From Ralstonia soli (GTDB lineage Bacteria; Pseudomonadota; Gammaproteobacteria; Burkholderiales; Burkholderiaceae): a stretch of 64,000 nt of DNA. Shown in pieces: positions 1-64,000 of this stretch (position 1 is its first letter; each line of letters starts with the position of its first letter). Made by a program: the position numbers and the translations under genes. The stretch spans positions 1 to 64,000 of the forward strand of contig NZ_JAMXHT010000004.1 of the NCBI RefSeq assembly GCF_023955655.1. Direction: 5' to 3'. The notes under the pieces are model-generated. The model searched no databases, was not told where the DNA came from, and worked only from the letters and a program-made list of their open reading frames with translations.

Positions 1-36
1 GGGATGCCTCTACGTGAACGTCTCTTCGGTGCTTCT

Positions 37-85
37 GTTGCCACTGTGGTCCCCACTACTTTTTGGTGGGGATCACTCTGGCAAC
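37..85. repeat. Long interrupted inverted repeat (hairpin)
   Basis: The outer arms GTTGCCA and TGGCAAC (7 bp) and the inner arms TGGTCCCCAC and GTGGGGATCA (10 bp, one G-T pair) flank an 8-9 nt T-rich loop. The structure overlaps the 3' end of the minus-strand gene that ends at 73. It has no T-run on the correct side for an intrinsic terminator. It could be a mobile-element end or a REP-like hairpin; the window starts too close to decide. Confidence 0.55.
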
Positions 86-480
86 TTCCTTTCACACCGT
101 CGAGACGGTGCTGGGGACACGCTTACGTCCAAGGCGGCGCTCATCAAGTCGCTGCCCAATGCCAATTGGGAGTCTGACATCCGTTCGTAGAGCTTCTCCA
201 GGCGGGCGAACCGCGGGCGCAGCGCATCGAAGGCTGCCAGGTCGCGGCGCACTTCAGGCAGGCTGAAGTTCACCGGCAGCACGTTCGGATTGTTGGTCAG
301 CACTTCGACTGCCGTACGGGCGAACGTTTCGGATTTGCCGCCCATCTTCACGGCTCTCCTGCGCTGTTCGGGCGAGAGGTCAATCAGGCCGGTCAGGCGA
401 TCTTCTAGCGTTTTCAGCGCACCGTCGATGGCGGTCAGGTCAGCGGCTGCGAGCTGAATCGAAATCAAGTTCTGTGGCAT
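73..480 (-). CDS. Hypothetical protein, possibly C-terminally truncated
   Basis: This is a 135-residue soluble protein with no signal peptide or membrane segment. The first roughly 115 residues look like a compact helical protein (LAAADLTAIDGALKTLE, SPEQRRRAVKMG, ALRPRFARLEKLYERM). The pattern resembles a widespread bacterial hypothetical family that I cannot name. The last 20 residues (after SAALDV) turn basic and proline/serine-rich, and they are encoded by palindromic DNA (CACCGTC/GACGGTG near 97-112) that runs into the hairpin at 37-85. The original C-terminus may therefore have been replaced by an insertion or deletion. It is the leftmost gene of the low-GC accessory segment. Its function is unknown. 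Confidence 0.6.
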   Translation of the reverse strand: MPQNLISIQLAAADLTAIDGALKTLEDRLTGLIDLSPEQRRRAVKMGGKSETFARTAVEVLTNNPNVLPVNFSLPEVRRDLAAFDALRPRFARLEKLYERMSDSQLALGSDLMSAALDVSVSPAPSRRCERKLPE

Positions 481-639
481 TGCATTCCTTATGGATGGAT
501 TGGCAATGTCATGCCGGGGGGCACAACCGCGTGAGATTGGCAGTTGGGAAACCCATCCGCAAGGTAAGAAGTGGCTTCGGAGCGAAGAATCAGAAAGCTC
601 CTATGCAGAGGGGGATGCTTGAACTTTGATGCTCAATCT

Positions 640-1085
640 CGGGGTGATTTTTCTCGGCGCTCGCGGCTTAGAAGTCCTCGCGTGAGTCTTTTTTCTCGGC
701 GTTCGGAGTTCTGAGCTCCAAACGTGAGTCTTTTTTCCTGGCGCTTGGGTCTCAGAACTCGGCATTTGCGTCTTTTTTCTCCACGATCCGAGCTCAAAGC
801 TCGGCGCGTGAGTGATTTTTCTCGACGCTCCGAGCAAAAAGCTCGGCGTATGTGAGTCTTTTTTCTCGGCGTTTGGGTTTCTGAGCTCGGCACGCGAGTC
901 TTTTTGCTCGGCGGTCGGGTCTCACAGCTTGGCGCGTGGGTTTTTTTGCTCGGTGAGTGGGTTTCCGAGCTCGGCGCGCAAGGGTTTTTGCTCGGCGGTT
1001 GGGTTTTTGAGCTCGGTGGACGAGTCTATTTTCTCGGCGCGTGAGTCTTTTTGCTCGGCGTTTGGGTCTCCGAACTCGGCGATCC
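640..1085. repeat. Degenerate 42-bp minisatellite built from 21-bp half units
   Basis: About ten copies of a 42-bp unit read on the plus strand roughly as agctcggcgcgtgagtcttt followed by tttctcggcgtttgggtct. Copies start for example at 798, 840, 884, 926 and 968, and each 42-mer is two diverged 21-mers. Most copies are multiples of 3, so several frames on both strands stay open. One copy near 846 carries two extra bases, which shifts the frame, and one copy near 1018-1080 has a 21-bp expansion. T5-T7 runs recur in every unit. The copies are contiguous without unique spacers, so this is not a CRISPR array. Confidence 0.85.
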
Positions 1086-1398
1086 GCAGCGTCGGCGTGG
1101 TCGTTATAACGCCATGCGTCTGAGAAGGTGTCGCGGCGTTGCTGTCACGCGGGCGGATACCGCCGGGCGCGTATGCGAAATGGGTTGATTTGTCAAAATC
1201 GAAAATCAGGAACCCGTCCCTGCGAGCATGAATCGGAACATCATAGTGGCCATCATGGCGCCATACGATCTGCTCAAGCGCGTGCGCCACGTCGTCCATT
1301 GTTGGGAAATCCCTAGGCGCACAGTCGAAGCAATATTGAATGCCGCCGCAGAAGTAGACCGCTATTGCATGGGAAGGAGGCAACCGGGATTGCGTCAT
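922..1398 (-). CDS. Hypothetical protein with minisatellite-encoded heptad repeats at the C-terminus
   Basis: Starting from the methionine at 1398, this reads as 158 residues; an in-frame start at 1464 would add 22. The N-terminal half (Cys/Asp/His-containing, CGGIQYCFDCAPRDFPT, then IVWRHDGHYDVPIHARRDGF and FDFDKSTHFAY) looks like a genuine folded domain that I do not recognise. From about residue 110 the chain becomes heptads such as AEQKDSR, AEKIDSS, TELKNPT, AEQKPLR, AELGNPL and TEQKNPR, encoded by the 21-bp half units. The stop lies inside the repeat array, while the array continues about 280 bp further downstream. Length and C-terminus are therefore probably variable between strains. 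No strong ribosome binding site is seen. The function is unknown, and the gene may have lost its original end. Confidence 0.5.
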   Translation of the reverse strand: MTQSRLPPSHAIAVYFCGGIQYCFDCAPRDFPTMDDVAHALEQIVWRHDGHYDVPIHARRDGFLIFDFDKSTHFAYAPGGIRPRDSNAATPSQTHGVITTTPTLRIAEFGDPNAEQKDSRAEKIDSSTELKNPTAEQKPLRAELGNPLTEQKNPRAKL

Positions 1399-1599
1399 GA
1401 CGGGACTCGCGTGATGGTGGGATAGTCTTCGGAATGCAAGAGAATGCTGCGGTGTTGGTGCCAATTATTGGTTAACGCCCCTCCGACTGTGCGCCCTGGG
1501 GTGGCTGTACATCGGATAGACTCCCCACTCACCGGCGCTTTATGCCAGTGGCGAGCATGGCTTAGTTTCGCAATTTTTTACCTGCAGGCATCGAAAAAG

Positions 1600-2832
1600 A
1601 TGAAAGTGTTCTGGTCTTGGCAAAGCGATACACCGGCGGCGGTTAACAAGAACTTCGTTAAGGTCGCCCTTGAAAAGGCGTTGTCTCAAGTTTCGGAGGA
1701 GCTTGGGCTGACGGAAGCTGACCGTCCCGAGATCGATCACGACACCAAAGATGCGCCAGGCTTGGTCGCAATCGTCGACACGATTTTCGAGAAAATCCAA
1801 CAAGCCGATGTATTCGTTGGCGATGTCACATTCGTTGGGAAGACTGACGGCGGCAAACTTCTTCCCAATGCAAACGTAATGATCGAGCTTGGTCACGCGC
1901 TCACGTCGATAGGCCATGAGCGCATCATACTTGTGGCCAATAATGCGGCTGGTGGGAAGCCAGAAGACCTCCCGTTCGATTTGCGGCACCGTCGTGGACC
2001 AATCACCTACACGCTTAAGCAGGGCGCAACTCAGGCGAAATATGACGCCACTTTGGACAAGCTTACAGAAGCGCTGGTGGTCGCGTTGAAGACAAATTTG
2101 GGTGCAGCAATCGAGGAGCATGACGCAGGATTGCAGTTCAGTCGGCACCCCTCGCGCCCCGACGACCGGTCGACATGGCTGCAAGCTGGTGTTAGCGTCG
2201 AGCATCAGGATTCCACATCCGCGTCGGGTCATCGAAAATGGACGGTGCGAGAAGAGCCCCGTTCCTATATGCGGCTCGTACCCGCAAGCTGGGTATCTAA
2301 GCCGAGTCGTGCTGAGGTGGTCGCTGGTTCTGGAAATCTCTTCGCATTGGGACCGTGGCGATCTGGCGATTTTGGGGCGAACCAATATGGGGTTGTAAAA
2401 GTTGGTTTACGGAGCGCTAGCGACACTAGCGAAGCCGTTGGCGTGACTCAATGGTTCAATGAGACGGGAGAGCTTTGGGGTTTCAATGGCGCGGCAACGA
2501 TATGCAAAGGTAGTCGAATCTACCTTTGTCTTGACTCGATTGCCCGCGAGTGGTCCAAGTTCATGCGTGATGCCCTAGCGTTCTACAAGAACTTTGGCGT
2601 GGTTGGCCCGATTCGGGTGGAGGCTGGCGTTGTCGGGCTGGACGGCGTGTACTGGCCCGAGGAGACATGGGGAGCAGCCTTGGCACTAGAAGGCCAGGTC
2701 TTTGTGGACCGTGTGTGTCGCGCCTGGACGGAGGGGGAGCAGCTTACTTTTCTGGCTGATGTGTACAACAGGTTGCACGACGCGTTCGGTAAGCCGCATG
2801 TCTCGCCGGAGCGAGTTCCACGAGACCGATAG
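1600..2832 (+). CDS. TIR-like / nucleotide-processing effector candidate with unknown C-terminal domain
   Basis: The open frame runs back to 1444, but family-like sequence begins at the ATG at 1600 (MKVFWSWQSD), giving 410 residues. The first about 140 residues carry the signature of TIR-like/deoxyribosyltransferase-like domains found in anti-phage effectors: FWSWQSD at 4-10, DHDTKDAPG near 47, ADVFVGDVTFVG near 69, NVMIELGHAL at 92-101 with E96 in the position of the catalytic glutamate, and FDLRHRRGPITY near 127. The remaining about 270 residues (from EEHDAGLQF) match nothing I know; they lack membrane segments and are rich in Trp and Gly. GC is lower than in the core genes. It is convergent with the DUF4238 gene 97 bp away. 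NAD-consuming or nucleotide-cleaving defence activity is inference from the fold. Confidence 0.7.
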   Translation: MKVFWSWQSDTPAAVNKNFVKVALEKALSQVSEELGLTEADRPEIDHDTKDAPGLVAIVDTIFEKIQQADVFVGDVTFVGKTDGGKLLPNANVMIELGHALTSIGHERIILVANNAAGGKPEDLPFDLRHRRGPITYTLKQGATQAKYDATLDKLTEALVVALKTNLGAAIEEHDAGLQFSRHPSRPDDRSTWLQAGVSVEHQDSTSASGHRKWTVREEPRSYMRLVPASWVSKPSRAEVVAGSGNLFALGPWRSGDFGANQYGVVKVGLRSASDTSEAVGVTQWFNETGELWGFNGAATICKGSRIYLCLDSIAREWSKFMRDALAFYKNFGVVGPIRVEAGVVGLDGVYWPEETWGAALALEGQVFVDRVCRAWTEGEQLTFLADVYNRLHDAFGKPHVSPERVPRDR

Positions 2833-2929
2833 AATCGTCCAATGTTTCGCGATAAATACGAAGCAAAGCACCGACGTGCATTTTATGGACGATTGCAGGC
2901 TAACGGTTTTTCCAGTTCGCCACACGGTA

Positions 2930-4081
2930 TCACTCGCCGCCCTTGATGTCGTGTGAGTCCGCTAGGCCGTTTTTGGCTTCATGCGCTGCTATTAACTTGC
3001 GAGCGGACGCGATGAGCGACTGTGCCTCTTTCGTCCTTGCTTCCGCTTCTGAGCTCGTTTTCGGGCGCCGACCAAATTCGTCTTGAAAGTAGATTGATCC
3101 ATTGCCTAACTGAGCGAACATATCGCCACCGAATCCGTGTAACGCGCGAGTCGGCATCAGGAATCTACCAAGCTTGTTCCACGCCCGTGTCTTCAGAACT
3201 CGTTCGGGAAATAGGTCCGATTCAGAGTTCGCAGCAATATAGCGTTCCGCTCGCATCTTGATGATGTAGTTCACCTCACTCACTTGCTGCTCGCTGAGCT
3301 CACGGCCACGTATGCAATTGTCATAGCGAACCATTGGATTGTCGAAGTAGCGGGCATTCGTGCGAGACTCCGTCGGCTTCGCCTTCCCCTTACTTCGAGC
3401 CCACTCCAAGTGGGTCAACACAAACAAGCGGTCTCTATCAAACGGGAAGAGCGTCTGCGTTCCGACCCAGGCTAGGTGCGGATCGAAACCGGTCGGGACC
3501 CGCGCGTCAGCAGGAAACACCTCACGGTTGAAGAGAGTGACGGGATGATCTGAAAAGATAAACTTCGTGGGACTCTGGGCCGCAGAAACGATCTCTAGCA
3601 CGCCTTCCGCCCACATTACGCAGTGCATGCGTCGCATCTTTTGCATGCTAATCATCAGCTCTTGCTGATTGCGCGCTTCTCGCAGCAAATGGACGAATCG
3701 AAGTCCTTTAGGCGTTCTGAGTCGAAGAGCGTCCATGAACTCAAACATTTGCCAGTACGTATGGTGAACTGTTTCCCAGTCCTCCGCGATGAACGCGCTT
3801 ATTGCCCGTGCACCTTCCCTGTCAATGGTGCCGAACAACAGTCTTTCGATGTCGTCGTTGGCCTGCCCAAACCAGCGGACCGTATAAAAATCCTTCTCAT
3901 AAAAAAACGCCGAAGGCCCTTTTTCCAGAATAATCTTGCCGCGACCTACTTCGGCTCCGAAACGATTGCGGTATATCTCCGGATGCAAGTCCAAAATTTT
4001 GAACGCTGTTGCGCCGGGGGCAAGGAACCTACGTTGATACCACTCCGGTACATAGTGGTGTTTGACGCTACGGTCCGCCAT
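2930..4081 (-). CDS. DUF4238 domain protein
   Basis: With the start at 4081 (MADRSVKHHYVPEW) this is 383 residues; an upstream in-frame ATG at 4093 adds four. The N-terminal motif HHYVPEWYQRRFL is the hallmark of the DUF4238 family, whose members occur mainly in accessory and defence islands and have no established biochemistry. Later conserved-looking blocks are FIFSDHPVTLFNRE near 180, which resembles the SDxPv motif of the family, and RYIAANSESDLFPE near 275. There is no signal peptide or transmembrane helix. It faces the TIR-like gene tail to tail and shares its lower GC. A host-defence or toxin-type role is only suggested by this context. Confidence 0.7.
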   Translation of the reverse strand: MADRSVKHHYVPEWYQRRFLAPGATAFKILDLHPEIYRNRFGAEVGRGKIILEKGPSAFFYEKDFYTVRWFGQANDDIERLLFGTIDREGARAISAFIAEDWETVHHTYWQMFEFMDALRLRTPKGLRFVHLLREARNQQELMISMQKMRRMHCVMWAEGVLEIVSAAQSPTKFIFSDHPVTLFNREVFPADARVPTGFDPHLAWVGTQTLFPFDRDRLFVLTHLEWARSKGKAKPTESRTNARYFDNPMVRYDNCIRGRELSEQQVSEVNYIIKMRAERYIAANSESDLFPERVLKTRAWNKLGRFLMPTRALHGFGGDMFAQLGNGSIYFQDEFGRRPKTSSEAEARTKEAQSLIASARKLIAAHEAKNGLADSHDIKGGE

Positions 4082-4194
4082 GGCATCCCCCATACTCCGT
4101 CATTTTTCGGCTATGGTGCCATAAGCAGCAGAGTCGCCGTGCAAGGCTGTATCCGCGCAAATGGCCGGATCGAGAGGAGGAAGCTGTCAAACTG

Positions 4195-4389
4195 ATGTTT
4201 AACCGCTTCTACGGAATGGCGGCTCTCTATGACCTAACGCGCCAATGGATTCTGAAAGATGGCCCGTTCGTATGCGATTTCGAGTGGTTGACGGAAAGCT
4301 ACTCAGACGAAGATGTGAACGCTTGGGCTAACAACACGTTCAGGCGGGCGTACGGTGTTGGTCTCGACGATTTCGAAATTCTTGCCTAG
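4195..4389 (+). CDS. Small hypothetical protein
   Basis: This is a 64-residue acidic, aromatic-rich polypeptide (FEWLTESYSDEDVNAWANN, then FRRAYGVGLDDFEI). A strong Shine-Dalgarno sequence, gaggagg, lies about 15 nt upstream of the ATG in gaggaggaagctgtcaaactg. Its composition is protein-like rather than random. It is divergent from the DUF4238 gene (113 bp between starts). I do not recognise it. Confidence 0.5.
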   Translation: MFNRFYGMAALYDLTRQWILKDGPFVCDFEWLTESYSDEDVNAWANNTFRRAYGVGLDDFEILA

Positions 4390-4640
4390 TTGACCTGCTA
4401 GCCGTCATGGAAGCGGATGCCCTCTCGGGGGGGGGGCACTACGCCGCTACTGTCGACGAGTGCCCACCACGGGCAACTCTTCGCCGATGCAAGCCGGATG
4501 AAGATGCTCTTTACCGTGCCTTCCAATAGTTGGTGCACGCGCAGGGCGATGTTGAATGAATTCGCTTACAACGTGGTTACATGGGCTTACGCCGATGCGA
4601 TATTGTTAGCGGACGCTAACTCGAAAACCATTTCGGTATT
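4390..4640. other. Gene-poor segment with a G10 homopolymer, between accessory genes and tRNA-Arg
   Basis: No convincing gene is seen. A run of ten G residues lies at 4427-4436 inside a possible 40-codon frame starting with ATG at 4407 and ending at 4529. A change of one base in the tract would join that start to a longer frame. A long open frame passing through here and through the tRNA is not credible as a protein. Confidence 0.5.
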
Positions 4641-4717
4641 TGGCCTGCCCAGAGGGATTCGAACCCCCGACCGTCGGCTTAGAAGGCCGATGCTCTATCC
4701 AACTGAGCTATGGGCAG
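4641..4717 (-). tRNA. tRNA-Arg (anticodon TCT)
   Basis: The minus strand folds into a full 77-nt cloverleaf. The acceptor arms are CTGCCCA and TGGGCAG with discriminator G and an encoded CCA, the D-arm is GCTCAGTTGGATAGAGC, the anticodon arm is CGGCC-TTCTAAG-CCG with TCT, and the T-arm is TCGGGGGTTCGAATCCC. It decodes AGA. Its 3' end faces the accessory segment at lower coordinates, as expected for a tRNA used as a phage or island attachment site. Confidence 0.95.
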
Positions 4718-4815
4718 ATGTGCGGATACGCAGGCTGCCCAGACACGCCAAAAAGCATACGGCCTCCGGGTGTCTGGGAGGCCGCGATTCTAACAGATGG
4801 GGATGGCGCGGCACG

Positions 4816-5013
4816 CTAGTGCTGGGGCGGGATTTCCGGCGGCAGATCACCGGGCGGCAACTCGATCGGCGGCGTTTGGGGTTCGGGGTCGTGCACCGGG
4901 TCGTGGGCTGGCTCATCGGGCGGCGGCATTTCTGGCGGCGGGTGCGGGGGCTGCTCGGGCGGTTGCGGTGGCGTGATGTGGGCGCGCTGGGTCAGGTCGG
5001 GCAAGGCGGGCAT
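4816..5013 (-). CDS. Small proline-rich protein
   Basis: The frame opens at 5085, but the ATG at 5013 has a GGAG seven bases upstream, so I take a 65-residue protein. After MPALPDLTQRAHI it is almost entirely Pro, Glu, Asp and His in motifs such as PPPDEP, PPHPPPEMPP and PPGDLPPEIPP. It has no signal peptide or membrane helix. A second small protein of the same style (PPPDEP, PPPPVEPPE) is encoded at 37265-37435. This is possibly a disordered linker-like peptide; the function is unknown. Confidence 0.5.
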   Translation of the reverse strand: MPALPDLTQRAHITPPQPPEQPPHPPPEMPPPDEPAHDPVHDPEPQTPPIELPPGDLPPEIPPQH

Positions 5014-5111
5014 GGTCTGGCTCCATGGGGGTTCAGTGTCGGGTTTGCCCTGATGCAGCCCGCAAGCGTCGTTCCTGCGCATCACTCAAGTGGCGATACC
5101 TCAAATACGTA

Positions 5112-5316
5112 CCCCCCATTCGGGGGATTTTTGCTACATTTCGTGCGTCGGGTAGTGCCACATAACAACAACGTTTTGATTCGAAATTCCGCGCAACGAC
5201 GCGGAACGCCGTGCCTACGCACGCCAAACGGGCGTGACGGATGCCTTTCGGTTCCGACCAGACGGGAAATTGAGGGAGTCTTGTTTGGGCAGCCATGGAG
5301 CGATCCATGGGGCTGC
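5112..5316 (+). other. Run of hairpins in the gene-free stretch 5014-5382
   Basis: The 369-bp gap upstream of the small membrane-protein gene contains four local hairpins. They are CCCCC-ATTC-GGGGG followed by ATTTTT (5112-5132, terminator-like), TTCCGCG-CAACGA-CGCGGAA (5187-5206), CGTGC-CTAC-GCACG (5209-5224) and GCAGCC ATGGA / TCCAT GG GGCTGC (5289-5316). They could form a structured 5' leader or a small RNA. I do not recognise a known riboswitch consensus. Confidence 0.35.
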
Positions 5317-5382
5317 TGCGTTTCGCCATGGCAACAGGGGGCCAGGCGGGGCGTCAGTCATGGGGCAGGGAGGAGAATCACA

Positions 5383-5586
5383 ATGCGCACACGTCACGCA
5401 CGGCGCCCGACGGGGCCGTCTCGCACCACCTATATCCGTAGCGCTCAGAGCGGGCGGATCGGTGACCGTTCCAATGCTTCCGATCACCGTCTGCCGCCGA
5501 GCAGCGTGCCGCGCCTGCTGCTATGGATGCTGGCCGCAACGATCGCGCTGGCGGTCGTGAACTTCGTGTGGCGGCACTTCAACTGA
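5383..5586 (+). CDS. Small single-helix membrane protein
   Basis: A gene is buried in a longer meaningless frame. The ATG at 5383 is preceded by a strong ribosome binding site (gggaggag, 7 nt spacing) and gives 67 residues. The first about 45 are basic and serine-rich (RTRHARRPTGPSRTTYIRS), and the last 20 form one hydrophobic helix, LLLWMLAATIALAVVNFVW, ending RHFN. The layout predicts a tail-anchored inner-membrane peptide with a positively charged cytoplasmic part. It is convergent with the FAD oxidase gene (20 bp gap). It matches no family I know. Confidence 0.55.
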   Translation: MRTRHARRPTGPSRTTYIRSAQSGRIGDRSNASDHRLPPSSVPRLLLWMLAATIALAVVNFVWRHFN

Positions 5587-5606
5587 ACCACTGACGCCGA
5601 AGCGCG

Positions 5607-7019
5607 TTACAGCACCTTTCCCGGGTTCATCAGCCCGCGCGGGTCGAGCGCCTGCTTGATCGCGCGCATGGCGGCCAGTTCCACGGGGCTCTTGTAGCGC
5701 GCGTTGTCTGCGCGCTTGAGCTGGCCGATGCCGTGTTCGGCCGAGATCGAGCCGCCGTGCGCATGCACGCTGTCGTGCACGATGCGGTTGATGCCGTCCT
5801 GGTTGGCCAGGAACGCCTCGTGCGCATGGCCTTCGGGCGGCGACACGTTGTAGTGCAGGTTGCCGTCGCCCAGGTGGCCGAAGGTCACCATGCGGATGTT
5901 CGGATAGGCGGCAGCCAGCGCGCGGTCGGTCACGTCGATAAAGTCTGCGATGCGCGAGATGGGCACGCCAATGTCGTGCTTGATGTTCTTGCCTTCATCG
6001 GCCTGGGCCAGCGGAATGTGCTCGCGCAGGTTCCAGAAGTCGCGCGATTGCGCCACCGATTCCGCCACCGCCGCATCGTCGATCACGCCGCGTGCGAGCG
6101 CGTCTTCTATGAGTGATTCGAACAGCGTGCGGGCGTGTTCCTCGCTTTCCAGGTCCGACAATTCCAGCAAGACGTATTGCGGATACGCCTGCGTGAAGGG
6201 CACGCGCAACTGCGGATAGTGGTTGCGCACCAGCGCCAGGCAGAACGCTGACATCAGCTCGAAGCCCGTCAGCAGCGTCCCCGCATGGCCTTGCGCCAGC
6301 GAGAGAAATTCCAGCGCTTGTCTTGGCGATTGCAGCGCCGCCAGTGCCGTCACCTTGGCACGCGGCTGCGGGAACAGTTTCAGCATCGCGCCGGTGATGA
6401 TGCCCAGCGTGCCTTCCGCGCCGATCAGCAGGTCGCGCAGGTCGTAGCCGGTGTTGTCTTTGCGCAGGCCGCGCAGGCCGTTCCACAGTTCGCCGTTGGG
6501 CAGCACGGCTTCAATACCGAGGCACAGCTCGCGCGCGTTGCCGTAGCGCAGGACGGCCGTGCCGCCGGCATTGGTCGCCAGGTTGCCGCCGATGGTGCAA
6601 CTGCCTTCGGCCGCCAGGCTTAGCGGGAAGAGCCGGTTGGCATCGGCCGCAGCTTGTTGCACGTTGGCCAGGATGCAGCCGGCATCCACCGTGATGGTGT
6701 TGTTGATTGGGTCGACCGCGCGCACGCGCTGCATGCGCTGCAACGAGATCACCACGGCGCTGCCTTCCATGTCGGGCGTGGCGCCGCCGCACAGGCCGGT
6801 GTTGCCGCCTTGCGGGACGATGGGCACGCCGTGCTCGCCGCACAGCTGCACGAGCGCGGCCACTTCGTCCGGGCTGCCTGGGCGCAACACGGCGCGCGCG
6901 CGACCCGTGAAACGCTTGCGCCAATCGGTGAGATAGGGCGCTTGGTCTTCCGCCGTGGTCAGGACGTGCGTTGCACCGATGGCGTCAACACAGGCTTGCA
7001 GAAAGGCATCGTGGGTCAT
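5607..7019 (-). CDS. FAD-linked oxidoreductase, GlcD / D-2-hydroxyacid dehydrogenase family
   Basis: A 470-residue flavoprotein of the VAO/GlcD type. The N-terminal FAD-binding (PCMH) domain has PQGGNTGLCGGATPD near residue 90, GGNLATNAGGTAVLRYGN near 145 and LLIGAEGTLGIITGA near 195. The C-terminal FAD-oxidase domain has the metal-site region TFGHLGDGNLHYNV near 380 and EHGIGQLKR near 428. Family members oxidise D-lactate, D-2-hydroxyglutarate or glycolate; the length fits the D-2-hydroxyglutarate or D-lactate dehydrogenase subgroup. The substrate cannot be fixed from the sequence. It lies 6 bp after the DUF2069 gene on the same strand, so it may be co-transcribed with wrbA and the DUF2069 gene, both of redox or membrane character. 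Confidence 0.9.
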   Translation of the reverse strand: MTHDAFLQACVDAIGATHVLTTAEDQAPYLTDWRKRFTGRARAVLRPGSPDEVAALVQLCGEHGVPIVPQGGNTGLCGGATPDMEGSAVVISLQRMQRVRAVDPINNTITVDAGCILANVQQAAADANRLFPLSLAAEGSCTIGGNLATNAGGTAVLRYGNARELCLGIEAVLPNGELWNGLRGLRKDNTGYDLRDLLIGAEGTLGIITGAMLKLFPQPRAKVTALAALQSPRQALEFLSLAQGHAGTLLTGFELMSAFCLALVRNHYPQLRVPFTQAYPQYVLLELSDLESEEHARTLFESLIEDALARGVIDDAAVAESVAQSRDFWNLREHIPLAQADEGKNIKHDIGVPISRIADFIDVTDRALAAAYPNIRMVTFGHLGDGNLHYNVSPPEGHAHEAFLANQDGINRIVHDSVHAHGGSISAEHGIGQLKRADNARYKSPVELAAMRAIKQALDPRGLMNPGKVL

Positions 7020-7025
7020 GGCAAG

Positions 7026-8017
<992 letters not shown>

Positions 8018-8087
8018 TTAAGAGCGTCGCGGTATTATAGTTGCGCCCCTCATCCCCCCTTGTTTGCCTTGCGCTGCCTCATTCTTC

Positions 8088-9413
8088 ATGCTTTTTGACC
8101 CCCGTGCACTTCGTCAATGGAATGCCGCCAAGCTGCGTGCGCTGGCGCGTTATGCGCTGCGCCGCGCCGGCGAAGACCGCCTGCCGCAAGTGGCCGGCAG
8201 CCTGACATTCACGACGGTGCTCTCGCTGGTGCCCATTCTGACGGTGGCATTTGCGCTGTTCACGGCGTTCCCGATGTTCAAGAGCTTTCGCGCGGACATC
8301 GAGGGCTACATGTTCAGCAATCTCGTGCCAGCCAACATCAGCCGGCCGATCCTGACGTACCTCAATCAGTTCTCATCCAACGCCAAGGGGTTGACGGCGG
8401 CAGGCCTGGTCGGTTTGGTCGTCACGTCGGTCATGACCATGCTCACGGTCGAGAACGCGCTCAACGCGATCTGGCGCGTGCGTCAACGGCGGCCCCTGGC
8501 GCAGCGCGTGCTCGTGTTCTGGGCGCTGATGACGTTTGCACCGGTGCTGATCGGCGCGAGCCTGTCGGTCAGTTCGTACCTCGTGTCGATCTCGGCAGGC
8601 TACGTGCACAAGCTGCCGTTCGGCCTGGGCGTGATCGTGGGCGTGATCCCGATCCTGCTGTCGGCGATCGCGTTTGCGATGCTGTACGTGTTCGTGCCGA
8701 ATACCAATGTGCAACGGCGCGATGCCTTTGCCGCGGGCCTCATCGCCGCCGTCGCGTTTGAATTTGCCAAGCGCGGCTTCGGTTCGTACGTTGCGCATAT
8801 CCCTACGTACACGGCGGTCTACGGTGCGTTTGCCGCGCTGCCGATCTTCCTGACGTGGATCTACGTGAGCTGGCTGGTGACGCTGCTGGGCGCGACGATC
8901 GCATCGATCTTGCCCGTCATTCGGCAGGGCTACTGGCGGCGGCGCACGTTTCCGGGCAGCGAGTTCTTTGATGCGCTGGGCGTCCTGCTGCTGCTGTATC
9001 GGGCACGGGAACAGGCGCCGCGTACGGTGGCCGAGCTGGAGATTGGCCGGCGTTTGCAGCTCGAAGCGGATTACCTGGCGGACCTGCTGGCCAAGCTCAA
9101 GGCGCTGCACCTGATCGGCAAACTGCAGCAGGATCGCGGCGATGCGCACTGGGCACTGCTGTGCGATGCGCACACGATGACGCTGCGCCCGCTCTATGAA
9201 AAGCTGGTGCTCAATCTGCCGCGCTTGCCGCGTACGGCACTGGCACGCCAGTTGGGGGACACACAGGCGTTGGTCAGCCAGCTGCAGAACCCCGCGCTCG
9301 ATGCCACGCTGGAGAGCGTTTTCACCATGGGCGAACATGGCGTGGCGGTTGCCGCGCAGGCTGCAGCCACATCGGCGCCGGCCCCGGCGATGCCCGCGGC
9401 CGCCAGCGCCTGA
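8088..9413 (+). CDS. YihY/BrkB family inner-membrane protein
   Basis: This is 441 residues from the ATG at 8088 (MLFDPRALRQW); a TTG at 8064 is an alternative. After a basic N-terminus come the family signature GSLTFTTVLSLVPILTVAFALF and about six transmembrane helices to residue 290 (for example GLTAAGLVGLVVTSVMTMLTVENALNAIWRVR, LPIFLTWIYVSWLVTLLGATIAS). A cytoplasmic C-terminal part of about 150 residues resembles a winged-helix (EIGRRLQLEADYLADLLAKL), ending in an Ala/Pro tail. Older annotations call such proteins ribonuclease BN, which is wrong; the true function is unknown. It is convergent with the Mpo1-like gene (15 bp). Confidence 0.9.
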   Translation: MLFDPRALRQWNAAKLRALARYALRRAGEDRLPQVAGSLTFTTVLSLVPILTVAFALFTAFPMFKSFRADIEGYMFSNLVPANISRPILTYLNQFSSNAKGLTAAGLVGLVVTSVMTMLTVENALNAIWRVRQRRPLAQRVLVFWALMTFAPVLIGASLSVSSYLVSISAGYVHKLPFGLGVIVGVIPILLSAIAFAMLYVFVPNTNVQRRDAFAAGLIAAVAFEFAKRGFGSYVAHIPTYTAVYGAFAALPIFLTWIYVSWLVTLLGATIASILPVIRQGYWRRRTFPGSEFFDALGVLLLLYRAREQAPRTVAELEIGRRLQLEADYLADLLAKLKALHLIGKLQQDRGDAHWALLCDAHTMTLRPLYEKLVLNLPRLPRTALARQLGDTQALVSQLQNPALDATLESVFTMGEHGVAVAAQAAATSAPAPAMPAAASA

Positions 9414-9428
9414 CACCGCAGAACGGCG

Positions 9429-9746
9429 TCAAAACGGAATCTTGCCCGTCCAGATGTCGCGGTACATCACCCAGTCGCCCATCAGGCTGTAGATCGGGTG
9501 GCGGAACGTGGCGGGCCGGTTCTTCTCGAAGCCGAAGTGTCCGACCCACGCAAATGCGTAGCCGCTGACGGCCGCCCCCAGCAGCCACCACAGGTTGCCC
9601 GTGAAGATCAGCAGCATCAGGCACACCAGCGCCACCGTCGACCCGGCGAAATGCAGGCGCCGGCAGGTGCGGTCCTGGTGCTCGCTCAGGTAGTACGGAT
9701 AGAACTCGGCGAAGCTGCCGAAGCTGCGGGTGTCGGTGGCGGCCAT
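9429..9746 (-). CDS. Mpo1-like (DUF962) membrane protein
   Basis: This is 105 residues from the ATG at 9746, which has AGGAGA seven bases upstream. It has two short hydrophobic stretches (LHFAGSTVALVCLMLLIFTG and WWLLGAAVSGYAFAWVGHF). The conserved histidine motifs HFAGS and GHFGFEKNRPATFRHPIYS mark the DUF962/Mpo1 family. The yeast member is an iron-dependent dioxygenase acting on 2-hydroxy fatty acids during phytosphingosine breakdown; bacterial members are uncharacterised. It lies 25 bp after the alpha/beta hydrolase gene and is possibly co-transcribed with it and metY. Confidence 0.85.
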   Translation of the reverse strand: MAATDTRSFGSFAEFYPYYLSEHQDRTCRRLHFAGSTVALVCLMLLIFTGNLWWLLGAAVSGYAFAWVGHFGFEKNRPATFRHPIYSLMGDWVMYRDIWTGKIPF

Positions 9747-9771
9747 GATGCGTCTCCTGCAGGTGACGGCG

Positions 9772-10596
9772 CTACGCGGCGACGGCGTCGCGTTCGCGCG
9801 CAAAGCCAATCAGCGCGTCGAGTGTGCCGTCTGGGCATTCTCCCATGATGGCGTGTCCGCCCGGCAGGCCCACGACGCGGCTGCCGGCCAGCCCCGCGGC
9901 CACCTGGCGGCCGGCTTTCGCGGGCGTCATCTGGTCTTTCTCTCCGACGATCACGAGTGACGGGCATGTCACGGACGCCATGGCCTCGGCGCCGCGTGCA
10001 TAGGCGTTGCACGCGGCAAAGTCCGTATGAAAGACGGGGGCGTCAGTGCCGCGCGCCACGCGTTCCATCAGCCGCTGGCTGCCGCCGTGCATCCAGAAGC
10101 CGGGCCCCGGTGAAGACGGTTTGTTGGCCAGGCTGGAGTGCGACCAGGCATTGACCATGTCGATGGCGCCGGCGGTGTTGTTGAGCGCGGCGTCGAGCAG
10201 CGCATCCGACACTTTCATCGGCCAGGCCGTCGCCACCAGCGCGATGCGGCGCACGCGATCGGCGTATCGCGAGGCGCACTCCAGCGCAATCAGCGAACCC
10301 ATGCTGTGCCCGACCACCATCACCGGCTGCGTGACGCCGGCCGCCTGCACCAGCGCCATGACCCAGTCGGCCATGGCTTCCACAGTCTGCAGCGGCTCGC
10401 CGGCGCTGCGGCCGTGCCCGGGCAGGTCCACCGCCAGCACGCTGAAGCCGTGGTGCGCAAACCAGCGCGTCTGCAGCCCCCAGACCGAATGGTCGTTCTG
10501 CGCGCCATGCACGAATACAACGCACGGCAACTGCGCGTTGAACGGTTTGCCGCCCGTGTAGGCGTAGGCGCGCTGGTCTTGTACGGTCCATTCCAT
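9772..10596 (-). CDS. Alpha/beta-fold hydrolase
   Basis: A 274-residue cytosolic alpha/beta hydrolase. It has the oxyanion-loop motif VVFVHGAQNDHSVW near residue 26, DLPGHGRS near 58, the nucleophile elbow GHSMGS near 96 (catalytic Ser), a late Asp in VGEKDQMTP near 222 and a His in LPGGHAIMGE near 247, so the catalytic triad is complete. The substrate is unknown. Its start codon shares one base with the metY stop (TGATG), indicating coupled translation with the O-acetylhomoserine sulfhydrylase. A role linked to sulfur amino acid metabolism is only contextual. Confidence 0.88.
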   Translation of the reverse strand: MEWTVQDQRAYAYTGGKPFNAQLPCVVFVHGAQNDHSVWGLQTRWFAHHGFSVLAVDLPGHGRSAGEPLQTVEAMADWVMALVQAAGVTQPVMVVGHSMGSLIALECASRYADRVRRIALVATAWPMKVSDALLDAALNNTAGAIDMVNAWSHSSLANKPSSPGPGFWMHGGSQRLMERVARGTDAPVFHTDFAACNAYARGAEAMASVTCPSLVIVGEKDQMTPAKAGRQVAAGLAGSRVVGLPGGHAIMGECPDGTLDALIGFARERDAVAA

Positions 10597-11942
10597 CAGC
10601 GGGCTCCCCTTGGGTTGGAGGTGGCTTTGCCGGCGGATTTGCCGGATGAGGCGGACATCGCGCGCTCGGCAGCTTTCAGGCCGCGTTTGAGATCGTCGAT
10701 CAGGTCGTCGGCGTCTTCCAGTCCGATCGACAGGCGGATCGTGCCTTCGCTGATGCCAGCTGCGGCCAGCGCGTCGGCGTCCATGCGGAAGTGCGTGGTC
10801 GATGCCGGGTGGATGACCAGCGACCGTGCATCGCCCACGTTGGCCAGGTGCGAGAACAGGCCGAGCGATTCGATGAACTGCTGGCCGGCACGCCGATCGC
10901 CGCGCAGGTCGAAGCTGAACACGGCACCACTGCCGCGCGGCAGCAGGCGCTTGGCCAGCGCGTGATCCGGGTGCGATTCCAGCTCGGGGTAGGCGACGGA
11001 CGCCACCATCGGGTGGCTGGCCAGGAAGGCGACGACGCGGCGGGTGTTTTCCACGTGCCGCGCCATGCGCAGCGGCAGTGTTTCAATGCCTTGCAGCAAC
11101 TGCCAGGCCGCCATCGGGTTCATGCAGGCGCCGAAATCGCGCAGGCCTTCGCGCCGCGCGCGCAGCGGGAACGGGGCGACGGTGCTTTCCTCGGCAAACA
11201 CCATATCGTGGAAGCCCGCGTACGGCTCCGTCAGCTCGGGGTGCTTGCCGGCGGCCACATAGTCGAACGTGCCGCCATCGACCAGCACGCCGCCGATGGT
11301 CGTGCCGTGGCCGCCCAGGAACTTGGTCGCCGAGTGGTAGACAAGGTCCGCGCCGTGGGCGAACGGCTGCAGCAGCCACGGCGTCGTGAAGGTCGAATCG
11401 ACCAGCAGCGGTACGCCCGCATCATGCGCAATCGATGCAATGGCCGGGATGTCGAGCACATCCAGCCCAGGGTTACCGAGCGTCTCGCCGAACAGCAGCC
11501 GCGTGTTCGGGCGGATGGCCGCGCGCCAACCATCGATGTCACCGGGCTTGACGAAGGTCGTCTCGATGCCGAAGCGGCGCAGCGTGTAGTGCAGCAGGTT
11601 GTGCGAGCCACCATACAGCGCCGACGAGGCGACGATATGCGAGCCCGCGCCCATCAGCGTGACGATGGCCAGGTGCAGTGCCGCCTGGCCGGACGCCGTG
11701 GCGATGGCGCCCACGCCGTTTTCCAGCGCGGCCATGCGTTCTTCGAACACGGCCACGGTCGGATTGGAAATGCGCGAGTAGACGTGGCCCGCGCGTTCCA
11801 TATTGAACAATGACGCCGCATGTTCGCTGTCGCGGAACACAAAGGATGTGCTCAGGTGGATGGGCGTGGCGCGCGCGCCGGTGGCCGGGTCGGGCGCGGC
11901 ACCGGCATGCAGGGCCAACGTGTCGAAGCGGGCTTTGGACAT
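10596..11942 (-). CDS. metY: O-acetylhomoserine aminocarboxypropyltransferase (sulfhydrylase)
   Basis: From the ATG at 11942 (MSKARFDTLALHAG) this is 448 residues, a usual MetY length. An ATG at 11978 would add 12 residues and has a better placed GGGAG. It is a PLP enzyme of the Cys/Met metabolism family, with SRISNPTVAVFEERMAALE near 54, SALYGGSHNLL near 107 and the PLP lysine in VYHSATKFLGGHGTTIGG near 205. It converts O-acetyl-L-homoserine plus sulfide (or methanethiol) to homocysteine (or methionine). It has a Lys/Ser-rich C-terminal tail. It is coupled to the downstream hydrolase through TGATG and is divergent from the CBS-domain gene. Confidence 0.92.
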   Translation of the reverse strand: MSKARFDTLALHAGAAPDPATGARATPIHLSTSFVFRDSEHAASLFNMERAGHVYSRISNPTVAVFEERMAALENGVGAIATASGQAALHLAIVTLMGAGSHIVASSALYGGSHNLLHYTLRRFGIETTFVKPGDIDGWRAAIRPNTRLLFGETLGNPGLDVLDIPAIASIAHDAGVPLLVDSTFTTPWLLQPFAHGADLVYHSATKFLGGHGTTIGGVLVDGGTFDYVAAGKHPELTEPYAGFHDMVFAEESTVAPFPLRARREGLRDFGACMNPMAAWQLLQGIETLPLRMARHVENTRRVVAFLASHPMVASVAYPELESHPDHALAKRLLPRGSGAVFSFDLRGDRRAGQQFIESLGLFSHLANVGDARSLVIHPASTTHFRMDADALAAAGISEGTIRLSIGLEDADDLIDDLKRGLKAAERAMSASSGKSAGKATSNPRGAR

Positions 11943-11982
11943 GGATTCAAGCACCGAATGAGGGTCAGGACGGCGCATGCTA

Positions 11983-12004
11983 GCACTGCTCCCTGTTGCA
12001 GTGC
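11983..12004 (-). promoter_or_regulatory. Hairpin presenting a Shine-Dalgarno sequence in its loop, upstream of metY
   Basis: On the minus strand GCACTGC and GCAGTGC (7 bp) enclose an AACAGGGA loop holding most of a GGGAG ribosome binding site, 4 nt before the possible ATG at 11978. It could modulate metY translation. It does not match SAM or SAH riboswitch consensus sequences that I know. Confidence 0.35.
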
Positions 12005-12180
12005 ATTCCGGGCAAACGCCGAGCGGGCGCGGTTTTTGATCGGTTTTTTCTGCCGCATTTTTTGTGCATGTGCTTGTCGGCGCCCTCCGGTTTGGGCTAG
12101 GATCGAAACACAACCATAACCACAACCCGCGCGCGGTCGCCCCCTGGCGGACCAGCCCCCCGAAACCTGGGAGACGCACT

Positions 12181-12636
12181 ATGAAAGTCAGCGACATCCT
12201 TCACGTGAAGGGCAACACGCTCTACACCGTGGCACCTGAAACCAAGCTCCAGGTGGCCGTGCAGACCATGGCCGAAAAAGACATCGGCTCGCTCGTGGTC
12301 ATGGAGTACGGCGAACTGGTCGGCATGCTGACCTTCCGCGAAATCATCAAGGTGGTCGCCAAGAACCATGGTTCCGTTGGCGATGGCACCACCATCCGCA
12401 AGGTAATGGACGACCACCCCGTTACCTGCACCCCCGAAACCGAAGTCAACGAAGTGCGCCGCATCATGCTGGAGCACCATGTGCGCTACCTGCCGGTGCT
12501 CGACAGCCGCACGCTGATGGGTGTGATTTCCTTCTACGACGTGGCCAAGGCTGTGCTCGAAGACCAGAGCTTCGAAAACAAGATGCTCAAGGCGTACATT
12601 CGCGACTGGCCGGAAGAAAAGGCCAACGAAGACTGA
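12181..12636 (+). CDS. Tandem CBS-domain protein
   Basis: A 151-residue protein made of two CBS domains, about residues 6-62 (DILHVKGNTLYTVAPETKLQ, then DIGSLVVMEYGELVGMLTFREI) and 76-135 (VMDDHPVTCTPETEVNEVRR, then VRYLPVLDSRTLMGVISFYDV). Stand-alone CBS pairs (Bateman modules) bind adenine nucleotides and act as regulatory subunits; no catalytic domain is attached. A GGGAG ribosome binding site sits 7 nt upstream. It is followed by an intrinsic terminator, so it is likely monocistronic. The ligand and partner are unknown. Confidence 0.9.
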   Translation: MKVSDILHVKGNTLYTVAPETKLQVAVQTMAEKDIGSLVVMEYGELVGMLTFREIIKVVAKNHGSVGDGTTIRKVMDDHPVTCTPETEVNEVRRIMLEHHVRYLPVLDSRTLMGVISFYDVAKAVLEDQSFENKMLKAYIRDWPEEKANED

Positions 12637-12665
12637 TCTGCGTAGCTTTTTTCAACGCACCCTAG

Positions 12666-12696
12666 AAACCCGCCCGCCGTTGCGAGCGGGTTTTTT
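12666..12696 (+). terminator. Intrinsic terminator after the CBS gene
   Basis: Stem AAACCCGC / GCGGGTTT followed by a T6 run (12691-12696), 30 bp after the stop codon. Confidence 0.85.
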
Positions 12697-12719
12697 GTTG
12701 AACCCCGAACCCCTTGCCG

Positions 12720-14627
12720 ATGAGCCAATCGAGCCAGTTTTCCTTGCTGAAGCAGCGTCGTTTTGCCCCGTTCTTCTGGACCCAGTTCCTGGGCGCGATG
12801 AACGACAACGTCTTCAAGGTGGCCTTTTCCTCGCTGGTCACGTACCACGCCGCGCTGTTCGGCAATGCGGATCCGGCCTCGGCGGCGTTCCTCATTTCGG
12901 CCATCTTCATTGCGCCGTTTGTGCTGCTGTCCGCCACCAGCGGGCAAATTGCCGATCGCATGGACAAGGCCCGGCTGATCCGCCTGGTCAAGACGCTGGA
13001 AATTGCCATCATGGCGATCGGCTGCACGGGTTTTGCGCTGCGCCACGTCGAATTGCTGTACCTGTGTACCTTCCTGATGGGCGTGCATTCGACGCTGTTC
13101 GGGCCGGTGAAGTACGCGTATCTGCCGCAGCATCTGCAATCGACGGAACTGGTGGGTGGCAACGGGCTGGTGGAGATGGGCACCTTCGTCGCCATCCTGA
13201 TCGGCACGATCGGTGGCGGCGAACTGGCCAACTACACGCGCAACGGTGAACTGGTCGGCCCCACGCTGACGGGCATTGCCTGCCTGGTCATTGCCGTGGG
13301 AGGCCGGCTGACGGCCCGTGGCGTGCCGGTGTCGCCTGCATCGCAACCGGATCTGCGCATCAATTGGAACCCGATTTCCGAGACGTGGCGCAATCTGAAG
13401 CTGGCAAGCAACCAGCGCTCGGTGTTTCTGAGCCTGATGGGCATTTCGTGGCTATGGTTTGTCGGTGCGACGTTCCTGACGTCGTTCTTTGCTTTCTCAC
13501 GCAACGTGCTCGGCGGTGACCAGAACGTGGTGACGCTGCTGCTGGCGGTGTTCTCGGTCGGTATCGGGCTGGGTTCGGTGCTGTGCGAAAAGCTCTCGGG
13601 CCGCACCGTCGAGATCGGCTTGGTACCGTTCGGCTCGATCGGCATGACCGTGTTCGCGGTGGATCTGTATTTCGCCTCGCATGCCGAGGCACTCGTCGCG
13701 CACGATGTGCTGACGGGCATTTCAGGCTTCCTGCAGAACCACCGTCACTGGCGCGTGCTGGCCGATCTGTTCCTGCTGGCGATGTTTGGCGGGTTCTACA
13801 GCGTGCCGCTCTACGCCCTGATCCAGAGCCGCTGCGAGCCGACGCACCGCGCGCGCATCATCGCGGCGAATAACATCCTCAACGCGCTGTTCATGATCGC
13901 CTCGGCCGTGCTGGCGATGGTGCTGACGCGTGCCGGGTTCACGATCCCGCAGTTGTTCCTCGTCACCGGCATCCTCAACGCCGTGGTGGCCATCTACATC
14001 TACACGCTGGTGCCGGAATTCCTGATCCGCTTTGTGATGTGGCTGCTGATCCATACCGTCTACCGGGTGAGGGTGGAGGGTGCCGAGCAGATTCCCGACG
14101 AAGGTCCGTGCCTGCTCGTCTGCAACCACGTGAGCTTTGTCGATGCGGTCGTGGTGGGTGCCTTTGTGCGCCGGCCGGTGCGCTTCGTGATGGACCACCG
14201 CATCTTCAAGGTGCCGGTGCTGTCGTGGTTCTTCCGCACGGTCAAGGCGATCCCGATTGCGCCGATGCACGAAGACCCCGAGATGCTCAAGCGCGCCTAC
14301 GACGCCATTGCTGCCGCGCTGGCCGAGGGCGAGGTCGTTTGCATCTTCCCCGAGGGCAAGATCACCGCCACGGGCGAAATGAACCCGTTCAAGGATGGCG
14401 TGCGCCGCATCATCGAGCGCAGCCCGGTGCCGGTGGTGCCGATGGCGCTGCGCGGTCTGTGGGGCAGCTTCTTCTCGCGCAAGGGCGGGGCGGCGATGTC
14501 GCGGCCGTTCCGTCGCGGCTTCCTCAACAAGCTGGAACTGTGCATCGGCACGCCGGTGCCGGCGCACGCCGCGTCGCCGGAAGGGCTGCAGGCTGCCGTG
14601 CTGGCGCTGCGCGGCGAGCAGCGCTAG
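12720..14627 (+). CDS. Fused lysophospholipid transporter (LplT-like MFS) and 1-acyl-glycerophosphate acyltransferase (PlsC-like)
   Basis: 635 residues. The ATG at 12720 is chosen over a TTG two codons earlier. Residues 1 to about 425 form a major-facilitator transporter of the LplT type (FWTQFLGAMNDNVFKVAFSSL, SGQIADRMDKARLIRLVKTLEI, FGPVKYAYLPQHL) with about 12 helices. From about 440 comes an LPLAT domain with the catalytic HX4D as NHVSFVDAVV near 470 and FPEGKITATGEMNPFKDGV near 545. In E. coli the LplT flippase works with the Aas acyltransferase/acyl-ACP synthetase. Here transporter and acyltransferase share one chain but the synthetase part is missing. The likely role is uptake and re-acylation of lysophospholipids at the inner membrane. 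Confidence 0.9.
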   Translation: MSQSSQFSLLKQRRFAPFFWTQFLGAMNDNVFKVAFSSLVTYHAALFGNADPASAAFLISAIFIAPFVLLSATSGQIADRMDKARLIRLVKTLEIAIMAIGCTGFALRHVELLYLCTFLMGVHSTLFGPVKYAYLPQHLQSTELVGGNGLVEMGTFVAILIGTIGGGELANYTRNGELVGPTLTGIACLVIAVGGRLTARGVPVSPASQPDLRINWNPISETWRNLKLASNQRSVFLSLMGISWLWFVGATFLTSFFAFSRNVLGGDQNVVTLLLAVFSVGIGLGSVLCEKLSGRTVEIGLVPFGSIGMTVFAVDLYFASHAEALVAHDVLTGISGFLQNHRHWRVLADLFLLAMFGGFYSVPLYALIQSRCEPTHRARIIAANNILNALFMIASAVLAMVLTRAGFTIPQLFLVTGILNAVVAIYIYTLVPEFLIRFVMWLLIHTVYRVRVEGAEQIPDEGPCLLVCNHVSFVDAVVVGAFVRRPVRFVMDHRIFKVPVLSWFFRTVKAIPIAPMHEDPEMLKRAYDAIAAALAEGEVVCIFPEGKITATGEMNPFKDGVRRIIERSPVPVVPMALRGLWGSFFSRKGGAAMSRPFRRGFLNKLELCIGTPVPAHAASPEGLQAAVLALRGEQR

Positions 14628-14711
14628 CGTGCTGGCGCACGATCTGAATTCGCTACACTGCCGGTTGGTCTGTAACCGGCGTTCTTCCCCCAACTCTCCC
14701 GTTTATCTGCC

Positions 14712-15128
14712 ATGAAACACGTTTCCCTGCTGCTGTGCGCTTCATCGCTGGTCCTGGCCGCCGTCTCCGCGCAAGCCGCATCGCCTGCGTCGAGCGAAAC
14801 CTTGCCCTCTGGTGTGATCGTCCAGACGCTGACCAAGGGTACGGGCCCCTCGCCCAAGGCGAGCGATACGGTCAAGGTGCACTACCGCGGCACGCTGACT
14901 GACGGCAAGGAGTTCGACAGCTCGTACAAGCGCGGTCAGCCGATCTCGTTCCCGCTGAACCGCGTGATTCCGTGCTGGACCGAAGGCGTGCAGAAGATGC
15001 AGGTGGGCGGCAAGGCCAAGCTGACCTGCCCGGCGGCGACCGCTTACGGTGAGCGCGGCATACCCGGCACGATCCCGCCCAATTCCACGCTGAACTTCGA
15101 GGTTGAGCTGCTCGGCATCGGCGGCTGA
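14712..15128 (+). CDS. FKBP-type peptidyl-prolyl cis-trans isomerase, exported
   Basis: A 138-residue protein. A signal peptide (MKHVSLLLCASSLVLAAVSAQA, cleavage after AQA near residue 22) is followed by one complete FKBP domain: VKVHYRGTLTDGKEFDSSYKRG, then VIPCWTEGVQKMQVGGKAKL, and the C-terminal IPPNSTLNFEVELLGI. Conserved Y, F, D, W and F positions of the active site are present. It presumably assists proline isomerisation in the periplasm. It lacks the dimerisation domain of FkpA. It sits 84 bp downstream of the transporter-acyltransferase gene and upstream of aroC. Confidence 0.92.
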   Translation: MKHVSLLLCASSLVLAAVSAQAASPASSETLPSGVIVQTLTKGTGPSPKASDTVKVHYRGTLTDGKEFDSSYKRGQPISFPLNRVIPCWTEGVQKMQVGGKAKLTCPAATAYGERGIPGTIPPNSTLNFEVELLGIGG

Positions 15129-15212
15129 TCGATCGGCTTACAATAGCGGTTTCCCGATGTTTCGCGCCGCCGCTGTGGCGGCGCCTTACTGCGCACAGTC
15201 GCGAGCACGATC

Positions 15213-16313
15213 ATGTCTGGCAATACCCTGGGTCTGCTGTTTTCCGTCACCACCTTCGGCGAGTCGCATGGCCCGGCCATCGGCGCTGTCATCGACGGCT
15301 GCCCGCCGGGCATGATGCTTTCGGCTGAAGACATCCAGCCCGACCTTGACCGCCGCAAGCCCGGCACCTCGCGCCACGTCACGCAGCGCAAGGAAGAGGA
15401 CGTGGTCGAGATCCTGTCTGGCGTGTACGAGGGCAAGACCACCGGCACGCCCATCTGCCTGCTGATCCGCAACACCGACCAGCGCAGCAAGGACTACAGC
15501 AACATCGCCGAGACCTTCCGCCCCGGCCACGCTGACTACACCTACTGGCACAAATACGGCATCCGTGACCCACGCGGCGGTGGCCGTTCGTCGGCACGGT
15601 TGACAGCGCCGACGGTGGCGGCAGGCGCTGTCGCCAAGAAATGGCTGCGCGAAAAGTTCGGCGTGGAAATCCACGGCTTCATGTCGCAGCTCGGCGATAT
15701 CCAGATTCCGTTCACCGACTGGGACGAGGTGCCGAACAACCCGTTCTTCGCGCCGAATGCCGAGATCGTGCCCGAGCTGGAAACCTACATGGATGCGCTG
15801 CGCAAGGATGGTGATTCCGTCGGCGCGCGCATTGAAGTGGTCGCCACCGGCGTGCCGGTCGGCTGGGGCGAGCCGCTGTTTGATCGCCTGGACGCCGACA
15901 TCGCGCACGCCATGATGGGCCTGAACGCGGTGAAGGGCGTGGAGATTGGTGCTGGCTTCCACGCTGTGTCGCAGCGCGGTTCCGAACATGGCGATGAACT
16001 GACGCCGGGTGGCTTCGTCGGCAACAATGCCGGCGGCATCCTGGGCGGCATTTCGACGGGGCAGGACATTTCCGTGTCGCTGGCGATCAAGCCGACGTCG
16101 AGTATTCGCACGCCGCGCCGCTCGATCGACAAGGCTGGCGATCCGGCGGTGGTCGAGACGTTCGGCCGCCATGATCCATGCGTCGGCATCCGCGCCACGC
16201 CGATCGCTGAAGCGCTGCTGGCGCTCGTGCTGATCGACCACGCGCTGCGCCATCGCGCGCAATGCGGCGATGTGTCGGTGGAGACGCCGGCCATCCCGGC
16301 AAAAGCGTCGTAA
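15213..16313 (+). CDS. aroC: Chorismate synthase
   Basis: A full-length protein of 366 residues. It shows [18 protein letters not shown] near residue 13 (first signature), [24 protein letters not shown] near 60, [23 protein letters not shown] near 124 and [22 protein letters not shown] near 325. It catalyses the FMN-dependent conversion of 5-enolpyruvylshikimate-3-phosphate to chorismate, the last common step of aromatic amino acid synthesis. A terminator shared with the convergent ETF-QO gene follows. Confidence 0.97.
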
Positions 16314-16341
16314 TCCGCCGAACGCGATTCGCGCAGGCAAC

Positions 16342-16370
16342 AAAAAAGACGGCTTCAAGCCGTCTTTTTT
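16342..16370. terminator. Bidirectional intrinsic terminator
   Basis: AAAAAAGACGGC-TTCAA-GCCGTCTTTTTT lies between the convergent aroC and ETF-QO genes. A-rich and T-rich flanks allow function on both strands. Confidence 0.9.
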
Positions 16371-16387
16371 GTTGGGCGCTCGCCAGC

Positions 16388-18073
16388 TTACATGCCGACG
16401 TAGTTCGGGCCACCACCGCCTTCCGGCGTGACCCACACGATGTTCTGCGTCGGGTCCTTGATGTCGCAGGTCTTGCAGTGCACGCAGTTCTGCGCGTTGA
16501 TCTGCAGGCGTTCGGCGCCGTCGTCGTTCTTGACGAACTCATACACGCCGGCCGGGCAGTAACGCTGCTCAGGGCCCGCAAACTCCGGCAGGTTGATGCG
16601 TGTCGGAACCGTCGGGTCTTTCAGCGTCAGGTGCGCGGGCTGGTTCTCTTCGTGGTTGGTGTTCGAGATGAACACCGACGAGAGACGGTCAAACGTGATC
16701 TTGCCGTCCGGCTTCGGATACACGATCTTCTCGCACTCGGCTGCAGGCTTGAGCGACTGGTTGTCCGACTTCGTGCCGTGCAGCGTCCAAGGCGGATTGT
16801 TGATGCCGATCTTGGGCAGCAGCCACTGCTCGATGCCGGTCATGATCTTGCCCAGTGTCGGGCTCTTTTTGAACCACAGCTTGAAGTTGCGCGACTGGTC
16901 CAGTTCTTCCTTCAGCCAGCTTTGCTCGAAGGCAGCCGGGTAGGCGGACAGCTCATCTGCCGAGCGGCCAGCCGTCACGGCTTCGAACACCGCTTCACCA
17001 CACATCATGCCGCTCTTGATGGCCGCGTGGCTGCCCTTGATACGCGCGGCGTTCAGGTAGCCGGCATCGCAGCCGACCAGGGCGCCGCCCGGGAACACCG
17101 TCTTGGGCAACGCCTGCGGCGTGCCGTTGTTGATTGCGCGGGCGCCGTAGCCGATGCGTTTGCCGCCTTCGATATGCGCGCGGATGGCCGGGTGGGCTTT
17201 CCAGCGCTGCATCTCTTCAAACGGACTCATCCATGGGTTCTTGTAGTCCAGGCCGATCACGAAGCCGAGCGTGACCTTGTTGTCTTCCAGGTGATACAGG
17301 AAGCCGCCGCCGAAGGTGTCGTCTTCCATCGGCCAGCCGGCGGTGTGGACCACCAGGCCGGGCTTGGCCTTGGCCGGATCGATTTCCCAGAGTTCCTTGA
17401 TGCCGATGGCGAAGGTCTGCGGATCCTTGCCGGCGTTGAGCTTGTACTTTTCGAGCAGCTGGCGGCCCAGGTGGCCGCGCGCGCCTTCGGCGAAGATGGT
17501 GTACTTGCCCAGCAGTTCCATGCCGAGCTGGAAGTTCTCGGTCGGCTCGCCGTCCTTGCCGATGCCCATGTTGCCGGTGGCGACACCGCGCACGGCGCCT
17601 TTGTCGTCGTACAGCACTTCGGCGGCGGCAAAGCCCGGGAAGATTTCCACGCCCAGCGCTTCGGCCTGCGTGGCCATCCACTTGACCACGTTCGACAGCG
17701 AGATCACGTAGCAGCCGTCGTTATGGAAGTTGCGCGGCACGAGCCAGTCGGGCGTACGCTTGGCGTCGGTTTCGCTCAGGAAGAGCACGTCGTCGCCGGT
17801 CACCGCCTGGTTGAGCGGGGCGCCGTCGGCCTTCCAGTTGGGCAGGAGTTCTGTGATGGCGCGCGGGTCCATCACGGCACCCGAGAGGATGTGCGCGCCG
17901 GGCTCGGAGCCTTTTTCCAGCACCACGACGGACACGTCCTTGCCCGTCTCGGCAGCCAGTTGCTTGATGCGGATCGCAGTCGCCAAGCCGGCAGGGCCGC
18001 CGCCGACGATCACGACGTCATACTCCATGGACTCTCGCGGGCCGTATTGTTCGAGGAGCTGCTGCTGGTTCAT
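16388..18073 (-). CDS. Electron transfer flavoprotein-ubiquinone oxidoreductase
   Basis: 561 residues from the ATG at 18073 (MNQQQLLEQYGPRESMEYD); the open frame runs further up without family-like sequence. The N-terminal FAD Rossmann motif is VVIVGGGPAGLATAIRIKQLA near 20. GARGHLGRQLLEKY lies near 200. The C-terminal 4Fe-4S ferredoxin region has Cys in RYCPAGVYE and QNCVHCKTCDIKDPTQNI near 515-540. The enzyme moves electrons from ETF (fed by acyl-CoA and amino-acid dehydrogenases) to ubiquinone at the inner membrane. The divergent SDR gene and two palindromes in the shared upstream region suggest regulation together with fatty-acid catabolism. Confidence 0.96.
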   Translation of the reverse strand: MNQQQLLEQYGPRESMEYDVVIVGGGPAGLATAIRIKQLAAETGKDVSVVVLEKGSEPGAHILSGAVMDPRAITELLPNWKADGAPLNQAVTGDDVLFLSETDAKRTPDWLVPRNFHNDGCYVISLSNVVKWMATQAEALGVEIFPGFAAAEVLYDDKGAVRGVATGNMGIGKDGEPTENFQLGMELLGKYTIFAEGARGHLGRQLLEKYKLNAGKDPQTFAIGIKELWEIDPAKAKPGLVVHTAGWPMEDDTFGGGFLYHLEDNKVTLGFVIGLDYKNPWMSPFEEMQRWKAHPAIRAHIEGGKRIGYGARAINNGTPQALPKTVFPGGALVGCDAGYLNAARIKGSHAAIKSGMMCGEAVFEAVTAGRSADELSAYPAAFEQSWLKEELDQSRNFKLWFKKSPTLGKIMTGIEQWLLPKIGINNPPWTLHGTKSDNQSLKPAAECEKIVYPKPDGKITFDRLSSVFISNTNHEENQPAHLTLKDPTVPTRINLPEFAGPEQRYCPAGVYEFVKNDDGAERLQINAQNCVHCKTCDIKDPTQNIVWVTPEGGGGPNYVGM

Positions 18074-18147
18074 AGGTGTCTCTTCGCTGCTTTGGGGAGT
18101 TTGCTTATTGGTATGACGGATTGCTGCATTAGAATTTTCCGCATTGT

Positions 18148-18162
18148 CCGGGACAGTCCCGG
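18148..18162. promoter_or_regulatory. Operator-like palindrome CCGGGAC-A-GTCCCGG
   Basis: A perfect 7-bp inverted repeat around one base, in the ETF-QO/SDR divergent region, 75 bp upstream of the ETF-QO start. This is a possible binding site for a dimeric regulator; none is encoded next to it. Confidence 0.4.
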
Positions 18163-18182
18163 ATGCGGCAAGAGAAATTTCT

Positions 18183-18194
18183 GAACGATCGTTC
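18183..18194. promoter_or_regulatory. TetR-type palindrome GAACGATCGTTC
   Basis: A perfect 12-bp palindrome 110 bp upstream of the ETF-QO start and about 90 bp upstream of the SDR gene. It resembles operators of TetR-family fatty-acid degradation regulators. That assignment is inference. Confidence 0.45.
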
Positions 18195-18285
18195 GATTTT
18201 CTGCTAAGTTGCACCAAAATCACATGCCGGAGCCGCTCGCCAGGGGCCCGGCGCATGCCAAACCAACATACGGGGATCACGCATC

Positions 18286-19071
18286 ATGGGTTTGTCGATC
18301 AATCTGGAAGGTAAGGTCGCGCTGATCACCGGCGCGTCGAGCGGTCTGGGCGCGCGCTTCGCGCATACGCTGGCGGCTGCCGGTGCCAAGGTCGTGCTGG
18401 CGTCGCGCCGGGTCGAGCGTCTGAAGGAGCTGCGAGCCGATATCGAATCGAAGGGTGGCAGCGCCCACGTCGTGCGCCTGGACGTGACAGACCCGGACAG
18501 CGTCCGCGCGGCCATCGCCCATGCCGAAACCGAGGCCGGCACCATCGACATTCTCGTCAACAATTCGGGGGTTTCGACCACGCAGCGCATGGTGGACGTC
18601 ACGCCGGACGACTTCGATTTCGTGTTCGATACCAACACGCGTGGCGCCTTCTTCGTGGCCCAGGAAACCGCCAAGCGCATGATCGCGCGGGCCAAGGGTG
18701 CGGAGAAGAACGGCTCGCCGCTGCCGCAGTCGCGCATCATCAACATTGCGTCGGTGGCGGGGCTGAAGGTCCTGTCGCAGATCGGCATCTACTGCATGAG
18801 CAAGGCGGCCGTGGTGCACATGACCAAGGCCATGGCGCTGGAGTGGGGCCGTTACGGCATCAACACCAACGCAATCTGCCCAGGCTATATCGATACCGAG
18901 ATCAACCATCACCACTGGGAAACCGAGCCCGGCCAGAAGCTCGTGCAGATGCTGCCGCGCAAGCGCGTCGGCAAGCCGGAAGACCTGGATGGGTTGATTC
19001 TTCTGCTGGCGTCGGACCAGTCGGACTTCATCAACGGCGCCATCATCAACGCGGACGACGGCATGGTCTGA
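18286..19071 (+). CDS. Short-chain dehydrogenase/reductase
   Basis: A 261-residue classical SDR: NAD(P) motif ALITGASSGLGARFA near 12-26, LVNNSG near 92, a catalytic Ser in IINIASVAG near 147, YxxxK as YCMSK near 165, and the PG motif in NAICPGYIDTEI near 191. R41/R42 after the second strand (ASRRVERL) suggest NADP(H). The substrate is not determined. The divergence from ETF-QO and the proximity to scoAB-bdhA suggest a role in acyl or 3-hydroxyacyl metabolism. Confidence 0.88.
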   Translation: MGLSINLEGKVALITGASSGLGARFAHTLAAAGAKVVLASRRVERLKELRADIESKGGSAHVVRLDVTDPDSVRAAIAHAETEAGTIDILVNNSGVSTTQRMVDVTPDDFDFVFDTNTRGAFFVAQETAKRMIARAKGAEKNGSPLPQSRIINIASVAGLKVLSQIGIYCMSKAAVVHMTKAMALEWGRYGINTNAICPGYIDTEINHHHWETEPGQKLVQMLPRKRVGKPEDLDGLILLLASDQSDFINGAIINADDGMV

Positions 19072-19082
19072 CGCTGCGGGGC

Positions 19083-19628
19083 TCAGTGCCCCATCAGCCG
19101 CTGCACCAGCTCGAGTGACGTGTTGGCGGCGTACTTCTTCATCAGGCGCGCGCGGTAGATTTCCACCGTGCGCGGGCTGATCTCCAACTGCTTGCCGATC
19201 TGCTTGCTGGTCTTGCCCTCGACCAGTTGCGCGGCGATGTCGCGCTCGCGTGGCGTAAGCGCGGCCGTGACGGGGCGATGCGCCGACAGGTCTTCAAACG
19301 TCCAGATGCCTTCGCCCAGCGGCTTGGCGCGATCGAGCGCGCGGCCCGTGACGTGGCACCAGAAGAGCTCGCCGTTGGCGCGCTTCATGATGCGCTCGTC
19401 CGAGTAGCTGCCGCGTGTGTTCATGATGGGCACGATGCGGGCGCCGGTGCGCTCGTACTCGTCGTGCGTCGGATAGAGCAACTCAAACGATTGCCCGATC
19501 ATTGCGGTGCGTGCCTGCCCGAAGATGCGGGCGGCTTCGTCGTTGACGTCGAGCATCACGCGCTCGCGGGACATCACCATGCCGACGGGGGCAAGCTGGA
19601 ACGCAGTCTGGTAGTCGAGAGCGGGCAT
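19083..19628 (-). CDS. PAS-domain LuxR-family transcription regulator
   Basis: 181 residues. The N-terminal PAS fold spans about residues 8-115 (FQLAPVGMVMSRERVMLDVN, IGQSFELLYPTHDEYERTG, ANGELFWCHVTGRALD). The C-terminal LuxR/FixJ helix-turn-helix spans about 120-178 (LTPRERDIAAQLVEGKTSKQ, then ISPRTVEIYRARLMKKY). There is no receiver domain, so a ligand or redox signal is probably sensed directly by PAS. It is divergent from scoA, which makes it the best candidate regulator of the ketone-body operon. Its own promoter region carries a 14-bp palindrome. Confidence 0.9.
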   Translation of the reverse strand: MPALDYQTAFQLAPVGMVMSRERVMLDVNDEAARIFGQARTAMIGQSFELLYPTHDEYERTGARIVPIMNTRGSYSDERIMKRANGELFWCHVTGRALDRAKPLGEGIWTFEDLSAHRPVTAALTPRERDIAAQLVEGKTSKQIGKQLEISPRTVEIYRARLMKKYAANTSLELVQRLMGH

Positions 19629-19648
19629 ATGTATTCGTACGTATTGCT

Positions 19649-19662
19649 GCGTCGCGCGACGC
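19649..19662. promoter_or_regulatory. Palindrome GCGTCGCGCGACGC
   Basis: A perfect 14-bp palindrome 21 bp upstream of the PAS-LuxR gene and about 120 bp upstream of scoA. This is a possible binding site of the PAS-LuxR regulator. Confidence 0.35.
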
Positions 19663-19780
19663 TTGCGTATTCTCGCCAGATTGTATCGTTACTATTTTCC
19701 GGCGCTGCATCGCACAAACCCCAACTGTGTGATCGGTCAAAACCCTGCCGGATGTGTTGGACCACCAAGGAGAAGCACGC

Positions 19781-20482
19781 ATGAACAAAATCTTCGCCAG
19801 CGCCAGCGAGGCGCTCGCGGGCGTCGTCAAGGACGGCCAGACCATCGCCGTAGGCGGCTTCGGCCTGTGCGGCATTCCCGAAGCGCTGATTGCCGCGCTG
19901 CGCGACTCGGGCGTCAAGAACCTCACCTGCATCTCCAACAACGCGGGCGTTGACGGTTTCGGCCTGGGGCTGCTGCTGGAAACCCGCCAGATCAAGAAGA
20001 TGATTTCGTCCTACGTGGGCGAGAACAAGGAATTCGAGCGCCAGTACCTGGCCGGTGAGCTTGAGCTGGAATTCACCCCGCAGGGCACGCTTGCTGAGAA
20101 GCTGCGCGCAGGCGGCGCCGGCATCCCGGCGTTCTTTACCAAGACCGGCGTCGGCACGATGGTGGCCGAGGGCAAGGAGCTGCGTGAGTTCGATGGCGAA
20201 ACGTACGTCATGGAGCGCTCGCTGGTGCCTGATGTGTCGCTGGTGAAGGCGCAAGTGGCCGACAAGTCCGGCAACCTGCGTTTCAACCTGACCGCGCGCA
20301 ACTTCAACCCGGCCGCCGCGACCGCCGGCAAGATCTGCATCGTCGAGGTGGAAGAGATCGTTGAAGTGGGTGAACTCGCGCCGGACGACATCCATTTGCC
20401 GGGCATCTACGCGCATCGCATCGTGCTCAATGCCACGCCCGAGAAGCGCATCGAAAAACGCACTATCCGTGCAGCCAACTAA
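19781..20482 (+). CDS. scoA: Succinyl-CoA:3-ketoacid CoA-transferase, subunit A
   Basis: 233 residues from the ATG at 19781, which has AAGGAG eight bases upstream. Features of the family 1 CoA-transferase alpha subunit are [19 protein letters not shown] near 23-41 (glycine-rich CoA site), [17 protein letters not shown] near 48 and [20 protein letters not shown] near 104. With subunit B it transfers CoA from succinyl-CoA to acetoacetate. First gene of scoA-scoB-bdhA, a ketone-body and polyhydroxybutyrate use operon. Confidence 0.95.
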
Positions 20483-20492
20483 GGAGACCGAC

Positions 20493-21128
20493 ATGGCCTG
20501 GACACAAGACCAAATGGCGGCGCGTGCTGCGCAGGAATTGCAAGACGGTTTCTACGTCAACCTCGGTATCGGCATCCCGACGCTGGTGGCCAACCACACC
20601 GGCGACAAGGAAGTCTGGCTGCAGAGCGAAAACGGCATGCTCGGCATCGGCCCGTTCCCCACGGAAGACCAGGTGGATGCCGACCTCATCAACGCCGGCA
20701 AGCAAACCGTGACCACGCTGCCCGGCAGTGCCATCTTCGGCAGCGACCAGAGCTTTGCGATGATCCGCGGCGGCAAGATCAACCTGTCGATTCTCGGCGC
20801 GATGCAGGTGAGCGAGACGGGCGATCTGGCCAACTGGATGATCCCCGGCAAGATGGTTAAGGGCATGGGCGGCGCCATGGACCTCGTGGCCGGCGTCAAG
20901 CGCGTGATCGTGCTGATGGAGCACACCGCCAAGAAGAAGGACGGCACCGAAGATCTGAAGATCCTGCCCAAGTGCACGCTGCCGCTGACGGGCGTGGGCG
21001 TGGTCGACCGCATCATTACGGATCTGGGTGTGATCGACGTGACGGAGCAGGGTCTGCGCTTGGTGGAAACCGCGCCGGGCGTGTCGCGCGAAGAGATCCA
21101 GGCCAAGACTGGCGTGAATTTGCTGTAA
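20493..21128 (+). CDS. scoB: Succinyl-CoA:3-ketoacid CoA-transferase, subunit B
   Basis: 211 residues from the ATG at 20493, preceded by AAGGAG and 10 bp after the scoA stop. The catalytic glutamate lies in the motif [14 protein letters not shown] near 45-58. [11 protein letters not shown] near 26 and [19 protein letters not shown] near 104 are typical of the beta subunit. It forms the active heterotetramer with ScoA. A frame open further upstream only reflects scoA in another phase. Confidence 0.95.
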
Positions 21129-21153
21129 TCGCTGCTGTCATCCGGAGACCTGT

Positions 21154-21945
21154 ATGCTGCAAGGAAAAACCGCCCTCGTCACGGGCTCGACCAGCGGGAT
21201 CGGTCTGGGCATTGCCTGCTCGCTGGCCGCGCAGGGTGCCAACATCATCATGAACGGCTTTGGCGATGTGGAAGCGCCGAAGGCTCAGATCGCCGAAGCT
21301 GGCAACCGAGCTGGCAAGAACGCCATCCGCATCGGCTACCACGGCGCCGACATGAGCAAGCCGGCCGAGATCGAAGCGATGTTCGCCTATGCCGATGCTG
21401 AATTCGGTGGCGTGGACATCCTCATCAACAACGCTGGCATCCAGTACGTGGCCAACGTGGAAGATTTTCCGACCGAACGCTGGGACGCCATCATCGCCAT
21501 CAACCTGACCTCGGCCTTCCATACCACGCGGCTGGCCGTGCCGGGCATGAAGCGCAAGAACTGGGGTCGCATCATCAACATCGCTTCGGCGCATGGTCTG
21601 GTGGCTTCGGCGCAGAAGTCGGCGTATGTGGCGGCCAAGCACGGCATCGTCGGCTTCACCAAGTCGGTGGCGCTGGAGACCGCGCAGACGGGCATCACTT
21701 CCAACGCGATCTGCCCGGGCTGGGTGCTGACCCCGCTGGTGCAGAAGCAGATTGATGCTCGCGCCGAGAAGGAAGGCATTCCGGCGCTGCAAGCCAAGAA
21801 GGAACTGCTGATGGAAAAGCAGCCTTCCGGCGAATTCGTCACGCCCGACCAGCTTGGTGCGCTGGCAGTGTTCCTGTGCAGTGATGCGGCCGAGCAGGTG
21901 CGCGGCGTGGCCTGGAACATGGACGGCGGCTGGGTCGCCCAGTAA
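21154..21945 (+). CDS. bdhA: D-3-hydroxybutyrate dehydrogenase
   Basis: A 263-residue SDR: ALVTGSTSGIGLGIACSLA near 7-25, NNAGIQYV near 91, IINIASAHGLVAS near 138 with the catalytic Ser, YVAAKHG near 155, and NAICPGWVLTPLVQKQI near 185, a block characteristic of 3-hydroxybutyrate dehydrogenases. It oxidises D-3-hydroxybutyrate to acetoacetate with NAD, feeding ScoAB encoded 25 bp upstream. The operon ends in a strong terminator. Confidence 0.95.
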   Translation: MLQGKTALVTGSTSGIGLGIACSLAAQGANIIMNGFGDVEAPKAQIAEAGNRAGKNAIRIGYHGADMSKPAEIEAMFAYADAEFGGVDILINNAGIQYVANVEDFPTERWDAIIAINLTSAFHTTRLAVPGMKRKNWGRIINIASAHGLVASAQKSAYVAAKHGIVGFTKSVALETAQTGITSNAICPGWVLTPLVQKQIDARAEKEGIPALQAKKELLMEKQPSGEFVTPDQLGALAVFLCSDAAEQVRGVAWNMDGGWVAQ

Positions 21946-21966
21946 CACGACCGTTGTTTCGGAAAG

Positions 21967-21990
21967 GCCTCGCTTCGGCGAGGCTTTTTT
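21967..21990 (+). terminator. Intrinsic terminator of scoA-scoB-bdhA
   Basis: GCCTCGC-TTCG-GCGAGGC followed by TTTTTT, 22 bp after the bdhA stop. Confidence 0.92.
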
Positions 21991-22090
21991 GTTTTGCGAA
22001 GACCGGCATGTCTGCTGCGCTGCCGCATGGTTGCTGAGCCGCGTACAATCGGGCTTCGCTGTCTCCGTCATTCCTGTGTGGGAGTTGTTC

Positions 22091-22960
22091 ATGCCTGTTT
22101 CGCCGCGCCTTGCCTTCGTGCAGTGCCTGAGCCCGTCCGGCTTGCACCGGATGGCGTATCACGAGTGGGGCGACCAGCAGAACCCGCGCGTGCTGGTCTG
22201 CGCGCACGGCCTCTCGCGCACGGGGCGCGACTTCGATGTGCTTGCGCAAGCGCTGTGCAACGACTATCGCGTCATCTGCCCGGACGTGGTGGGGCGCGGG
22301 CGCTCGGACTGGCTGGTGGATCCGAAGGGCTACGTGATTCCGCAGTACGTGTCCGACATGGTCACGTTGCTGGCGCGCCTGAACGTGGAGTCGGTCGACT
22401 GGTTTGGCACATCGATGGGTGGGCTGATCGGCATGAGCCTGGCAGGCTTGCCGAAATCGCCGATCCGCAAGCTGCTGCTCAACGACGTGGGGCCGCGCGT
22501 GACGGAGTCTTCGTTGACGCGCATTGGTGCGTACCTGGGGCTGAACGTTCGCTTCAAGACCTTCGACGAAGGGCTGGCGTATCTCAAGACGATCAGTGCT
22601 TCGTTCGGGCCGCATACGCCGGAGCAGTGGCGCGAGTTGAACACTGCGATCCTCAAGCCGCAGGGCGGGGAGTGGATCCTGCACTATGATCCGCGCCTGG
22701 CCGAGCCTTTCAAGAACACCACGCCTGAGATGATTGCCGCCGGCGAAGCCATGCTGTGGAAACTGTTCGAAGCGATTCCCGGTGAGGTGATGATCGTGCG
22801 CGGCGCGCAGTCCGATCTGCTCACGCGCGAAACCGTCGAAGCCATGATGCAACGTGGCCAGCATGTGAACACGGTGGAGATTCCCGACGTGGGCCACGCG
22901 CCGACCTTCATCCAACTGGACCAGGTGGCGATCGCCCGCAAGTTTTTTCTCGGTCAATGA
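22091..22960 (+). CDS. Alpha/beta-fold hydrolase
   Basis: 289 residues from the ATG at 22091, with ggagttgttc upstream. Motifs are LVCAHGLSRTGRDFD near 38, CPDVVGRGRSDWL near 65, the nucleophile elbow GTSMGGLIG near 112, an acid in VRGAQSDLLTRE near 238 and a late His in VGHAPTFIQ near 270. This is the alpha/beta hydrolase set with Ser-Asp-His. The elbow GTSMGG and the QYVSDM helix are common among bacterial esterase/lactonase-like hydrolases; the substrate is unknown. It is followed 25 bp later by the RidA gene and then relA, on the same strand. Confidence 0.88.
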   Translation: MPVSPRLAFVQCLSPSGLHRMAYHEWGDQQNPRVLVCAHGLSRTGRDFDVLAQALCNDYRVICPDVVGRGRSDWLVDPKGYVIPQYVSDMVTLLARLNVESVDWFGTSMGGLIGMSLAGLPKSPIRKLLLNDVGPRVTESSLTRIGAYLGLNVRFKTFDEGLAYLKTISASFGPHTPEQWRELNTAILKPQGGEWILHYDPRLAEPFKNTTPEMIAAGEAMLWKLFEAIPGEVMIVRGAQSDLLTRETVEAMMQRGQHVNTVEIPDVGHAPTFIQLDQVAIARKFFLGQ

Positions 22961-22985
22961 CCGTCAATCCGATTGGGTTTGCAAG

Positions 22986-23354
22986 ATGAGCACCGAACTG
23001 AAGCGTTACAACGTCGAACATCGCTATTCCGACGCAGCCGTCTATAACGGCGTCGTCTACGTGGCCGGCCAGGTGCCCGAGACCACGCTGGACGCCGGCA
23101 TTGCAGAGCAGACGGCCGAAGTGCTCGCCATCATCGACCGCGTGCTGGCTGCCAACGGCAGCGACAAGACGCGCATCCTGATGTGCCAGATCTTCCTGAA
23201 AGACATCACCGAGATTGGCGAGATGAACAAGGTGTGGGACCAGTGGGTCGCCGCCGAGTCGAAGAATTCGCCGCCGCGCGCCACGGTTGAGTCTGCGCTG
23301 GCCAATCCGAAATACCGCATCGAAATCGTCGTGACGGCCGCGCAAAAGAGCTGA
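22986..23354 (+). CDS. RidA/YjgF family protein
   Basis: 122 residues. The family core is YNGVVYVAGQVPE near 20, NKVWDQWVAAESKNSPPRATVESALANP near 77-104 and RIEIVVTAA near the end; the usual key Arg is present in PPRATVE. RidA proteins hydrolyse reactive enamine/imine intermediates released by PLP enzymes, although several subfamilies lack this activity. It has the usual length and no targeting signal. It lies between a hydrolase and relA with short gaps. Confidence 0.9.
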   Translation: MSTELKRYNVEHRYSDAAVYNGVVYVAGQVPETTLDAGIAEQTAEVLAIIDRVLAANGSDKTRILMCQIFLKDITEIGEMNKVWDQWVAAESKNSPPRATVESALANPKYRIEIVVTAAQKS

Positions 23355-23393
23355 GCCCGTCGCGCAACAAGCGAGACGCAAGCAGGACGCATC

Positions 23394-25637
23394 ATGGAGA
23401 ACAAGACCGACCGGCCGGCCGAGGGGGCCGCAACGACGGCAGAGCAGGGCGCTAACGGTTCACTGGTTGCCCAGGCGATCGAATACCTCGCGGCCAATGC
23501 CGCTGGCAACGTTACGCTGACCGGCGAGCCGCTGGAGTCGCACGCACGCGGCACAATTGCCATTCTCGAAGGGCTGCGCGTTGATACGCCCTCGCTGCAG
23601 GCGGCTGCGTTGTTTCTGCTGCCCACGCTGGCGATGGACAACGAAAAGGCACTCGAGCCCGCGTTCGGCGCCGAGGTGGTCAAGCTCGTGCACGACGTGC
23701 GCCAGCTGCTGCGCATCGGAGCGATTGCGGGGCTCGTCAGCCCAACGGATGCTGGCGTCACCCGCAAGAACGAAGCCGAGGCACGTCGCGCCCAGGTCGA
23801 GGCGCTGCGCAAGATGTTGCTCGCGTTTGCGCAGGACATTCGCGTGGTGCTGATCCGCCTGGCGTCGCGGCTGCAGTCGCTGCGCTGGCTCGCGCAGACC
23901 AAGCGCGCAGCGCCCGAAGGCATGGCGCGCGAGACGCTCGACATCTACGCGCCGCTGGCCAACCGCCTGGGCATCTGGCAACTGAAGTGGGAGCTGGAAG
24001 ACCTCGGTTTCCGCTTTGAAGACCCCGACACCTACAAGCGCATCGCGCGCCTGCTCGACGAAAAGCGTATCGAGCGAGAAAAGTTCATCGGCGAGGCCAT
24101 CGCCCAATTGCAGAAGACGCTGCACGACGCCGGCATCCATGCCGAGGTGAGCGGCCGGCCCAAGCACATCTACAGCATCTGGAAAAAGATGCGCGGCAAG
24201 GAGCTCGACTTCGCCGATCTGTACGATGTGCGCGCCTTCCGCGTCATCGTTGACGACATCAAGGATTGCTATACCGTGCTCGGCTTCGTGCACCACATGT
24301 GGCAGCCGATCCCGAAGGAGTTCGACGACTACATCTCGCGTCCCAAGGCCAACGGCTACATGTCGCTGCACACCGTGGTGATCGGCGACGATGGCCGCGC
24401 GCTGGAGGTGCAGATCCGCACGCGCGAGATGCACCACTTTGCCGAGTACGGCGTGGCCGCGCACTGGCGCTACAAGGAGGCCGGCAGCAAGGGCTACGCC
24501 GGCCAGTTTTCCGCCAGCGAGCGCTACGACGAGAAGATCGCCTGGCTGCGTCAACTGCTCGCCTGGAAGGATGAAGCCGAGCACACCGTCGCGCACGAGG
24601 ATTCGCCTTGGGAGCAACTCAAGCACACCGAGCTGGACGATCACATCTACGTGCTGACACCGCAGGCGCGCGTCATCGCCTTGCCGCAGGGCGCCACACC
24701 GGTCGACTTCGCCTATTACCTGCACAGCGATCTTGGCCACCGCTGCCGTGGCGCGCGCGTCGACGGCGCAATGGTGCCGCTGAACACGCCGCTCAAGAAC
24801 GGACAGACGGCGGAGATCGTCACGGTCAAGCAGGGCGGGCCATCACGCGATTGGCTGAACCCCGAGCTGCACTATCTGGCAAGCCCGCGTGCCCGTGCAA
24901 AAGTGCGAGCATGGTTCAACGCGCTTGAATTGGAAGAAACGCTGGCCCAGGGCCGTGCGCTCATCGACAAGACACTTCAGCGCGAAGGCAAGACGGCCGT
25001 CAATCTGGAGGACCTGGCCGCCAAGCTTGGCTTCAAGTCATCGGACGATTTGTACGCCGTTGTCGCCAAGGACGAACTCAGCCTGCGCCGTGTCGAGGCC
25101 GTGCTGCGCTCGGACGGCGCGCCGCCCGCGCAGCAGGTGGATGAAGAAGCGTCGATCACCAAGAAGAGCAAGGCCACCAGCGTCGCCCGCGGTGCCAAGA
25201 GCGGCGTGCTGGTAGTGGGTGTCGATTCGTTGCTCACCCAGATGTCACGCTGCTGCAAGCCCGCGCCGCCGGATCCGATCGTCGGGTTTGTCACGCGCGG
25301 GCGCGGTGTGTCGATCCATCGGCAAAGCTGCGCGACGTTTCAGCAGTTGGCTGCCCGCGCGCCGGGTCGCGTGATCCAGACGGAGTGGGGGCAGCGCAGC
25401 GATTCGGTCTATCCGATCGACATCCAGGTCGAGGCGCTCGACCGCCAGGGCCTGCTGCGCGACATCTCGGAAATCCTCTCGCGCGAGAAGATCAACGTGA
25501 CGGGCGTGCGTACGCTTTCAAGCAAGGGCGTCGCCAAAATGCAGTTCACGGCGGAGGTGGCGGAGGCGACACAACTGCAGCGCGCGCTGACTTTGATCGA
25601 AGAAGTGCAAGGGGTGTTGACAGCCAGGCGCAAGTGA
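23394..25637 (+). CDS. relA: (p)ppGpp synthetase RelA, synthesis-only type
   Basis: 747 residues. The N-terminal region aligns with the HD hydrolase domain but lacks the HD metal-binding residues (SHARGTIAILEGL, FLLPTLAMDNE), so hydrolysis should be dead. The synthetase domain contains RPKHIYSIWKKM near 258, the EFDD motif (E309-D312) that marks monofunctional RelA rather than the basic RxKD of bifunctional enzymes, and ALEVQIRTREMHHFAEYGVA near 338. A TGS domain (YVLTPQARVIALPQGATPVD) lies near 420 and a C-terminal ACT domain in the last 80 residues. It makes ppGpp on ribosomes under amino-acid starvation. It lies just ahead of tRNA-Val and the thrS attenuator. Confidence 0.95.
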   Translation: MENKTDRPAEGAATTAEQGANGSLVAQAIEYLAANAAGNVTLTGEPLESHARGTIAILEGLRVDTPSLQAAALFLLPTLAMDNEKALEPAFGAEVVKLVHDVRQLLRIGAIAGLVSPTDAGVTRKNEAEARRAQVEALRKMLLAFAQDIRVVLIRLASRLQSLRWLAQTKRAAPEGMARETLDIYAPLANRLGIWQLKWELEDLGFRFEDPDTYKRIARLLDEKRIEREKFIGEAIAQLQKTLHDAGIHAEVSGRPKHIYSIWKKMRGKELDFADLYDVRAFRVIVDDIKDCYTVLGFVHHMWQPIPKEFDDYISRPKANGYMSLHTVVIGDDGRALEVQIRTREMHHFAEYGVAAHWRYKEAGSKGYAGQFSASERYDEKIAWLRQLLAWKDEAEHTVAHEDSPWEQLKHTELDDHIYVLTPQARVIALPQGATPVDFAYYLHSDLGHRCRGARVDGAMVPLNTPLKNGQTAEIVTVKQGGPSRDWLNPELHYLASPRARAKVRAWFNALELEETLAQGRALIDKTLQREGKTAVNLEDLAAKLGFKSSDDLYAVVAKDELSLRRVEAVLRSDGAPPAQQVDEEASITKKSKATSVARGAKSGVLVVGVDSLLTQMSRCCKPAPPDPIVGFVTRGRGVSIHRQSCATFQQLAARAPGRVIQTEWGQRSDSVYPIDIQVEALDRQGLLRDISEILSREKINVTGVRTLSSKGVAKMQFTAEVAEATQLQRALTLIEEVQGVLTARRK

Positions 25638-25659
25638 CGGTATAGTCTTGTTCTTCGGC

Positions 25660-25736
25660 AGGCTCGTAGCTCAGCTGGTTAGAGCACCACCTTGACATGG
25701 TGGGGGTCGTTGGTTCGAGTCCAATCGAGCCTACCA
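25660..25736 (+). tRNA. tRNA-Val (anticodon GAC)
   Basis: A cloverleaf of 77 nt: acceptor AGGCTCG / CGAGCCT with discriminator A and encoded CCA, D-arm GCTCAGCTGGTTAGAGC, anticodon arm CCACC-TTGACAT-GGTGG (GAC), T-arm TTGGTTCGAGTCCAA. It decodes GTC/GTT. It lies 22 bp after relA and about 75 bp before the thrS leader. Confidence 0.96.
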
Positions 25737-25821
25737 ACGCATTTTTCAGGGCGCGTCGGGTAGGATGTCCAAGCCGTCATCCCTCGGGTTTGTCCCGTAC
25801 AACTGAAGTCAAGGGCAAAAC

Positions 25822-25866
25822 ATGATTCAAGCACCGCGAACTACAACCGCTTCGGAGCGACAGTAG
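25822..25866 (+). CDS. thrS leader peptide with three consecutive Thr codons
   Basis: A 14-codon reading frame encoding MIQAPRTTTASERQ. Three adjacent threonine codons ACT-ACA-ACC (25840-25848) include two codons that are rare in this GC-rich genome. A Shine-Dalgarno-like AAGGG lies six bases before the ATG. It lies in a gene-free 368-bp stretch upstream of threonyl-tRNA synthetase and immediately precedes a terminator hairpin. A regulatory peptide that senses charged tRNA-Thr by ribosome stalling is inferred. Coding for a functional product is unlikely. Confidence 0.75.
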   Translation: MIQAPRTTTASERQ

Positions 25867-25921
25867 TCAAGGTGCGGTTTTCGCCCTTTGTGCTCTGCCC
25901 AAGCGGTAGTCAGCGCAAAAG

Positions 25922-25950
25922 AAAACGCGGCCTTGGCCGCGTTTTTTTTT
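25922..25950 (+). terminator. Attenuator terminator upstream of thrS
   Basis: AAAACGCGGCC-TT-GGCCGCGTTTT followed by five further T residues: a near-perfect 11-bp stem with a T-run, 155 bp before the thrS start. The gap to thrS (25951-26104) contains the ribosome binding site AGGAG and no other obvious element. Confidence 0.92.
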
Positions 25951-26104
25951 CGTCCGCGTTTTCGTGTCATGCGTGGCGATCAGGCTGAAAGCGCTTCGAA
26001 GCATTGATTCGACAACCTGCTACGCCAGTCCGGCGTGGCGCACGACAGAATGACGATCGCCGCGTACCACTGCAGTGCGCGACGGTGACTCCACAGGAGC
26101 AAGC

Positions 26105-28012
26105 ATGATCGCAATCACCCTGCCGGACGGTTCCCGGCGCGAGTTTCCCGGCCCGGTGACGGTGGCTGAAGTGGCACAAAGCATCGGCGCGGGTCTCGCC
26201 AAGGCCGCGCTGGCCGGCCGCGTGGACGGCCAGATGGTCGACACCAGCTACACGATCGATCGCGACGCCAAGCTTGCCATCATCACCGACAAGGATGCCG
26301 ATGGTGTCGACGTGATCCGCCACTCGACGGCCCACTTGCTGGCCTACGCCGTCAAGGAGTTGTATCCGGACGCGCAGGTCACGATCGGCCCGGTCATCGA
26401 TAACGGTTTCTACTACGACTTCGCCTACAAGCGTCCCTTCACGCCAGAGGACCTTGTTGCCATCGAAAAGAAGATGGCCGAGCTCGCCAAGAAAGACGAA
26501 AAGGTCACGCGCGAAGTCTGGAACCGCGACGACGCCGTCAAGCTGTTCCAGGGCATGGGCGAGAAGTACAAGGCTGAGATCATCGCCTCCATTCCGGAAG
26601 ATCAGGAAATCGGCCTGTATCGCGAAGGCAATTTCGTTGACCTGTGCCGTGGCCCGCACGTGCCGTCCACCGGCAAGCTGAAGGTCTTCAAGCTGATGAA
26701 GGTGGCTGGCGCCTACTGGCGCGGCGATCACAACAACGAGATGCTCCAGCGCATCTACGGCACGGCCTGGGCCAAAAAGGAAGACCAGGAAGCCTATCTG
26801 CACATGCTAGAGGAGGCCGAAAAGCGCGACCACCGCAAGCTGGGTCGCGAACTCGATCTGTTCCACATCGACGAAACCGCCCCCGGCATGGTGTTCTGGC
26901 ACCCCAAGGGTTGGACGCTGTGGCAGGAAGTCGAGCAGTACATGCGCCGCGTGTACCGTGAAAACGGCTACCAGGAAGTGAAGGGGCCGCAGATTCTCGA
27001 CAAGTCGCTGTGGGAGAAGACCGGCCACTGGGACAAGTACCGCGAGAACATGTTCATCACGGAATCGGAAAAGCGCGAATACGCGCTCAAGCCGATGAAC
27101 TGCCCCGGCCACATCCTGATCTACAAGCAGGGCATCAAGAGCTACCGCGATCTGCCGCTGCGCTTCGGCGAGTTCGGTGCCTGCCACCGCAACGAGCCCT
27201 CGGGTGGCCTGCACGGCATCATGCGCGTGCGCGGCTTTACGCAGGACGATGGTCACATCTTCTGTACGGAAGACATGATCCAGGCCGAAGTGACGGCGTT
27301 CACGACGCTGCTGCAGAAGGTCTACAAGGATTTCGGTTTTACCGAGATTCTCTACAAGCTGTCGACGCGCCCGGAAAAGCGCATCGGCACGGAAGAAAGC
27401 TGGGATCGCGCCGAAGCCGCGCTGGCCGAGGGCCTGCGTGCCTCTGGCTGCGAATTCGAATACCTGCCGGGCGAAGGTGCGTTTTACGGTCCGAAGATCG
27501 AATACGTGCTGAAAGATGCACTTGGACGCCAGTGGCAGTGCGGGACGATCCAGGTCGACCCGAACCTGCCGGAGCGTCTGGACGCCGAGTTTGTGGGCGA
27601 AGATGGTGCGCGCCATCGCCCGATCATGTTGCACCGGGCCATCGTGGGTAGCCTGGAGCGCTTTATCGGTATCTTGATCGAGCAATACGCCGGTGCGCTG
27701 CCGACGTGGCTTTCGCCGGTGCAGGTCGCGGTGCTCAGCATCACCGATTCGCACGCCGAATACGCACAATCCGTTGCGCAATCCCTGCAAAAACAAGGAT
27801 TTAGGGCGGTCGTCGATTTGCGGAATGAGAAGATTGGGTATAAAATCCGCGAGCATTCCGTCCAGAAGGTCCCTTACCAGGTTGTGGTGGGCGACAAAGA
27901 ACGGGATGAAAATCAGGTGGCCGTGCGTGCCCGTGGCAACGTCGATCTAGGCTCCATGCCGGTGTCGGCGTTCGTTGAGCGACTGCAGAACGATCTCGCC
28001 AACAAGTCATGA
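26105..28012 (+). CDS. thrS: Threonyl-tRNA synthetase
   Basis: 635 residues from the ATG at 26105 ([16 protein letters not shown]), with AGGAG eight bases upstream. It has a TGS domain (1-61), the editing domain with [20 protein letters not shown] near 74, a class II catalytic core with [13 protein letters not shown] near 333 (zinc ligand Cys), [26 protein letters not shown] near 358, and an anticodon-binding domain at the end ([18 protein letters not shown]). It charges tRNA-Thr. First gene of thrS-infC-rpmI-rplT-pheST; the upstream Thr-rich leader peptide predicts attenuation by threonine supply. Confidence 0.98.
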
Positions 28013-28054
28013 GCTGGACACGGCCTGTTTTTTTGATTCTTCGAGGACATCAAC

Positions 28055-28576
28055 ATCGCTACTGAGAAATCTCACCGCATCAACCGCGAGATCAGCGCAC
28101 CGGAAATCCGGCTGACCGGGGTTGAGGGAGAAGCGCTCGGCATCGTCAAACTGTTCGACGCATTGCGTCTGGCAGAAGAAAAAGACGTCGACCTGGTCGA
28201 GATCGCACCGACTGCGCAGCCGCCCGTCTGCCGCCTGATGGACTATGGCAAGTTCAAGTATCAGGAACAGAAGAAGGCCCACGAGGCCAAGCTGAAGCAG
28301 AAGGTCATCCAGGTGAAGGAAGTCAAATTCCGCCCGGGTACCGACGACAACGACTACGACGTCAAGCTGCGAAACGCGACGCGCTTCCTGGAGGATGGTG
28401 ACAGGGTAAAGGTTACCTTGCGTTTCCGCGGCCGCGAAATGGCTCACCAGGAAATCGGCATGCGCATGCTGGAGCGTATCAAGACTGACCTGGAGGAATT
28501 CGGTCAGGTTGAGCAGATGCCGAAGATGGAAGGTCGCCAGGCAGTGATGATGTTGGCACCCAAGAAGAAAAAGTAA
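28055..28576 (+). CDS. infC: Translation initiation factor IF-3, ATC start codon
   Basis: No ATG precedes the conserved N-terminus; the first ATG in frame (28163) would remove about 36 residues of the N-domain. The family sequence [21 protein letters not shown] begins directly after an ATC at 28055, with GAGG eight bases upstream, giving 173 residues. The N-domain ([25 protein letters not shown]) and the C-domain ([38 protein letters not shown]) are complete. IF-3 normally rejects AUC/AUU starts, so this codon gives negative autoregulation, as shown for AUU in E. coli infC. Confidence 0.93.
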
Positions 28577-28743
28577 TGCAGTGGCGGCCGGACGATTCCG
28601 GCTGCGCTGAGCAGGTTCCAGACGGAAACGTCGGAAAACGCGGTGGGCTTCATCACCCATTGCGATACAACAAGTGAGTCCGGGTCATGCAAGTGTCGGC
28701 GCCAGCCGTCCACCTGGCTTCATGTCAAAAGCGGAGTTGTTCC

Positions 28744-28941
28744 ATGCCGAAGATGAAGACGAAGAAAAGCGCCTCCAAGCGCTTTACTGCCCGTCCTGGT
28801 GGCACGATCAAACGTGGCCAAGCCTTCAAGCGTCACATCCTGACCAAGAAGACCACCAAGAACAAGCGTCACCTGCGCGGTACCGAGGGCGTCCATGAGA
28901 CGAACCTGAAGTCCGTTCGCGCAATGATGCCGTACGCCTAA
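28744..28941 (+). CDS. rpmI: 50S ribosomal protein L35
   Basis: 65 residues from the ATG at 28744 with GGAG nine bases upstream; a longer in-frame extension is not family-like. The typical basic L35 sequence is [40 protein letters not shown] and [12 protein letters not shown]. It lies between infC and rplT in the conserved order. The 167-nt infC-rpmI gap probably holds the L20 autoregulatory site, as in other bacteria (not verified here). Confidence 0.98.
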
Positions 28942-28969
28942 CCCTAACTAACTACGAAAGGAGCATTTC

Positions 28970-29326
28970 ATGCCTCGAGTAAAACGTGGGGTCACAGCGC
29001 GGGCCCGTCATAAGAAGGTTATCAACGCAGCCAAGGGTTACCGCGGCCGCCGCAATAACGTCTATCGCATCGCCAAGCAGGCGGTCATGCGTGCTGGTCA
29101 GTACGCTTACCGCGATCGTCGCAACAAGAAGCGCGTGTTCCGCGCACTCTGGATTGCACGTATCAACGCTGGCGCACGCGAGCATGGTCTGACCTACAGC
29201 AAGTTCATGAATGGCCTGAAGAAGGCGTCCATCGAACTGGACCGCAAGGTGCTGTCGGATATGGCCATTCACGACAAGGTGGCATTTGCCGCCATCGTGA
29301 ACCAGGTGAAAGCCAACGTCGCCTGA
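28970..29326 (+). CDS. rplT: 50S ribosomal protein L20
   Basis: 118 residues, with the L20 hallmark sequence [40 protein letters not shown] and [27 protein letters not shown] precedes the start. It assembles early on 23S rRNA and represses its own operon in other bacteria. A terminator follows. Confidence 0.98.
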
Positions 29327-29386
29327 GTTGGATTGGCCGGGCAGGCCGCTGGAATTGCCCAGTAAGTTTGCCGGCTGATCACCCTG

Positions 29387-29415
29387 ACGGGGCTCTCACC
29401 GAGCCCCGTTTTTTA
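29387..29415 (+). terminator. Intrinsic terminator between rplT and pheS
   Basis: ACGGGGCTC-TCACC-GAGCCCCGT followed by TTTTTTA, 36 bp before the pheS start. No Phe-rich leader frame is found in the 124-bp gap, unlike pheM of E. coli, so partial readthrough or a separate promoter must supply pheST. Confidence 0.9.
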
Positions 29416-29450
29416 TTTCGAATCCCCCGAATTTTTTCGCTCGCCTTCCC

Positions 29451-30485
29451 ATGTCACTGGATCTGGACCAAGTCGTCGCCGATGCCCAAAACGCGTTTGC
29501 CTCCGTGGAGGATAACGCCTCGCTGGAAAACGAGAAGGCGCGCTTTCTCGGCAAGTCCGGCGTGCTGACCGACTTGCTCAAGGGCCTCGGCAAGCTCGAT
29601 CCGGAGACGCGCAAGACCGAAGGCGCGCGCATCAACCAGGCCAAGAGCCGCGTTGAAGAAGCCCTGACCGCCCGCCGCCAGGCGCTGGCCGATGCGCTGA
29701 TGAACGCGCGCCTGGCCGCCGAAGCGATCGACGTGACGCTGCCTGGCCGCGACGTGGCCGAGGGCAGTCTGCACCCGGTGATGAACACCTGGGAGCGCGT
29801 TGCCAAGATCTTCGGCTCGATCGGTTTCGATGTGGCCGACGGCCCCGAGATCGAATCCGACTGGATGAACTTCACGGCGCTGAACAACCCGGACAACCAT
29901 CCGGCGCGCTCGATGCAGGACACCTTCTACATCGACGGCCGCGATAGCGACGACAAGCTCCTGCTGCTGCGCACGCACACCAGCCCGATGCAGGTGCGCT
30001 ACGCCCGCATGCACGTCGAGAAGTACAAGCACCTCGACCGCATCCCGCCGATCAAGGTCATCGCCCCGGGCCGCACGTACCGCGTCGACAGCGACGCCAC
30101 GCACTCGCCGATGTTCCACCAGGTCGAAGGCCTCTGGATTGCCGACAACATCAGCTTTGCCGACCTGAAGGGCGTCTATACCGATTTCCTGCGCAACTTC
30201 TTTGAGCGCGACGACATCCAGGTGCGTTTCCGCCCGTCGTACTTCCCGTTCACTGAGCCGTCGGCTGAAATCGACATGGCGTTCGGCAACGGCAAATGGC
30301 TGGAGATTTCCGGTTCCGGTCAGGTGCACCCGACTGTGGTGCGCAACATGGGCCTGGACCCGGAGCGTTACATCGGCTTCGCGTTCGGCTCCGGCCTGGA
30401 GCGCCTGACGATGCTGCGCTATGGCATCAACGATCTGCGCCTGTTCTTCGAGGGCGACGTACGTTTCCTGCGCCAGTTCGCATAA
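29451..30485 (+). CDS. pheS: Phenylalanyl-tRNA synthetase alpha subunit
   Basis: 344 residues. It has an N-terminal coiled coil (residues 1-90), then the class II catalytic core with [20 protein letters not shown] near 98, [20 protein letters not shown] near 143, [16 protein letters not shown] near 172, [23 protein letters not shown] near 205 and [14 protein letters not shown] near 312. It forms an alpha2beta2 enzyme with PheT. Confidence 0.98.
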
Positions 30486-30536
30486 CGCGTTCGTCATCCG
30501 CCTTCTCGTTCACCGAATTCTCTTTTCTGTCGCGCC

Positions 30537-32966
30537 ATGCAATTTCCGGAATCCTGGCTTCGCAGTTTCGTCAATCCGCCGATCACCACCGATGAGCTGT
30601 CCCATCGCCTGACGATGGCTGGCCTCGAAGTGGAAGAGGTCGATCCCGTTGCGCCGCCGTTCACGAACATCGTCGTCGGCCATGTGGTCGAGGTGAACAA
30701 GCACCCGGACGCCGATCGCCTGAACGTCTGCAAGGTCGATGCGGGCACGGGTGAGCTGCTGCAGATCGTCTGCGGCGCGCCGAACGTGTCGGTCGGCATC
30801 AAGGTGCCGTGCGCGATGGTGGGCGCAGAACTGCCGCCGGGCGAAGACGGTAAGCCGTTCAAGATCAAGATCGGCAAGCTGCGTGGCGTGGAGAGCTACG
30901 GCATGCTGTGCTCGGCGCGCGAGCTGAAGCTCTCGGAAGACCACGGCGGCCTGCTGATCCTGCCGGAAGACACGCCGGTGGGCGCGGACATCCGCAAGGT
31001 GCTGGATCTGGACGATCAGATCTTTGTCATCAAGCTCACGCCCAACAAGGCGGACTGCCTGTCGATCCACGGCGTGGCGCGCGAAGTGTCTGCGCTGACA
31101 GGCGCGCCGATCACGGTGCCGTCGATGGCGCCCGTGGCAGTGACGCTGGCGGACAAGCTGCCCGTCAAGGTCGAAGCGCCGGACCTGTGTGGCCGCTTCT
31201 CGGGCCGCATCATCCGCGGCGTGAATGCACACGCGAAGACGCCGGCGTGCATGGTTTCGCGCATCGAGCGCGCGGGCATGCGCAGCGTGTCGGCGCTGGT
31301 CGATATCTCCAACTACGTGATGCTGGAGTTGGGCCGTCCGTCGCACGTGTTCGATCTGGACAAGATCCACGGCGGCCTGACGGTGCGCTGGGGCAAGGCT
31401 GGCGAAGAGCTCAAGCTGCTGAACGGCGACACCATCACCGTCGACGAAAAGGTCGGTGTGATTGCCGACGAGCAGGCGATTGAAAGCCTGGCCGGCATCA
31501 TGGGCGGCGACAAGACCGCCGTCACGCTCGACACGCAAAACATCTACGTCGAAGCTGCGTTCTGGTGGCCCGAGGCCATTCAAGGCCGTGGCCGCCGCTA
31601 CAACTTCTCGACGGATGCTGGCCATCGCTTCGAGCGCGGCGTCGATTACGCGACCACCGTTGAACACATCGAGCGCATCAGCGCGTTGATCCTCGAGATC
31701 TGCGGTGGCCAGGCTGGCCCGATCGATGACCAGATCGTCAACCTGCCCAAGCGTGAGCCAGTGCGCATGCGCGTGGCACGTGCGGCGCGCGTGCTCGGCA
31801 TTCCGCTGTCGCACGAAGTCGTGGCGGACGTGTTCAAGCGTCTCGGCCTCACGTTCAACGTGGACGGCGATGTGTTCATCGTAGAGCCGCCGTCGTACCG
31901 CTTCGACATTGAAATCGAAGAAGACCTGATCGAAGAAGTTGCTCGCATCTACGGCTTTGAGCAGATCCCGGCCAAGCCGCCGGTCGCCGAAAACGCGATG
32001 CGCCCGACCAACGAGGCGCGCCGCACGATGCACGACGTACGTCACGCCGTGGCTGCACGTGACTATCACGAGGTCGTCAACTTCGCCTTCGTGGAGAAAG
32101 ACTGGGAAGCCGACTTTGCCGGCAACACCAACCCGATCCCGCTGCTGAACCCCATCGCCAGCCAATATTCGGTGATGCGCAGCACGCTTATCGGCGGTTT
32201 GCTCGACAAGGTGCGCTACAACCTGAACCGCAAGGCTTCGCGTGTGCGCATGTTCGAGGTGGGCCGCGTGTTCCACCGCGATGCGAGCGTCGCGGATGGT
32301 GGTCTCTCCATCGCGGGCTATGCACAGCCGATGATGGCGGGCGGCATTGCCTACGGCCCGGCGAAGGAAGAGCAATGGGGCGTGCAGACCCGCGCTGTCG
32401 ATTTCTTCGACGTGAAGGGTGATGTGGAATCGCTGTTGTGGCCGTTGCAGGCGCGCTTCGAGCGTGTTGAGCATCCGGCGCTGCATCCGGGTCGCTCCGC
32501 ACGTGTGGTGCTGAACGGCCGTGCCATCGGCTGGATCGGTGAGCTGCATCCGCGCTGGCTGCAGAAGTACGATCTGCCGACCGCGCCGGTGGTGTGGGAA
32601 CTGGAGCTCGATGCGATCACGGCGATCGGCCTGCCGAAGTATCGTGAAGTGCCGCGCGTGCCGGCCGTGACGCGCGATATCGCATTGGTCGTGCGCCAGG
32701 ATGTGGCGGTGCAGGACCTCGTCGATACGTTCGAGAAGACCGCTGTCGGGACCCCGTGGCAACGTTATCTGCAAGGCGTTGTGCTGTTCGACGAGTTCCG
32801 TCCGAAGGCCGCTACGGCCGCCATTGGGGCGCAGGAGAAAAGCCTTGCCTTCAGAATTACGTTGCAAGATACTGACAGCACCCTCCAGGACGACATTGTC
32901 GAGGCCGCCACACAGCAACTGATTCGAGCGGCCGGCGATGCATTCGGCGCGCGCCTGCGCGCCTGA
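30537..32966 (+). CDS. pheT: Phenylalanyl-tRNA synthetase beta subunit
   Basis: A full-length 809-residue protein. It has an N-terminal tRNA-binding (EMAP-like) domain ([39 protein letters not shown]), a B3/B4 editing domain, B5 ([20 protein letters not shown]), a catalytic-like core and a C-terminal anticodon-binding fold ([18 protein letters not shown] type, here [20 protein letters not shown]). It lies 51 bp after pheS. It is the editing and tRNA-binding partner of PheS. Confidence 0.98.
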
Positions 32967-33037
32967 CGTCCGCGCCGCGTGAGAGACAGCTCGAACGAAC
33001 CTCCGCATTCGGATCGATCAACGCCTAAGCGAATCCT

Positions 33038-33466
33038 ATGAACGATCAACACGCGCCCGCGTTGGCGGCATCCTCCTTGGGCGACTCGCTCGGTTCTTCG
33101 TCGACCGCACTGTCCGACGCGCGTGACGCACGTGCACAGGAGGTGCCAACCCTTACCAAGGCCGAGCTTGCTGAGATGCTGTTCGAGCAAGTTGGTCTGA
33201 ACAAGCGTGAATCGAAGGACATGGTCGAGGCGTTCTTCGACGTGATTCGTGAGGCGCTCGAACAGGGCGATAGCGTCAAGCTGTCCGGCTTTGGCAACTT
33301 CCAGTTGCGCGACAAGCCGCAGCGTCCGGGCCGCAACCCCAAGACGGGGGAGATCATCCCGATTACCGCGCGTCGCGTCGTCACATTCCACGCCAGTCAG
33401 AAGCTCAAGGCGCTCGTGGAAGAGCGCGTCGAGCCCTTGCCGGCCGATGCCGTGGGCGCTGTCTAA
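33038..33466 (+). CDS. ihfA: Integration host factor alpha subunit with N-terminal extension
   Basis: 142 residues, against about 99 in E. coli. The IHF/HU fold starts at [20 protein letters not shown] near 38, includes [44 protein letters not shown] (the signature and the DNA-clamping proline arm), and ends with an acidic tail. The first about 37 residues are Ala/Ser-rich and disordered. Extensions of this kind occur in Burkholderiales. It bends DNA as a heterodimer with IhfB. It sits 71 bp after pheT, the same neighbour as in E. coli. Confidence 0.95.
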
Positions 33467-33508
33467 TTCCAGCAGTTTCAATCATTCCGTTTCTTTCGCC
33501 AGCCCTTC

Positions 33509-33940
33509 ATGGCCGCCGATAAACACACGGAGCGGGTCAACCTGCCACCGATTCCTGCCAAGCGCTACTTCACCATCGGTGAGGTGAGTGATTTGTGTGC
33601 CGTCAAGCCGCACGTGCTGCGCTACTGGGAGCAGGAGTTCACGCAACTCAAGCCGGTCAAGCGGCGCGGCAATCGTCGCTATTACCAGCACCATGAAGTG
33701 CTGCTGATCCGGCGCATCCGCGAATTGCTGTACGAGCAGGGCTTCACGATCAATGGCGCGCGCAACCGCCTCGATGAGTTGCGACATGGCGTCGGCGCGG
33801 CGCCGGTGCAAGCTGCTGAACCCGAGGTGGATGCCCCTGTTGTGCCGCCCCTGGTGGGGACGGCTGGTGCGGTTGATGTGCCGAGCTTGCGGCGCGAACT
33901 GCAATCGGTGCTGGAGATTTTGCACGGCGATAAACCGTAA
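33509..33940 (+). CDS. MerR-family transcription regulator
   Basis: 143 residues. The winged HTH of MerR type spans about residues 18-88: YFTIGEVSDLCAVKPHVLRYWEQEF, KPVKRRGNRRYYQHHEVLLIRRIRELLYEQGFTINGARNRL. The C-terminal linker is Ala/Pro/Val-rich with a short helix and no cysteine metal site, so a metal sensor is unlikely. It is next to ihfA, as is common in beta- and gammaproteobacteria. Target genes are unknown. Confidence 0.93.
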   Translation: MAADKHTERVNLPPIPAKRYFTIGEVSDLCAVKPHVLRYWEQEFTQLKPVKRRGNRRYYQHHEVLLIRRIRELLYEQGFTINGARNRLDELRHGVGAAPVQAAEPEVDAPVVPPLVGTAGAVDVPSLRRELQSVLEILHGDKP

Positions 33941-34000
33941 GCGCACTCGGCAACCCACTAGCCATCTGCACAACGGCTCTGTTATACTTTCATGCTTGTT

Positions 34001-34077
<77 letters not shown>

Positions 34078-34160
34078 GAAATATCGAAGGACTTACGGTG
34101 ATGAGCCGTAGGTCCTTTTTGTTTTTGTGCGCACAACAACGGCCAGGCGCTGTTCAAGCG

Positions 34161-34844
34161 ATGAACTCATTCCGGTATAGCGACGATGAAATCGGTGCGG
34201 TTTATCGCGTCATTCGTGAGCGGCGCGACATGCGCCACTTTCGCCCAGACCCACTAGACGGGGCGCTGCTGACGCGGTTGTTGCAGGCGGCGCACCTTGG
34301 ACCCAGCGTCGGCTTCATGCAGCCCTGGCGCTTCATCCAAATCACAGATCGAGACTTGCGAGCCCGCGTGCATGCCCTCGTCGAGGCCGAGCGTCAGCGG
34401 ACGGCCGTTGCGCTGGGCGAGCGGCAGGATGATTTCATGCGGCTCAAGGTAGAAGGCATTCTCGAGTGCGGCGCGGTGTTGGTGGCGGCGCTGATGGATG
34501 ACCGTGAGCGGCATGTCTTCGGCCGGCGCACGCTGCCGGAGATGGATCTCGCTTCCGTCGCGTGCGCGATCCAGAATCTGTGGCTGGCCGCCAGGGCGGA
34601 AGGGGTTGGCATGGGGTGGGTTTCCTTGTTCGATCCCGGGCAGCTTGGTGAGCTTCTTCATCTGCCGCCCGGCGCCAAACCGATCGCCGTGCTGTGTCTG
34701 GGCTACGTCGATCAGTTCTACGGCAAGCCGATGCTGGAGCAGCAAGGGTGGGCAGCACGGCAGCCACTGCATGAACTGCTCTTCGAAAACAGTTGGGGCA
34801 GTCCGAGCGCGCTTGCCACCGGGATGCAAAGCAACTCCGATTGA
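34161..34844 (+). CDS. bluB: 5,6-dimethylbenzimidazole synthase (BluB)
   Basis: 227 residues from the ATG at 34161; an in-frame ATG at 34101 is less likely. It has the nitroreductase fold with the BluB pattern RRDMRHFRPDPLD near 20, AAHLGPSVGFMQPWRFI near 43 (the conserved GPSVGFMQPW), LEMDLASVACAIQNLWLAAR-like helix near 133, and GVGMGWVSLFDPGQLGELLHLPPGAKPIAVLCLGYVD near 150. It fragments reduced FMN to make the lower ligand of vitamin B12. No cobalamin riboswitch or other cobalamin gene is seen nearby. Confidence 0.9.
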   Translation: MNSFRYSDDEIGAVYRVIRERRDMRHFRPDPLDGALLTRLLQAAHLGPSVGFMQPWRFIQITDRDLRARVHALVEAERQRTAVALGERQDDFMRLKVEGILECGAVLVAALMDDRERHVFGRRTLPEMDLASVACAIQNLWLAARAEGVGMGWVSLFDPGQLGELLHLPPGAKPIAVLCLGYVDQFYGKPMLEQQGWAARQPLHELLFENSWGSPSALATGMQSNSD

Positions 34845-34854
34845 GCGACCCAGC

Positions 34855-35790
34855 TCAACCTGGCGCCGGCGCATGTTGCCCGGTAATCGTCCGTCGATAC
34901 CGCGCGGGCGTCATTCCCAACTGCTGCTTGAACGCCTTGCCGAACGCCGCTTCGGCTTGATAGCCGACGCGTGTGCCAATCTCGCCGGCGCTCAGGCGCG
35001 TGTGGATCAACTGGTCGCACGCGAGTGTCATGCGCACGCGCGTGAGGAAGTCCCATACCGTCATGTCGGCGCGTGCCTTGAAATGCCGAGCGTAAGTGGC
35101 GCGCGACATGGCGGCCAGGTCGGCGAGGGTGTCGATGGTCCACGGGCGTTCGGGCGCGCTGAGCATGGCCTGTATGGAAGGCCCGAGGCGCGCGTCGGAT
35201 AGCAGCGTCAACGTGCCGGGGGCGGCGTTCTCGCGTTGGCCGTAGACGCGCAGGGCGAGCGTCAGCAGTGCCTGGCTCAGCGAGGTGACGATCGCCAGCG
35301 CGCCAGCTGCACGCAGTTCGGCCTCGCTTCGCATGAGATCGATCAGTGCCCGCAATGCAGGGAACGACGCGCTGTTGGCCAATGACACATGCAGCGGATC
35401 GGGCAGCGTACGCACCAACAGCGTGGTCGAGCCGGGCTCGTGGACGAAGCGGCCGCAGAGCAGGTCGACCTCTGCCGCGCCACGACCGGTCTGGCGCAGC
35501 GGAAGCATGCCGTCATGGGCGACGCGCGGTTTGCGGCTGGTGGCGGCGTGCGCGGGGTCGCGGATGGTGTGCGCCTCACCGCGTGGAAAGAGGATGAAAT
35601 CGCCCTCGTGCAACGTGAGCGACCGGCCACCGGCATCCACCACGCAGGCGCCGGCTAGCACGAGGTGGAAGAGCACCTGGCCATCCGGTTCGGGTTCATG
35701 CGGAATTGAGAAGGGGCCCTGAAACAGGCATCGCACATCCAGGCTGGCTTGAGGCCGCGTGAGCTGGATGAACTGGCTGAGCGCGTCCAT
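34855..35790 (-). CDS. AraC-family transcription regulator
   Basis: 311 residues from the ATG at 35790 (MDALSQFIQL); the open frame upstream is not family-like. An N-terminal cupin_6-type sensor domain (GRSLTLHEGDFILFPRGEAH near 72) is followed by a C-terminal AraC double HTH (DTLADLAAMSRATYARHFKA, then VGYQAEAAFGKAFKQQLGMTPARYRR). It is divergent from an AhpD-like gene, a common arrangement in which this regulator class controls its neighbour. The inducer is unknown. The intergenic region carries the inverted repeat GAGTATT / AATACTC at 35822-35856. Confidence 0.92.
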   Translation of the reverse strand: MDALSQFIQLTRPQASLDVRCLFQGPFSIPHEPEPDGQVLFHLVLAGACVVDAGGRSLTLHEGDFILFPRGEAHTIRDPAHAATSRKPRVAHDGMLPLRQTGRGAAEVDLLCGRFVHEPGSTTLLVRTLPDPLHVSLANSASFPALRALIDLMRSEAELRAAGALAIVTSLSQALLTLALRVYGQRENAAPGTLTLLSDARLGPSIQAMLSAPERPWTIDTLADLAAMSRATYARHFKARADMTVWDFLTRVRMTLACDQLIHTRLSAGEIGTRVGYQAEAAFGKAFKQQLGMTPARYRRTITGQHAPAPG

Positions 35791-35906
35791 TGAGACGATT
35801 TCGCTAAAAATTGACGGAATTGAGTATTCAGTGGATCGGTGAAAAAAACAATACTCTTCCCAACGGCGAAGGCATCGGGCCAGCGCCATACCACCGGGAG
35901 CACATC

Positions 35907-36242
35907 ATGCTGAACTGGGTTGAGTATCGGAAGGAACTGTTGGGGCGCATTGGCGAGATCGGCAAGATCACGCCGGATACGGTCAAGGGCTATCAGACGC
36001 TATCGGGTGCGTCGACGGGCAGTCTGGATGCGAAGACGCGTGAGTTGATTGCCCTGGCCGTGGCCGTGACCACGCGTTGCGATGGCTGTATCACCGTGCA
36101 CACCGCCGAGGCGATCAAGCATGGCGCCACGCATCAGGAGATTGCCGATGCGCTGAGCGTGGCGATCTCGCTCAATGCCGGTGCAGCACTGGTGTACTCG
36201 GCCCGCGTGATGGATGCGGTGCAGGCCTACGAGAAGGCGTGA
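35907..36242 (+). CDS. Carboxymuconolactone decarboxylase / AhpD-like protein
   Basis: 111 residues from the ATG at 35907, with GGGAG nine bases before. The AhpD/CMD core includes LDAKTRELIALAVAVTTRCDGCITVHTAEAIKHGATHQEI, containing the redox motif CDGC with a following H (CxxCxxxH), then ALSVAISLNAGAALVYSARV. CxxC-type members act as alkylhydroperoxidase-like peroxidases; the true CMD activity needs other residues. It is probably controlled by the divergent AraC regulator and induced under electrophile or peroxide stress (inference). Confidence 0.9.
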   Translation: MLNWVEYRKELLGRIGEIGKITPDTVKGYQTLSGASTGSLDAKTRELIALAVAVTTRCDGCITVHTAEAIKHGATHQEIADALSVAISLNAGAALVYSARVMDAVQAYEKA

Positions 36243-36251
36243 AGGCAGAGC

Positions 36252-37217
36252 CTAGCGCGCGATCCGCAGGCGGCACGTGGCCTGCCGTGTGCCGCCGGGA
36301 GCAAGCAGATGCAGCCCCTCGCCGTGGTGGATCGCGTTCGGTAGGCCCATCCACGGTTCGATGCAGTAGAAGTCGGACGTGGCGTTTTCCGTCCAGGTGG
36401 TGATGGCATGCCAGGGCACCGGCGCGCCGTCCACCTCGAAACGGATGCGGCGGCCGAGCGGTGCCTCTGCGTGCGGCGGGATGATGAGCGTGGCGGCACC
36501 CGAACCGTCGAGCAGGTGGTAGCGGTCCTGCAGCGCAGGGTCATTGAGTTGGTAGGTCCGGCGCCCCGGCACGGGCGTATCCAGGCTGCCGTCGGGCAGT
36601 TGGCGCGACAGCCGCGCGGGCGGCATCAATAGCTCGGTCGCGTCGCGCAACGCATGCGGCAGCGCCAGGTAGAAATGATGGCCTGCGTAGAACGGCATTG
36701 GCATGCGCGCATCGCCTTCGCCCAGGTGCTTGACAGAGAAGGTTCCCTCCAGCCCGTCGTGGATCAGCCGGTACGTCACCCGAAATTCAAAGGCGAACGG
36801 GTAGCCTTCGCGCGTCTGCGGGCTGTCGCGCAGCAGCAGGACGATGTGCGCGTCGCTGGCGTCTTCCACCTCGAACGGCAGGTCGCGTGCAAAGCCGTGT
36901 TGCGGCAGGGCGTGAAGCTGCCCACGAGTGTCGCGCCAATGGCCGATCTCGCCATCGGCGAAATGCCGCCCGATGAAAGGGAAAAGCAGCGGATTGCCGC
37001 CGCGTATCTTGGCGGGGTTGGACCAGTCCGCGGGTTCGGGCCAGAAGAGGATGTCTTCGCCGCGATGGCGCCAGCGCACGAGGCGCCCGCCGGCTTCCGG
37101 TGCGAGCAACAGCATGGAGCCATCGGCGCGTGTATCGCCAATGCGGATGAGCGTGCGGTCCTGGAAGCGGACGGTGGGCAGTGCGTGCATGGGCTGAGCG
37201 GCGTGGCTTGTTGGCAT
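36252..37217 (-). CDS. Aldose 1-epimerase family protein
   Basis: 321 residues. It shows the galactose mutarotase-like beta-sandwich pattern GGRLVRWRHRGEDILFW near 43, GGNPLLFPFIGRHFADG near 73 (the conserved NPL-FPF), PQHGFARDLPFEV near 104 with the catalytic His, PFYAGHHFYLALP near 176 and ATSDFYCIEPWMGLPNA near 283 with the acidic residue region. It interconverts anomers of aldoses or hexose-6-phosphates; substrate unknown. The start has no evident ribosome binding site; an ATG at 37190 is an alternative. Confidence 0.88.
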   Translation of the reverse strand: MPTSHAAQPMHALPTVRFQDRTLIRIGDTRADGSMLLLAPEAGGRLVRWRHRGEDILFWPEPADWSNPAKIRGGNPLLFPFIGRHFADGEIGHWRDTRGQLHALPQHGFARDLPFEVEDASDAHIVLLLRDSPQTREGYPFAFEFRVTYRLIHDGLEGTFSVKHLGEGDARMPMPFYAGHHFYLALPHALRDATELLMPPARLSRQLPDGSLDTPVPGRRTYQLNDPALQDRYHLLDGSGAATLIIPPHAEAPLGRRIRFEVDGAPVPWHAITTWTENATSDFYCIEPWMGLPNAIHHGEGLHLLAPGGTRQATCRLRIAR

Positions 37218-37264
37218 GGGAATCGCGTACTAGATTGTCAATGCGTTTTGCCCGGAGGGAAACC

Positions 37265-37435
37265 ATGTCTGTCAATCGCACCGCCCGTTCGGGCGTCCAG
37301 ATGCGGCCCGCACACACTGTGCCCCCACCCGACGAGCCCTCGCCGCCGGGTATTCCTCCCGATCTGCCATCGCCTGATGAACCGCCGCCGCCGGTCGAGC
37401 CTCCGGAGGTTGTTTGGGGAACCTCGGGGATGTAA
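37265..37435 (+). CDS. Small proline-rich protein
   Basis: 56 residues. The ATG at 37265 has a strong ribosome binding site GGAGGG six bases upstream; the open frame upstream belongs to no gene. The composition after MSVNRTARSGVQMRPAH is mainly Pro, Glu, Asp and Ser (PPPDEPSPPGIPPDLP, PPPPVEPPEVVWG). It resembles in style the protein encoded at 4816-5013 (shared PPPDEP). There is no signal sequence. The function is unknown. Confidence 0.55.
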   Translation: MSVNRTARSGVQMRPAHTVPPPDEPSPPGIPPDLPSPDEPPPPVEPPEVVWGTSGM

Positions 37436-37537
37436 TAGGCGGTTACCAATCGTCACAGCTTTGCGTGAAGCGGTTCGTAAGATAAGCGCCAGTTCTCGCG
37501 CGACTGCGCCTTTCTCAACGACAATACGAGCCCGATC

Positions 37538-37915
37538 ATGTCGATTCTTCCGCGTCTGACCCTGTGCGCTGTGCTGGTGGCCTCGATGGCCGGCTGTGTT
37601 GTGGCCCCGCCGCAGCAGACCCGTACGGTGGTGGTGCGCGAGCCGGTTCCGGTGGCGGCGCCCGCGCCCGTCGATCCGCGTGCCCGCTTTGACCAGGTGC
37701 AAGGCCGCTTGGCTGAAGAATTCCACCGTGTCGACGTGCGCCAGTCGCAAGGCTATATCGATCCGTACCGCGCCGATGGCCTGCGTGACCGCCTGCGCCG
37801 TATCCGCCAGGAAGCCAACGACATGGCCAGCCAGCACCGCGGCGGCCTGTCCGGCGACGAGCAGCGCGCGCTGAATGACGAACTCGGTGCCGTGGCGCAC
37901 GATATCGGCCGCTAA
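37538..37915 (+). CDS. Putative lipoprotein
   Basis: 125 residues. A type II signal peptide (MSILPRLTLCAVLVASMAGC, Cys20 as lipid anchor; the lipobox MAGC is slightly off consensus) is followed by a Pro/Val stalk, then a charged amphipathic region (RFDQVQGRLAEEFHRVDVRQ, DRLRRIRQEANDMASQHR) likely to form a helical hairpin. No known family. It is probably tethered to the inner or outer membrane facing the periplasm. Confidence 0.75.
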   Translation: MSILPRLTLCAVLVASMAGCVVAPPQQTRTVVVREPVPVAAPAPVDPRARFDQVQGRLAEEFHRVDVRQSQGYIDPYRADGLRDRLRRIRQEANDMASQHRGGLSGDEQRALNDELGAVAHDIGR

Positions 37916-38072
37916 GTCGTTTCCTTTCGCCCAAATTTCGCCGATGCTGCGCTGCGGTATCGGCGAAATGCAGTGTTGCGCCGCCGAGTGCGCACATTCG
38001 GTGCGCGCCCGGCGGAAGCTGGTACGCTTGCGTTCCTCCTCAGAACGCCAGCCCCTCCCGCGGCCCTCTGCC

Positions 38073-39146
38073 GTGCGAAAGATCATCCACTGCGACTGCG
38101 ATTGCTTCTACGCCGCCATCGAGATGCGCGACGATCCGCGCCTGGCCGGCAAGCCGCTGGCCGTGGGTGGGCGGCCCGAGCGTCGCGGCGTGGTCGCGAC
38201 CTGCAATTACGAGGCGCGCAAGTTCGGCATCCATTCGGCGATGCCCATGGCGCAGGCCGTCAAGCGCTGTCCGGACCTGCTGATCGTGCCGCCGGCCATG
38301 GACAAATATCGCCAGGTCGCGCGCCAGATCTTCGCCATCTATCACAGCTACACGCCGCTGGTGGAGCCGCTCTCGCTGGATGAGGCCTACCTGGACGTGA
38401 CCGACAGCCCGATCCTCGCCGGCAGTGGCACGCGCATCGCCGAGGACATCCGGCGCCGCGTGCGCGAAGAGATCGGTATTACCGTGTCGGCCGGTGTGGC
38501 GCCCAACAAGTTCATCGCCAAGATCGCCAGCGACTGGAACAAGCCCGATGGCCTGTTTGTCGTGCGGCCGGAGCAGATCGATGCGTTCGTGGCGGCGCTG
38601 CCCGTGGACCGCCTGTTTGGCGTGGGCAAGGTGACGGCAGCCAAGCTGCGCCGCCTGGGCGCAGAAACCTGCGGCGACCTGCGTGCCTGGGGCACCGACC
38701 GCCTGCAGCAGCATTTCGGCGTGTTCGGTTTCCGGCTGCACGATCTTTGCCGCGGCGTCGATCACCGGCAGGTGCAACCGTCGCAGATTCGCAAGTCCGT
38801 CAGCGTGGAAGAAACGTATGCCACCGATCTGCGCACGCTCGACGATTGCCAGCGCGAGCTGGTCATCCTCGTTGAACAGCTGGCCGCCCGCGTCGAGCGC
38901 GCTCGTGCCGGCAACATGATCCACAAGACCTACGTGAAGCTGCGTTTTGCGGATTTTCGCGGCACGACGGTGGAGTGCATCGCGCCCCAGGTGTCGCTGC
39001 CGGTGTTTGCCAAACTGCTGACGCAGGGGTTTGAGCGCCGGCGGATTCCGGTGCGGCTGCTGGGTGTGGGCGTGCGGCTGCATGAGTCGGATGCGCACGC
39101 GCGCCAGCAGCCGCTGTTTGCCGAAGATTCTGCTGCCATCGACTGA
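38073..39146 (+). CDS. dinB: DNA polymerase IV
   Basis: 357 residues if the GTG at 38073 is the start (VRKIIHCDCDCFYAAIEMRD); the frame is open further back, so the start is uncertain. Y-family polymerase with catalytic acids in HCDCDCFYA and SLDEAYLDVTDSP near 100, VSAGVAPNKFIAKIASDWNKPDG near 138, a thumb with helix-hairpin-helix GVGKVTAAKLRRLGAETCGDL and a little-finger domain. Error-prone translesion synthesis of -1 frameshift type. No LexA box CTGT-N8-ACAG is visible in the upstream 157 bp. Confidence 0.93.
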   Translation: MRKIIHCDCDCFYAAIEMRDDPRLAGKPLAVGGRPERRGVVATCNYEARKFGIHSAMPMAQAVKRCPDLLIVPPAMDKYRQVARQIFAIYHSYTPLVEPLSLDEAYLDVTDSPILAGSGTRIAEDIRRRVREEIGITVSAGVAPNKFIAKIASDWNKPDGLFVVRPEQIDAFVAALPVDRLFGVGKVTAAKLRRLGAETCGDLRAWGTDRLQQHFGVFGFRLHDLCRGVDHRQVQPSQIRKSVSVEETYATDLRTLDDCQRELVILVEQLAARVERARAGNMIHKTYVKLRFADFRGTTVECIAPQVSLPVFAKLLTQGFERRRIPVRLLGVGVRLHESDAHARQQPLFAEDSAAID

Positions 39147-39336
39147 GTTTTTGCACCTCGGCGGGGCAGCCGGATCCGAATTGTCCTATTTTCCTGTCTG
39201 CATCACGGCGACTTGAGGGTGGAGTGTCGCCGGCGGGTAAAATGCCCGCTTTTTTGCATAATCCGCCGCCGCGCACTACACGTGCGCGACAGTGCATTCC
39301 GTCACATTCGGGTGCACGCAGACAGGAGACGCAGTC

Positions 39337-40767
39337 ATGAGTTTGTTTCGTACCAAGAACGTGGATCACATGATCCGCGCGGGCCACAGCAATACGGGCC
39401 TGAAGAAAGTCCTCGGGCCCCTGGACCTGACCTTCCTGGGCGTCGGCGCCATCATCGGCACCGGCATCTTCGTCCTGACGGGCACGGGCGCATTGACCGC
39501 CGGGCCCGCGCTAACGTTGTCCTTTATCGTTGCGGCGCTCGCCTGCGGGTTTGCAGCGCTGTGCTATGCCGAATTCGCCTCGACCATTCCGGTGTCCGGC
39601 TCCATCTATACGTATGCCTACGCCACCATGGGTGAGCTCGTCGCCTGGATCATCGGCTGGGACCTGATGCTCGAATACGGCCTCGCCACCTCCGCCGTGT
39701 CGGTGGGTTGGTCGGGCTATTTCCAATCGCTGCTCTCGGGTTTCGGCGTCCATCTGCCCGTGGCACTCACGGCGGCGCCGGGTGCAATCCCGGGCGTGCA
39801 GACGCTGTTCAACCTGCCGGCGCTGGTGATCATGCTGCTCATCACCACGGTGCTGTCGTTCGGCGTGCGTGAGTCGGCGCGTGCCAACAACGTCATGGTC
39901 GTGATCAAGGTGACGGTGGTGCTGCTGTTCATCTTTGTGGGCGTGCGCCACGTGCAGCCGGCCAACTGGCAGCCGTTCATGCCGTTCGGCATGGAAGGCG
40001 TGTTCGGGGCGGCGGCGATCGTGTTCTTCGCCTTCATCGGTTTCGACGCGGTCACCTCCGCGGCCGAAGAGGTGCGCAATCCCAAGCGCGACCTGCCGAT
40101 CGGTATCATCGGCTCGCTGGCGGTCTGCACGATTCTCTATGTGGTCGTGGCGGCCATCATGACCGGCATCGTGCCGTTCGCGAAGTTCGCTGGCGTGGAC
40201 CATCCGGTGTCGCTGGCGCTGCAGATGGCCGGCGAGAGCTGGGTTGCGGGCTTTGTGGACCTGGGCGCCATCATCGGCATGACGACCGTGATCCTGGTGA
40301 TGGCATACGGCCAGACCCGCATCATCTTCGCCATGTCGCGCGATGGACTGCTGCCCAAGCGCCTGTCGCACATCCATCCGCGCTATTCGACACCGTTCCT
40401 GAACACATGGGTGGTCGGCATCGTGTTCGCGGTGATCGCCGCATTCGTGCCGCTGAACGTGCTGGCCGAGCTGATCAACATCGGCACGCTGGCGGCGTTC
40501 TCGCTGATTGCCGTTGCGGTGCTGGTGCTGCGCCGTACGCGTCCGGACCTGCATCGCGGCTTCCGCTGCCCGGGCGTGCCGGTGGTGCCGTTGCTGGCCA
40601 TCGGCATGTGCCTGTTCTTGATGAGTCATCTGCAGGCCGTGACCTGGATCGCTTTCGTGGTGTGGGTCGCGATCGGCCTGCTGGTGTATTTCGGCTATGC
40701 GCGTCGCCGTTCGTTGCTCCACACGCCGGCCCAAGGCGTGGCATCGATTTCCGAGACGGTGCATTAA
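39337..40767 (+). CDS. Amino-acid permease (APC superfamily, cationic amino acid transporter type)
   Basis: 476 residues from the ATG at 39337 with CAGGAG upstream. About 12 transmembrane helices. It has the APC family signature LDLTFLGVGAIIGTGIFVLTGTGA near 28-51, LCYAEFASTIPVSGSIYTYAYATMGELVAWIIGWDLMLEYGLA near 84-126 and FFAFIGFDAVTSAAEEVRNPKRDLPIGI near 230. It is closest in pattern to the YfnA/CAT subgroup. Inner-membrane importer; the specific amino acid is not determined. It is followed by an inverted-repeat hairpin at 40781-40812. Confidence 0.92.
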   Translation: MSLFRTKNVDHMIRAGHSNTGLKKVLGPLDLTFLGVGAIIGTGIFVLTGTGALTAGPALTLSFIVAALACGFAALCYAEFASTIPVSGSIYTYAYATMGELVAWIIGWDLMLEYGLATSAVSVGWSGYFQSLLSGFGVHLPVALTAAPGAIPGVQTLFNLPALVIMLLITTVLSFGVRESARANNVMVVIKVTVVLLFIFVGVRHVQPANWQPFMPFGMEGVFGAAAIVFFAFIGFDAVTSAAEEVRNPKRDLPIGIIGSLAVCTILYVVVAAIMTGIVPFAKFAGVDHPVSLALQMAGESWVAGFVDLGAIIGMTTVILVMAYGQTRIIFAMSRDGLLPKRLSHIHPRYSTPFLNTWVVGIVFAVIAAFVPLNVLAELINIGTLAAFSLIAVAVLVLRRTRPDLHRGFRCPGVPVVPLLAIGMCLFLMSHLQAVTWIAFVVWVAIGLLVYFGYARRRSLLHTPAQGVASISETVH

Positions 40768-41352
40768 GCGCGATATGCCAAGCGCGGAAACCGCATGCAG
40801 GTTTTCCGCGCTGAGCGATCCCGTAATTGCGGTGGAACCCATTCCCTGATGACATGGGTGCCACCTCGCCACACGCGACGTTCTGCCGCTGCCTGAAAGG
40901 TTGTCTTGCCAGTCAGTGCGTAACTATTACAACGCCGGTGTATTGCATTCAACCGCGGCATCACTTTGCGGTGAGGCCAAGCATTCGGCGTTGACATCAA
41001 CGTGCCGCACACGCCGTAGTTGCATGAGGCGGCACGCCTTTTCTGACGTATCCGGCACGCGCCTTGCGTGTGGCGTCCGCTTTGCTCTGCCGGCCCGGCG
41101 CCTGGTCCTGACAAAAAAGCATAACTGCGATCCAGGGCGCGCGAGGCCTGATGCCATATGGGATGGTCGTTCCAGGCCATCGCAGGGCAGAGGCAGTGCC
41201 ACAAAATACCGCTCGCACGCGCATCGCAAGCTGTGGTTAAAATGATCTGTGCAGTCAGACACAATGTCTGACGAAACCTTGCCGGCCCCCCCGCACGGTT
41301 TCCACGCAACAGCGTGTGCGTTGTTGTCCATTGCAATCGGAGGGCTTTGACG
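40768..41352. other. 585-bp gene-free stretch between the permease and DUF1488 genes
   Basis: Contents: hairpin AGCGCGGAAA / TTTTCCGCGCT at 40781-40812 (possible terminator, no T-run); TTGACA at 40991-40996; hairpin CGTGCCGC / GCGGCACG at 41001-41036 followed by CCTTTTCT (weak terminator-like); and a promoter/operator block at 41238-41272. Short open frames inside lack ribosome binding sites and protein-like composition. Confidence 0.5.
41238..41272 (+). promoter_or_regulatory. Putative -10 element and palindromic operator upstream of the DUF1488 gene
   Basis: TAAAAT at 41238-41243 resembles a -10 box (no good -35). Just downstream, GTCAGACA-CAA-TGTCTGAC at 41254-41272 is a perfect 8-bp inverted repeat. 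This is the placement expected for a repressor site near a transcription start. The cognate regulator is unknown. Confidence 0.45.
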
Positions 41353-41643
41353 ATGGAAATCAAGTTCGAAAAGAAAGAGGCGTACGACATCAACAACGAA
41401 GGCCTGCTGTTCGACGCACTGGTCGACGGTGAAAAGGTGACTTGCGTGGCAACACGCGAGGCGCTTTGGGAAGGCCTGGAAGGTGATCAGGTGTTGTCGC
41501 TTCAGGCTGCCTTCGAGGCTGGCCAAGAGCGGATCCAGGATGCCGCACGCGTGCTCATCGCAGATGGCGTGCAGCGATCCAATGGGTTGGATGATTTGCC
41601 GCAGCCGGTCGTGGTCAAGCGCGCGCATATTGCCGTGGCCTGA
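41353..41643 (+). CDS. DUF1488 family protein
   Basis: 96 residues from the ATG at 41353 with GGAGGG 10 bases upstream. The pattern GLLFDALVDGEKVTCVATREALWE near 17-40 matches DUF1488 (similar to E. coli YheV-unrelated small proteins of unknown role). It is acidic, soluble and without cysteine motifs (a single Cys). It is monocistronic between an operator-like palindrome and a terminator. Confidence 0.7.
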   Translation: MEIKFEKKEAYDINNEGLLFDALVDGEKVTCVATREALWEGLEGDQVLSLQAAFEAGQERIQDAARVLIADGVQRSNGLDDLPQPVVVKRAHIAVA

Positions 41644-41715
41644 GTCTGACGGTTGTCTGCGTAGACATCGGCGTGTCTGATGTTTCTGCACGGCGGGCGC
41701 CTTGTCCGCGAGTTG

Positions 41716-41745
41716 AAAAAAGCCGGTCCGTGTGGCCGGCTTTTT
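41716..41745 (+). terminator. Intrinsic terminator after the DUF1488 gene
   Basis: AAAAAAGCCGG / CCGGCTTTTT, stem about 10 bp with T5, 73 bp after the stop codon and just upstream of the hpa promoter. Confidence 0.88.
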
Positions 41746-41767
41746 CATTGTGCGGAGATTTCCCCAC

Positions 41768-41808
41768 TTGACAGAGGCAAGATCCGCTCTGATTATTAAC
41801 ATGTTAAT
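41768..41808 (+). promoter_or_regulatory. hpa operon promoter with overlapping palindromic operator
   Basis: TTGACA at 41768-41773 and GATTAT at 41791-41796, spaced 17 bp, form a good sigma70-type promoter. The perfect palindrome ATTAACATGTTAAT (41795-41808) overlaps the -10 end and the transcription start. It is a plausible site for the MarR-type HpaR repressor encoded at 47782-48246. Start codon of hpaG1 at 41832. Confidence 0.75.
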
Positions 41809-41831
41809 TATATGAGCAGCAGGAGACACCG

Positions 41832-42593
41832 ATGCGGCGAGGCAGAGTGGCATTGGCGGATGGTCGGATACGCGAGATGGTGCTGGCGCCCGTTACTGAG
41901 CGCGCCGAAACCGGGGGCGAGGTGCATTGGCTGCCGCCGGTCGCAGGCACAGTCGTAGGTGCATTGCTGAACTACCGGGGCGAGATGGAAGCCCTTGGCG
42001 ACGCGCTTTCTGCACCGCCGTATCAGGCGCCGCCGAAAGCGCCCATTTTGTATCTCAAGCCTGCCAACACGCGCATCGGCCATGGGCAGGATGTCGTACT
42101 GCCGGCAGACGTCGATGCCGTCTGGGCGGGGGGGTGTCTGGGCGTGGTGATCGGCCGCACCGCCACGCGCGTAAGCGCAGAGTGCGCGGCGGACTTCATC
42201 GCCGGATATACCATCGTCAACGATCTGACTGTGCCGCACGCCAGCTACTACCGCCCGGCGATTCGCCACAAGTGTCGCGATGGCTTCTGCCCGATCGGCC
42301 CATGGGTTGTTGACCGCGACGATGTGCCGGATGCCGACGCGCTTGATGTCACGGTGCGCATCAATGGCGAGATCCGGCAGCGCGCAAACACGGCGTCGCT
42401 GGTGCGGCCCGTGGCGCAACTGCTGGCTGATGTGACGGCATTCATGACGCTGGAAGCCTGCGACGTGCTGCTCGTCGGCATGCCCGAGAACCCGCCGCTG
42501 GCGCGCGCGGGTGACCGCATCGATATCGACATCGCGCACATTGGCACGCTGACGACGCAGCTGGTGCGCCACGCGCAAGGGGCATCGCGATGA
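41832..42593 (+). CDS. hpaG1: Homoprotocatechuate pathway decarboxylase/isomerase, subunit HpaG1
   Basis: 253 residues of the fumarylacetoacetate hydrolase (FAH) superfamily. It has VVGALLNYRGEMEALGD near 37, YLKPANTRIGHGQDVVLP near 75, GGCLGVVIGRTA near 98 with metal-binding acidic region, and GYTIVNDLTVPHASYYRPAIRHKCRDGFCPIGPWVVDRDDV near 120-160. In E. coli a single HpaG holds two such halves; here it is the first of two separate genes. The enzyme decarboxylates 5-oxopent-3-ene-1,2,5-tricarboxylate and isomerises the product. AGGAG ribosome binding site; ATGA overlap with hpaG2. Confidence 0.9.
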   Translation: MRRGRVALADGRIREMVLAPVTERAETGGEVHWLPPVAGTVVGALLNYRGEMEALGDALSAPPYQAPPKAPILYLKPANTRIGHGQDVVLPADVDAVWAGGCLGVVIGRTATRVSAECAADFIAGYTIVNDLTVPHASYYRPAIRHKCRDGFCPIGPWVVDRDDVPDADALDVTVRINGEIRQRANTASLVRPVAQLLADVTAFMTLEACDVLLVGMPENPPLARAGDRIDIDIAHIGTLTTQLVRHAQGASR

Positions 42594-43357
42594 AACACGC
42601 ACGCATTGCCTACGACGGCGCGATCCACCGAGCCACCGCAGTGCCCGGCGACGACACCCGCCTGCGATTAGCCGACGGCCGCATCCTGCACGAGACCCAA
42701 GTCGTCTGGCTCCCACCCGTCGAGCCGCGCACAATTTTCGCGCTGGGCTTGAATTACGCCGACCATGCCAAGGAACTCGCCTTCAAGGCACCCGAAGAGC
42801 CGCTGGCCTTCCTGAAAGGGCCGAACACGCTGATTGGCCACCGCGCGCGCACCGTGCGGCCGGCGGGGGTCGCGTTCATGCACTACGAGTGCGAGCTGGT
42901 CGTGGTGATCGGCAAGACGGCGAGCAATGTGCCGCGCGAGCGCGCGTATGAGGTTGTTGCCGGCTACACGGTGGCCAACGACTACGCCATCCGCGACTAT
43001 CTCGAAAACTACTACCGCCCGAACCTGCGCGTGAAGAGCCGCGATACGTGCACGCCCATCGGCCCGTGGCTGGTCGACCGCGACGACGTGCCCGACCCGA
43101 TGAACCTCGCGCTGCGCACCACAGTCAACGGCCGTGTCACGCAAGAGGGCAGCACGCGCGACATGATCTTCGATATCCCGGCGTTGATCGCGTGGTTCTC
43201 CAGCTTCATGACGCTCGCGCCGGGCGACATGATCCTCACCGGCACGCCGGAGGGTCTGGCCGATACCCAACCCGGCGACGAAGTGGTGACCGAAATCGAA
43301 GGCATCGGCAGGCTAGTGAGCACCATCGCCGCTGAACAAACGAAGGAGCCCGCATGA
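42590..43357 (+). CDS. hpaG2: Homoprotocatechuate pathway decarboxylase/isomerase, subunit HpaG2
   Basis: 255 residues, second FAH-fold half: TIFALGLNYADHAKELAF near 47, FMHYECELVVVIGKTASNVPRE near 96 with metal-ligand glutamates, GYTVANDYAIRDYLENYYRPNLRVKSRDTCTPIGPWLVDRDDVPDP near 123-168, and MILTGTPEGLADTQPGD near 213. It acts with HpaG1. Start ATG at 42590 overlaps the hpaG1 stop in ATGA, and its own stop overlaps hpaE in the same way. Confidence 0.92.
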   Translation: MKHARIAYDGAIHRATAVPGDDTRLRLADGRILHETQVVWLPPVEPRTIFALGLNYADHAKELAFKAPEEPLAFLKGPNTLIGHRARTVRPAGVAFMHYECELVVVIGKTASNVPRERAYEVVAGYTVANDYAIRDYLENYYRPNLRVKSRDTCTPIGPWLVDRDDVPDPMNLALRTTVNGRVTQEGSTRDMIFDIPALIAWFSSFMTLAPGDMILTGTPEGLADTQPGDEVVTEIEGIGRLVSTIAAEQTKEPA

Positions 43358-44826
43358 ACATGGACCCCATCCAACACTGGATCGATGGCCGGCAAGTCGA
43401 CAGCGCAGAGCGCTTTGTCACCACCAACCCGGCTACGGGCGAGGCGATTACCGAGGTGGCACTCGGCGGCGAAGCGGAAATCAACGCCGCGGTGGCGGCC
43501 GCCAAGGCCGCATTCCCTGCTTGGGCCAACACGCCGGCCAAGCAGCGCGCCAAGCTGATGCGCCGCCTGGGCGAGTTGATCGAACAGAACGTGCCGCACC
43601 TCGCCGCGCTGGAGACGATGGACACCGGCCTGCCGATCGCGCAGACGAGCAAGCAGCTCATTCCGCGCGCTTCCGAGAACTTTCATTTCTTTGCCGAGGT
43701 GTGCACGCAGGTCAACGGCCGGACGTATCCGGTGGATGACCAGATGCTGAACTACACGCTGTACCAGCCGGTGGGGGTGTGTGCGCTGATCTCGCCGTGG
43801 AACGTGCCGTTCATGACCGCCACGTGGAAGGTCGCGCCGTGCCTGGCGCTGGGCAATACGGCGGTGCTGAAGATGTCGGAGCTGTCGCCGTTGACGGCAG
43901 ACCAACTTGGCCGGCTGGCGCTGGAGGCCGGCATTCCGCCCGGCGTGCTCAATGTGGTGCAGGGCTATGGCGCCACCGCCGGCGACGCGCTGGTGTGCCA
44001 TCCGGATGTGCGCGTGGTGTCGTTCACTGGAGGCACCGTCACGGGCAAGCGGATCATGGAACGCGCCGGCCTGAAGAAATTCTCGATGGAGCTGGGCGGC
44101 AAATCGCCGGTGTTGATCTTTGACGATGCGGACCTGGATCGCGCGCTGGACGCGTCGCTCTTCACCATCTTCTCGATCAACGGGGAGCGCTGTACCGCAG
44201 GCTCGCGCATCTTCGTGCAGGAAAGCGTCTACGACGACTTCGTGCGCAAGTTTGCCGAGCGCGCCAAGCGGCTTGTGGTCGGTGATCCGGCGGACGAGAA
44301 GACCAACGTCGGCTCGATGATCACGCGCGCGCACTGGGAGAAGGTGACGGGCTACATCCGCCTGGGCGAGCAGGAGGGCGCCAGGATCCTTGCGGGCGGC
44401 CCGGGCAAGCCGGTGGGTTTGCCCGAGCACCTGAAGAACGGCAACTTCGTCGCGCCGACGGTGCTGGCCAATGTCGACAACCGCATGCGTGTGGCGCAGG
44501 AAGAGATCTTCGGCCCTGTCGCCTGCCTGATCCCGTTCAAGGATGAGGCCGATGGCCTGAAGCTCGCCAACGACGTGGAGTACGGCCTGGCTTCGTACAT
44601 CTGGACGCAGGATGTGGGTAAGGTGCACCGCCTGGCACGCGGCATCGAGGCGGGCATGGTGTTCGTCAACAGTCAGAACGTGCGCGACCTGCGCCAGCCA
44701 TTCGGCGGCGTAAAGGCCTCGGGCACCGGGCGTGAGGGCGGCGAGTACAGTCTGGAAGTGTTTGCCGAGATCAAGAACGTCTGCATTTCGATGGGCAGCC
44801 ACCACATCCCGCGCTGGGGCGTTTGA
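43354..44826 (+). CDS. hpaE: 5-carboxymethyl-2-hydroxymuconate semialdehyde dehydrogenase
   Basis: 490 residues of the aldehyde dehydrogenase superfamily: ISPWNVPFMTATWKVAPCLALGNT near 145, FTGGTVTGKRIMERA near 226, ELGGKSPVLIFDDADLD near 246 (catalytic Glu), INGERCTAGSRIFVQ near 273 with the catalytic Cys, and EEIFGPVACLIPF near 382. It oxidises the ring-cleavage product with NAD. ATGA overlap with hpaG2. Confidence 0.95.
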   Translation: MNMDPIQHWIDGRQVDSAERFVTTNPATGEAITEVALGGEAEINAAVAAAKAAFPAWANTPAKQRAKLMRRLGELIEQNVPHLAALETMDTGLPIAQTSKQLIPRASENFHFFAEVCTQVNGRTYPVDDQMLNYTLYQPVGVCALISPWNVPFMTATWKVAPCLALGNTAVLKMSELSPLTADQLGRLALEAGIPPGVLNVVQGYGATAGDALVCHPDVRVVSFTGGTVTGKRIMERAGLKKFSMELGGKSPVLIFDDADLDRALDASLFTIFSINGERCTAGSRIFVQESVYDDFVRKFAERAKRLVVGDPADEKTNVGSMITRAHWEKVTGYIRLGEQEGARILAGGPGKPVGLPEHLKNGNFVAPTVLANVDNRMRVAQEEIFGPVACLIPFKDEADGLKLANDVEYGLASYIWTQDVGKVHRLARGIEAGMVFVNSQNVRDLRQPFGGVKASGTGREGGEYSLEVFAEIKNVCISMGSHHIPRWGV

Positions 44827-44868
44827 CGCGCCGCCGGACAACCCAAGACAAAGGCGGAAGGAGACACC

Positions 44869-45726
44869 ATGGGCAAGCTGGCCTTGGCCGCGAAGATCAC
44901 CCACGTGCCGTCGATGTACCTGTCGGAGCTGCCCGGCAAGCACCACGGGTGCCGGGCAGCGGCCATCGAGGGGCACCGCATCATCGGGCAGCGCTGCCGC
45001 GATCTGGGCGTGGATACGATCGTTGTATCGGACGTGCACTGGCTGGTCAACGCCGGCTACCACGTCAATTGCAATGCGCGCTTCGAGGGCGTCTATACGA
45101 GCAACGAGCTGCCGCACTTCATCCAGAACATGCGGTATGCGTATCCGGGCAATCCGGCGCTCGGTCGATTGATTGCCGAAACGGCCACGGCGCGCGGTGT
45201 GTTCACGCGTGCGCACGAGATCGACAGCCTCGAACTCGAATACGGCACGCTGGTGCCAATGCGCTACATGAACAGCGACCAGCACTTCAACGTCGTGTCG
45301 ATTGCCGGGTGGTGCGCGTGGCACAAGCTCGAGGAGAGCCGACGTTTTGGCGCCGCGCTGCTTGAAGCCATCGAGGCCAGCGACAGCACCGTCGCGTTCC
45401 TCGCCAGCGGATCGCTCTCACACCGCTTCAACGACAACGGCAGCCCCGAGGACTCCATCCACCAGATCAGCCGCGAGTTTTACAGGCAGGTCGATCTGCG
45501 CGTGGTCGATCTGTGGAAGCAGGGCGACTGGAAGACCTTCTGCGCGATGCTGCCCGAATACGCACAGCTGTGCGAAGGCGAGGGCGGCATGCATGACACC
45601 GCCATGCTGCTCGGGCTGCTCGGCTGGGATGCCTACGACAAGGGCATCGAAGTCGTCACCGAGTATTTCCCCAGTTCCGGCACGGGCCAGATCAACGCGA
45701 TTTTCCCGCTCCCGGACCGAGCATAA
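44869..45726 (+). CDS. hpaD: 3,4-dihydroxyphenylacetate 2,3-dioxygenase (homoprotocatechuate dioxygenase)
   Basis: 285 residues, class III (LigB-type) extradiol dioxygenase. It starts MGKLALAAKITHVPSMYLSE with the iron ligand region in KITHVPS, then HHGCRAAAIEGHRIIGQRCR, VVSDVHWLVNAGYHVNCNARFEGVYTSNELPHF near 47-80 and FLASGSLSHRFNDNGSPED near 181. Very close to the E. coli HpaD. Catalyses meta ring cleavage of homoprotocatechuate. AAGGAG ribosome binding site. Confidence 0.95.
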   Translation: MGKLALAAKITHVPSMYLSELPGKHHGCRAAAIEGHRIIGQRCRDLGVDTIVVSDVHWLVNAGYHVNCNARFEGVYTSNELPHFIQNMRYAYPGNPALGRLIAETATARGVFTRAHEIDSLELEYGTLVPMRYMNSDQHFNVVSIAGWCAWHKLEESRRFGAALLEAIEASDSTVAFLASGSLSHRFNDNGSPEDSIHQISREFYRQVDLRVVDLWKQGDWKTFCAMLPEYAQLCEGEGGMHDTAMLLGLLGWDAYDKGIEVVTEYFPSSGTGQINAIFPLPDRA

Positions 45727-45739
45727 GCAGGAGGCTGCC

Positions 45740-46129
45740 ATGCCCCACGTCATCGTCGAATACACCGACAACCTGGGCGACGACGCCCGTATTCCGCTGC
45801 TGCTGCAGGCAATCAACGAGACGCTGATCGCGCAGAACGGCGTGTTCCCGACCGGCGGTATCCGATCGCGCGCCATCAAGCTGACGGACTACCGCGTGGC
45901 CGATGGCAAGGAGGACGATGCCTTCGTCCACGTCACGCTCAAGATCGGCGCGGGCCGCACGCCCGAGGTCAAAAAGGCCGCCAGCGATGCGCTGTTCGAG
46001 GCGATCAAGGCGCACTTCGCCGAAGCCTTTGCGCGCCGTTACCTGGCGCTGTCGATGGAGCTGACCGAGTTTGACGAGGGCGGCAGCTACAAGCACAACA
46101 ATATCCACGCGCGTTTCCGCAAGGCTTGA
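45740..46129 (+). CDS. hpaF: 5-carboxymethyl-2-hydroxymuconate delta-isomerase
   Basis: 129 residues from the ATG at 45740; the frame is open upstream inside hpaD. After Met removal the N-terminal Pro of MPHVIVEYTDNL is the catalytic base, as in 4-oxalocrotonate-tautomerase-type isomerases. GVFPTGGIRSRAIKLTDYRVADG near 35 and the C-terminal SYKHNNIHARF match HpaF/CHMI. 13 bp after hpaD. Confidence 0.95.
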   Translation: MPHVIVEYTDNLGDDARIPLLLQAINETLIAQNGVFPTGGIRSRAIKLTDYRVADGKEDDAFVHVTLKIGAGRTPEVKKAASDALFEAIKAHFAEAFARRYLALSMELTEFDEGGSYKHNNIHARFRKA

Positions 46130-46132
46130 TCC

Positions 46133-46936
46133 ATGCTCGAACCCACGACCCTCCAGGCCATTGCGCGCCGCCTGCACCAGGCAGAGATCGACCGCAAACA
46201 GATCCGCCAGGTGTCGCTCGATCATCCCGAGATCACCATCGAAGATGCCTACGCAATCCAGCGCGAATGGGTGGCGATGAAGCTGGCAGAAGGCCGGCGT
46301 CTCAAGGGCCACAAGATCGGTTTGACGTCACGCGCGATGCAACAGTCCTCACAGATCGACGAGCCGGACTACGGCGCGTTGCTCGACGACATGTTCTTTG
46401 CCGAGGGCAGCGAGATTCCCGCCGGCCGCTTCATCGTGCCGCGCGTGGAGGTGGAATTGGCTTTTGTGCTCGGCAAGCGGCTGGAAGGCCCGGAGGTGAC
46501 GTTGTTCGACGTGTACGATGCGGTGGACCACGTGATTCCTGCGCTGGAGATCATCGACGCGCGTTCTCAATCGGTTGACCCCGACAGCGGCCGCCCGCGC
46601 AAGGTGTTCGACACGATTGCCGACAACGCGGCCAATGCCGGCGTGGTGATGGGCGGGCGGCCGATCCGCATGCGCGATGTGGATTTGCGCTGGGTCGGTG
46701 CCATCCTGTCGCGTAACGCCGTCATCGAAGAGACCGGCGTGGCGGCCGGTGTGCTCAACCACCCGGCCAACGGCGTGGTCTGGCTGGCCAATAAGCTGGC
46801 GCCGTACGACGTGGCGCTGGAGCCGGGGCAGATCATCCTGGGTGGCTCGTTCACGCGTCCGGTGGCTGCGCGCCCCGGTGATACCTTCCACTGCGATTAC
46901 GGCCCGCTTGGCAGCATCGCGTGCCGCTTTGTCTGA
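46133..46936 (+). CDS. hpaH: 2-oxo-hepta-3-ene-1,7-dioate hydratase
   Basis: 267 residues of the hydratase/decarboxylase branch of the FAH superfamily: [30 protein letters not shown] near 62, [21 protein letters not shown] near 102 with metal-binding glutamates, [12 protein letters not shown] near 136. It hydrates 2-oxo-hepta-3-ene-1,7-dioate (OHED). Start 3 bp after the hpaF stop. Confidence 0.94.
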
Positions 46937-46968
46937 TCACCCGACATCGACTGAACAGGATGCCCACC

Positions 46969-47775
46969 ATGCAACTCCCGGTGAATCTCTTCAAGCGCGC
47001 GCTGGCCGAGCGCCGGCCGCAGATCGGCCTGTGGCTTGCGATGACGCATCCGTATTCGGCCGAGATCGTCGCCGGTGCCGGTTTCGACTGGCTGCTGATC
47101 GACAACGAACACGCGCCGAACCAACTGCAATCGACACTCGCGCAACTGCAGGCGATCGCGCCGTACGCGTCGCACCCCATCGTGCGGCCCGCGTGGAATG
47201 ACCCCGTCGAGATCAAGCGCCTGCTCGACATCGGCGCGCAGACGCTGCTGGTGCCGATGGTGCAGAACGCCGACGAGGCGCGCGCCGCGGTGGAGGCGAT
47301 GCGCTATCCGCCTGACGGCATTCGCGGCGTGGGCAGCGCGCTGGCCCGCGCGTCACGCTGGAACCGCGTGGACGATTACCTCCGCCAGGCGAATACGCAG
47401 ATATGCACGCTTATCCAGGTGGAAACGACGGAGAGCCTGGCGCATCTCGACGCGATCCTGGCAGTGGAGGGCGTGGACGGCGTCTTCATCGGCCCGGGCG
47501 ACTTGGCGGCCTCCATGGGGCATCTCGGTGCGCCAGGCCATCCGGAAGTCCGCAAGGTGATCGACGAGACGATCCGCCGCATCGTGGCCTCGGGCAAGGC
47601 GGCAGGCATCCTGTCGGCCGATCAGGCACAGGCACGGCACTACCTGTCGCTCGGGGCGACCTTCGTTGCGGTGGGGACAGATGTCACGCTGCTGGCGCGC
47701 AGTGCCGAACAACTGGTGCAGGCGTTCAAGGGAGAGGACGCTGCCAAGCCGCAGACGGCCGGCAGCGTGTATTGA
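46969..47775 (+). CDS. hpaI: 4-hydroxy-2-oxoheptanedioate aldolase
   Basis: 268 residues from the ATG at 46969; an ATG at 46960 is too close to the AGGA. HpcH/HpaI class II aldolase: [36 protein letters not shown] near 15-50 (catalytic His region), [13 protein letters not shown] near 124, [35 protein letters not shown] near 151-185 (metal Glu and Asp). Cleaves the C7 intermediate into pyruvate and succinate semialdehyde. Last catabolic gene; convergent with hpaR, 6 bp apart. Confidence 0.95.
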
Positions 47776-47781
47776 CGGCCG

Positions 47782-48246
47782 CTATTCTTCGCCGGTAAAG
47801 CGCGCCATCGGCGTGTGCGTTTCCATGAGCTGGATCGACTCGTCGATGGCGACGTAGAGCGCATCGAGCCGCTCGCGACCGAGCTGTGCCTCGATGCGCG
47901 CGTATTCCGCATCCACCTGCGGCTCCACATTGGCCAGGAAAGCGCGGCTCTTGGGCGTGAGCGAAATCAGCTGCCGGCGCTGATCCACCGCCGACTTCGT
48001 TCGCACGATCATCTCGGACTGCTCCATCGCCGCGAGCATGCGCGTCAGGCTCGGGCTGAGGATCAGGCACGCGTCGGCAAGCTGGTTGGGCTCCATGTCG
48101 CCCGTGTCGTTGAGCGTACGCAGTACGCGCCATTGCTGCTCGGTGATACCGTGCTCGCGCAGGATCGGCCGAAAGCGCGCCATGAAGGTTTCACGCGCGC
48201 GCAGCAGCAGATGCGGCAGGTTGCGATGCTTGAAGGCGGAAGCCAT
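47782..48246 (-). CDS. hpaR: MarR-family repressor HpaR
   Basis: 154 residues from the ATG at 48246 (MASAFKHRNLPHLLLRARE). MarR winged-helix: FRPILREHGITEQQWRVLRTLND, ANQLADACLILSPSLTRMLAAME-like recognition region near 60, and the wing VDQRRQLISLTPKSRAF near 92. The N-terminus and position next to hpaI fit HpaR (HpcR), which represses the homoprotocatechuate operon until aromatic inducers bind. Here it is convergent to the operon and follows xthA on the minus strand by 11 bp, so it may be co-transcribed with xthA rather than autoregulated. Confidence 0.9.
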   Translation of the reverse strand: MASAFKHRNLPHLLLRARETFMARFRPILREHGITEQQWRVLRTLNDTGDMEPNQLADACLILSPSLTRMLAAMEQSEMIVRTKSAVDQRRQLISLTPKSRAFLANVEPQVDAEYARIEAQLGRERLDALYVAIDESIQLMETHTPMARFTGEE

Positions 48247-48257
48247 AGCGGGTGTTG

Positions 48258-49067
48258 TTATGCGCTGCGCAGTGCGGCGACCACGGGCGTGTGGTCCGAT
48301 GGCTGTTCCCACGTGCGCGGCACGCGGTCGATATGGCACGACTCGCACAGCTTGGCGAGTTCGGGCGACAGCATGATGTGGTCAATGCGCAGGCCGGCGT
48401 TGCGCTTGAACGCGAAGAGCCGGTAATCCCACCACGAGAAGAGCTTGTCCTCCTGATCGAACATGCGGAAGGCGTCGACCAGCCCCGCACCCTCCATCGC
48501 ACGAAACGCCGCCCGCTCTTCCGGCGACACCAGGTTCTGGCCTTCCCACTTCTTCGGGTCGTGCACGTCGCGGTCTTCAGGGGCGATGTTGAAGTCGCCC
48601 AGCAGCATCAGGCGCGGGTTGGCGGCCATCTCGGCTTTCAGCCAGACCTGCAGCGCTTCAAGCCAGCGCAGCTTATAGACGAATTTGTCGGAGTCGAGCG
48701 CCTGGCCGTTGGGGAAATAGGCCGAGATCACGCGGACCGGGCCATCGGGCATGTCGTACGTGGCAGCCACGATGCGCTGCTGCTCATCAGCAAAGCCCGG
48801 AATGTTCTTCATCACATCGCGGCCCTCGGGCACGGCGGCTTTGCGCGCGAGGATGGCAACGCCGTTGTAGGTTTTCTGCCCCGTGAACAACGAGGCATAA
48901 CCGGCGGCGTCCAGCTCGGCCAGCGGGTAGCGGTCATCGGGCAGCTTGAGTTCCTGCAGGCAGAGGAGGTCGATGGGTGTGGCATCGTTCTCGCGCTCGG
49001 CCAACCACTGCAGCACGTGCGGCAGGCGGACCTTCAGAGAGTTAACGTTCCAGGTTGCGACACGCAT
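48258..49067 (-). CDS. xthA: Exodeoxyribonuclease III
   Basis: 269 residues. AP endonuclease/EEP fold: MRVATWNVNSLKVRLPHVLQWL, DLLCLQELKLPDD near 33 (metal Glu), GVAILARK near 70, LLGDFNIAPEDRDVHDPKKW near 153, and GLRIDHIMLSPELA near 229, SDHTPVVAAL at the end with catalytic Asp-His. Repairs abasic sites and 3' ends. Upstream of hpaR on the same strand. Confidence 0.95.
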   Translation of the reverse strand: MRVATWNVNSLKVRLPHVLQWLAERENDATPIDLLCLQELKLPDDRYPLAELDAAGYASLFTGQKTYNGVAILARKAAVPEGRDVMKNIPGFADEQQRIVAATYDMPDGPVRVISAYFPNGQALDSDKFVYKLRWLEALQVWLKAEMAANPRLMLLGDFNIAPEDRDVHDPKKWEGQNLVSPEERAAFRAMEGAGLVDAFRMFDQEDKLFSWWDYRLFAFKRNAGLRIDHIMLSPELAKLCESCHIDRVPRTWEQPSDHTPVVAALRSA

Positions 49068-49220
49068 GGGGAAATCAGTCCTTGCAAAGTGCGACAGCGC
49101 ATGCCAGCGGCGCCGTCCAGAGTGTCCGGTATTGTGCCATCAAGCACCCAGGCCGCCGTCATTACCAGCTTGAGGTAGATTGAGCCCTATCTTGCGCCCC
49201 ATCCAGCCAGAGGACCCCGT

Positions 49221-50495
49221 ATGGATTTCGTGATCCGCAACGCCAATCTGCCCGATGGGCGCCCCGGCATCGACATCGGCGTGGAGGGCGGCCGCATCGC
49301 CGCTGTGCAGCCGAACCTGCCCGCGCGCGGCGTGGAGGAGTTCGACGCTGCCGGGGCGCTGGTGTCACCGCCATTTGTCGATGCCCATTTCCACATGGAT
49401 GCGACGTTGTCCTACGGTCTGCCGCGGGTGAATCAATCCGGCACGCTGCTGGAAGGCATCGCCCTGTGGGGCGAACTCAAGCCCACGCTCACACAAGAGG
49501 CGTTGGTCGAACGCGCACTGCGCTACTGCGATTGGGCCGTCGCGCGCGGCCTGCTGGCGATCCGCTCGCACGTGGACGTGTGCGACGTGCGCCTGCTGGC
49601 CGTCGAGGCGCTGCTGCACGTCAAGCGGCAGGTGGCGCCGTATCTGGACCTGCAACTGGTCGCCTTTCCGCAAGATGGCGTGCTGCGCAGCTCCGGTACG
49701 TTCGATAACCTCAAGCGCGCCATCGACATGGGCGTGGATGTGGTCGGTGGCATTCCGCACTTCGAGCGCACGATGGCCGATGGCGCGGAATCCATCCGCC
49801 TGCTGTGCGAATTTGCCGCCGAGCGCGGCCTGCGGGTCGACATGCACTGCGATGAATCCGACGATCCGCTCTCCCGCCACATCGAAACGCTCGCCGCGCA
49901 AGCGCATCGCCTGGGTCTGCACGGCCGCGTGGCCGGCTCGCACCTCACGTCAATGCATTCGATGGACAACTACTACGTCAGCAAGCTGCTGCCGCTGATG
50001 CACGAGGCGGGTGTGGCGGCGATTGCCAATCCGCTGATCAACATCACGCTACAGGGGCGCTCGGATACGTATCCCAAACGGCGCGGCATGACGCGCGTAC
50101 CCGAACTGCTGGCCGCCGGCATCGATGTCGCCTTTGGCCACGATTGCGTGATGGACCCGTGGTACAGCCTGGGCTCCGGCGACATGCTGGAGGTCGCGCA
50201 CATGGGCCTCCACGTTGCGCAGATGACGGGGCAAGACGCGATGCGCCAGTGCTTTGCCGCCGTGACGGAAACGCCGGCGCGCATTCTTGGCCTGGAGGGC
50301 TATGGCATCGCCCCGGGGTGCTATGCGGATCTGGTTGTGCTCGATGCGCGAGACCCCGTTGAGGCGATTCGCCTGCGCGCTACGCGCACGCTGGTGATGC
50401 GGCGTGGCCAGGTGGTGGCGCGCACGCCAGCACCGCACGCATCGCTGTCGCTACCGGGCCGGCCCACGCACGTCGATTTTCGATTGCCCCAATAA
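49221..50495 (+). CDS. Amidohydrolase, cytosine-deaminase-like
   Basis: 424 residues. Metal-dependent TIM-barrel hydrolase: VSPPFVDAHFHMDATLSYG near 53 (HxH metal site), IRSHVDVCDVRLLAVEAL near 114, MHCDESDDPLSRHIETLA near 210, GSHLTSMHS near 240, FGHDCVMDPWYSLGSGDMLEVAHMG near 305 (catalytic Asp). The layout matches the CodA/N-isopropylammelide family; the substrate may be cytosine or another heterocyclic amide. GAGG ribosome binding site. Convergent with prlC, sharing a hairpin. Confidence 0.9.
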   Translation: MDFVIRNANLPDGRPGIDIGVEGGRIAAVQPNLPARGVEEFDAAGALVSPPFVDAHFHMDATLSYGLPRVNQSGTLLEGIALWGELKPTLTQEALVERALRYCDWAVARGLLAIRSHVDVCDVRLLAVEALLHVKRQVAPYLDLQLVAFPQDGVLRSSGTFDNLKRAIDMGVDVVGGIPHFERTMADGAESIRLLCEFAAERGLRVDMHCDESDDPLSRHIETLAAQAHRLGLHGRVAGSHLTSMHSMDNYYVSKLLPLMHEAGVAAIANPLINITLQGRSDTYPKRRGMTRVPELLAAGIDVAFGHDCVMDPWYSLGSGDMLEVAHMGLHVAQMTGQDAMRQCFAAVTETPARILGLEGYGIAPGCYADLVVLDARDPVEAIRLRATRTLVMRRGQVVARTPAPHASLSLPGRPTHVDFRLPQ

Positions 50496-50531
50496 AAAAA
50501 CGCCGCTTCGGCAGGTGCGCGAAGCGGCGTT
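50492..50531 (-). terminator. Intrinsic terminator of prlC
   Basis: On the minus strand AACGCCGCTTCG and CGAAGCGGCGTT (12 bp) are followed by TTTTTTATT. It lies between the convergent prlC and amidohydrolase genes. Confidence 0.88.
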
Positions 50532-50549
50532 GCGCTGATGGCATGAGCG

Positions 50550-52664
50550 TCAGGCGGTTTCCGCCATCATGCCGCCATGGCGCAGCAGGGCATCGATACT
50601 CGGCGCACGGCCGCGGAAGGCCGTGAACGACTCGATCGCCGGGCGGCTGCCGCCAACGGCCAGCACTTCGCGGCGATAGCGGGCGCCCGTCTCAACGTCG
50701 AGCACCGAGCCGCCCAGCTTGCTGGCCTCTTCAAACGCGGCATAGGCATCCGCTGACAGCACCTCGGCCCACTTGTAGCTGTAGTAACCCGCTGCGTAGC
50801 CGCCTGCGAAGATGTGGCTGAACGTATTGGGCCAGCGCGACAGCTCGGCCTGCGGCACCACGTGGAAGCGGTTGTTGACCTCGCGCGAGAGTTCCAGCAC
50901 CGAGGTGTCGCCCTTCGGGTCGAAATCCGTATGCAGGTGCATGTCGAACGTCGAGAACACGATCTGGCGCAGTGTCGCCATGCCGTTCTGGAAGTTCTTC
51001 GCGGCCAGCATGCGGTCGTACAGCGTGCGCGGCAGCGGCTGGCCCGATTCCACATGGCGGGTCATGCGCGAGAGCACTTCCCACTCCCAGCAGAAGTTCT
51101 CCATGAACTGCGACGGCAGTTCCACCGCATCCCATTCCACGCCGTTGATGCCCGACACGCCCAGCTCGTCCACCTGCGTGAGCATGTGGTGCAGACCGTG
51201 GCCAAACTCGTGGAACAGCGTGATGACTTCGTCGTGCGTGAACAGCGCGGGCTTGTTGCCGACCGGGCCGGAGAAGTTGCAGGTGAGGTAGGCCACCGGG
51301 GTTTGCACGCCAGCATCATCCAGCAGCTTGCGGCCGCGGGCGTCGTCCATCCAGGCGCCGCCGCGCTTGCCTTCGCGGGCGTACAGGTCGATGTAGAACT
51401 GCGCGAGCAGCTCGCCCTGCGCGGATTCCACGCGGAAGAAGCGCACATCCGGATGCCACACTTCGGCTTGCTCGGGTTGGATCTTGACCGAAAACAGCGT
51501 CTGCACGACGTTGAACAGCCCATCCAGCACAGCCGGTTCCGGGAAGTACTGCTTCACCTCCTGCTCGGAGAACGCGTAGCGCGCCTCGCGCAGTTTTTCT
51601 GACGCGTAGGCCATGTCCCACGGTTCGAGCTTGTCGATGCCGAGCGTGGTCTTGGCGAACGCTTGCAGCTCTTCCCAGTCCTTCTCGGCGAAGGGGCGGG
51701 CGCGGTCAGCAAGCTCACCGAGGAAGCGCAGCACGTCTTCGGGCGAATCGGCCATCTTTGGCACCAGCGACACCTCGCCGAAGTTGCGGTAACCCAGCAT
51801 GTGGGCTTCTTCGGTACGCAGCGTGAGCTGCTCGGCCATGTTGGCGGTGTTGTCCCACTCGGGCTTGCCGCCGCCGTATTGCGCGCCGAGTTCGGATGCA
51901 CGCGTGACGTTGGCTTCGTACAGGGTGCGGCGCAGTGCGCGGTCTTCCGCGTACTGCAGCACCGGGAAGTACGACGGGAAGTGCAGCGTGAACTTCCAGC
52001 CGGTAGCGTTCGCGTTATCGCGGCGAGCGGCTTCTTGCGCAGCTTGCTTGGCGTCGTCCGGCAGGCCGGCCAGACGGGATTCGTCGTCGATAAGGAGCGC
52101 GTAGGCATTCGTGGCGTCCAGCACGTGGTCGCTGAAGGCCTTGGTCAGCTGCGCCTGTTGTTCCTGGATGGAGGCAAAGCGCGGTTTCTGGTCCTCCGGC
52201 AACTCGGCGCCGCCCAGGCGGAAGCCGCGCAGTTCGTTGTCGAGCAGCTTCTTGCGGGCGGGGGAGAGGGCTGCGTATTCCGCGCTGTCGGCAATCGCCT
52301 TGTACTTTTCGAACAGTTCCAGGTCTTGCCCCAGGCCCGACCAGAACTCGGTCACGCGGGGCAGGTTGGCGGCATGCGCTTCACGCAGCGCGGGCGTGTC
52401 GGCCACCGCACTCAGGTGGCTGACGATGCCCCAGGCGCGGCCCAGCGGCTCGGTGGCGTCTTCCAGTGCGGTGACGACGGTATTCCAGCTCACCGGCGTG
52501 GCGGGATCCTTCACCCGTGCCACAGCCGATGCAGCGCGCTCGAGCAGCACGTCAATGGCGGGCGTGATGTGCTCCGGGCGGATGTCCGCGAAGCGCGGCA
52601 GACCAGAAAAATCGAGCAACGGATTGTTGGCCGGGGTGGCAACCTTGTGCGAAGTGTCGGTCAT
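50550..52664 (-). CDS. prlC: Oligopeptidase A (M3 metallopeptidase)
   Basis: 704 residues, family length about 680-700. Zinc motif HEFGH in VITLFHEFGHGLHHMLTQVD near 484, followed by the third ligand Glu in the GVEWDAVELPSQFMENFCWE block near 509-528. The N-terminal helical part (NPLLDFSGLPRFADIRPEHI) is typical for PrlC. Cytosolic degradation of short peptides, including signal-peptide fragments. Confidence 0.95.
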   Translation of the reverse strand: MTDTSHKVATPANNPLLDFSGLPRFADIRPEHITPAIDVLLERAASAVARVKDPATPVSWNTVVTALEDATEPLGRAWGIVSHLSAVADTPALREAHAANLPRVTEFWSGLGQDLELFEKYKAIADSAEYAALSPARKKLLDNELRGFRLGGAELPEDQKPRFASIQEQQAQLTKAFSDHVLDATNAYALLIDDESRLAGLPDDAKQAAQEAARRDNANATGWKFTLHFPSYFPVLQYAEDRALRRTLYEANVTRASELGAQYGGGKPEWDNTANMAEQLTLRTEEAHMLGYRNFGEVSLVPKMADSPEDVLRFLGELADRARPFAEKDWEELQAFAKTTLGIDKLEPWDMAYASEKLREARYAFSEQEVKQYFPEPAVLDGLFNVVQTLFSVKIQPEQAEVWHPDVRFFRVESAQGELLAQFYIDLYAREGKRGGAWMDDARGRKLLDDAGVQTPVAYLTCNFSGPVGNKPALFTHDEVITLFHEFGHGLHHMLTQVDELGVSGINGVEWDAVELPSQFMENFCWEWEVLSRMTRHVESGQPLPRTLYDRMLAAKNFQNGMATLRQIVFSTFDMHLHTDFDPKGDTSVLELSREVNNRFHVVPQAELSRWPNTFSHIFAGGYAAGYYSYKWAEVLSADAYAAFEEASKLGGSVLDVETGARYRREVLAVGGSRPAIESFTAFRGRAPSIDALLRHGGMMAETA

Positions 52665-52693
52665 GGCAGGCTCGGAAGAGAAATTTCGGGGAC

Positions 52694-52732
52694 AAAAAAA
52701 GCGTCCGATCCATCAGGTGGGGACGCTTTTTC
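52694..52732 (-). terminator. Intrinsic terminator of folD
   Basis: Minus-strand stem AAAAAGCGTCC / GGACGCTTTTT with a T7 run, 39 bp after the folD stop and 30 bp before the prlC start, separating the two transcripts. Confidence 0.85.
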
Positions 52733-52771
52733 CGTTTCCAACTGGGTTGGGTGAGGCTTAGGTCACCACGA

Positions 52772-53641
<870 letters not shown>

Positions 53642-53725
53642 GGCTGGGCGGAGGAGGGAGGGCAAAGCGCGATTATAAATCGGCGCCTTCCCTTCAGCCG
53701 CCCGCTTGGTGTTTTGCGACGCGGT

Positions 53726-54361
53726 TTAGCTGTTGCGCGACAACGCCAGGCGCAGCAGGTCCGCCACCGTATTCACGTTGAGCTTTTCCATGATGTTGGC
53801 GCGGTGGGCCTCCACCGTTTTGATGGAAATGCCCAGGTCGTCGGCGATCTGCTTGTTCAGGCGGCCGGCGACGATGCGCTCGAGCACCTGCTGCTCGCGC
53901 GTGGTGAGACGGCCGAGCAGGTCCTGGGCGGCTTTCTGTTCGCGGGCGACCGAGTCTTCGCTGCGGGCCTTGCTGAGCATGCGCTCGACCAGCTCGCGCA
54001 GTTCGGACTCGTCGAACGGCTTTTCGATGAAGTCCACCGCGCCTTTCTTCATGGTCGACACGGCCATCGGCACATCACCGTGGCCGGTGACGAAGACGAT
54101 CGGCATGCGGCTGTTTTCGGCCAGCAGGCGGTCTTGCAGCTCGGGGCCGCTCATGCCTTGCATGCGCACGTCGAGGATCAGGCAGCCGACGCCTTCACCT
54201 CGCTTGTCGTCAACCAGGAATTCTTCGGCGCTGCGATAGGTGCGCACGGTGTAGCCATTGCCTTCGAGCAGCCACGTCAACGAGTCACGCATGGCTTCGT
54301 CATCGTCGACGACGAACACGGTTTCGTTGCGCGGCGCAACTGCTGCGGGCGTTGTGCTCAT
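53726..54361 (-). CDS. FixJ-family response regulator
   Basis: 211 residues. Receiver domain 13-130 with acidic pocket VVDDDEAMR (D20, D21), phospho-acceptor D64 in LILDVRM, T in VFVTGHGD and K in IEKPF; LuxR-type HTH about 145-205 (RLTTREQQVLERIVAGRLNK, ISIKTVEAHRANIMEKL). Forms a pair with the histidine kinase encoded 60 bp upstream on the same strand. Targets unknown; its neighbour across the divergent region is aceE. Confidence 0.94.
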   Translation of the reverse strand: MSTTPAAVAPRNETVFVVDDDEAMRDSLTWLLEGNGYTVRTYRSAEEFLVDDKRGEGVGCLILDVRMQGMSGPELQDRLLAENSRMPIVFVTGHGDVPMAVSTMKKGAVDFIEKPFDESELRELVERMLSKARSEDSVAREQKAAQDLLGRLTTREQQVLERIVAGRLNKQIADDLGISIKTVEAHRANIMEKLNVNTVADLLRLALSRNS

Positions 54362-54421
54362 GGAGGAGTCCTCGGTCTACGTTCTATGTTTTAAAAGCGA
54401 CTTACTGCGGATGACAGCTGG

Positions 54422-56983
54422 CTACAGCGGATTCAGCGGAAGGATGATTTTAAACGTACAGCCGATGCCATCGGCGTTGTTTTCAACCCAGAGCCGGCCG
54501 AGGTGGGATTCTATGATGGAACGGCAGATATTCAGCCCCATCCCCATGCCGTCGGACTTGGTGCTGAAGAACGGCTCGAACAAGCGTTCCTTGGTGCTGT
54601 CGTCCACGCCGGGGCCTTGGTCGATCACCTCGATCAACACCGAATTTTCGGGGTCGTCGATCAGATTGGCGTGCAGGCGCAGGACGCTGGCGGCGCGCAG
54701 GCGCGGGTGGGCGGCCATGGCTTCGGCCGCGTTCTTGAGCAGGTTGACGAGCACCTGCTCGATCAGCACCGGGTCGACATACAGATGCGGCAGGTCAGGC
54801 GGCAGGCGCGTCAGGATCGTGATGCCGCGTCGAGTGGCCTCCAGCTCGGCCAGGCCGACCGCATCGGCGACGATGTCGCGCAGGTCGGATTCGCGCCGCT
54901 GCGGCTGGCTGCGTTTCACGAAGCCGCGGATGCGCTGGATGATGGTGCCGGCGCGCACAGCCTGGGCGGAGGTCTTTTCCAGCACGGGGATCAGTTCTTC
55001 CGGCGTGCTGCGTCCGCTCTTCAGGCGGCCGACCGCGCCCATGCAGTAGTTGTTAATGGCGGCCAGCGGCTGGTTCAGCTCGTGCGCCAGCGACGAGGCC
55101 ATCTCCCCCATGGTCGTCAGGCGGCTGGTGAACTGCAGGCGCTCCTCGTGCTGGCGCGTCATTTCCTCAGCGGCTTTACGCACGGTGATGTCGGTGGCGA
55201 TCTGCATCTGCGCGAGGTGCCCGTCGACCCACTGGATGTAGCGGCGGCGCACTTCAAACCATTTCTGCATCGACGGCACGTAGATTTCGCGGGCGTCTGC
55301 GGCATGCGGCGTCAGCTCCGAGGCGGGCAGGCCGGCGTAGGGGTCGATCAGGTCGAGCGCGTCGCTGGACACGTCTTCCGTATTGACGTCGTGGCCCGAG
55401 AGCTGCAGATGCCCGAACGCCTCCCAGCCGAAGAGCTGGCGGTAGTAGCGGTTGGCGAACAGCAGTTCGGCCTTGTCGGTGGACAGCACGGACACGGCGG
55501 CGTCCAGGCTCTCCAGCACCGTGGTGAAGCGGTCGTGCGCGGCGGCCAGGTCTTCACGCGCGCGCTTGGGCTCGGTGATGTCGGTGATCGAGCTCATCCA
55601 GCCCGTGTGCCGGCCGCGTGCGTCGATCAGCGGCGAGACGTACATCCGCGCATAGAAGCTCGTGCCGTCGCGGCGCATCATGCGCAGCTCCATGCCGTTG
55701 GCAGGCGCCTTGCCGCGCAAGGTCAGCTCGATGTGCTTTTGCATCTCGCCGATCTCGTTCGGCGGCCAGTACGGGAAGGGCGGCATGCGGCCGACCAGCT
55801 CGGCTTCGGTCCAGCCGATCATGCGGCAGAACGCCGGGTTCACGTAGGTGATGCGGCCGTTGAGGTCGAGCGAGCGCATGCCGATCACCATGGAGTTTTC
55901 CATGGCACGGCGGAACGAGGTTTCGGCCAGCAACGCGCGCTGTGCCTCGGAGCGCCGGCTGGTGTGGCGCCACACGCTCCACAGGCTCCAGATCACGAAG
56001 CACGACAGGCCGGCCACCAGCCACATCAGCATGTTGTTGGGCAAGTTGGACGGCGCCGGATAGGCCTCCGCCCGTAACGACAACGAGTGCCCCGGCGGAT
56101 CCAGCAGCACCTCGTACGACGCGGCCGCCTTGGGCACCGGCCGCAGCGACGTGCTGGCGCGAATCACGTTGTTCTTGTCGACCAGCGAGAAGCGGTAGCG
56201 GTCGGTCAATTCGCCGGGCAGCAGTTGCGTGAGGATGCCGGTGACGGAGTACATGGCGCCCACGGTGCCCAGGAACTCGTTGTCGCGCACGATCGGCACT
56301 TCCATGAGCATGAAGCTCTCGCCGCGCTCGTTCTGGATGGGGCGCGAATAGACGGCGCGCTGCGTTTCGCGCGCGGCATCGTAGGCGGACTGGATTTCAG
56401 GCTCGAGGGGGTGGTCGCGCGTTTCGCGCACGCGGGCGACGAATTCGGAGTTGGCCGGGAATGCCCAGCGCGGGCGGCGCGTGGCGTCCAGCCAGTTGAT
56501 GAAGACCAGTTCGGGGTTTTCTCGCAGGAGCTGGCGGGCGGCGTCGCGATAGGCGCTCGGGTCGAGCTGCGCGGCGCCAATGTCGCGTGCCAGCGCGGCC
56601 ACCTGGTCCTGATTGCTCTGCAGGGACAGGCGCACCTTCTGCTCCGCCCAGGCAGCGTCGCGGTAGAGTGCATCACGCTGCTGCTGCACCTCGGTGGCGT
56701 GCAGCTGATACAGGATGAAGATCATTGCGCCGGCAAACAGGACGATCGCCACCAGCGGGATGAACATGAACCAGTTGGTCGTCCACAGCCGGCCAAGGCG
56801 CGTCAGCCACAGGCGGCGCGGCATGTTCGGGCGCGCACCTTCGTCGGGCGGCAACTCGGGCGCGGGCACCGGTACAGGAGCGGCGGATGCCGACGAGGCA
56901 GCCGGGTCCTGCGAAGCGTGGGAGGGGGCAAGCATGATGGGCGGACGAACGCCGGAATTCTGCGGAGGTATGGGAGTGGACAT
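54422..56983 (-). CDS. Membrane PAS-sensor histidine kinase (FixL/DctB-like)
   Basis: 853 residues. Pro-rich cytoplasmic N-terminus (1-60), TM1 about 71-94 (WFMFIPLVAIVLFAGAMIF), an extracytoplasmic sensor region to about 320, TM2 (MLMWLVAGLSCFVIWSLWSV), two PAS domains (FRRAMENSMVIGMRSLDLNG; RFTTVLESLDAAVSVLSTDK) with a PAC segment, H-box SSLAHELNQPLAAINNYCMG, and an ATPase domain with N-box LLKNAAEAMAAH, G1 DQGPGVDDSTKERLF and G2 GMGMGLNICRSI. Autophosphorylates on His and drives the adjacent FixJ-like regulator. The signal is unknown. The true start may be a later Met (residue 17 or 54). Confidence 0.93.
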   Translation of the reverse strand: MSTPIPPQNSGVRPPIMLAPSHASQDPAASSASAAPVPVPAPELPPDEGARPNMPRRLWLTRLGRLWTTNWFMFIPLVAIVLFAGAMIFILYQLHATEVQQQRDALYRDAAWAEQKVRLSLQSNQDQVAALARDIGAAQLDPSAYRDAARQLLRENPELVFINWLDATRRPRWAFPANSEFVARVRETRDHPLEPEIQSAYDAARETQRAVYSRPIQNERGESFMLMEVPIVRDNEFLGTVGAMYSVTGILTQLLPGELTDRYRFSLVDKNNVIRASTSLRPVPKAAASYEVLLDPPGHSLSLRAEAYPAPSNLPNNMLMWLVAGLSCFVIWSLWSVWRHTSRRSEAQRALLAETSFRRAMENSMVIGMRSLDLNGRITYVNPAFCRMIGWTEAELVGRMPPFPYWPPNEIGEMQKHIELTLRGKAPANGMELRMMRRDGTSFYARMYVSPLIDARGRHTGWMSSITDITEPKRAREDLAAAHDRFTTVLESLDAAVSVLSTDKAELLFANRYYRQLFGWEAFGHLQLSGHDVNTEDVSSDALDLIDPYAGLPASELTPHAADAREIYVPSMQKWFEVRRRYIQWVDGHLAQMQIATDITVRKAAEEMTRQHEERLQFTSRLTTMGEMASSLAHELNQPLAAINNYCMGAVGRLKSGRSTPEELIPVLEKTSAQAVRAGTIIQRIRGFVKRSQPQRRESDLRDIVADAVGLAELEATRRGITILTRLPPDLPHLYVDPVLIEQVLVNLLKNAAEAMAAHPRLRAASVLRLHANLIDDPENSVLIEVIDQGPGVDDSTKERLFEPFFSTKSDGMGMGLNICRSIIESHLGRLWVENNADGIGCTFKIILPLNPL

Positions 56984-57297
56984 CTGTGCAACTGCGCAAA
57001 ACTAAGTGTAACGGCAATTAACTTGCGGGTCGCTTGGGGAAACCGCTTGGTGATGCCTCTCGGGGCTTACCGAAATGCTGCGCTGCAATGTCACGAGTGC
57101 TTTGTTTTGCATCGCACTAATATTCCACATTATAAAAAACCATATCGCAATTTGAAAATTCCGCTTGTGCTGTGTTTGCGGGTGCCCATAGAATCAGCGC
57201 AAAAGTCGGGGTGGCCCCTTGCGTGCGTGCGACGCGCGCGCCGGCGGGATACCTCACAAGAGACGTACCCACCGTTACTGCTACCAAGGAGACCGCC
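56984..57297 (+). promoter_or_regulatory. Divergent control region between the histidine kinase and aceE
   Basis: 314 bp without a gene. An AT-rich block (57118-57160) precedes a candidate sigma70 promoter TTGTGC (57165-57170), 18-bp spacer, TAGAAT (57189-57194), about 100 bp before the aceE start. No perfect palindrome or PdhR-type site stands out. Confidence 0.4.
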
Positions 57298-59988
57298 ATG
57301 TCGGCCGTACCAGAACAAGTCCTGGGCGCCACGAGCGCCAGCGACGTCGATCCCCAGGAAACCAAGGAATGGCTGGAGGCGCTGCAAGGCGTCATCGGCG
57401 CGGAAGGCCCGCAGCGCGCGGCGTTCCTCCTCGACAAGCAGATTGAGTACGCGCGCATCAATGGCGTGACCTCGCCGCTGCACGCAGAAACCCCCTACAT
57501 CAACACGATTCCGGTTGAGAACCAGGACCGCATTCCGGGCAACCAGGAAATCGAGCACCGCATCCGTTCGTACACCCGCTGGAACGCCATGGCGATGGTG
57601 CTGCGCGCGAACAAGGACACCAACGTCGGTGGCCACATCTCGTCGTTCGCGTCCGCAGCCACGCTGTATGACGTCGGCTACAACCACTTCTGGCATGCCC
57701 CGTCGGACAAGCACGGTGGCGACATGGTCTTCGTGCAGGGCCACTCGGCGCCGGGCGTGTACTCGCGCGCTTTCCTGCTGGGCCGCCTGTCGGAAGAGCA
57801 GCTCGACAGCTTCCGTCAGGAAGTGGACGGCAAGGGCATCTCGTCGTATCCGCACCCGTGGCTGATGCCGGATTTCTGGCAGTTCCCGACCGTGTCGATG
57901 GGCCTGGGTCCGATCATGGCGATCTACCAGGCGCGCTTCACCAAGTACCTAGCCAGCCGCGGCCTGATCCAGAACTGGGAAAATCGCAAGGTCTGGGCCT
58001 TCCTGGGCGATGGCGAAACCGACGAACCGGAATCGCTGGGCGCGATCGGCATGGCCGGCCGTGAAAAGCTGGACAACCTCGTCTTCGTGATCAACTGCAA
58101 CCTGCAGCGCCTGGACGGCCCGGTGCGCGGCAACGGCAAGATCATTCAAGAGCTGGAGAGCGAATTCCGCGGCGCCGGCTGGAACGTCATCAAGGTCATC
58201 TGGGGCAGCCGCTGGGATCAGCTCCTGGCCCGCGACACCAAGGGCCTGCTGATGAGCCGCATGATGGAATGCGTCGACGGCGAGTACCAGACCTTCAAGT
58301 CGAAGAGCGGCGCCTACGTGCGCGAGCACTTCTTCAACACGCCGGAACTCAAGGCCATGGTGGCTGACTGGTCCGACGACGACATCTGGGCGCTGAACCG
58401 CGGCGGCCATGATCCGCACAAGATCTACGCGGCATTCCAATCGGCGAGTAACCACAAGGGTCAGCCGACCGTCATCCTCGCCAAGACCATCAAGGGCTAT
58501 GGCATGGGCGAAGCCGGTGAAGCGATGAACATCGCCCACCAGCAGAAGAAGATGCCGGTGGACGCCATCCGCAAGCTGCGCGATCGCTTCAATATTCCGG
58601 TGGCGGATGACCAGCTCGAGAAGGTTCCGTACGTCAAGTTCGAGGAAGGCTCGAAGGAACTGGAGTACATGCGCAAGGCGCGCATGGACCTGGGTGGCTA
58701 CCTGCCGGCTCGTCGCCTGAAGGCGGACCCACTGCAGATTCCGGCGCTGTCGGCATTCGACGCGCTGCTCAAGGCCACCGGCGAAGGCCGCGAAGTGTCC
58801 ACGACGATGGCCTTCGTCCGTATCCTGAACATCCTGCTCAAGGACAAGAACGTCGGCAAGCACGTCGTGCCCATCGTGCCGGATGAATCGCGCACGTTCG
58901 GTATGGAAGGTCTGTTCCGCCAGGTCGGTATCTGGAACCAGGAAGGCCAGAAGTACGTGCCGCAGGATCACGACCAGCTGATGTTCTACAAGGAATCGCA
59001 GACGGGTCAGGTGCTGCAAGAGGGCATCAACGAAGCCGGCGCCATGTGCGACTGGATCGCGGCCGCCACGTCGTATTCGACGCATGGCGTGGCGATGATC
59101 CCGTTCTACATCTACTACTCGATGTTCGGCATCCAGCGTATCGGCGACCTCTGCTGGGCCGCCGGCGACATGCGCTCGCGCGGCTTCCTGCTGGGCGGCA
59201 CCGCTGGCCGCACCACGCTGAACGGCGAAGGCCTGCAGCACGAAGACGGCCACTCGCATGTGTACCACGCTGCCATCCCGAACTGCATCTCGTATGATCC
59301 GACGTTCCAGTACGAACTGGCCGTGGTGATGCAAGACGGCCTGCGCCGCATGTATGTCGAGCAGGAAGACGTCTACTACTACCTGACGGTGATGAACGAG
59401 AACTACGAGCACCCGGAAATGCCGGCGGGTGTCGAGGCCGACATCATCAAGGGGATGTACCAGTTCAAGAAGGGCGTCGAGAACAGCAACGCACCGCGCG
59501 TGCAGCTGCTGGGTTCGGGCACGATCTTCCGTGAGGTGATCGCTGCCGCCGAGCTGCTCAAGAAGGACTGGGGCGTGGAGTCGGACCTGTGGGGTTGCCC
59601 GAGCTTTACCGAACTGGCTCGCGAAGGCAACGCCGTTGCCCGCTGGAACCTGCTCAACCCGACCGAGCCGCAACGCGAATCGCATGTCGAGAAGCTGCTC
59701 AAGAACGCACGCGGCCCGGTCATCGCATCGACCGACTACGTCCGCACCTTCGCCGAGCAGATCCGCGCTTTCGTGCCGCGTCGCTACGTGGTGCTGGGCA
59801 CCGACGGCTTCGGCCGCTCGGATACCCGCGAGAAGCTGCGCCACTTCTTCGAGGTGGATCGCTACTGGGTGACGGTTGCGTCGCTCAAGGCGCTCGCCGA
59901 TGAAGGCGTGCTGCCGCGCGAAAAGGTGGCCGAGGCACTGAAGAAGTACAACCTCGATCCGAACAAGCCCAACCCGATGACCGTATAA
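57298..59988 (+). CDS. aceE: Pyruvate dehydrogenase E1 component (homodimeric type)
   Basis: 896 residues from the ATG at 57298, with AAGGAG seven bases upstream; the frame upstream is not part of the family. Signatures of homodimeric E1: RWNAMAMVLRANKDTNVGGHISSFASAATLYDVGYNHFW near 97-135, ThDP motif FLGDGETDEPESLGAIG near 235, NLQRLDGPVRGNGKIIQELE near 264, and TDGFGRSDTREKLRHFFEVD near 840. It decarboxylates pyruvate and acetylates the lipoyl groups of AceF. First gene of aceE-aceF-bph-lpdA. Confidence 0.98.
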   Translation: MSAVPEQVLGATSASDVDPQETKEWLEALQGVIGAEGPQRAAFLLDKQIEYARINGVTSPLHAETPYINTIPVENQDRIPGNQEIEHRIRSYTRWNAMAMVLRANKDTNVGGHISSFASAATLYDVGYNHFWHAPSDKHGGDMVFVQGHSAPGVYSRAFLLGRLSEEQLDSFRQEVDGKGISSYPHPWLMPDFWQFPTVSMGLGPIMAIYQARFTKYLASRGLIQNWENRKVWAFLGDGETDEPESLGAIGMAGREKLDNLVFVINCNLQRLDGPVRGNGKIIQELESEFRGAGWNVIKVIWGSRWDQLLARDTKGLLMSRMMECVDGEYQTFKSKSGAYVREHFFNTPELKAMVADWSDDDIWALNRGGHDPHKIYAAFQSASNHKGQPTVILAKTIKGYGMGEAGEAMNIAHQQKKMPVDAIRKLRDRFNIPVADDQLEKVPYVKFEEGSKELEYMRKARMDLGGYLPARRLKADPLQIPALSAFDALLKATGEGREVSTTMAFVRILNILLKDKNVGKHVVPIVPDESRTFGMEGLFRQVGIWNQEGQKYVPQDHDQLMFYKESQTGQVLQEGINEAGAMCDWIAAATSYSTHGVAMIPFYIYYSMFGIQRIGDLCWAAGDMRSRGFLLGGTAGRTTLNGEGLQHEDGHSHVYHAAIPNCISYDPTFQYELAVVMQDGLRRMYVEQEDVYYYLTVMNENYEHPEMPAGVEADIIKGMYQFKKGVENSNAPRVQLLGSGTIFREVIAAAELLKKDWGVESDLWGCPSFTELAREGNAVARWNLLNPTEPQRESHVEKLLKNARGPVIASTDYVRTFAEQIRAFVPRRYVVLGTDGFGRSDTREKLRHFFEVDRYWVTVASLKALADEGVLPREKVAEALKKYNLDPNKPNPMTV

Positions 59989-60142
59989 CGGAGCCGCCGG
60001 GCGCGTGGGTTGCGTCCCGGCCCGGGCACCGCTCTGACAGACTTTTCGCGTAGTGCATTTGCCTGCACGATGCGGTAGCCTGCGGAGCAGTTTGTGCCCG
60101 CCGCCGGACGCACTCGCCGCCAGACCCTCTGGAGACAGAAGA

Positions 60143-61813
60143 ATGAGTCAAGTCGTAGAAATCAAGGTGCCGGACATCGGCGACTACAAAGACGTCCCGG
60201 TGATCGAAGTGCTGGTCAAGGCGGGCGATACCGTCAACGCCGAGGATTCGCTGGTTACGCTGGAATCGGACAAGGCGACCATGGACGTGCCGTCGCCCAA
60301 GAGCGGCGTCGTCAAGGAAGTGAAGATCAAGGTGGGCGACACGGTGTCGGAAGGCTCGCTGGTGCTGCTGCTCGAAGAGCAGGGCGCCGCGGCGGCTCCG
60401 GCTCCCGCGCCCCAGGCTGCCGCTCCGGCTCCGGCCGCTGCTGCGCCGGCCCCCGCACCTGCTGCGCAAGCGTCGGCCCCGGCGCCGGCTGCTGCGGGTG
60501 GCGGCACGGTCGAAGTGAGGGTCCCGGACATTGGCGACTACAAGGATGTGCCGGTCATCGAGATCAGCGTGAAGGTGGGCGACAAGGTGGAAGCCGAGCA
60601 GTCGCTGATCACGCTCGAATCGGACAAGGCCACGATGGATGTGCCGTCGCCGGCCGCCGGTGTCGTCAAGGAAATCCGCGTGAAGGTGGGCGATGCGGTG
60701 TCGGAAGGCACGCTGATCGTCGTGCTGGAAGGCGCTGGCGGTGCTGCCGCAGCACCGGCGCCTGCACAAGCTCCGGCGCCCGCACCGGCTGCCGCTGCAC
60801 CCAGCCCGGCCCCTGCGGCTGCGCCCGCTGCTGCTCCGGCTGCAGCGCCTGCCACGTACACCGCCGACACCGTCGGTACGGTGGGCAAGGCTGCCCACGC
60901 CAGCCCGTCGGTGCGCAAGTACGCGCGTGACCTGGGCGTCGACGTCAACCTCGTTGGCGGCACGGGCCCGAAGAACCGCATCACGCAGGAAGACGTGCAG
61001 CGCTACGTCAAGGGCGTGATGACCGGTCAGGCTGCTGCTCCTGGCAAGGCCGCTGCAAGCGCGCCGGCTGGTGGCGGCGAACTGAACCTCCTGCCGTGGC
61101 CGAAGGTGGACTTCACCAAGTTCGGCCCGGTCGATCCGAAGCCGCTGTCGCGCATCAAGAAGATCTCTGGCGCAAACCTGCATCGCAACTGGGTCATGAT
61201 CCCGCACGTCACCAACAACGACGAAGCGGATATCACCGATCTGGAAGCCTTCCGCGTGCAGATGAACAAGGAGCACGAAAAGGCCGGCGTGAAGTTCACG
61301 ATGCTGGCGTTCGTGATCAAGGCGGTCGTCTCGGCGCTGAAGAAGTTCCCGACCTTCAACGCGAGCCTGGACGGCGATAACCTCGTCTTCAAGCAGTACT
61401 TCCACATCGGCTTTGCGGCCGATACGCCCAACGGGCTGGTGGTGCCGGTGATTCGCGATGCGGACAAGAAGAGCGTGGTGGATATCGCCCGTGAAATGAC
61501 CGACCTGTCGAAGGCCGCGCGCGAAGGCAAGCTCAAGCCAGACCAGATGCAGGGCGGCTGCTTCTCGATCTCGTCGCTGGGCGGCATTGGTGGTACGAAC
61601 TTCACGCCGATCATCAATGCGCCGGAAGTGGCGATCCTGGGTCTGTCGCGTGGCTATCAGAAGCCGGTGTGGGACGGCAAGCAGTTCGTGCCGCGCCTGA
61701 CGCTGCCGCTGTCGCTGTCGTACGATCACCGCGTGATCGATGGCGCGGAAGCTGCACGCTTCAACGCGTATCTGGGCAGCCTGCTGGCGGACTTCCGCCG
61801 CGTCAGCCTGTAA
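60143..61813 (+). CDS. aceF: Dihydrolipoamide acetyltransferase (E2 of pyruvate dehydrogenase)
   Basis: 556 residues from the ATG at 60143. Two lipoyl domains, residues 1-80 and about 120-200, each with the lipoylation site [12 protein letters not shown]; Ala/Pro-rich flexible linkers; a peripheral-subunit-binding domain (ASPSVRKYARDLGVDVNLVG near 253) and the catalytic domain with DHRVIDGAEAARF near 530 (HxxxDG). Forms the core of the complex. The 154-bp gap to aceE has no terminator. Confidence 0.97.
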   Translation: MSQVVEIKVPDIGDYKDVPVIEVLVKAGDTVNAEDSLVTLESDKATMDVPSPKSGVVKEVKIKVGDTVSEGSLVLLLEEQGAAAAPAPAPQAAAPAPAAAAPAPAPAAQASAPAPAAAGGGTVEVRVPDIGDYKDVPVIEISVKVGDKVEAEQSLITLESDKATMDVPSPAAGVVKEIRVKVGDAVSEGTLIVVLEGAGGAAAAPAPAQAPAPAPAAAAPSPAPAAAPAAAPAAAPATYTADTVGTVGKAAHASPSVRKYARDLGVDVNLVGGTGPKNRITQEDVQRYVKGVMTGQAAAPGKAAASAPAGGGELNLLPWPKVDFTKFGPVDPKPLSRIKKISGANLHRNWVMIPHVTNNDEADITDLEAFRVQMNKEHEKAGVKFTMLAFVIKAVVSALKKFPTFNASLDGDNLVFKQYFHIGFAADTPNGLVVPVIRDADKKSVVDIAREMTDLSKAAREGKLKPDQMQGGCFSISSLGGIGGTNFTPIINAPEVAILGLSRGYQKPVWDGKQFVPRLTLPLSLSYDHRVIDGAEAARFNAYLGSLLADFRRVSL

Positions 61814-61906
61814 GCCTGAGCGGGCACGGCACGCATCTGGCTTCTGGCCTGTGCGTGCCGGCCCACATGGGTTTGCAGCGGTCGGCGAATTTTTCGCGAG
61901 GACGAC

Positions 61907-62479
61907 ATGACGACGTGCGTGGTGGTCAAGAAAGACGGCGAAGTGGCGATTGCGGCTGATTCTCTGGTGACGTTTGGCGACACGCGCCTGGCGCGCGGCT
62001 ACGAGCAGAACCAGAAGATCTTCCAAGTGGGCGATTCTCTGATCGCCCTGGCAGGTACGACGGCCCACTTTCCGGTCATGCGCAGCCTGCTGACGGGGTT
62101 GGCCGATGAGTGCCGCCTCGGCACGCGCGACGACGTCTTCCGGACCTTCCTCAAGGTGCACGAAAAGCTCAAGGACGAGTATTTCGTCAACACCAAGGAA
62201 GACGACGACGACCCCTACGAGTCGTCGCAGATCACCTGCCTGATCGCCAACGCAACCGGCATCTACGGCGTCTATTCGTACCGCGAGGTGTTTTCGTTCG
62301 ACCGCTTCTGGGGCATCGGCTCGGGGCGCAATTTTGCGCTGGGGGCCATGTCGGCGGTGTTCGACATGCCCGGCAAGACGGCGGCGGATGTCGCCCAGGT
62401 GGGCGTGTCCGCAGGCGTGGAGTTCGACAAGAGTTCGGGCGGCCCGATCGAAGTGCACACGGTGCGTCTGCAGGATTGA
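61907..62479 (+). CDS. BPH, betaproteobacterial proteasome-like (HslV-type) Ntn-hydrolase
   Basis: 190 residues beginning MTTCVVVKKDGEVAIAADS. Removal of Met would expose Thr1 as nucleophile; D17 (in AADS) and a lysine near 36 (NQKIFQVGDSLIALAGTTAH) occupy the positions of proteasome Asp17 and Lys33. The pattern resembles HslV and Anbu but is distinct. I assign it to the BPH group described from betaproteobacteria, tetradecameric proteasome homologues. It has no partner ATPase (HslU) nearby. The gene sits between aceF and lpdA, 93 and 57 bp away, on the same strand. Its client proteins are unknown. Confidence 0.85.
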   Translation: MTTCVVVKKDGEVAIAADSLVTFGDTRLARGYEQNQKIFQVGDSLIALAGTTAHFPVMRSLLTGLADECRLGTRDDVFRTFLKVHEKLKDEYFVNTKEDDDDPYESSQITCLIANATGIYGVYSYREVFSFDRFWGIGSGRNFALGAMSAVFDMPGKTAADVAQVGVSAGVEFDKSSGGPIEVHTVRLQD

Positions 62480-62536
62480 AAGCGTCGGCGGCCAAGGCGA
62501 GTGCCTGCAGCCGACGACAAGAACAAGGAGTCAGGA

Positions 62537-64000
62537 ATGAGCGTGGTGGAAATCAAGGTGCCGGATATCGGCGACTACAAGGACGTGGACGTCATTGAAG
62601 TGATGGTGAAGGCGGGCGATGCCGTTACCGTCGATCAGGCGCTGATCACGCTGGAAACCGACAAGGCCACCATGGATGTGCCGTCGGATGTGGCCGGCAA
62701 GATTGTCGAAGTCAAGATCAAGGTGGGCGACAAGGTCAGCCAAGGCACGGTGATCGCCACGGCGGAAGCCGGTGCCGCTGCCGCCCCGGCGCCCGCGCAA
62801 GCGCCGGCTCCTGCCGCAGCGCCTGCTGCCGCTCCGGCAGCCTCGGCAGCCTCGGCACCCGCACCGCAAGCGGCCAAGCACGCCGGCGCCGCTGACATCG
62901 AATGCGACATGCTCGTCCTCGGTTCCGGCCCGGGCGGTTACTCGGCTGCGTTCCGCAGCGCGGATCTCGGCATGAACACCGTGCTGGTCGAGCGTTTCTC
63001 CACGCTGGGCGGCGTCTGCCTGAACGTGGGTTGTATCCCGTCGAAGGCGCTGCTGCACACAGCCGCCGTGATGGAAGAAGTCAAGGCGATGGCCGCCCAC
63101 GGCATCGTCTACAGCGAGCCGAAGGTTGATATCAACCAACTGCGCAAACACAAGGAATCCGTGATCGGCAAGCTGACCGGCGGCCTGGCCGGCATGGCCA
63201 AGGCACGCAAGGTGCAGGTTGTGCGCGGCGTCGGCACGTTCCTCGATCCGAACCACCTGGAAGTGCAGGTGACGGACGGCGCCGGCAAGGCTGTGACCGG
63301 CGAGAAGAAGGTCATCCGCTTCGCCAAGGCGATCATCGCTGCGGGCAGCGAGGCCGTGAAGCTGCCGTTCATTCCGGAAGATCCGCGCATCGTCGATTCG
63401 ACCGGCGCCCTGGAGCTGCGCGAAGTGCCGGCCAAGATGCTGGTCATCGGCGGTGGCATCATCGGCCTGGAAATGGCGACCGTGTACAGCACGCTGGGCG
63501 CACGCATCGACGTGGTGGAAATGCTCGACGGCCTGATGCAGGGCGCCGACCGCGACCTCGTCAAGGTGTGGGACAAGATGAACAAGGGCCGCTTCGACAA
63601 GGTCATGCTCAAGACCAAGACCGTTGGTGTTGAGGCCAAGGCGGACGGTATCTACGTCAAGTTCGAAGGCGAAGCCGCACCGGCCGAGCCGCAGCGCTAC
63701 GACATGGTGTTGGTGGCAGTGGGCCGTAGCCCGAACGGCAAGCGCATCGGCGCGGAAAAGGCCGGCGTGGCCGTGACGGACCGCGGCTTCATCGACGTGG
63801 ACAAGCAGCAGCGCACCAACGTGCCGCACATCTACGCGATCGGCGACATCGTTGGTCAGCCGATGCTGGCGCACAAGGCGGTGCACGAAGGCCACGTGGC
63901 AGCCGAAGCGGCGCATGGCGAGAAGGCCTACTTCGATGCCAAGCAGATTCCGTCGGTGGCCTTTACCGATCCGGAAGTGGCTTGGGCCGGCCTGACCGAG
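62537..64000 (+). CDS. lpdA: Dihydrolipoamide dehydrogenase (E3) with N-terminal lipoyl domain, partial
   Basis: 488 codons are visible, and the frame is still open at the window end. Lipoyl domain 1-78 ([20 protein letters not shown]; site [12 protein letters not shown]), Ala/Pro linker to about 115, then the flavoprotein disulfide reductase: FAD motif [20 protein letters not shown] near 119, redox-active disulfide in [12 protein letters not shown] near 156, NAD motif [19 protein letters not shown] near 303, and [20 protein letters not shown] near 435. The C-terminal dimerisation domain with the catalytic HxxxxE lies beyond the end. GGAG ribosome binding site at the start (62537). Reoxidises lipoyl groups of AceF. 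Confidence 0.96.

Follow-up and report, generated by a model that had tools for sequence, protein, structure and literature searches.

Leader-peptide attenuators are well known from the thrABC, trp, and his operons of E. coli and from pheST. The gene of threonyl-tRNA synthetase (ThrRS), thrS, is subject to translational repression in E. coli, where ThrRS acts at a tRNA-like operator, and to T-box control in Firmicutes, where tRNA charging is sensed and a terminator is switched. Attenuation of thrS by a leader peptide has not been recognized in any description from β-proteobacteria in the PMC papers searched; a prediction may exist from 2010, when Lopatovskaya et al. (Mol Biol 44:128) reportedly treated the attenuation of amino acid and aminoacyl-tRNA operons in a study that might hold one for thrS. 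The principle of leader-peptide attenuation is set out in PMC1183508. For Burkholderia cenocepacia, PMC5688073 describes 82 short 5′ UTRs arising from processing or attenuation, two of which are found at tRNA synthetases (BCAL3373 and BCAL3436).

Here, we consider the region ahead of thrS in a 64,000-nucleotide stretch of DNA from Ralstonia soli (the window, with coordinates counted from its first base), whose ThrRS is 98–99% identical to those of two named Ralstonia genomes. This region is very probably a ribosome-mediated transcription attenuator for thrS within a transcript led by tRNA-Val(GAC). It would represent a third way of matching ThrRS to threonine supply, beside the autoregulation of E. 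coli and the T-box.

Organization of the relA–thrS interval

The interval bears, in this order and on the forward strand, a sigma-70-like promoter, tRNA-Val(GAC), a leader ORF, a leader hairpin, a second hairpin, and a terminator. The promoter match (TTGACA-18-TATAGT, 25617..25646, 11/12 matches) overlaps the 3′ end of relA and is the one sigma-70-like site found in the promoter scan, compared with 0.1 expected from shuffles. The tRNA gene (25660..25736), recognized by ARAGORN and by the Rfam tRNA family, would be the first gene of the transcript; a search of the host assembly revealed no other full-length match to it. The leader ORF lies in the 3′ trailer of this tRNA. It is preceded by a Shine–Dalgarno-like AAGGG (25811..25815), begins with ATG at 25822, and ends with TAG at 25864–25866, so that the whole frame occupies 25822..25866. 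Its 14 codons (ATG ATT CAA GCA CCG CGA ACT ACA ACC GCT TCG GAG CGA CAG; peptide MIQAPRTTTASERQ) include ACT ACA ACC in succession, and Thr-rich frames are found before thrS in many β-proteobacteria. A sequence-only reading of the window had pointed out this threonine frame with its AAGGG ribosome binding site (RBS), which the sequence bears out; tRNA-Val(GAC), its sigma-70 match, and a hairpin between rplT and pheS were absent from that reading.

The segment 25811–25950 folds with a minimum free energy of −59.7 kcal/mol (z −4.88), and none of 200 dinucleotide shuffles was equally stable. The leader hairpin (regions 1:2, 25811–25888) spans the RBS and the codons of the leader and has stems of 11, 5, 2+4, and 4 bp; it comes from the RNA fold and has no covariation support. 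It is followed on the forward strand by the second hairpin (25889..25917), which is nested within the antiterminator, and by the intrinsic terminator (regions 3:4, 25918..25950), whose 14-bp stem (25918–25949) contains one G-U pair and runs into a U run. The terminator is absent from a simple terminator scan, its basis being the RNA fold and the scan of homologous loci. Region 2 (25868–25882, CAAGGTGCGGTTTTC) has two alternative partners: one is within the leader hairpin, and the other is region 3 (25921–25935, GAAAACGCGGCCTTG), which overlaps the 5′ arm and the loop of the terminator. As judged by pairing overlap and by the swap tests described below, the antiterminator formed by regions 2 and 3 is mutually exclusive both with the terminator and with the 1:2 hairpin. 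Folding thus recovers the leader hairpin and the terminator of the sequence-only reading, as well as the antiterminator pairing, which extends beyond the 25873–25882/25921–25929 proposed there.

The thrS gene (26105..28012, forward strand; Pfam tRNA-synt_2b, HGTP_anticodon, tRNA_SAD, and TGS) starts 154 nt downstream of the terminator. The long 5′ UTR left after the terminator would suit translational, protein-mediated autoregulation of the kind known for E. coli thrS, with ThrRS bound to a tRNA-like operator and the leader of secondary importance. Such a mechanism is extremely unlikely here, as it leaves the Thr codons unexplained; moreover, only tRNA families reached the Rfam gathering score in the window and 11 other loci, with the reservation that Rfam may lack such an operator. 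A T-box or any other Rfam element was rejected on the same scan, in which weak matches to rnk_pseudo (29.1 bits, gathering 55) and Leu_leader (23.2, gathering 50) were taken as chance.

The leader in close and distant relatives

A DNA search over 150 genomes of the family gave matches in 48, namely the host, 13 others of its genus, and 34 further genomes, in many of which the match is confined to the terminator or a short core. Thirty family loci were fetched; thrS is present in 29 of them, with tRNA-Val upstream of it in 28. All 29 thrS-bearing loci retain at least three leader Thr codons, so that the loss in close relatives by which the sequence-only reading would have been refuted was not seen; this count is biased because the loci were selected by similarity to the region itself and so show variation rather than frequency, sampling by thrS being the unbiased test. 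The leader frame reaches the same stop in 25 of the 29, and in four loci (L021, L024, L026, and L028) it stops earlier, still with five Thr codons (MNMTTRTTTAG). In L017, the leader reads MMVMTPRTTTAFERQ, and terminator and thrS are present, with no tRNA in the fetched stretch upstream of the leader. The sequence upstream of the L017 leader is different, as though a rearrangement had occurred in which leader and thrS stayed together.

The best 80 of 585 thrS loci by ThrRS similarity (the named set) were fetched without reference to the leader. Since the top ThrRS similarities are kept, this set leans to near relatives, and at least four of its loci are repeats (L031, L032, L038, and L041 equal L014, L006, L022, and L023). 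Among these best 80 of 585, a Thr-rich leader followed by a terminator is seen in Ralstonia, Cupriavidus, Burkholderia, Paraburkholderia, Caballeronia, Acidovorax, and Comamonas, and also in Roseateles, Achromobacter, Bordetella, Janthinobacterium, Rugamonas, and Paenalcaligenes, among others. Examples of the leaders are MTPRTLTETTSERR, MTPRTTSEMLTGR, MFFPPARTTTRNFRPMSR, MTPRTTTKLWE, and MVMTPRTTTTTPTRV.

Under a rule requiring three Thr within six codons and an ORF no longer than 40 codons, a Thr-rich mini-ORF precedes thrS in 43 of these best 80 of 585 loci (raw count), compared with 6.2 ± 2.4 in shuffles. Relatedness inflates mini-ORF counts, for which the other amino acids serve as the control; under the same rule, most of them are near the shuffles in the best 80 of 585, Val being raised less than Glu (17 vs 11.4) and Arg lying below (26 vs 37.4). 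An order-level ThrRS search gave a match in 197/200 genomes, and 60 loci from 33 families were hand-picked from the order-level matches (the order-wide set; one locus, L152, is only 278 nt long). Here, Thr-rich mini-ORFs are found before thrS in 24/60, compared with 2.8 ± 1.4 in shuffles, and 20 of the 24 were accepted by eye; the same rule gives 11 vs 5.2 for Phe. The raw counts include spurious ORFs, e.g., in L033 and L035 of the named set and in L118, L135, L148, and L152 of the order-wide set. Deep lineages of the order-wide set carry leaders such as MFRTCTTTWC, MFRTSTTTQS, MFKRTTTTRISR, and MNTNTTRTTTTRHT.

Glu-rich mini-ORFs upstream of thrS also exceed the shuffles in both sets (12/80 vs 2.1 in the best 80 of 585, and 4/60 vs 0.8 in the order-wide set).

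A search anchored on Arg-Thr followed by T, L, F, S, R, or C returned leaders in 48 of the 80 named loci (best 80 of 585), five of them judged spurious, and no leader in the other 32. Conservation of the Arg and the first Thr is not evidence, because the regular expression requires them. The codon analysis covered 71 loci and 47 distinct leaders; L017, L036, L043, L053, L081, and L095 were dropped by hand, although L053 and L081 may be real leaders, and L017, dropped because the stretch picked was the wrong one, was restored for the pairing and ribosome models. The second Thr codon, two after the Arg, encodes Thr in 35 of the 47 distinct leaders (ACG 12, ACA 9, ACT 7, and ACC 7), and the base diversity at the three positions of this codon is 0.33, 0.37, and 0.72. 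Such synonymous drift is as expected if threonine is what matters and, together with the RBS, suggests that the leader is translated.

It might be supposed that the Arg-Thr core (CGAACT) is kept as an RNA motif or for peptide arrest and not for threonine sensing. Arg-Thr is indeed the best conserved codon pair, though it is also the search anchor, and leaders of some lineages have one or two Thr codons only (MGFRTCMPDSMHRF, MTPRTSSADLQSIR, MLVMTPRTSSEKLAGR). This supposition is unlikely, given that the places of the extra Thr codons vary among leaders (RTLTETT, RTTTTTPT, TNTTRTTTTRHT) and that third codon positions drift. As a separate observation, Arg-Thr (CGA ACT) is also kept in leaders with a short Thr run, e.g., in MFRTCSLALYC and MGFRTCMPDSMHRF, in a search that partly selected for Arg.

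Other lineages among the named thrS loci (best 80 of 585) have no recognizable leader ahead of thrS. In a Polaromonas MAG (L048), about 110–165 bases before thrS, there is an apparently decayed leader with the terminator kept: the conserved GGTTATGACACCGCGAACT reads GGCTATAACACCGCGAATT, where ATG has become ATA and the start codon is gone. Three Limnohabitans-like loci (L033, L035, and L036) bear a terminator-like hairpin within about 100 bases before thrS without a leader ORF, and a TAAAAT-like sequence lies just upstream of this hairpin.

Alternative pairings of the leader RNA

Terminators follow the leaders in homologous loci, as found by scanning the thrS upstream regions of the named and order-wide sets; in three leader-bearing loci (L069, L070, and L074), no terminator was found by the script. 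The 2:3 pairing is lineage-matched, its two strands shifting jointly from CAAGG/CCUUG in Ralstonia to CGAGG/CCUCG in Burkholderia, GUCGAGG/CCUCGAC in Pandoraea, CUAGUC/GGCUAG in Janthinobacterium, and GUUCGCGC/GCGCGGAC in Acidovorax. In a partner-swap test, the energy of a locus's own 2:3 pairing beats that of mismatched partners, both for 23 hand-chosen representatives (P 0.003) and with one per lineage (n = 14, P 0.005); with region 2 fixed, the corresponding values are P 0.002 and 0.007. Segments 1:2 and 2:3 share at least 6 nt in 21 of the 23 representatives, and the 1:2 hairpin gave no partner-swap signal (P 0.61 and 0.79). In single loci, the 2:3 pairing compared with shuffles is weak (10/58 at p ≤ 0.05, mean z −0.84), with Cupriavidus near or above 0. 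Classical covariation is absent: the covarying stems that the sequence-only reading had proposed to look for did not appear in the Ralstonia/Cupriavidus family alignment, where RNAalifold gave 23 predicted pairs, none with a compensatory change. In L017, the terminator loop is changed, and part of the 2:3 pairing is lost.

The effect of a ribosome on these pairings was modeled on the nascent RNA of the same 23 hand-chosen representatives, with the ribosome on the Thr codons (stalled), at the stop codon (released), or absent. The modeled pairing of region 3 with upstream sequence has a mean of 0.73 with a stalled ribosome, 0.54 with a released one, and 0.46 with none. It is higher for the stalled than for the released ribosome in 16/23 representatives and higher than without a ribosome in 19/23; on going from released to stalled, no rise is predicted in 7/23, two of which fall. 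The claim that thrS is preceded by a Thr leader peptide and a terminator/antiterminator switch has thus gained comparative support far beyond the close relatives.

The attenuator may be pictured as follows. RNA polymerase would start just upstream of tRNA-Val and transcribe the tRNA and then the leader ORF in its trailer. When Thr-tRNA is plentiful, the ribosome would reach the leader stop and cover region 2, the terminator at 25918–25950 would form, and the product upon termination would be approximately a tRNA precursor. When Thr-tRNA is scarce, the ribosome would stall on ACT-ACA-ACC, leaving region 2 free to pair with region 3; the terminator would then be blocked, and polymerase would continue into thrS and probably into infC-rpmI-rplT. 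If the leader is untranslated, the 1:2 hairpin would form and termination would be favored. In this way, we infer, the attenuator would respond to threonine by ribosome stalling and readthrough.

The probable tRNA-led transcript and its downstream genes

Transcription probably begins ahead of tRNA-Val, a point absent from the sequence-only reading. The TTGACA-18-TATAGT sequence stands just upstream of tRNA-Val in 14/14 distinct loci of the same genus (16 rows, two of them repeats). Table 2 of PMC9045368 gives a C. metallidurans transcription start site (TSS) with TTGCACGCGA and GTTATACTTG, assigned to Rmet_R0015 and labeled thrS. This promoter occurs in three of 60 genomes of the genus (one only 54% complete), and in all three, it is followed by tRNA-Val from about +7, then by the leader MSKTTRTTTAG, and then by the terminator. 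Sequence matching suggests that, in C. metallidurans, the published start labeled thrS precedes tRNA-Val by about 6 nt, and Rmet_R0015 is probably this tRNA-Val. Further thrS starts are possible, since the table of PMC9045368 lists only 48 selected promoters.

In ten order-level loci from seven families (17 examined), the leader ATG follows the tRNA 3′ end after 17–29 nt, too short a spacer to accommodate a promoter; in four of the ten, the leader carries no more than one or two Thr codons. The spacer is 32–33 nt in three Cupriavidus loci. The lack of promoter room between tRNA and leader in deep lineages, together with the published TSS, makes a shared transcript of tRNA-Val and thrS well supported. 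A promoter between the tRNA (or position −420) and the leader was rejected as a general rule (2/69, about the shuffle level), and the tRNA-less loci gave none that could be identified. A promoter between the leader stop and thrS was likewise rejected as a general rule, promoter-like sites being found in 1/68 distinct intervals vs 2.2 expected.

This scarcity bears on another explanation, namely that the hairpin and U run are the terminator of tRNA-Val only (with a trailer sRNA), thrS having its own promoter downstream and the leader ORF being incidental. The 154 nt between terminator and thrS would accommodate such a promoter, and the selective table of PMC9045368 allows for another thrS start; however, the C. 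metallidurans thrS start that it lists is upstream of the tRNA, and the Thr-rich frame persists with synonymous change, also where no tRNA is found, all of which makes this explanation very unlikely. The leader is retained before thrS, with no tRNA found upstream, in L017 and in many loci of Comamonadaceae and Alcaligenaceae and, therefore, is not merely a tRNA trailer.

Upstream of the leader and thrS in L062, L067, and L068 (Janthinobacterium, Rugamonas), tRNA-Val(GAC) is present in two copies. Among the 58 matching records of the plasmid collection, the 20 listed align to the query solely within its tRNA part.

The class-level set comprised 29 of 73 other matched genomes, taken by best ThrRS scores and belonging to other gammaproteobacterial orders. 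In these orders, tRNA-Val is found within 420 nt upstream of thrS in 21/29 (one with odd coordinates), and a Thr-rich ORF under the three-Thr rule in 2/29, neither of them arranged as leader and terminator. One simple history would be that leader and terminator arose in β-proteobacteria inside an older tRNA-Val–thrS unit; the tRNA would then have been lost, and the leader retained, in many Comamonadaceae and Alcaligenaceae.

It can be suggested, as a serious though tentative possibility, that in many β-proteobacteria, the tRNA gene is an obligatory first cistron of a leader-peptide attenuator, which doubles as the tRNA terminator. The leader ORF would then be the trailer of tRNA-Val(GAC), with the RBS no more than about 20 nt from the CCA end in deep lineages. 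If so, each round of tRNA-Val synthesis would sample the Thr-tRNA supply, tRNA 3′-end maturation and leader translation might compete on the nascent RNA, and tRNA output, processing, and synthetase dosage would be linked.

Downstream of thrS, also on the forward strand, lie infC (IF3, 28055..28576; Pfam IF3_N/IF3_C, scanned from 28094), rpmI (L35, 28744..28941; named by the sequence and position of the frame), and rplT (L20, 28970..29326; Pfam). No ATG, GTG, or TTG start of infC was found in the expected place, and the frame points to ATC at 28055–28057, comparable to the AUU start, likewise unusual, of E. coli infC. A terminator-like hairpin with a T run, found by the terminator scan, lies between rplT and pheS (29386..29410, to 29414 including the T run) and may insulate pheST in part from the thrS unit. 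Table 2 of PMC9045368 gives separate starts for infC and rpmI in C. metallidurans. In view of the hairpin before pheS and these separate starts, control can be claimed with less certainty for the full operon than for thrS, and the operon-wide tuning, possibly as far as pheST, that the sequence-only reading envisaged is the weaker part of its proposal. Under this arrangement, transcription of a valine tRNA would be coupled to the expression of an essential synthetase and, probably, of IF3 and two ribosomal proteins. Existing RNA-seq data of many genera allow an immediate test of a leader that is translated from a tRNA trailer.

We regard the thrS attenuator as real and widely conserved; its proposed mechanism is classical, the tRNA-led unit is unusual, and it is undescribed for thrS in the papers searched. 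Other gammaproteobacterial orders share the tRNA-Val–thrS gene pair, whereas the arrangement of leader and terminator was not found in their 29 loci under the three-Thr rule. Like the attenuators of thrABC, trp, his, and pheST, the thrS leader combines a short ORF rich in cognate codons, 1:2, 2:3, and 3:4 pairings, and an intrinsic terminator before the genes; unlike them, it would regulate thrS, it is located, in many lineages, within the 3′ trailer of tRNA-Val, and its region matches only tRNA families in Rfam. With E. coli thrS, it shares the gene and the downstream synteny thrS-infC-rpmI-rplT, but control in E. coli is translational, through an operator bound by ThrRS, while a transcriptional switch read by the ribosome is proposed here. 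Finally, like the T-box, the proposed thrS leader would sense the charging state of tRNA and switch a terminator, but the sensing would proceed through the codons of a translated ORF.
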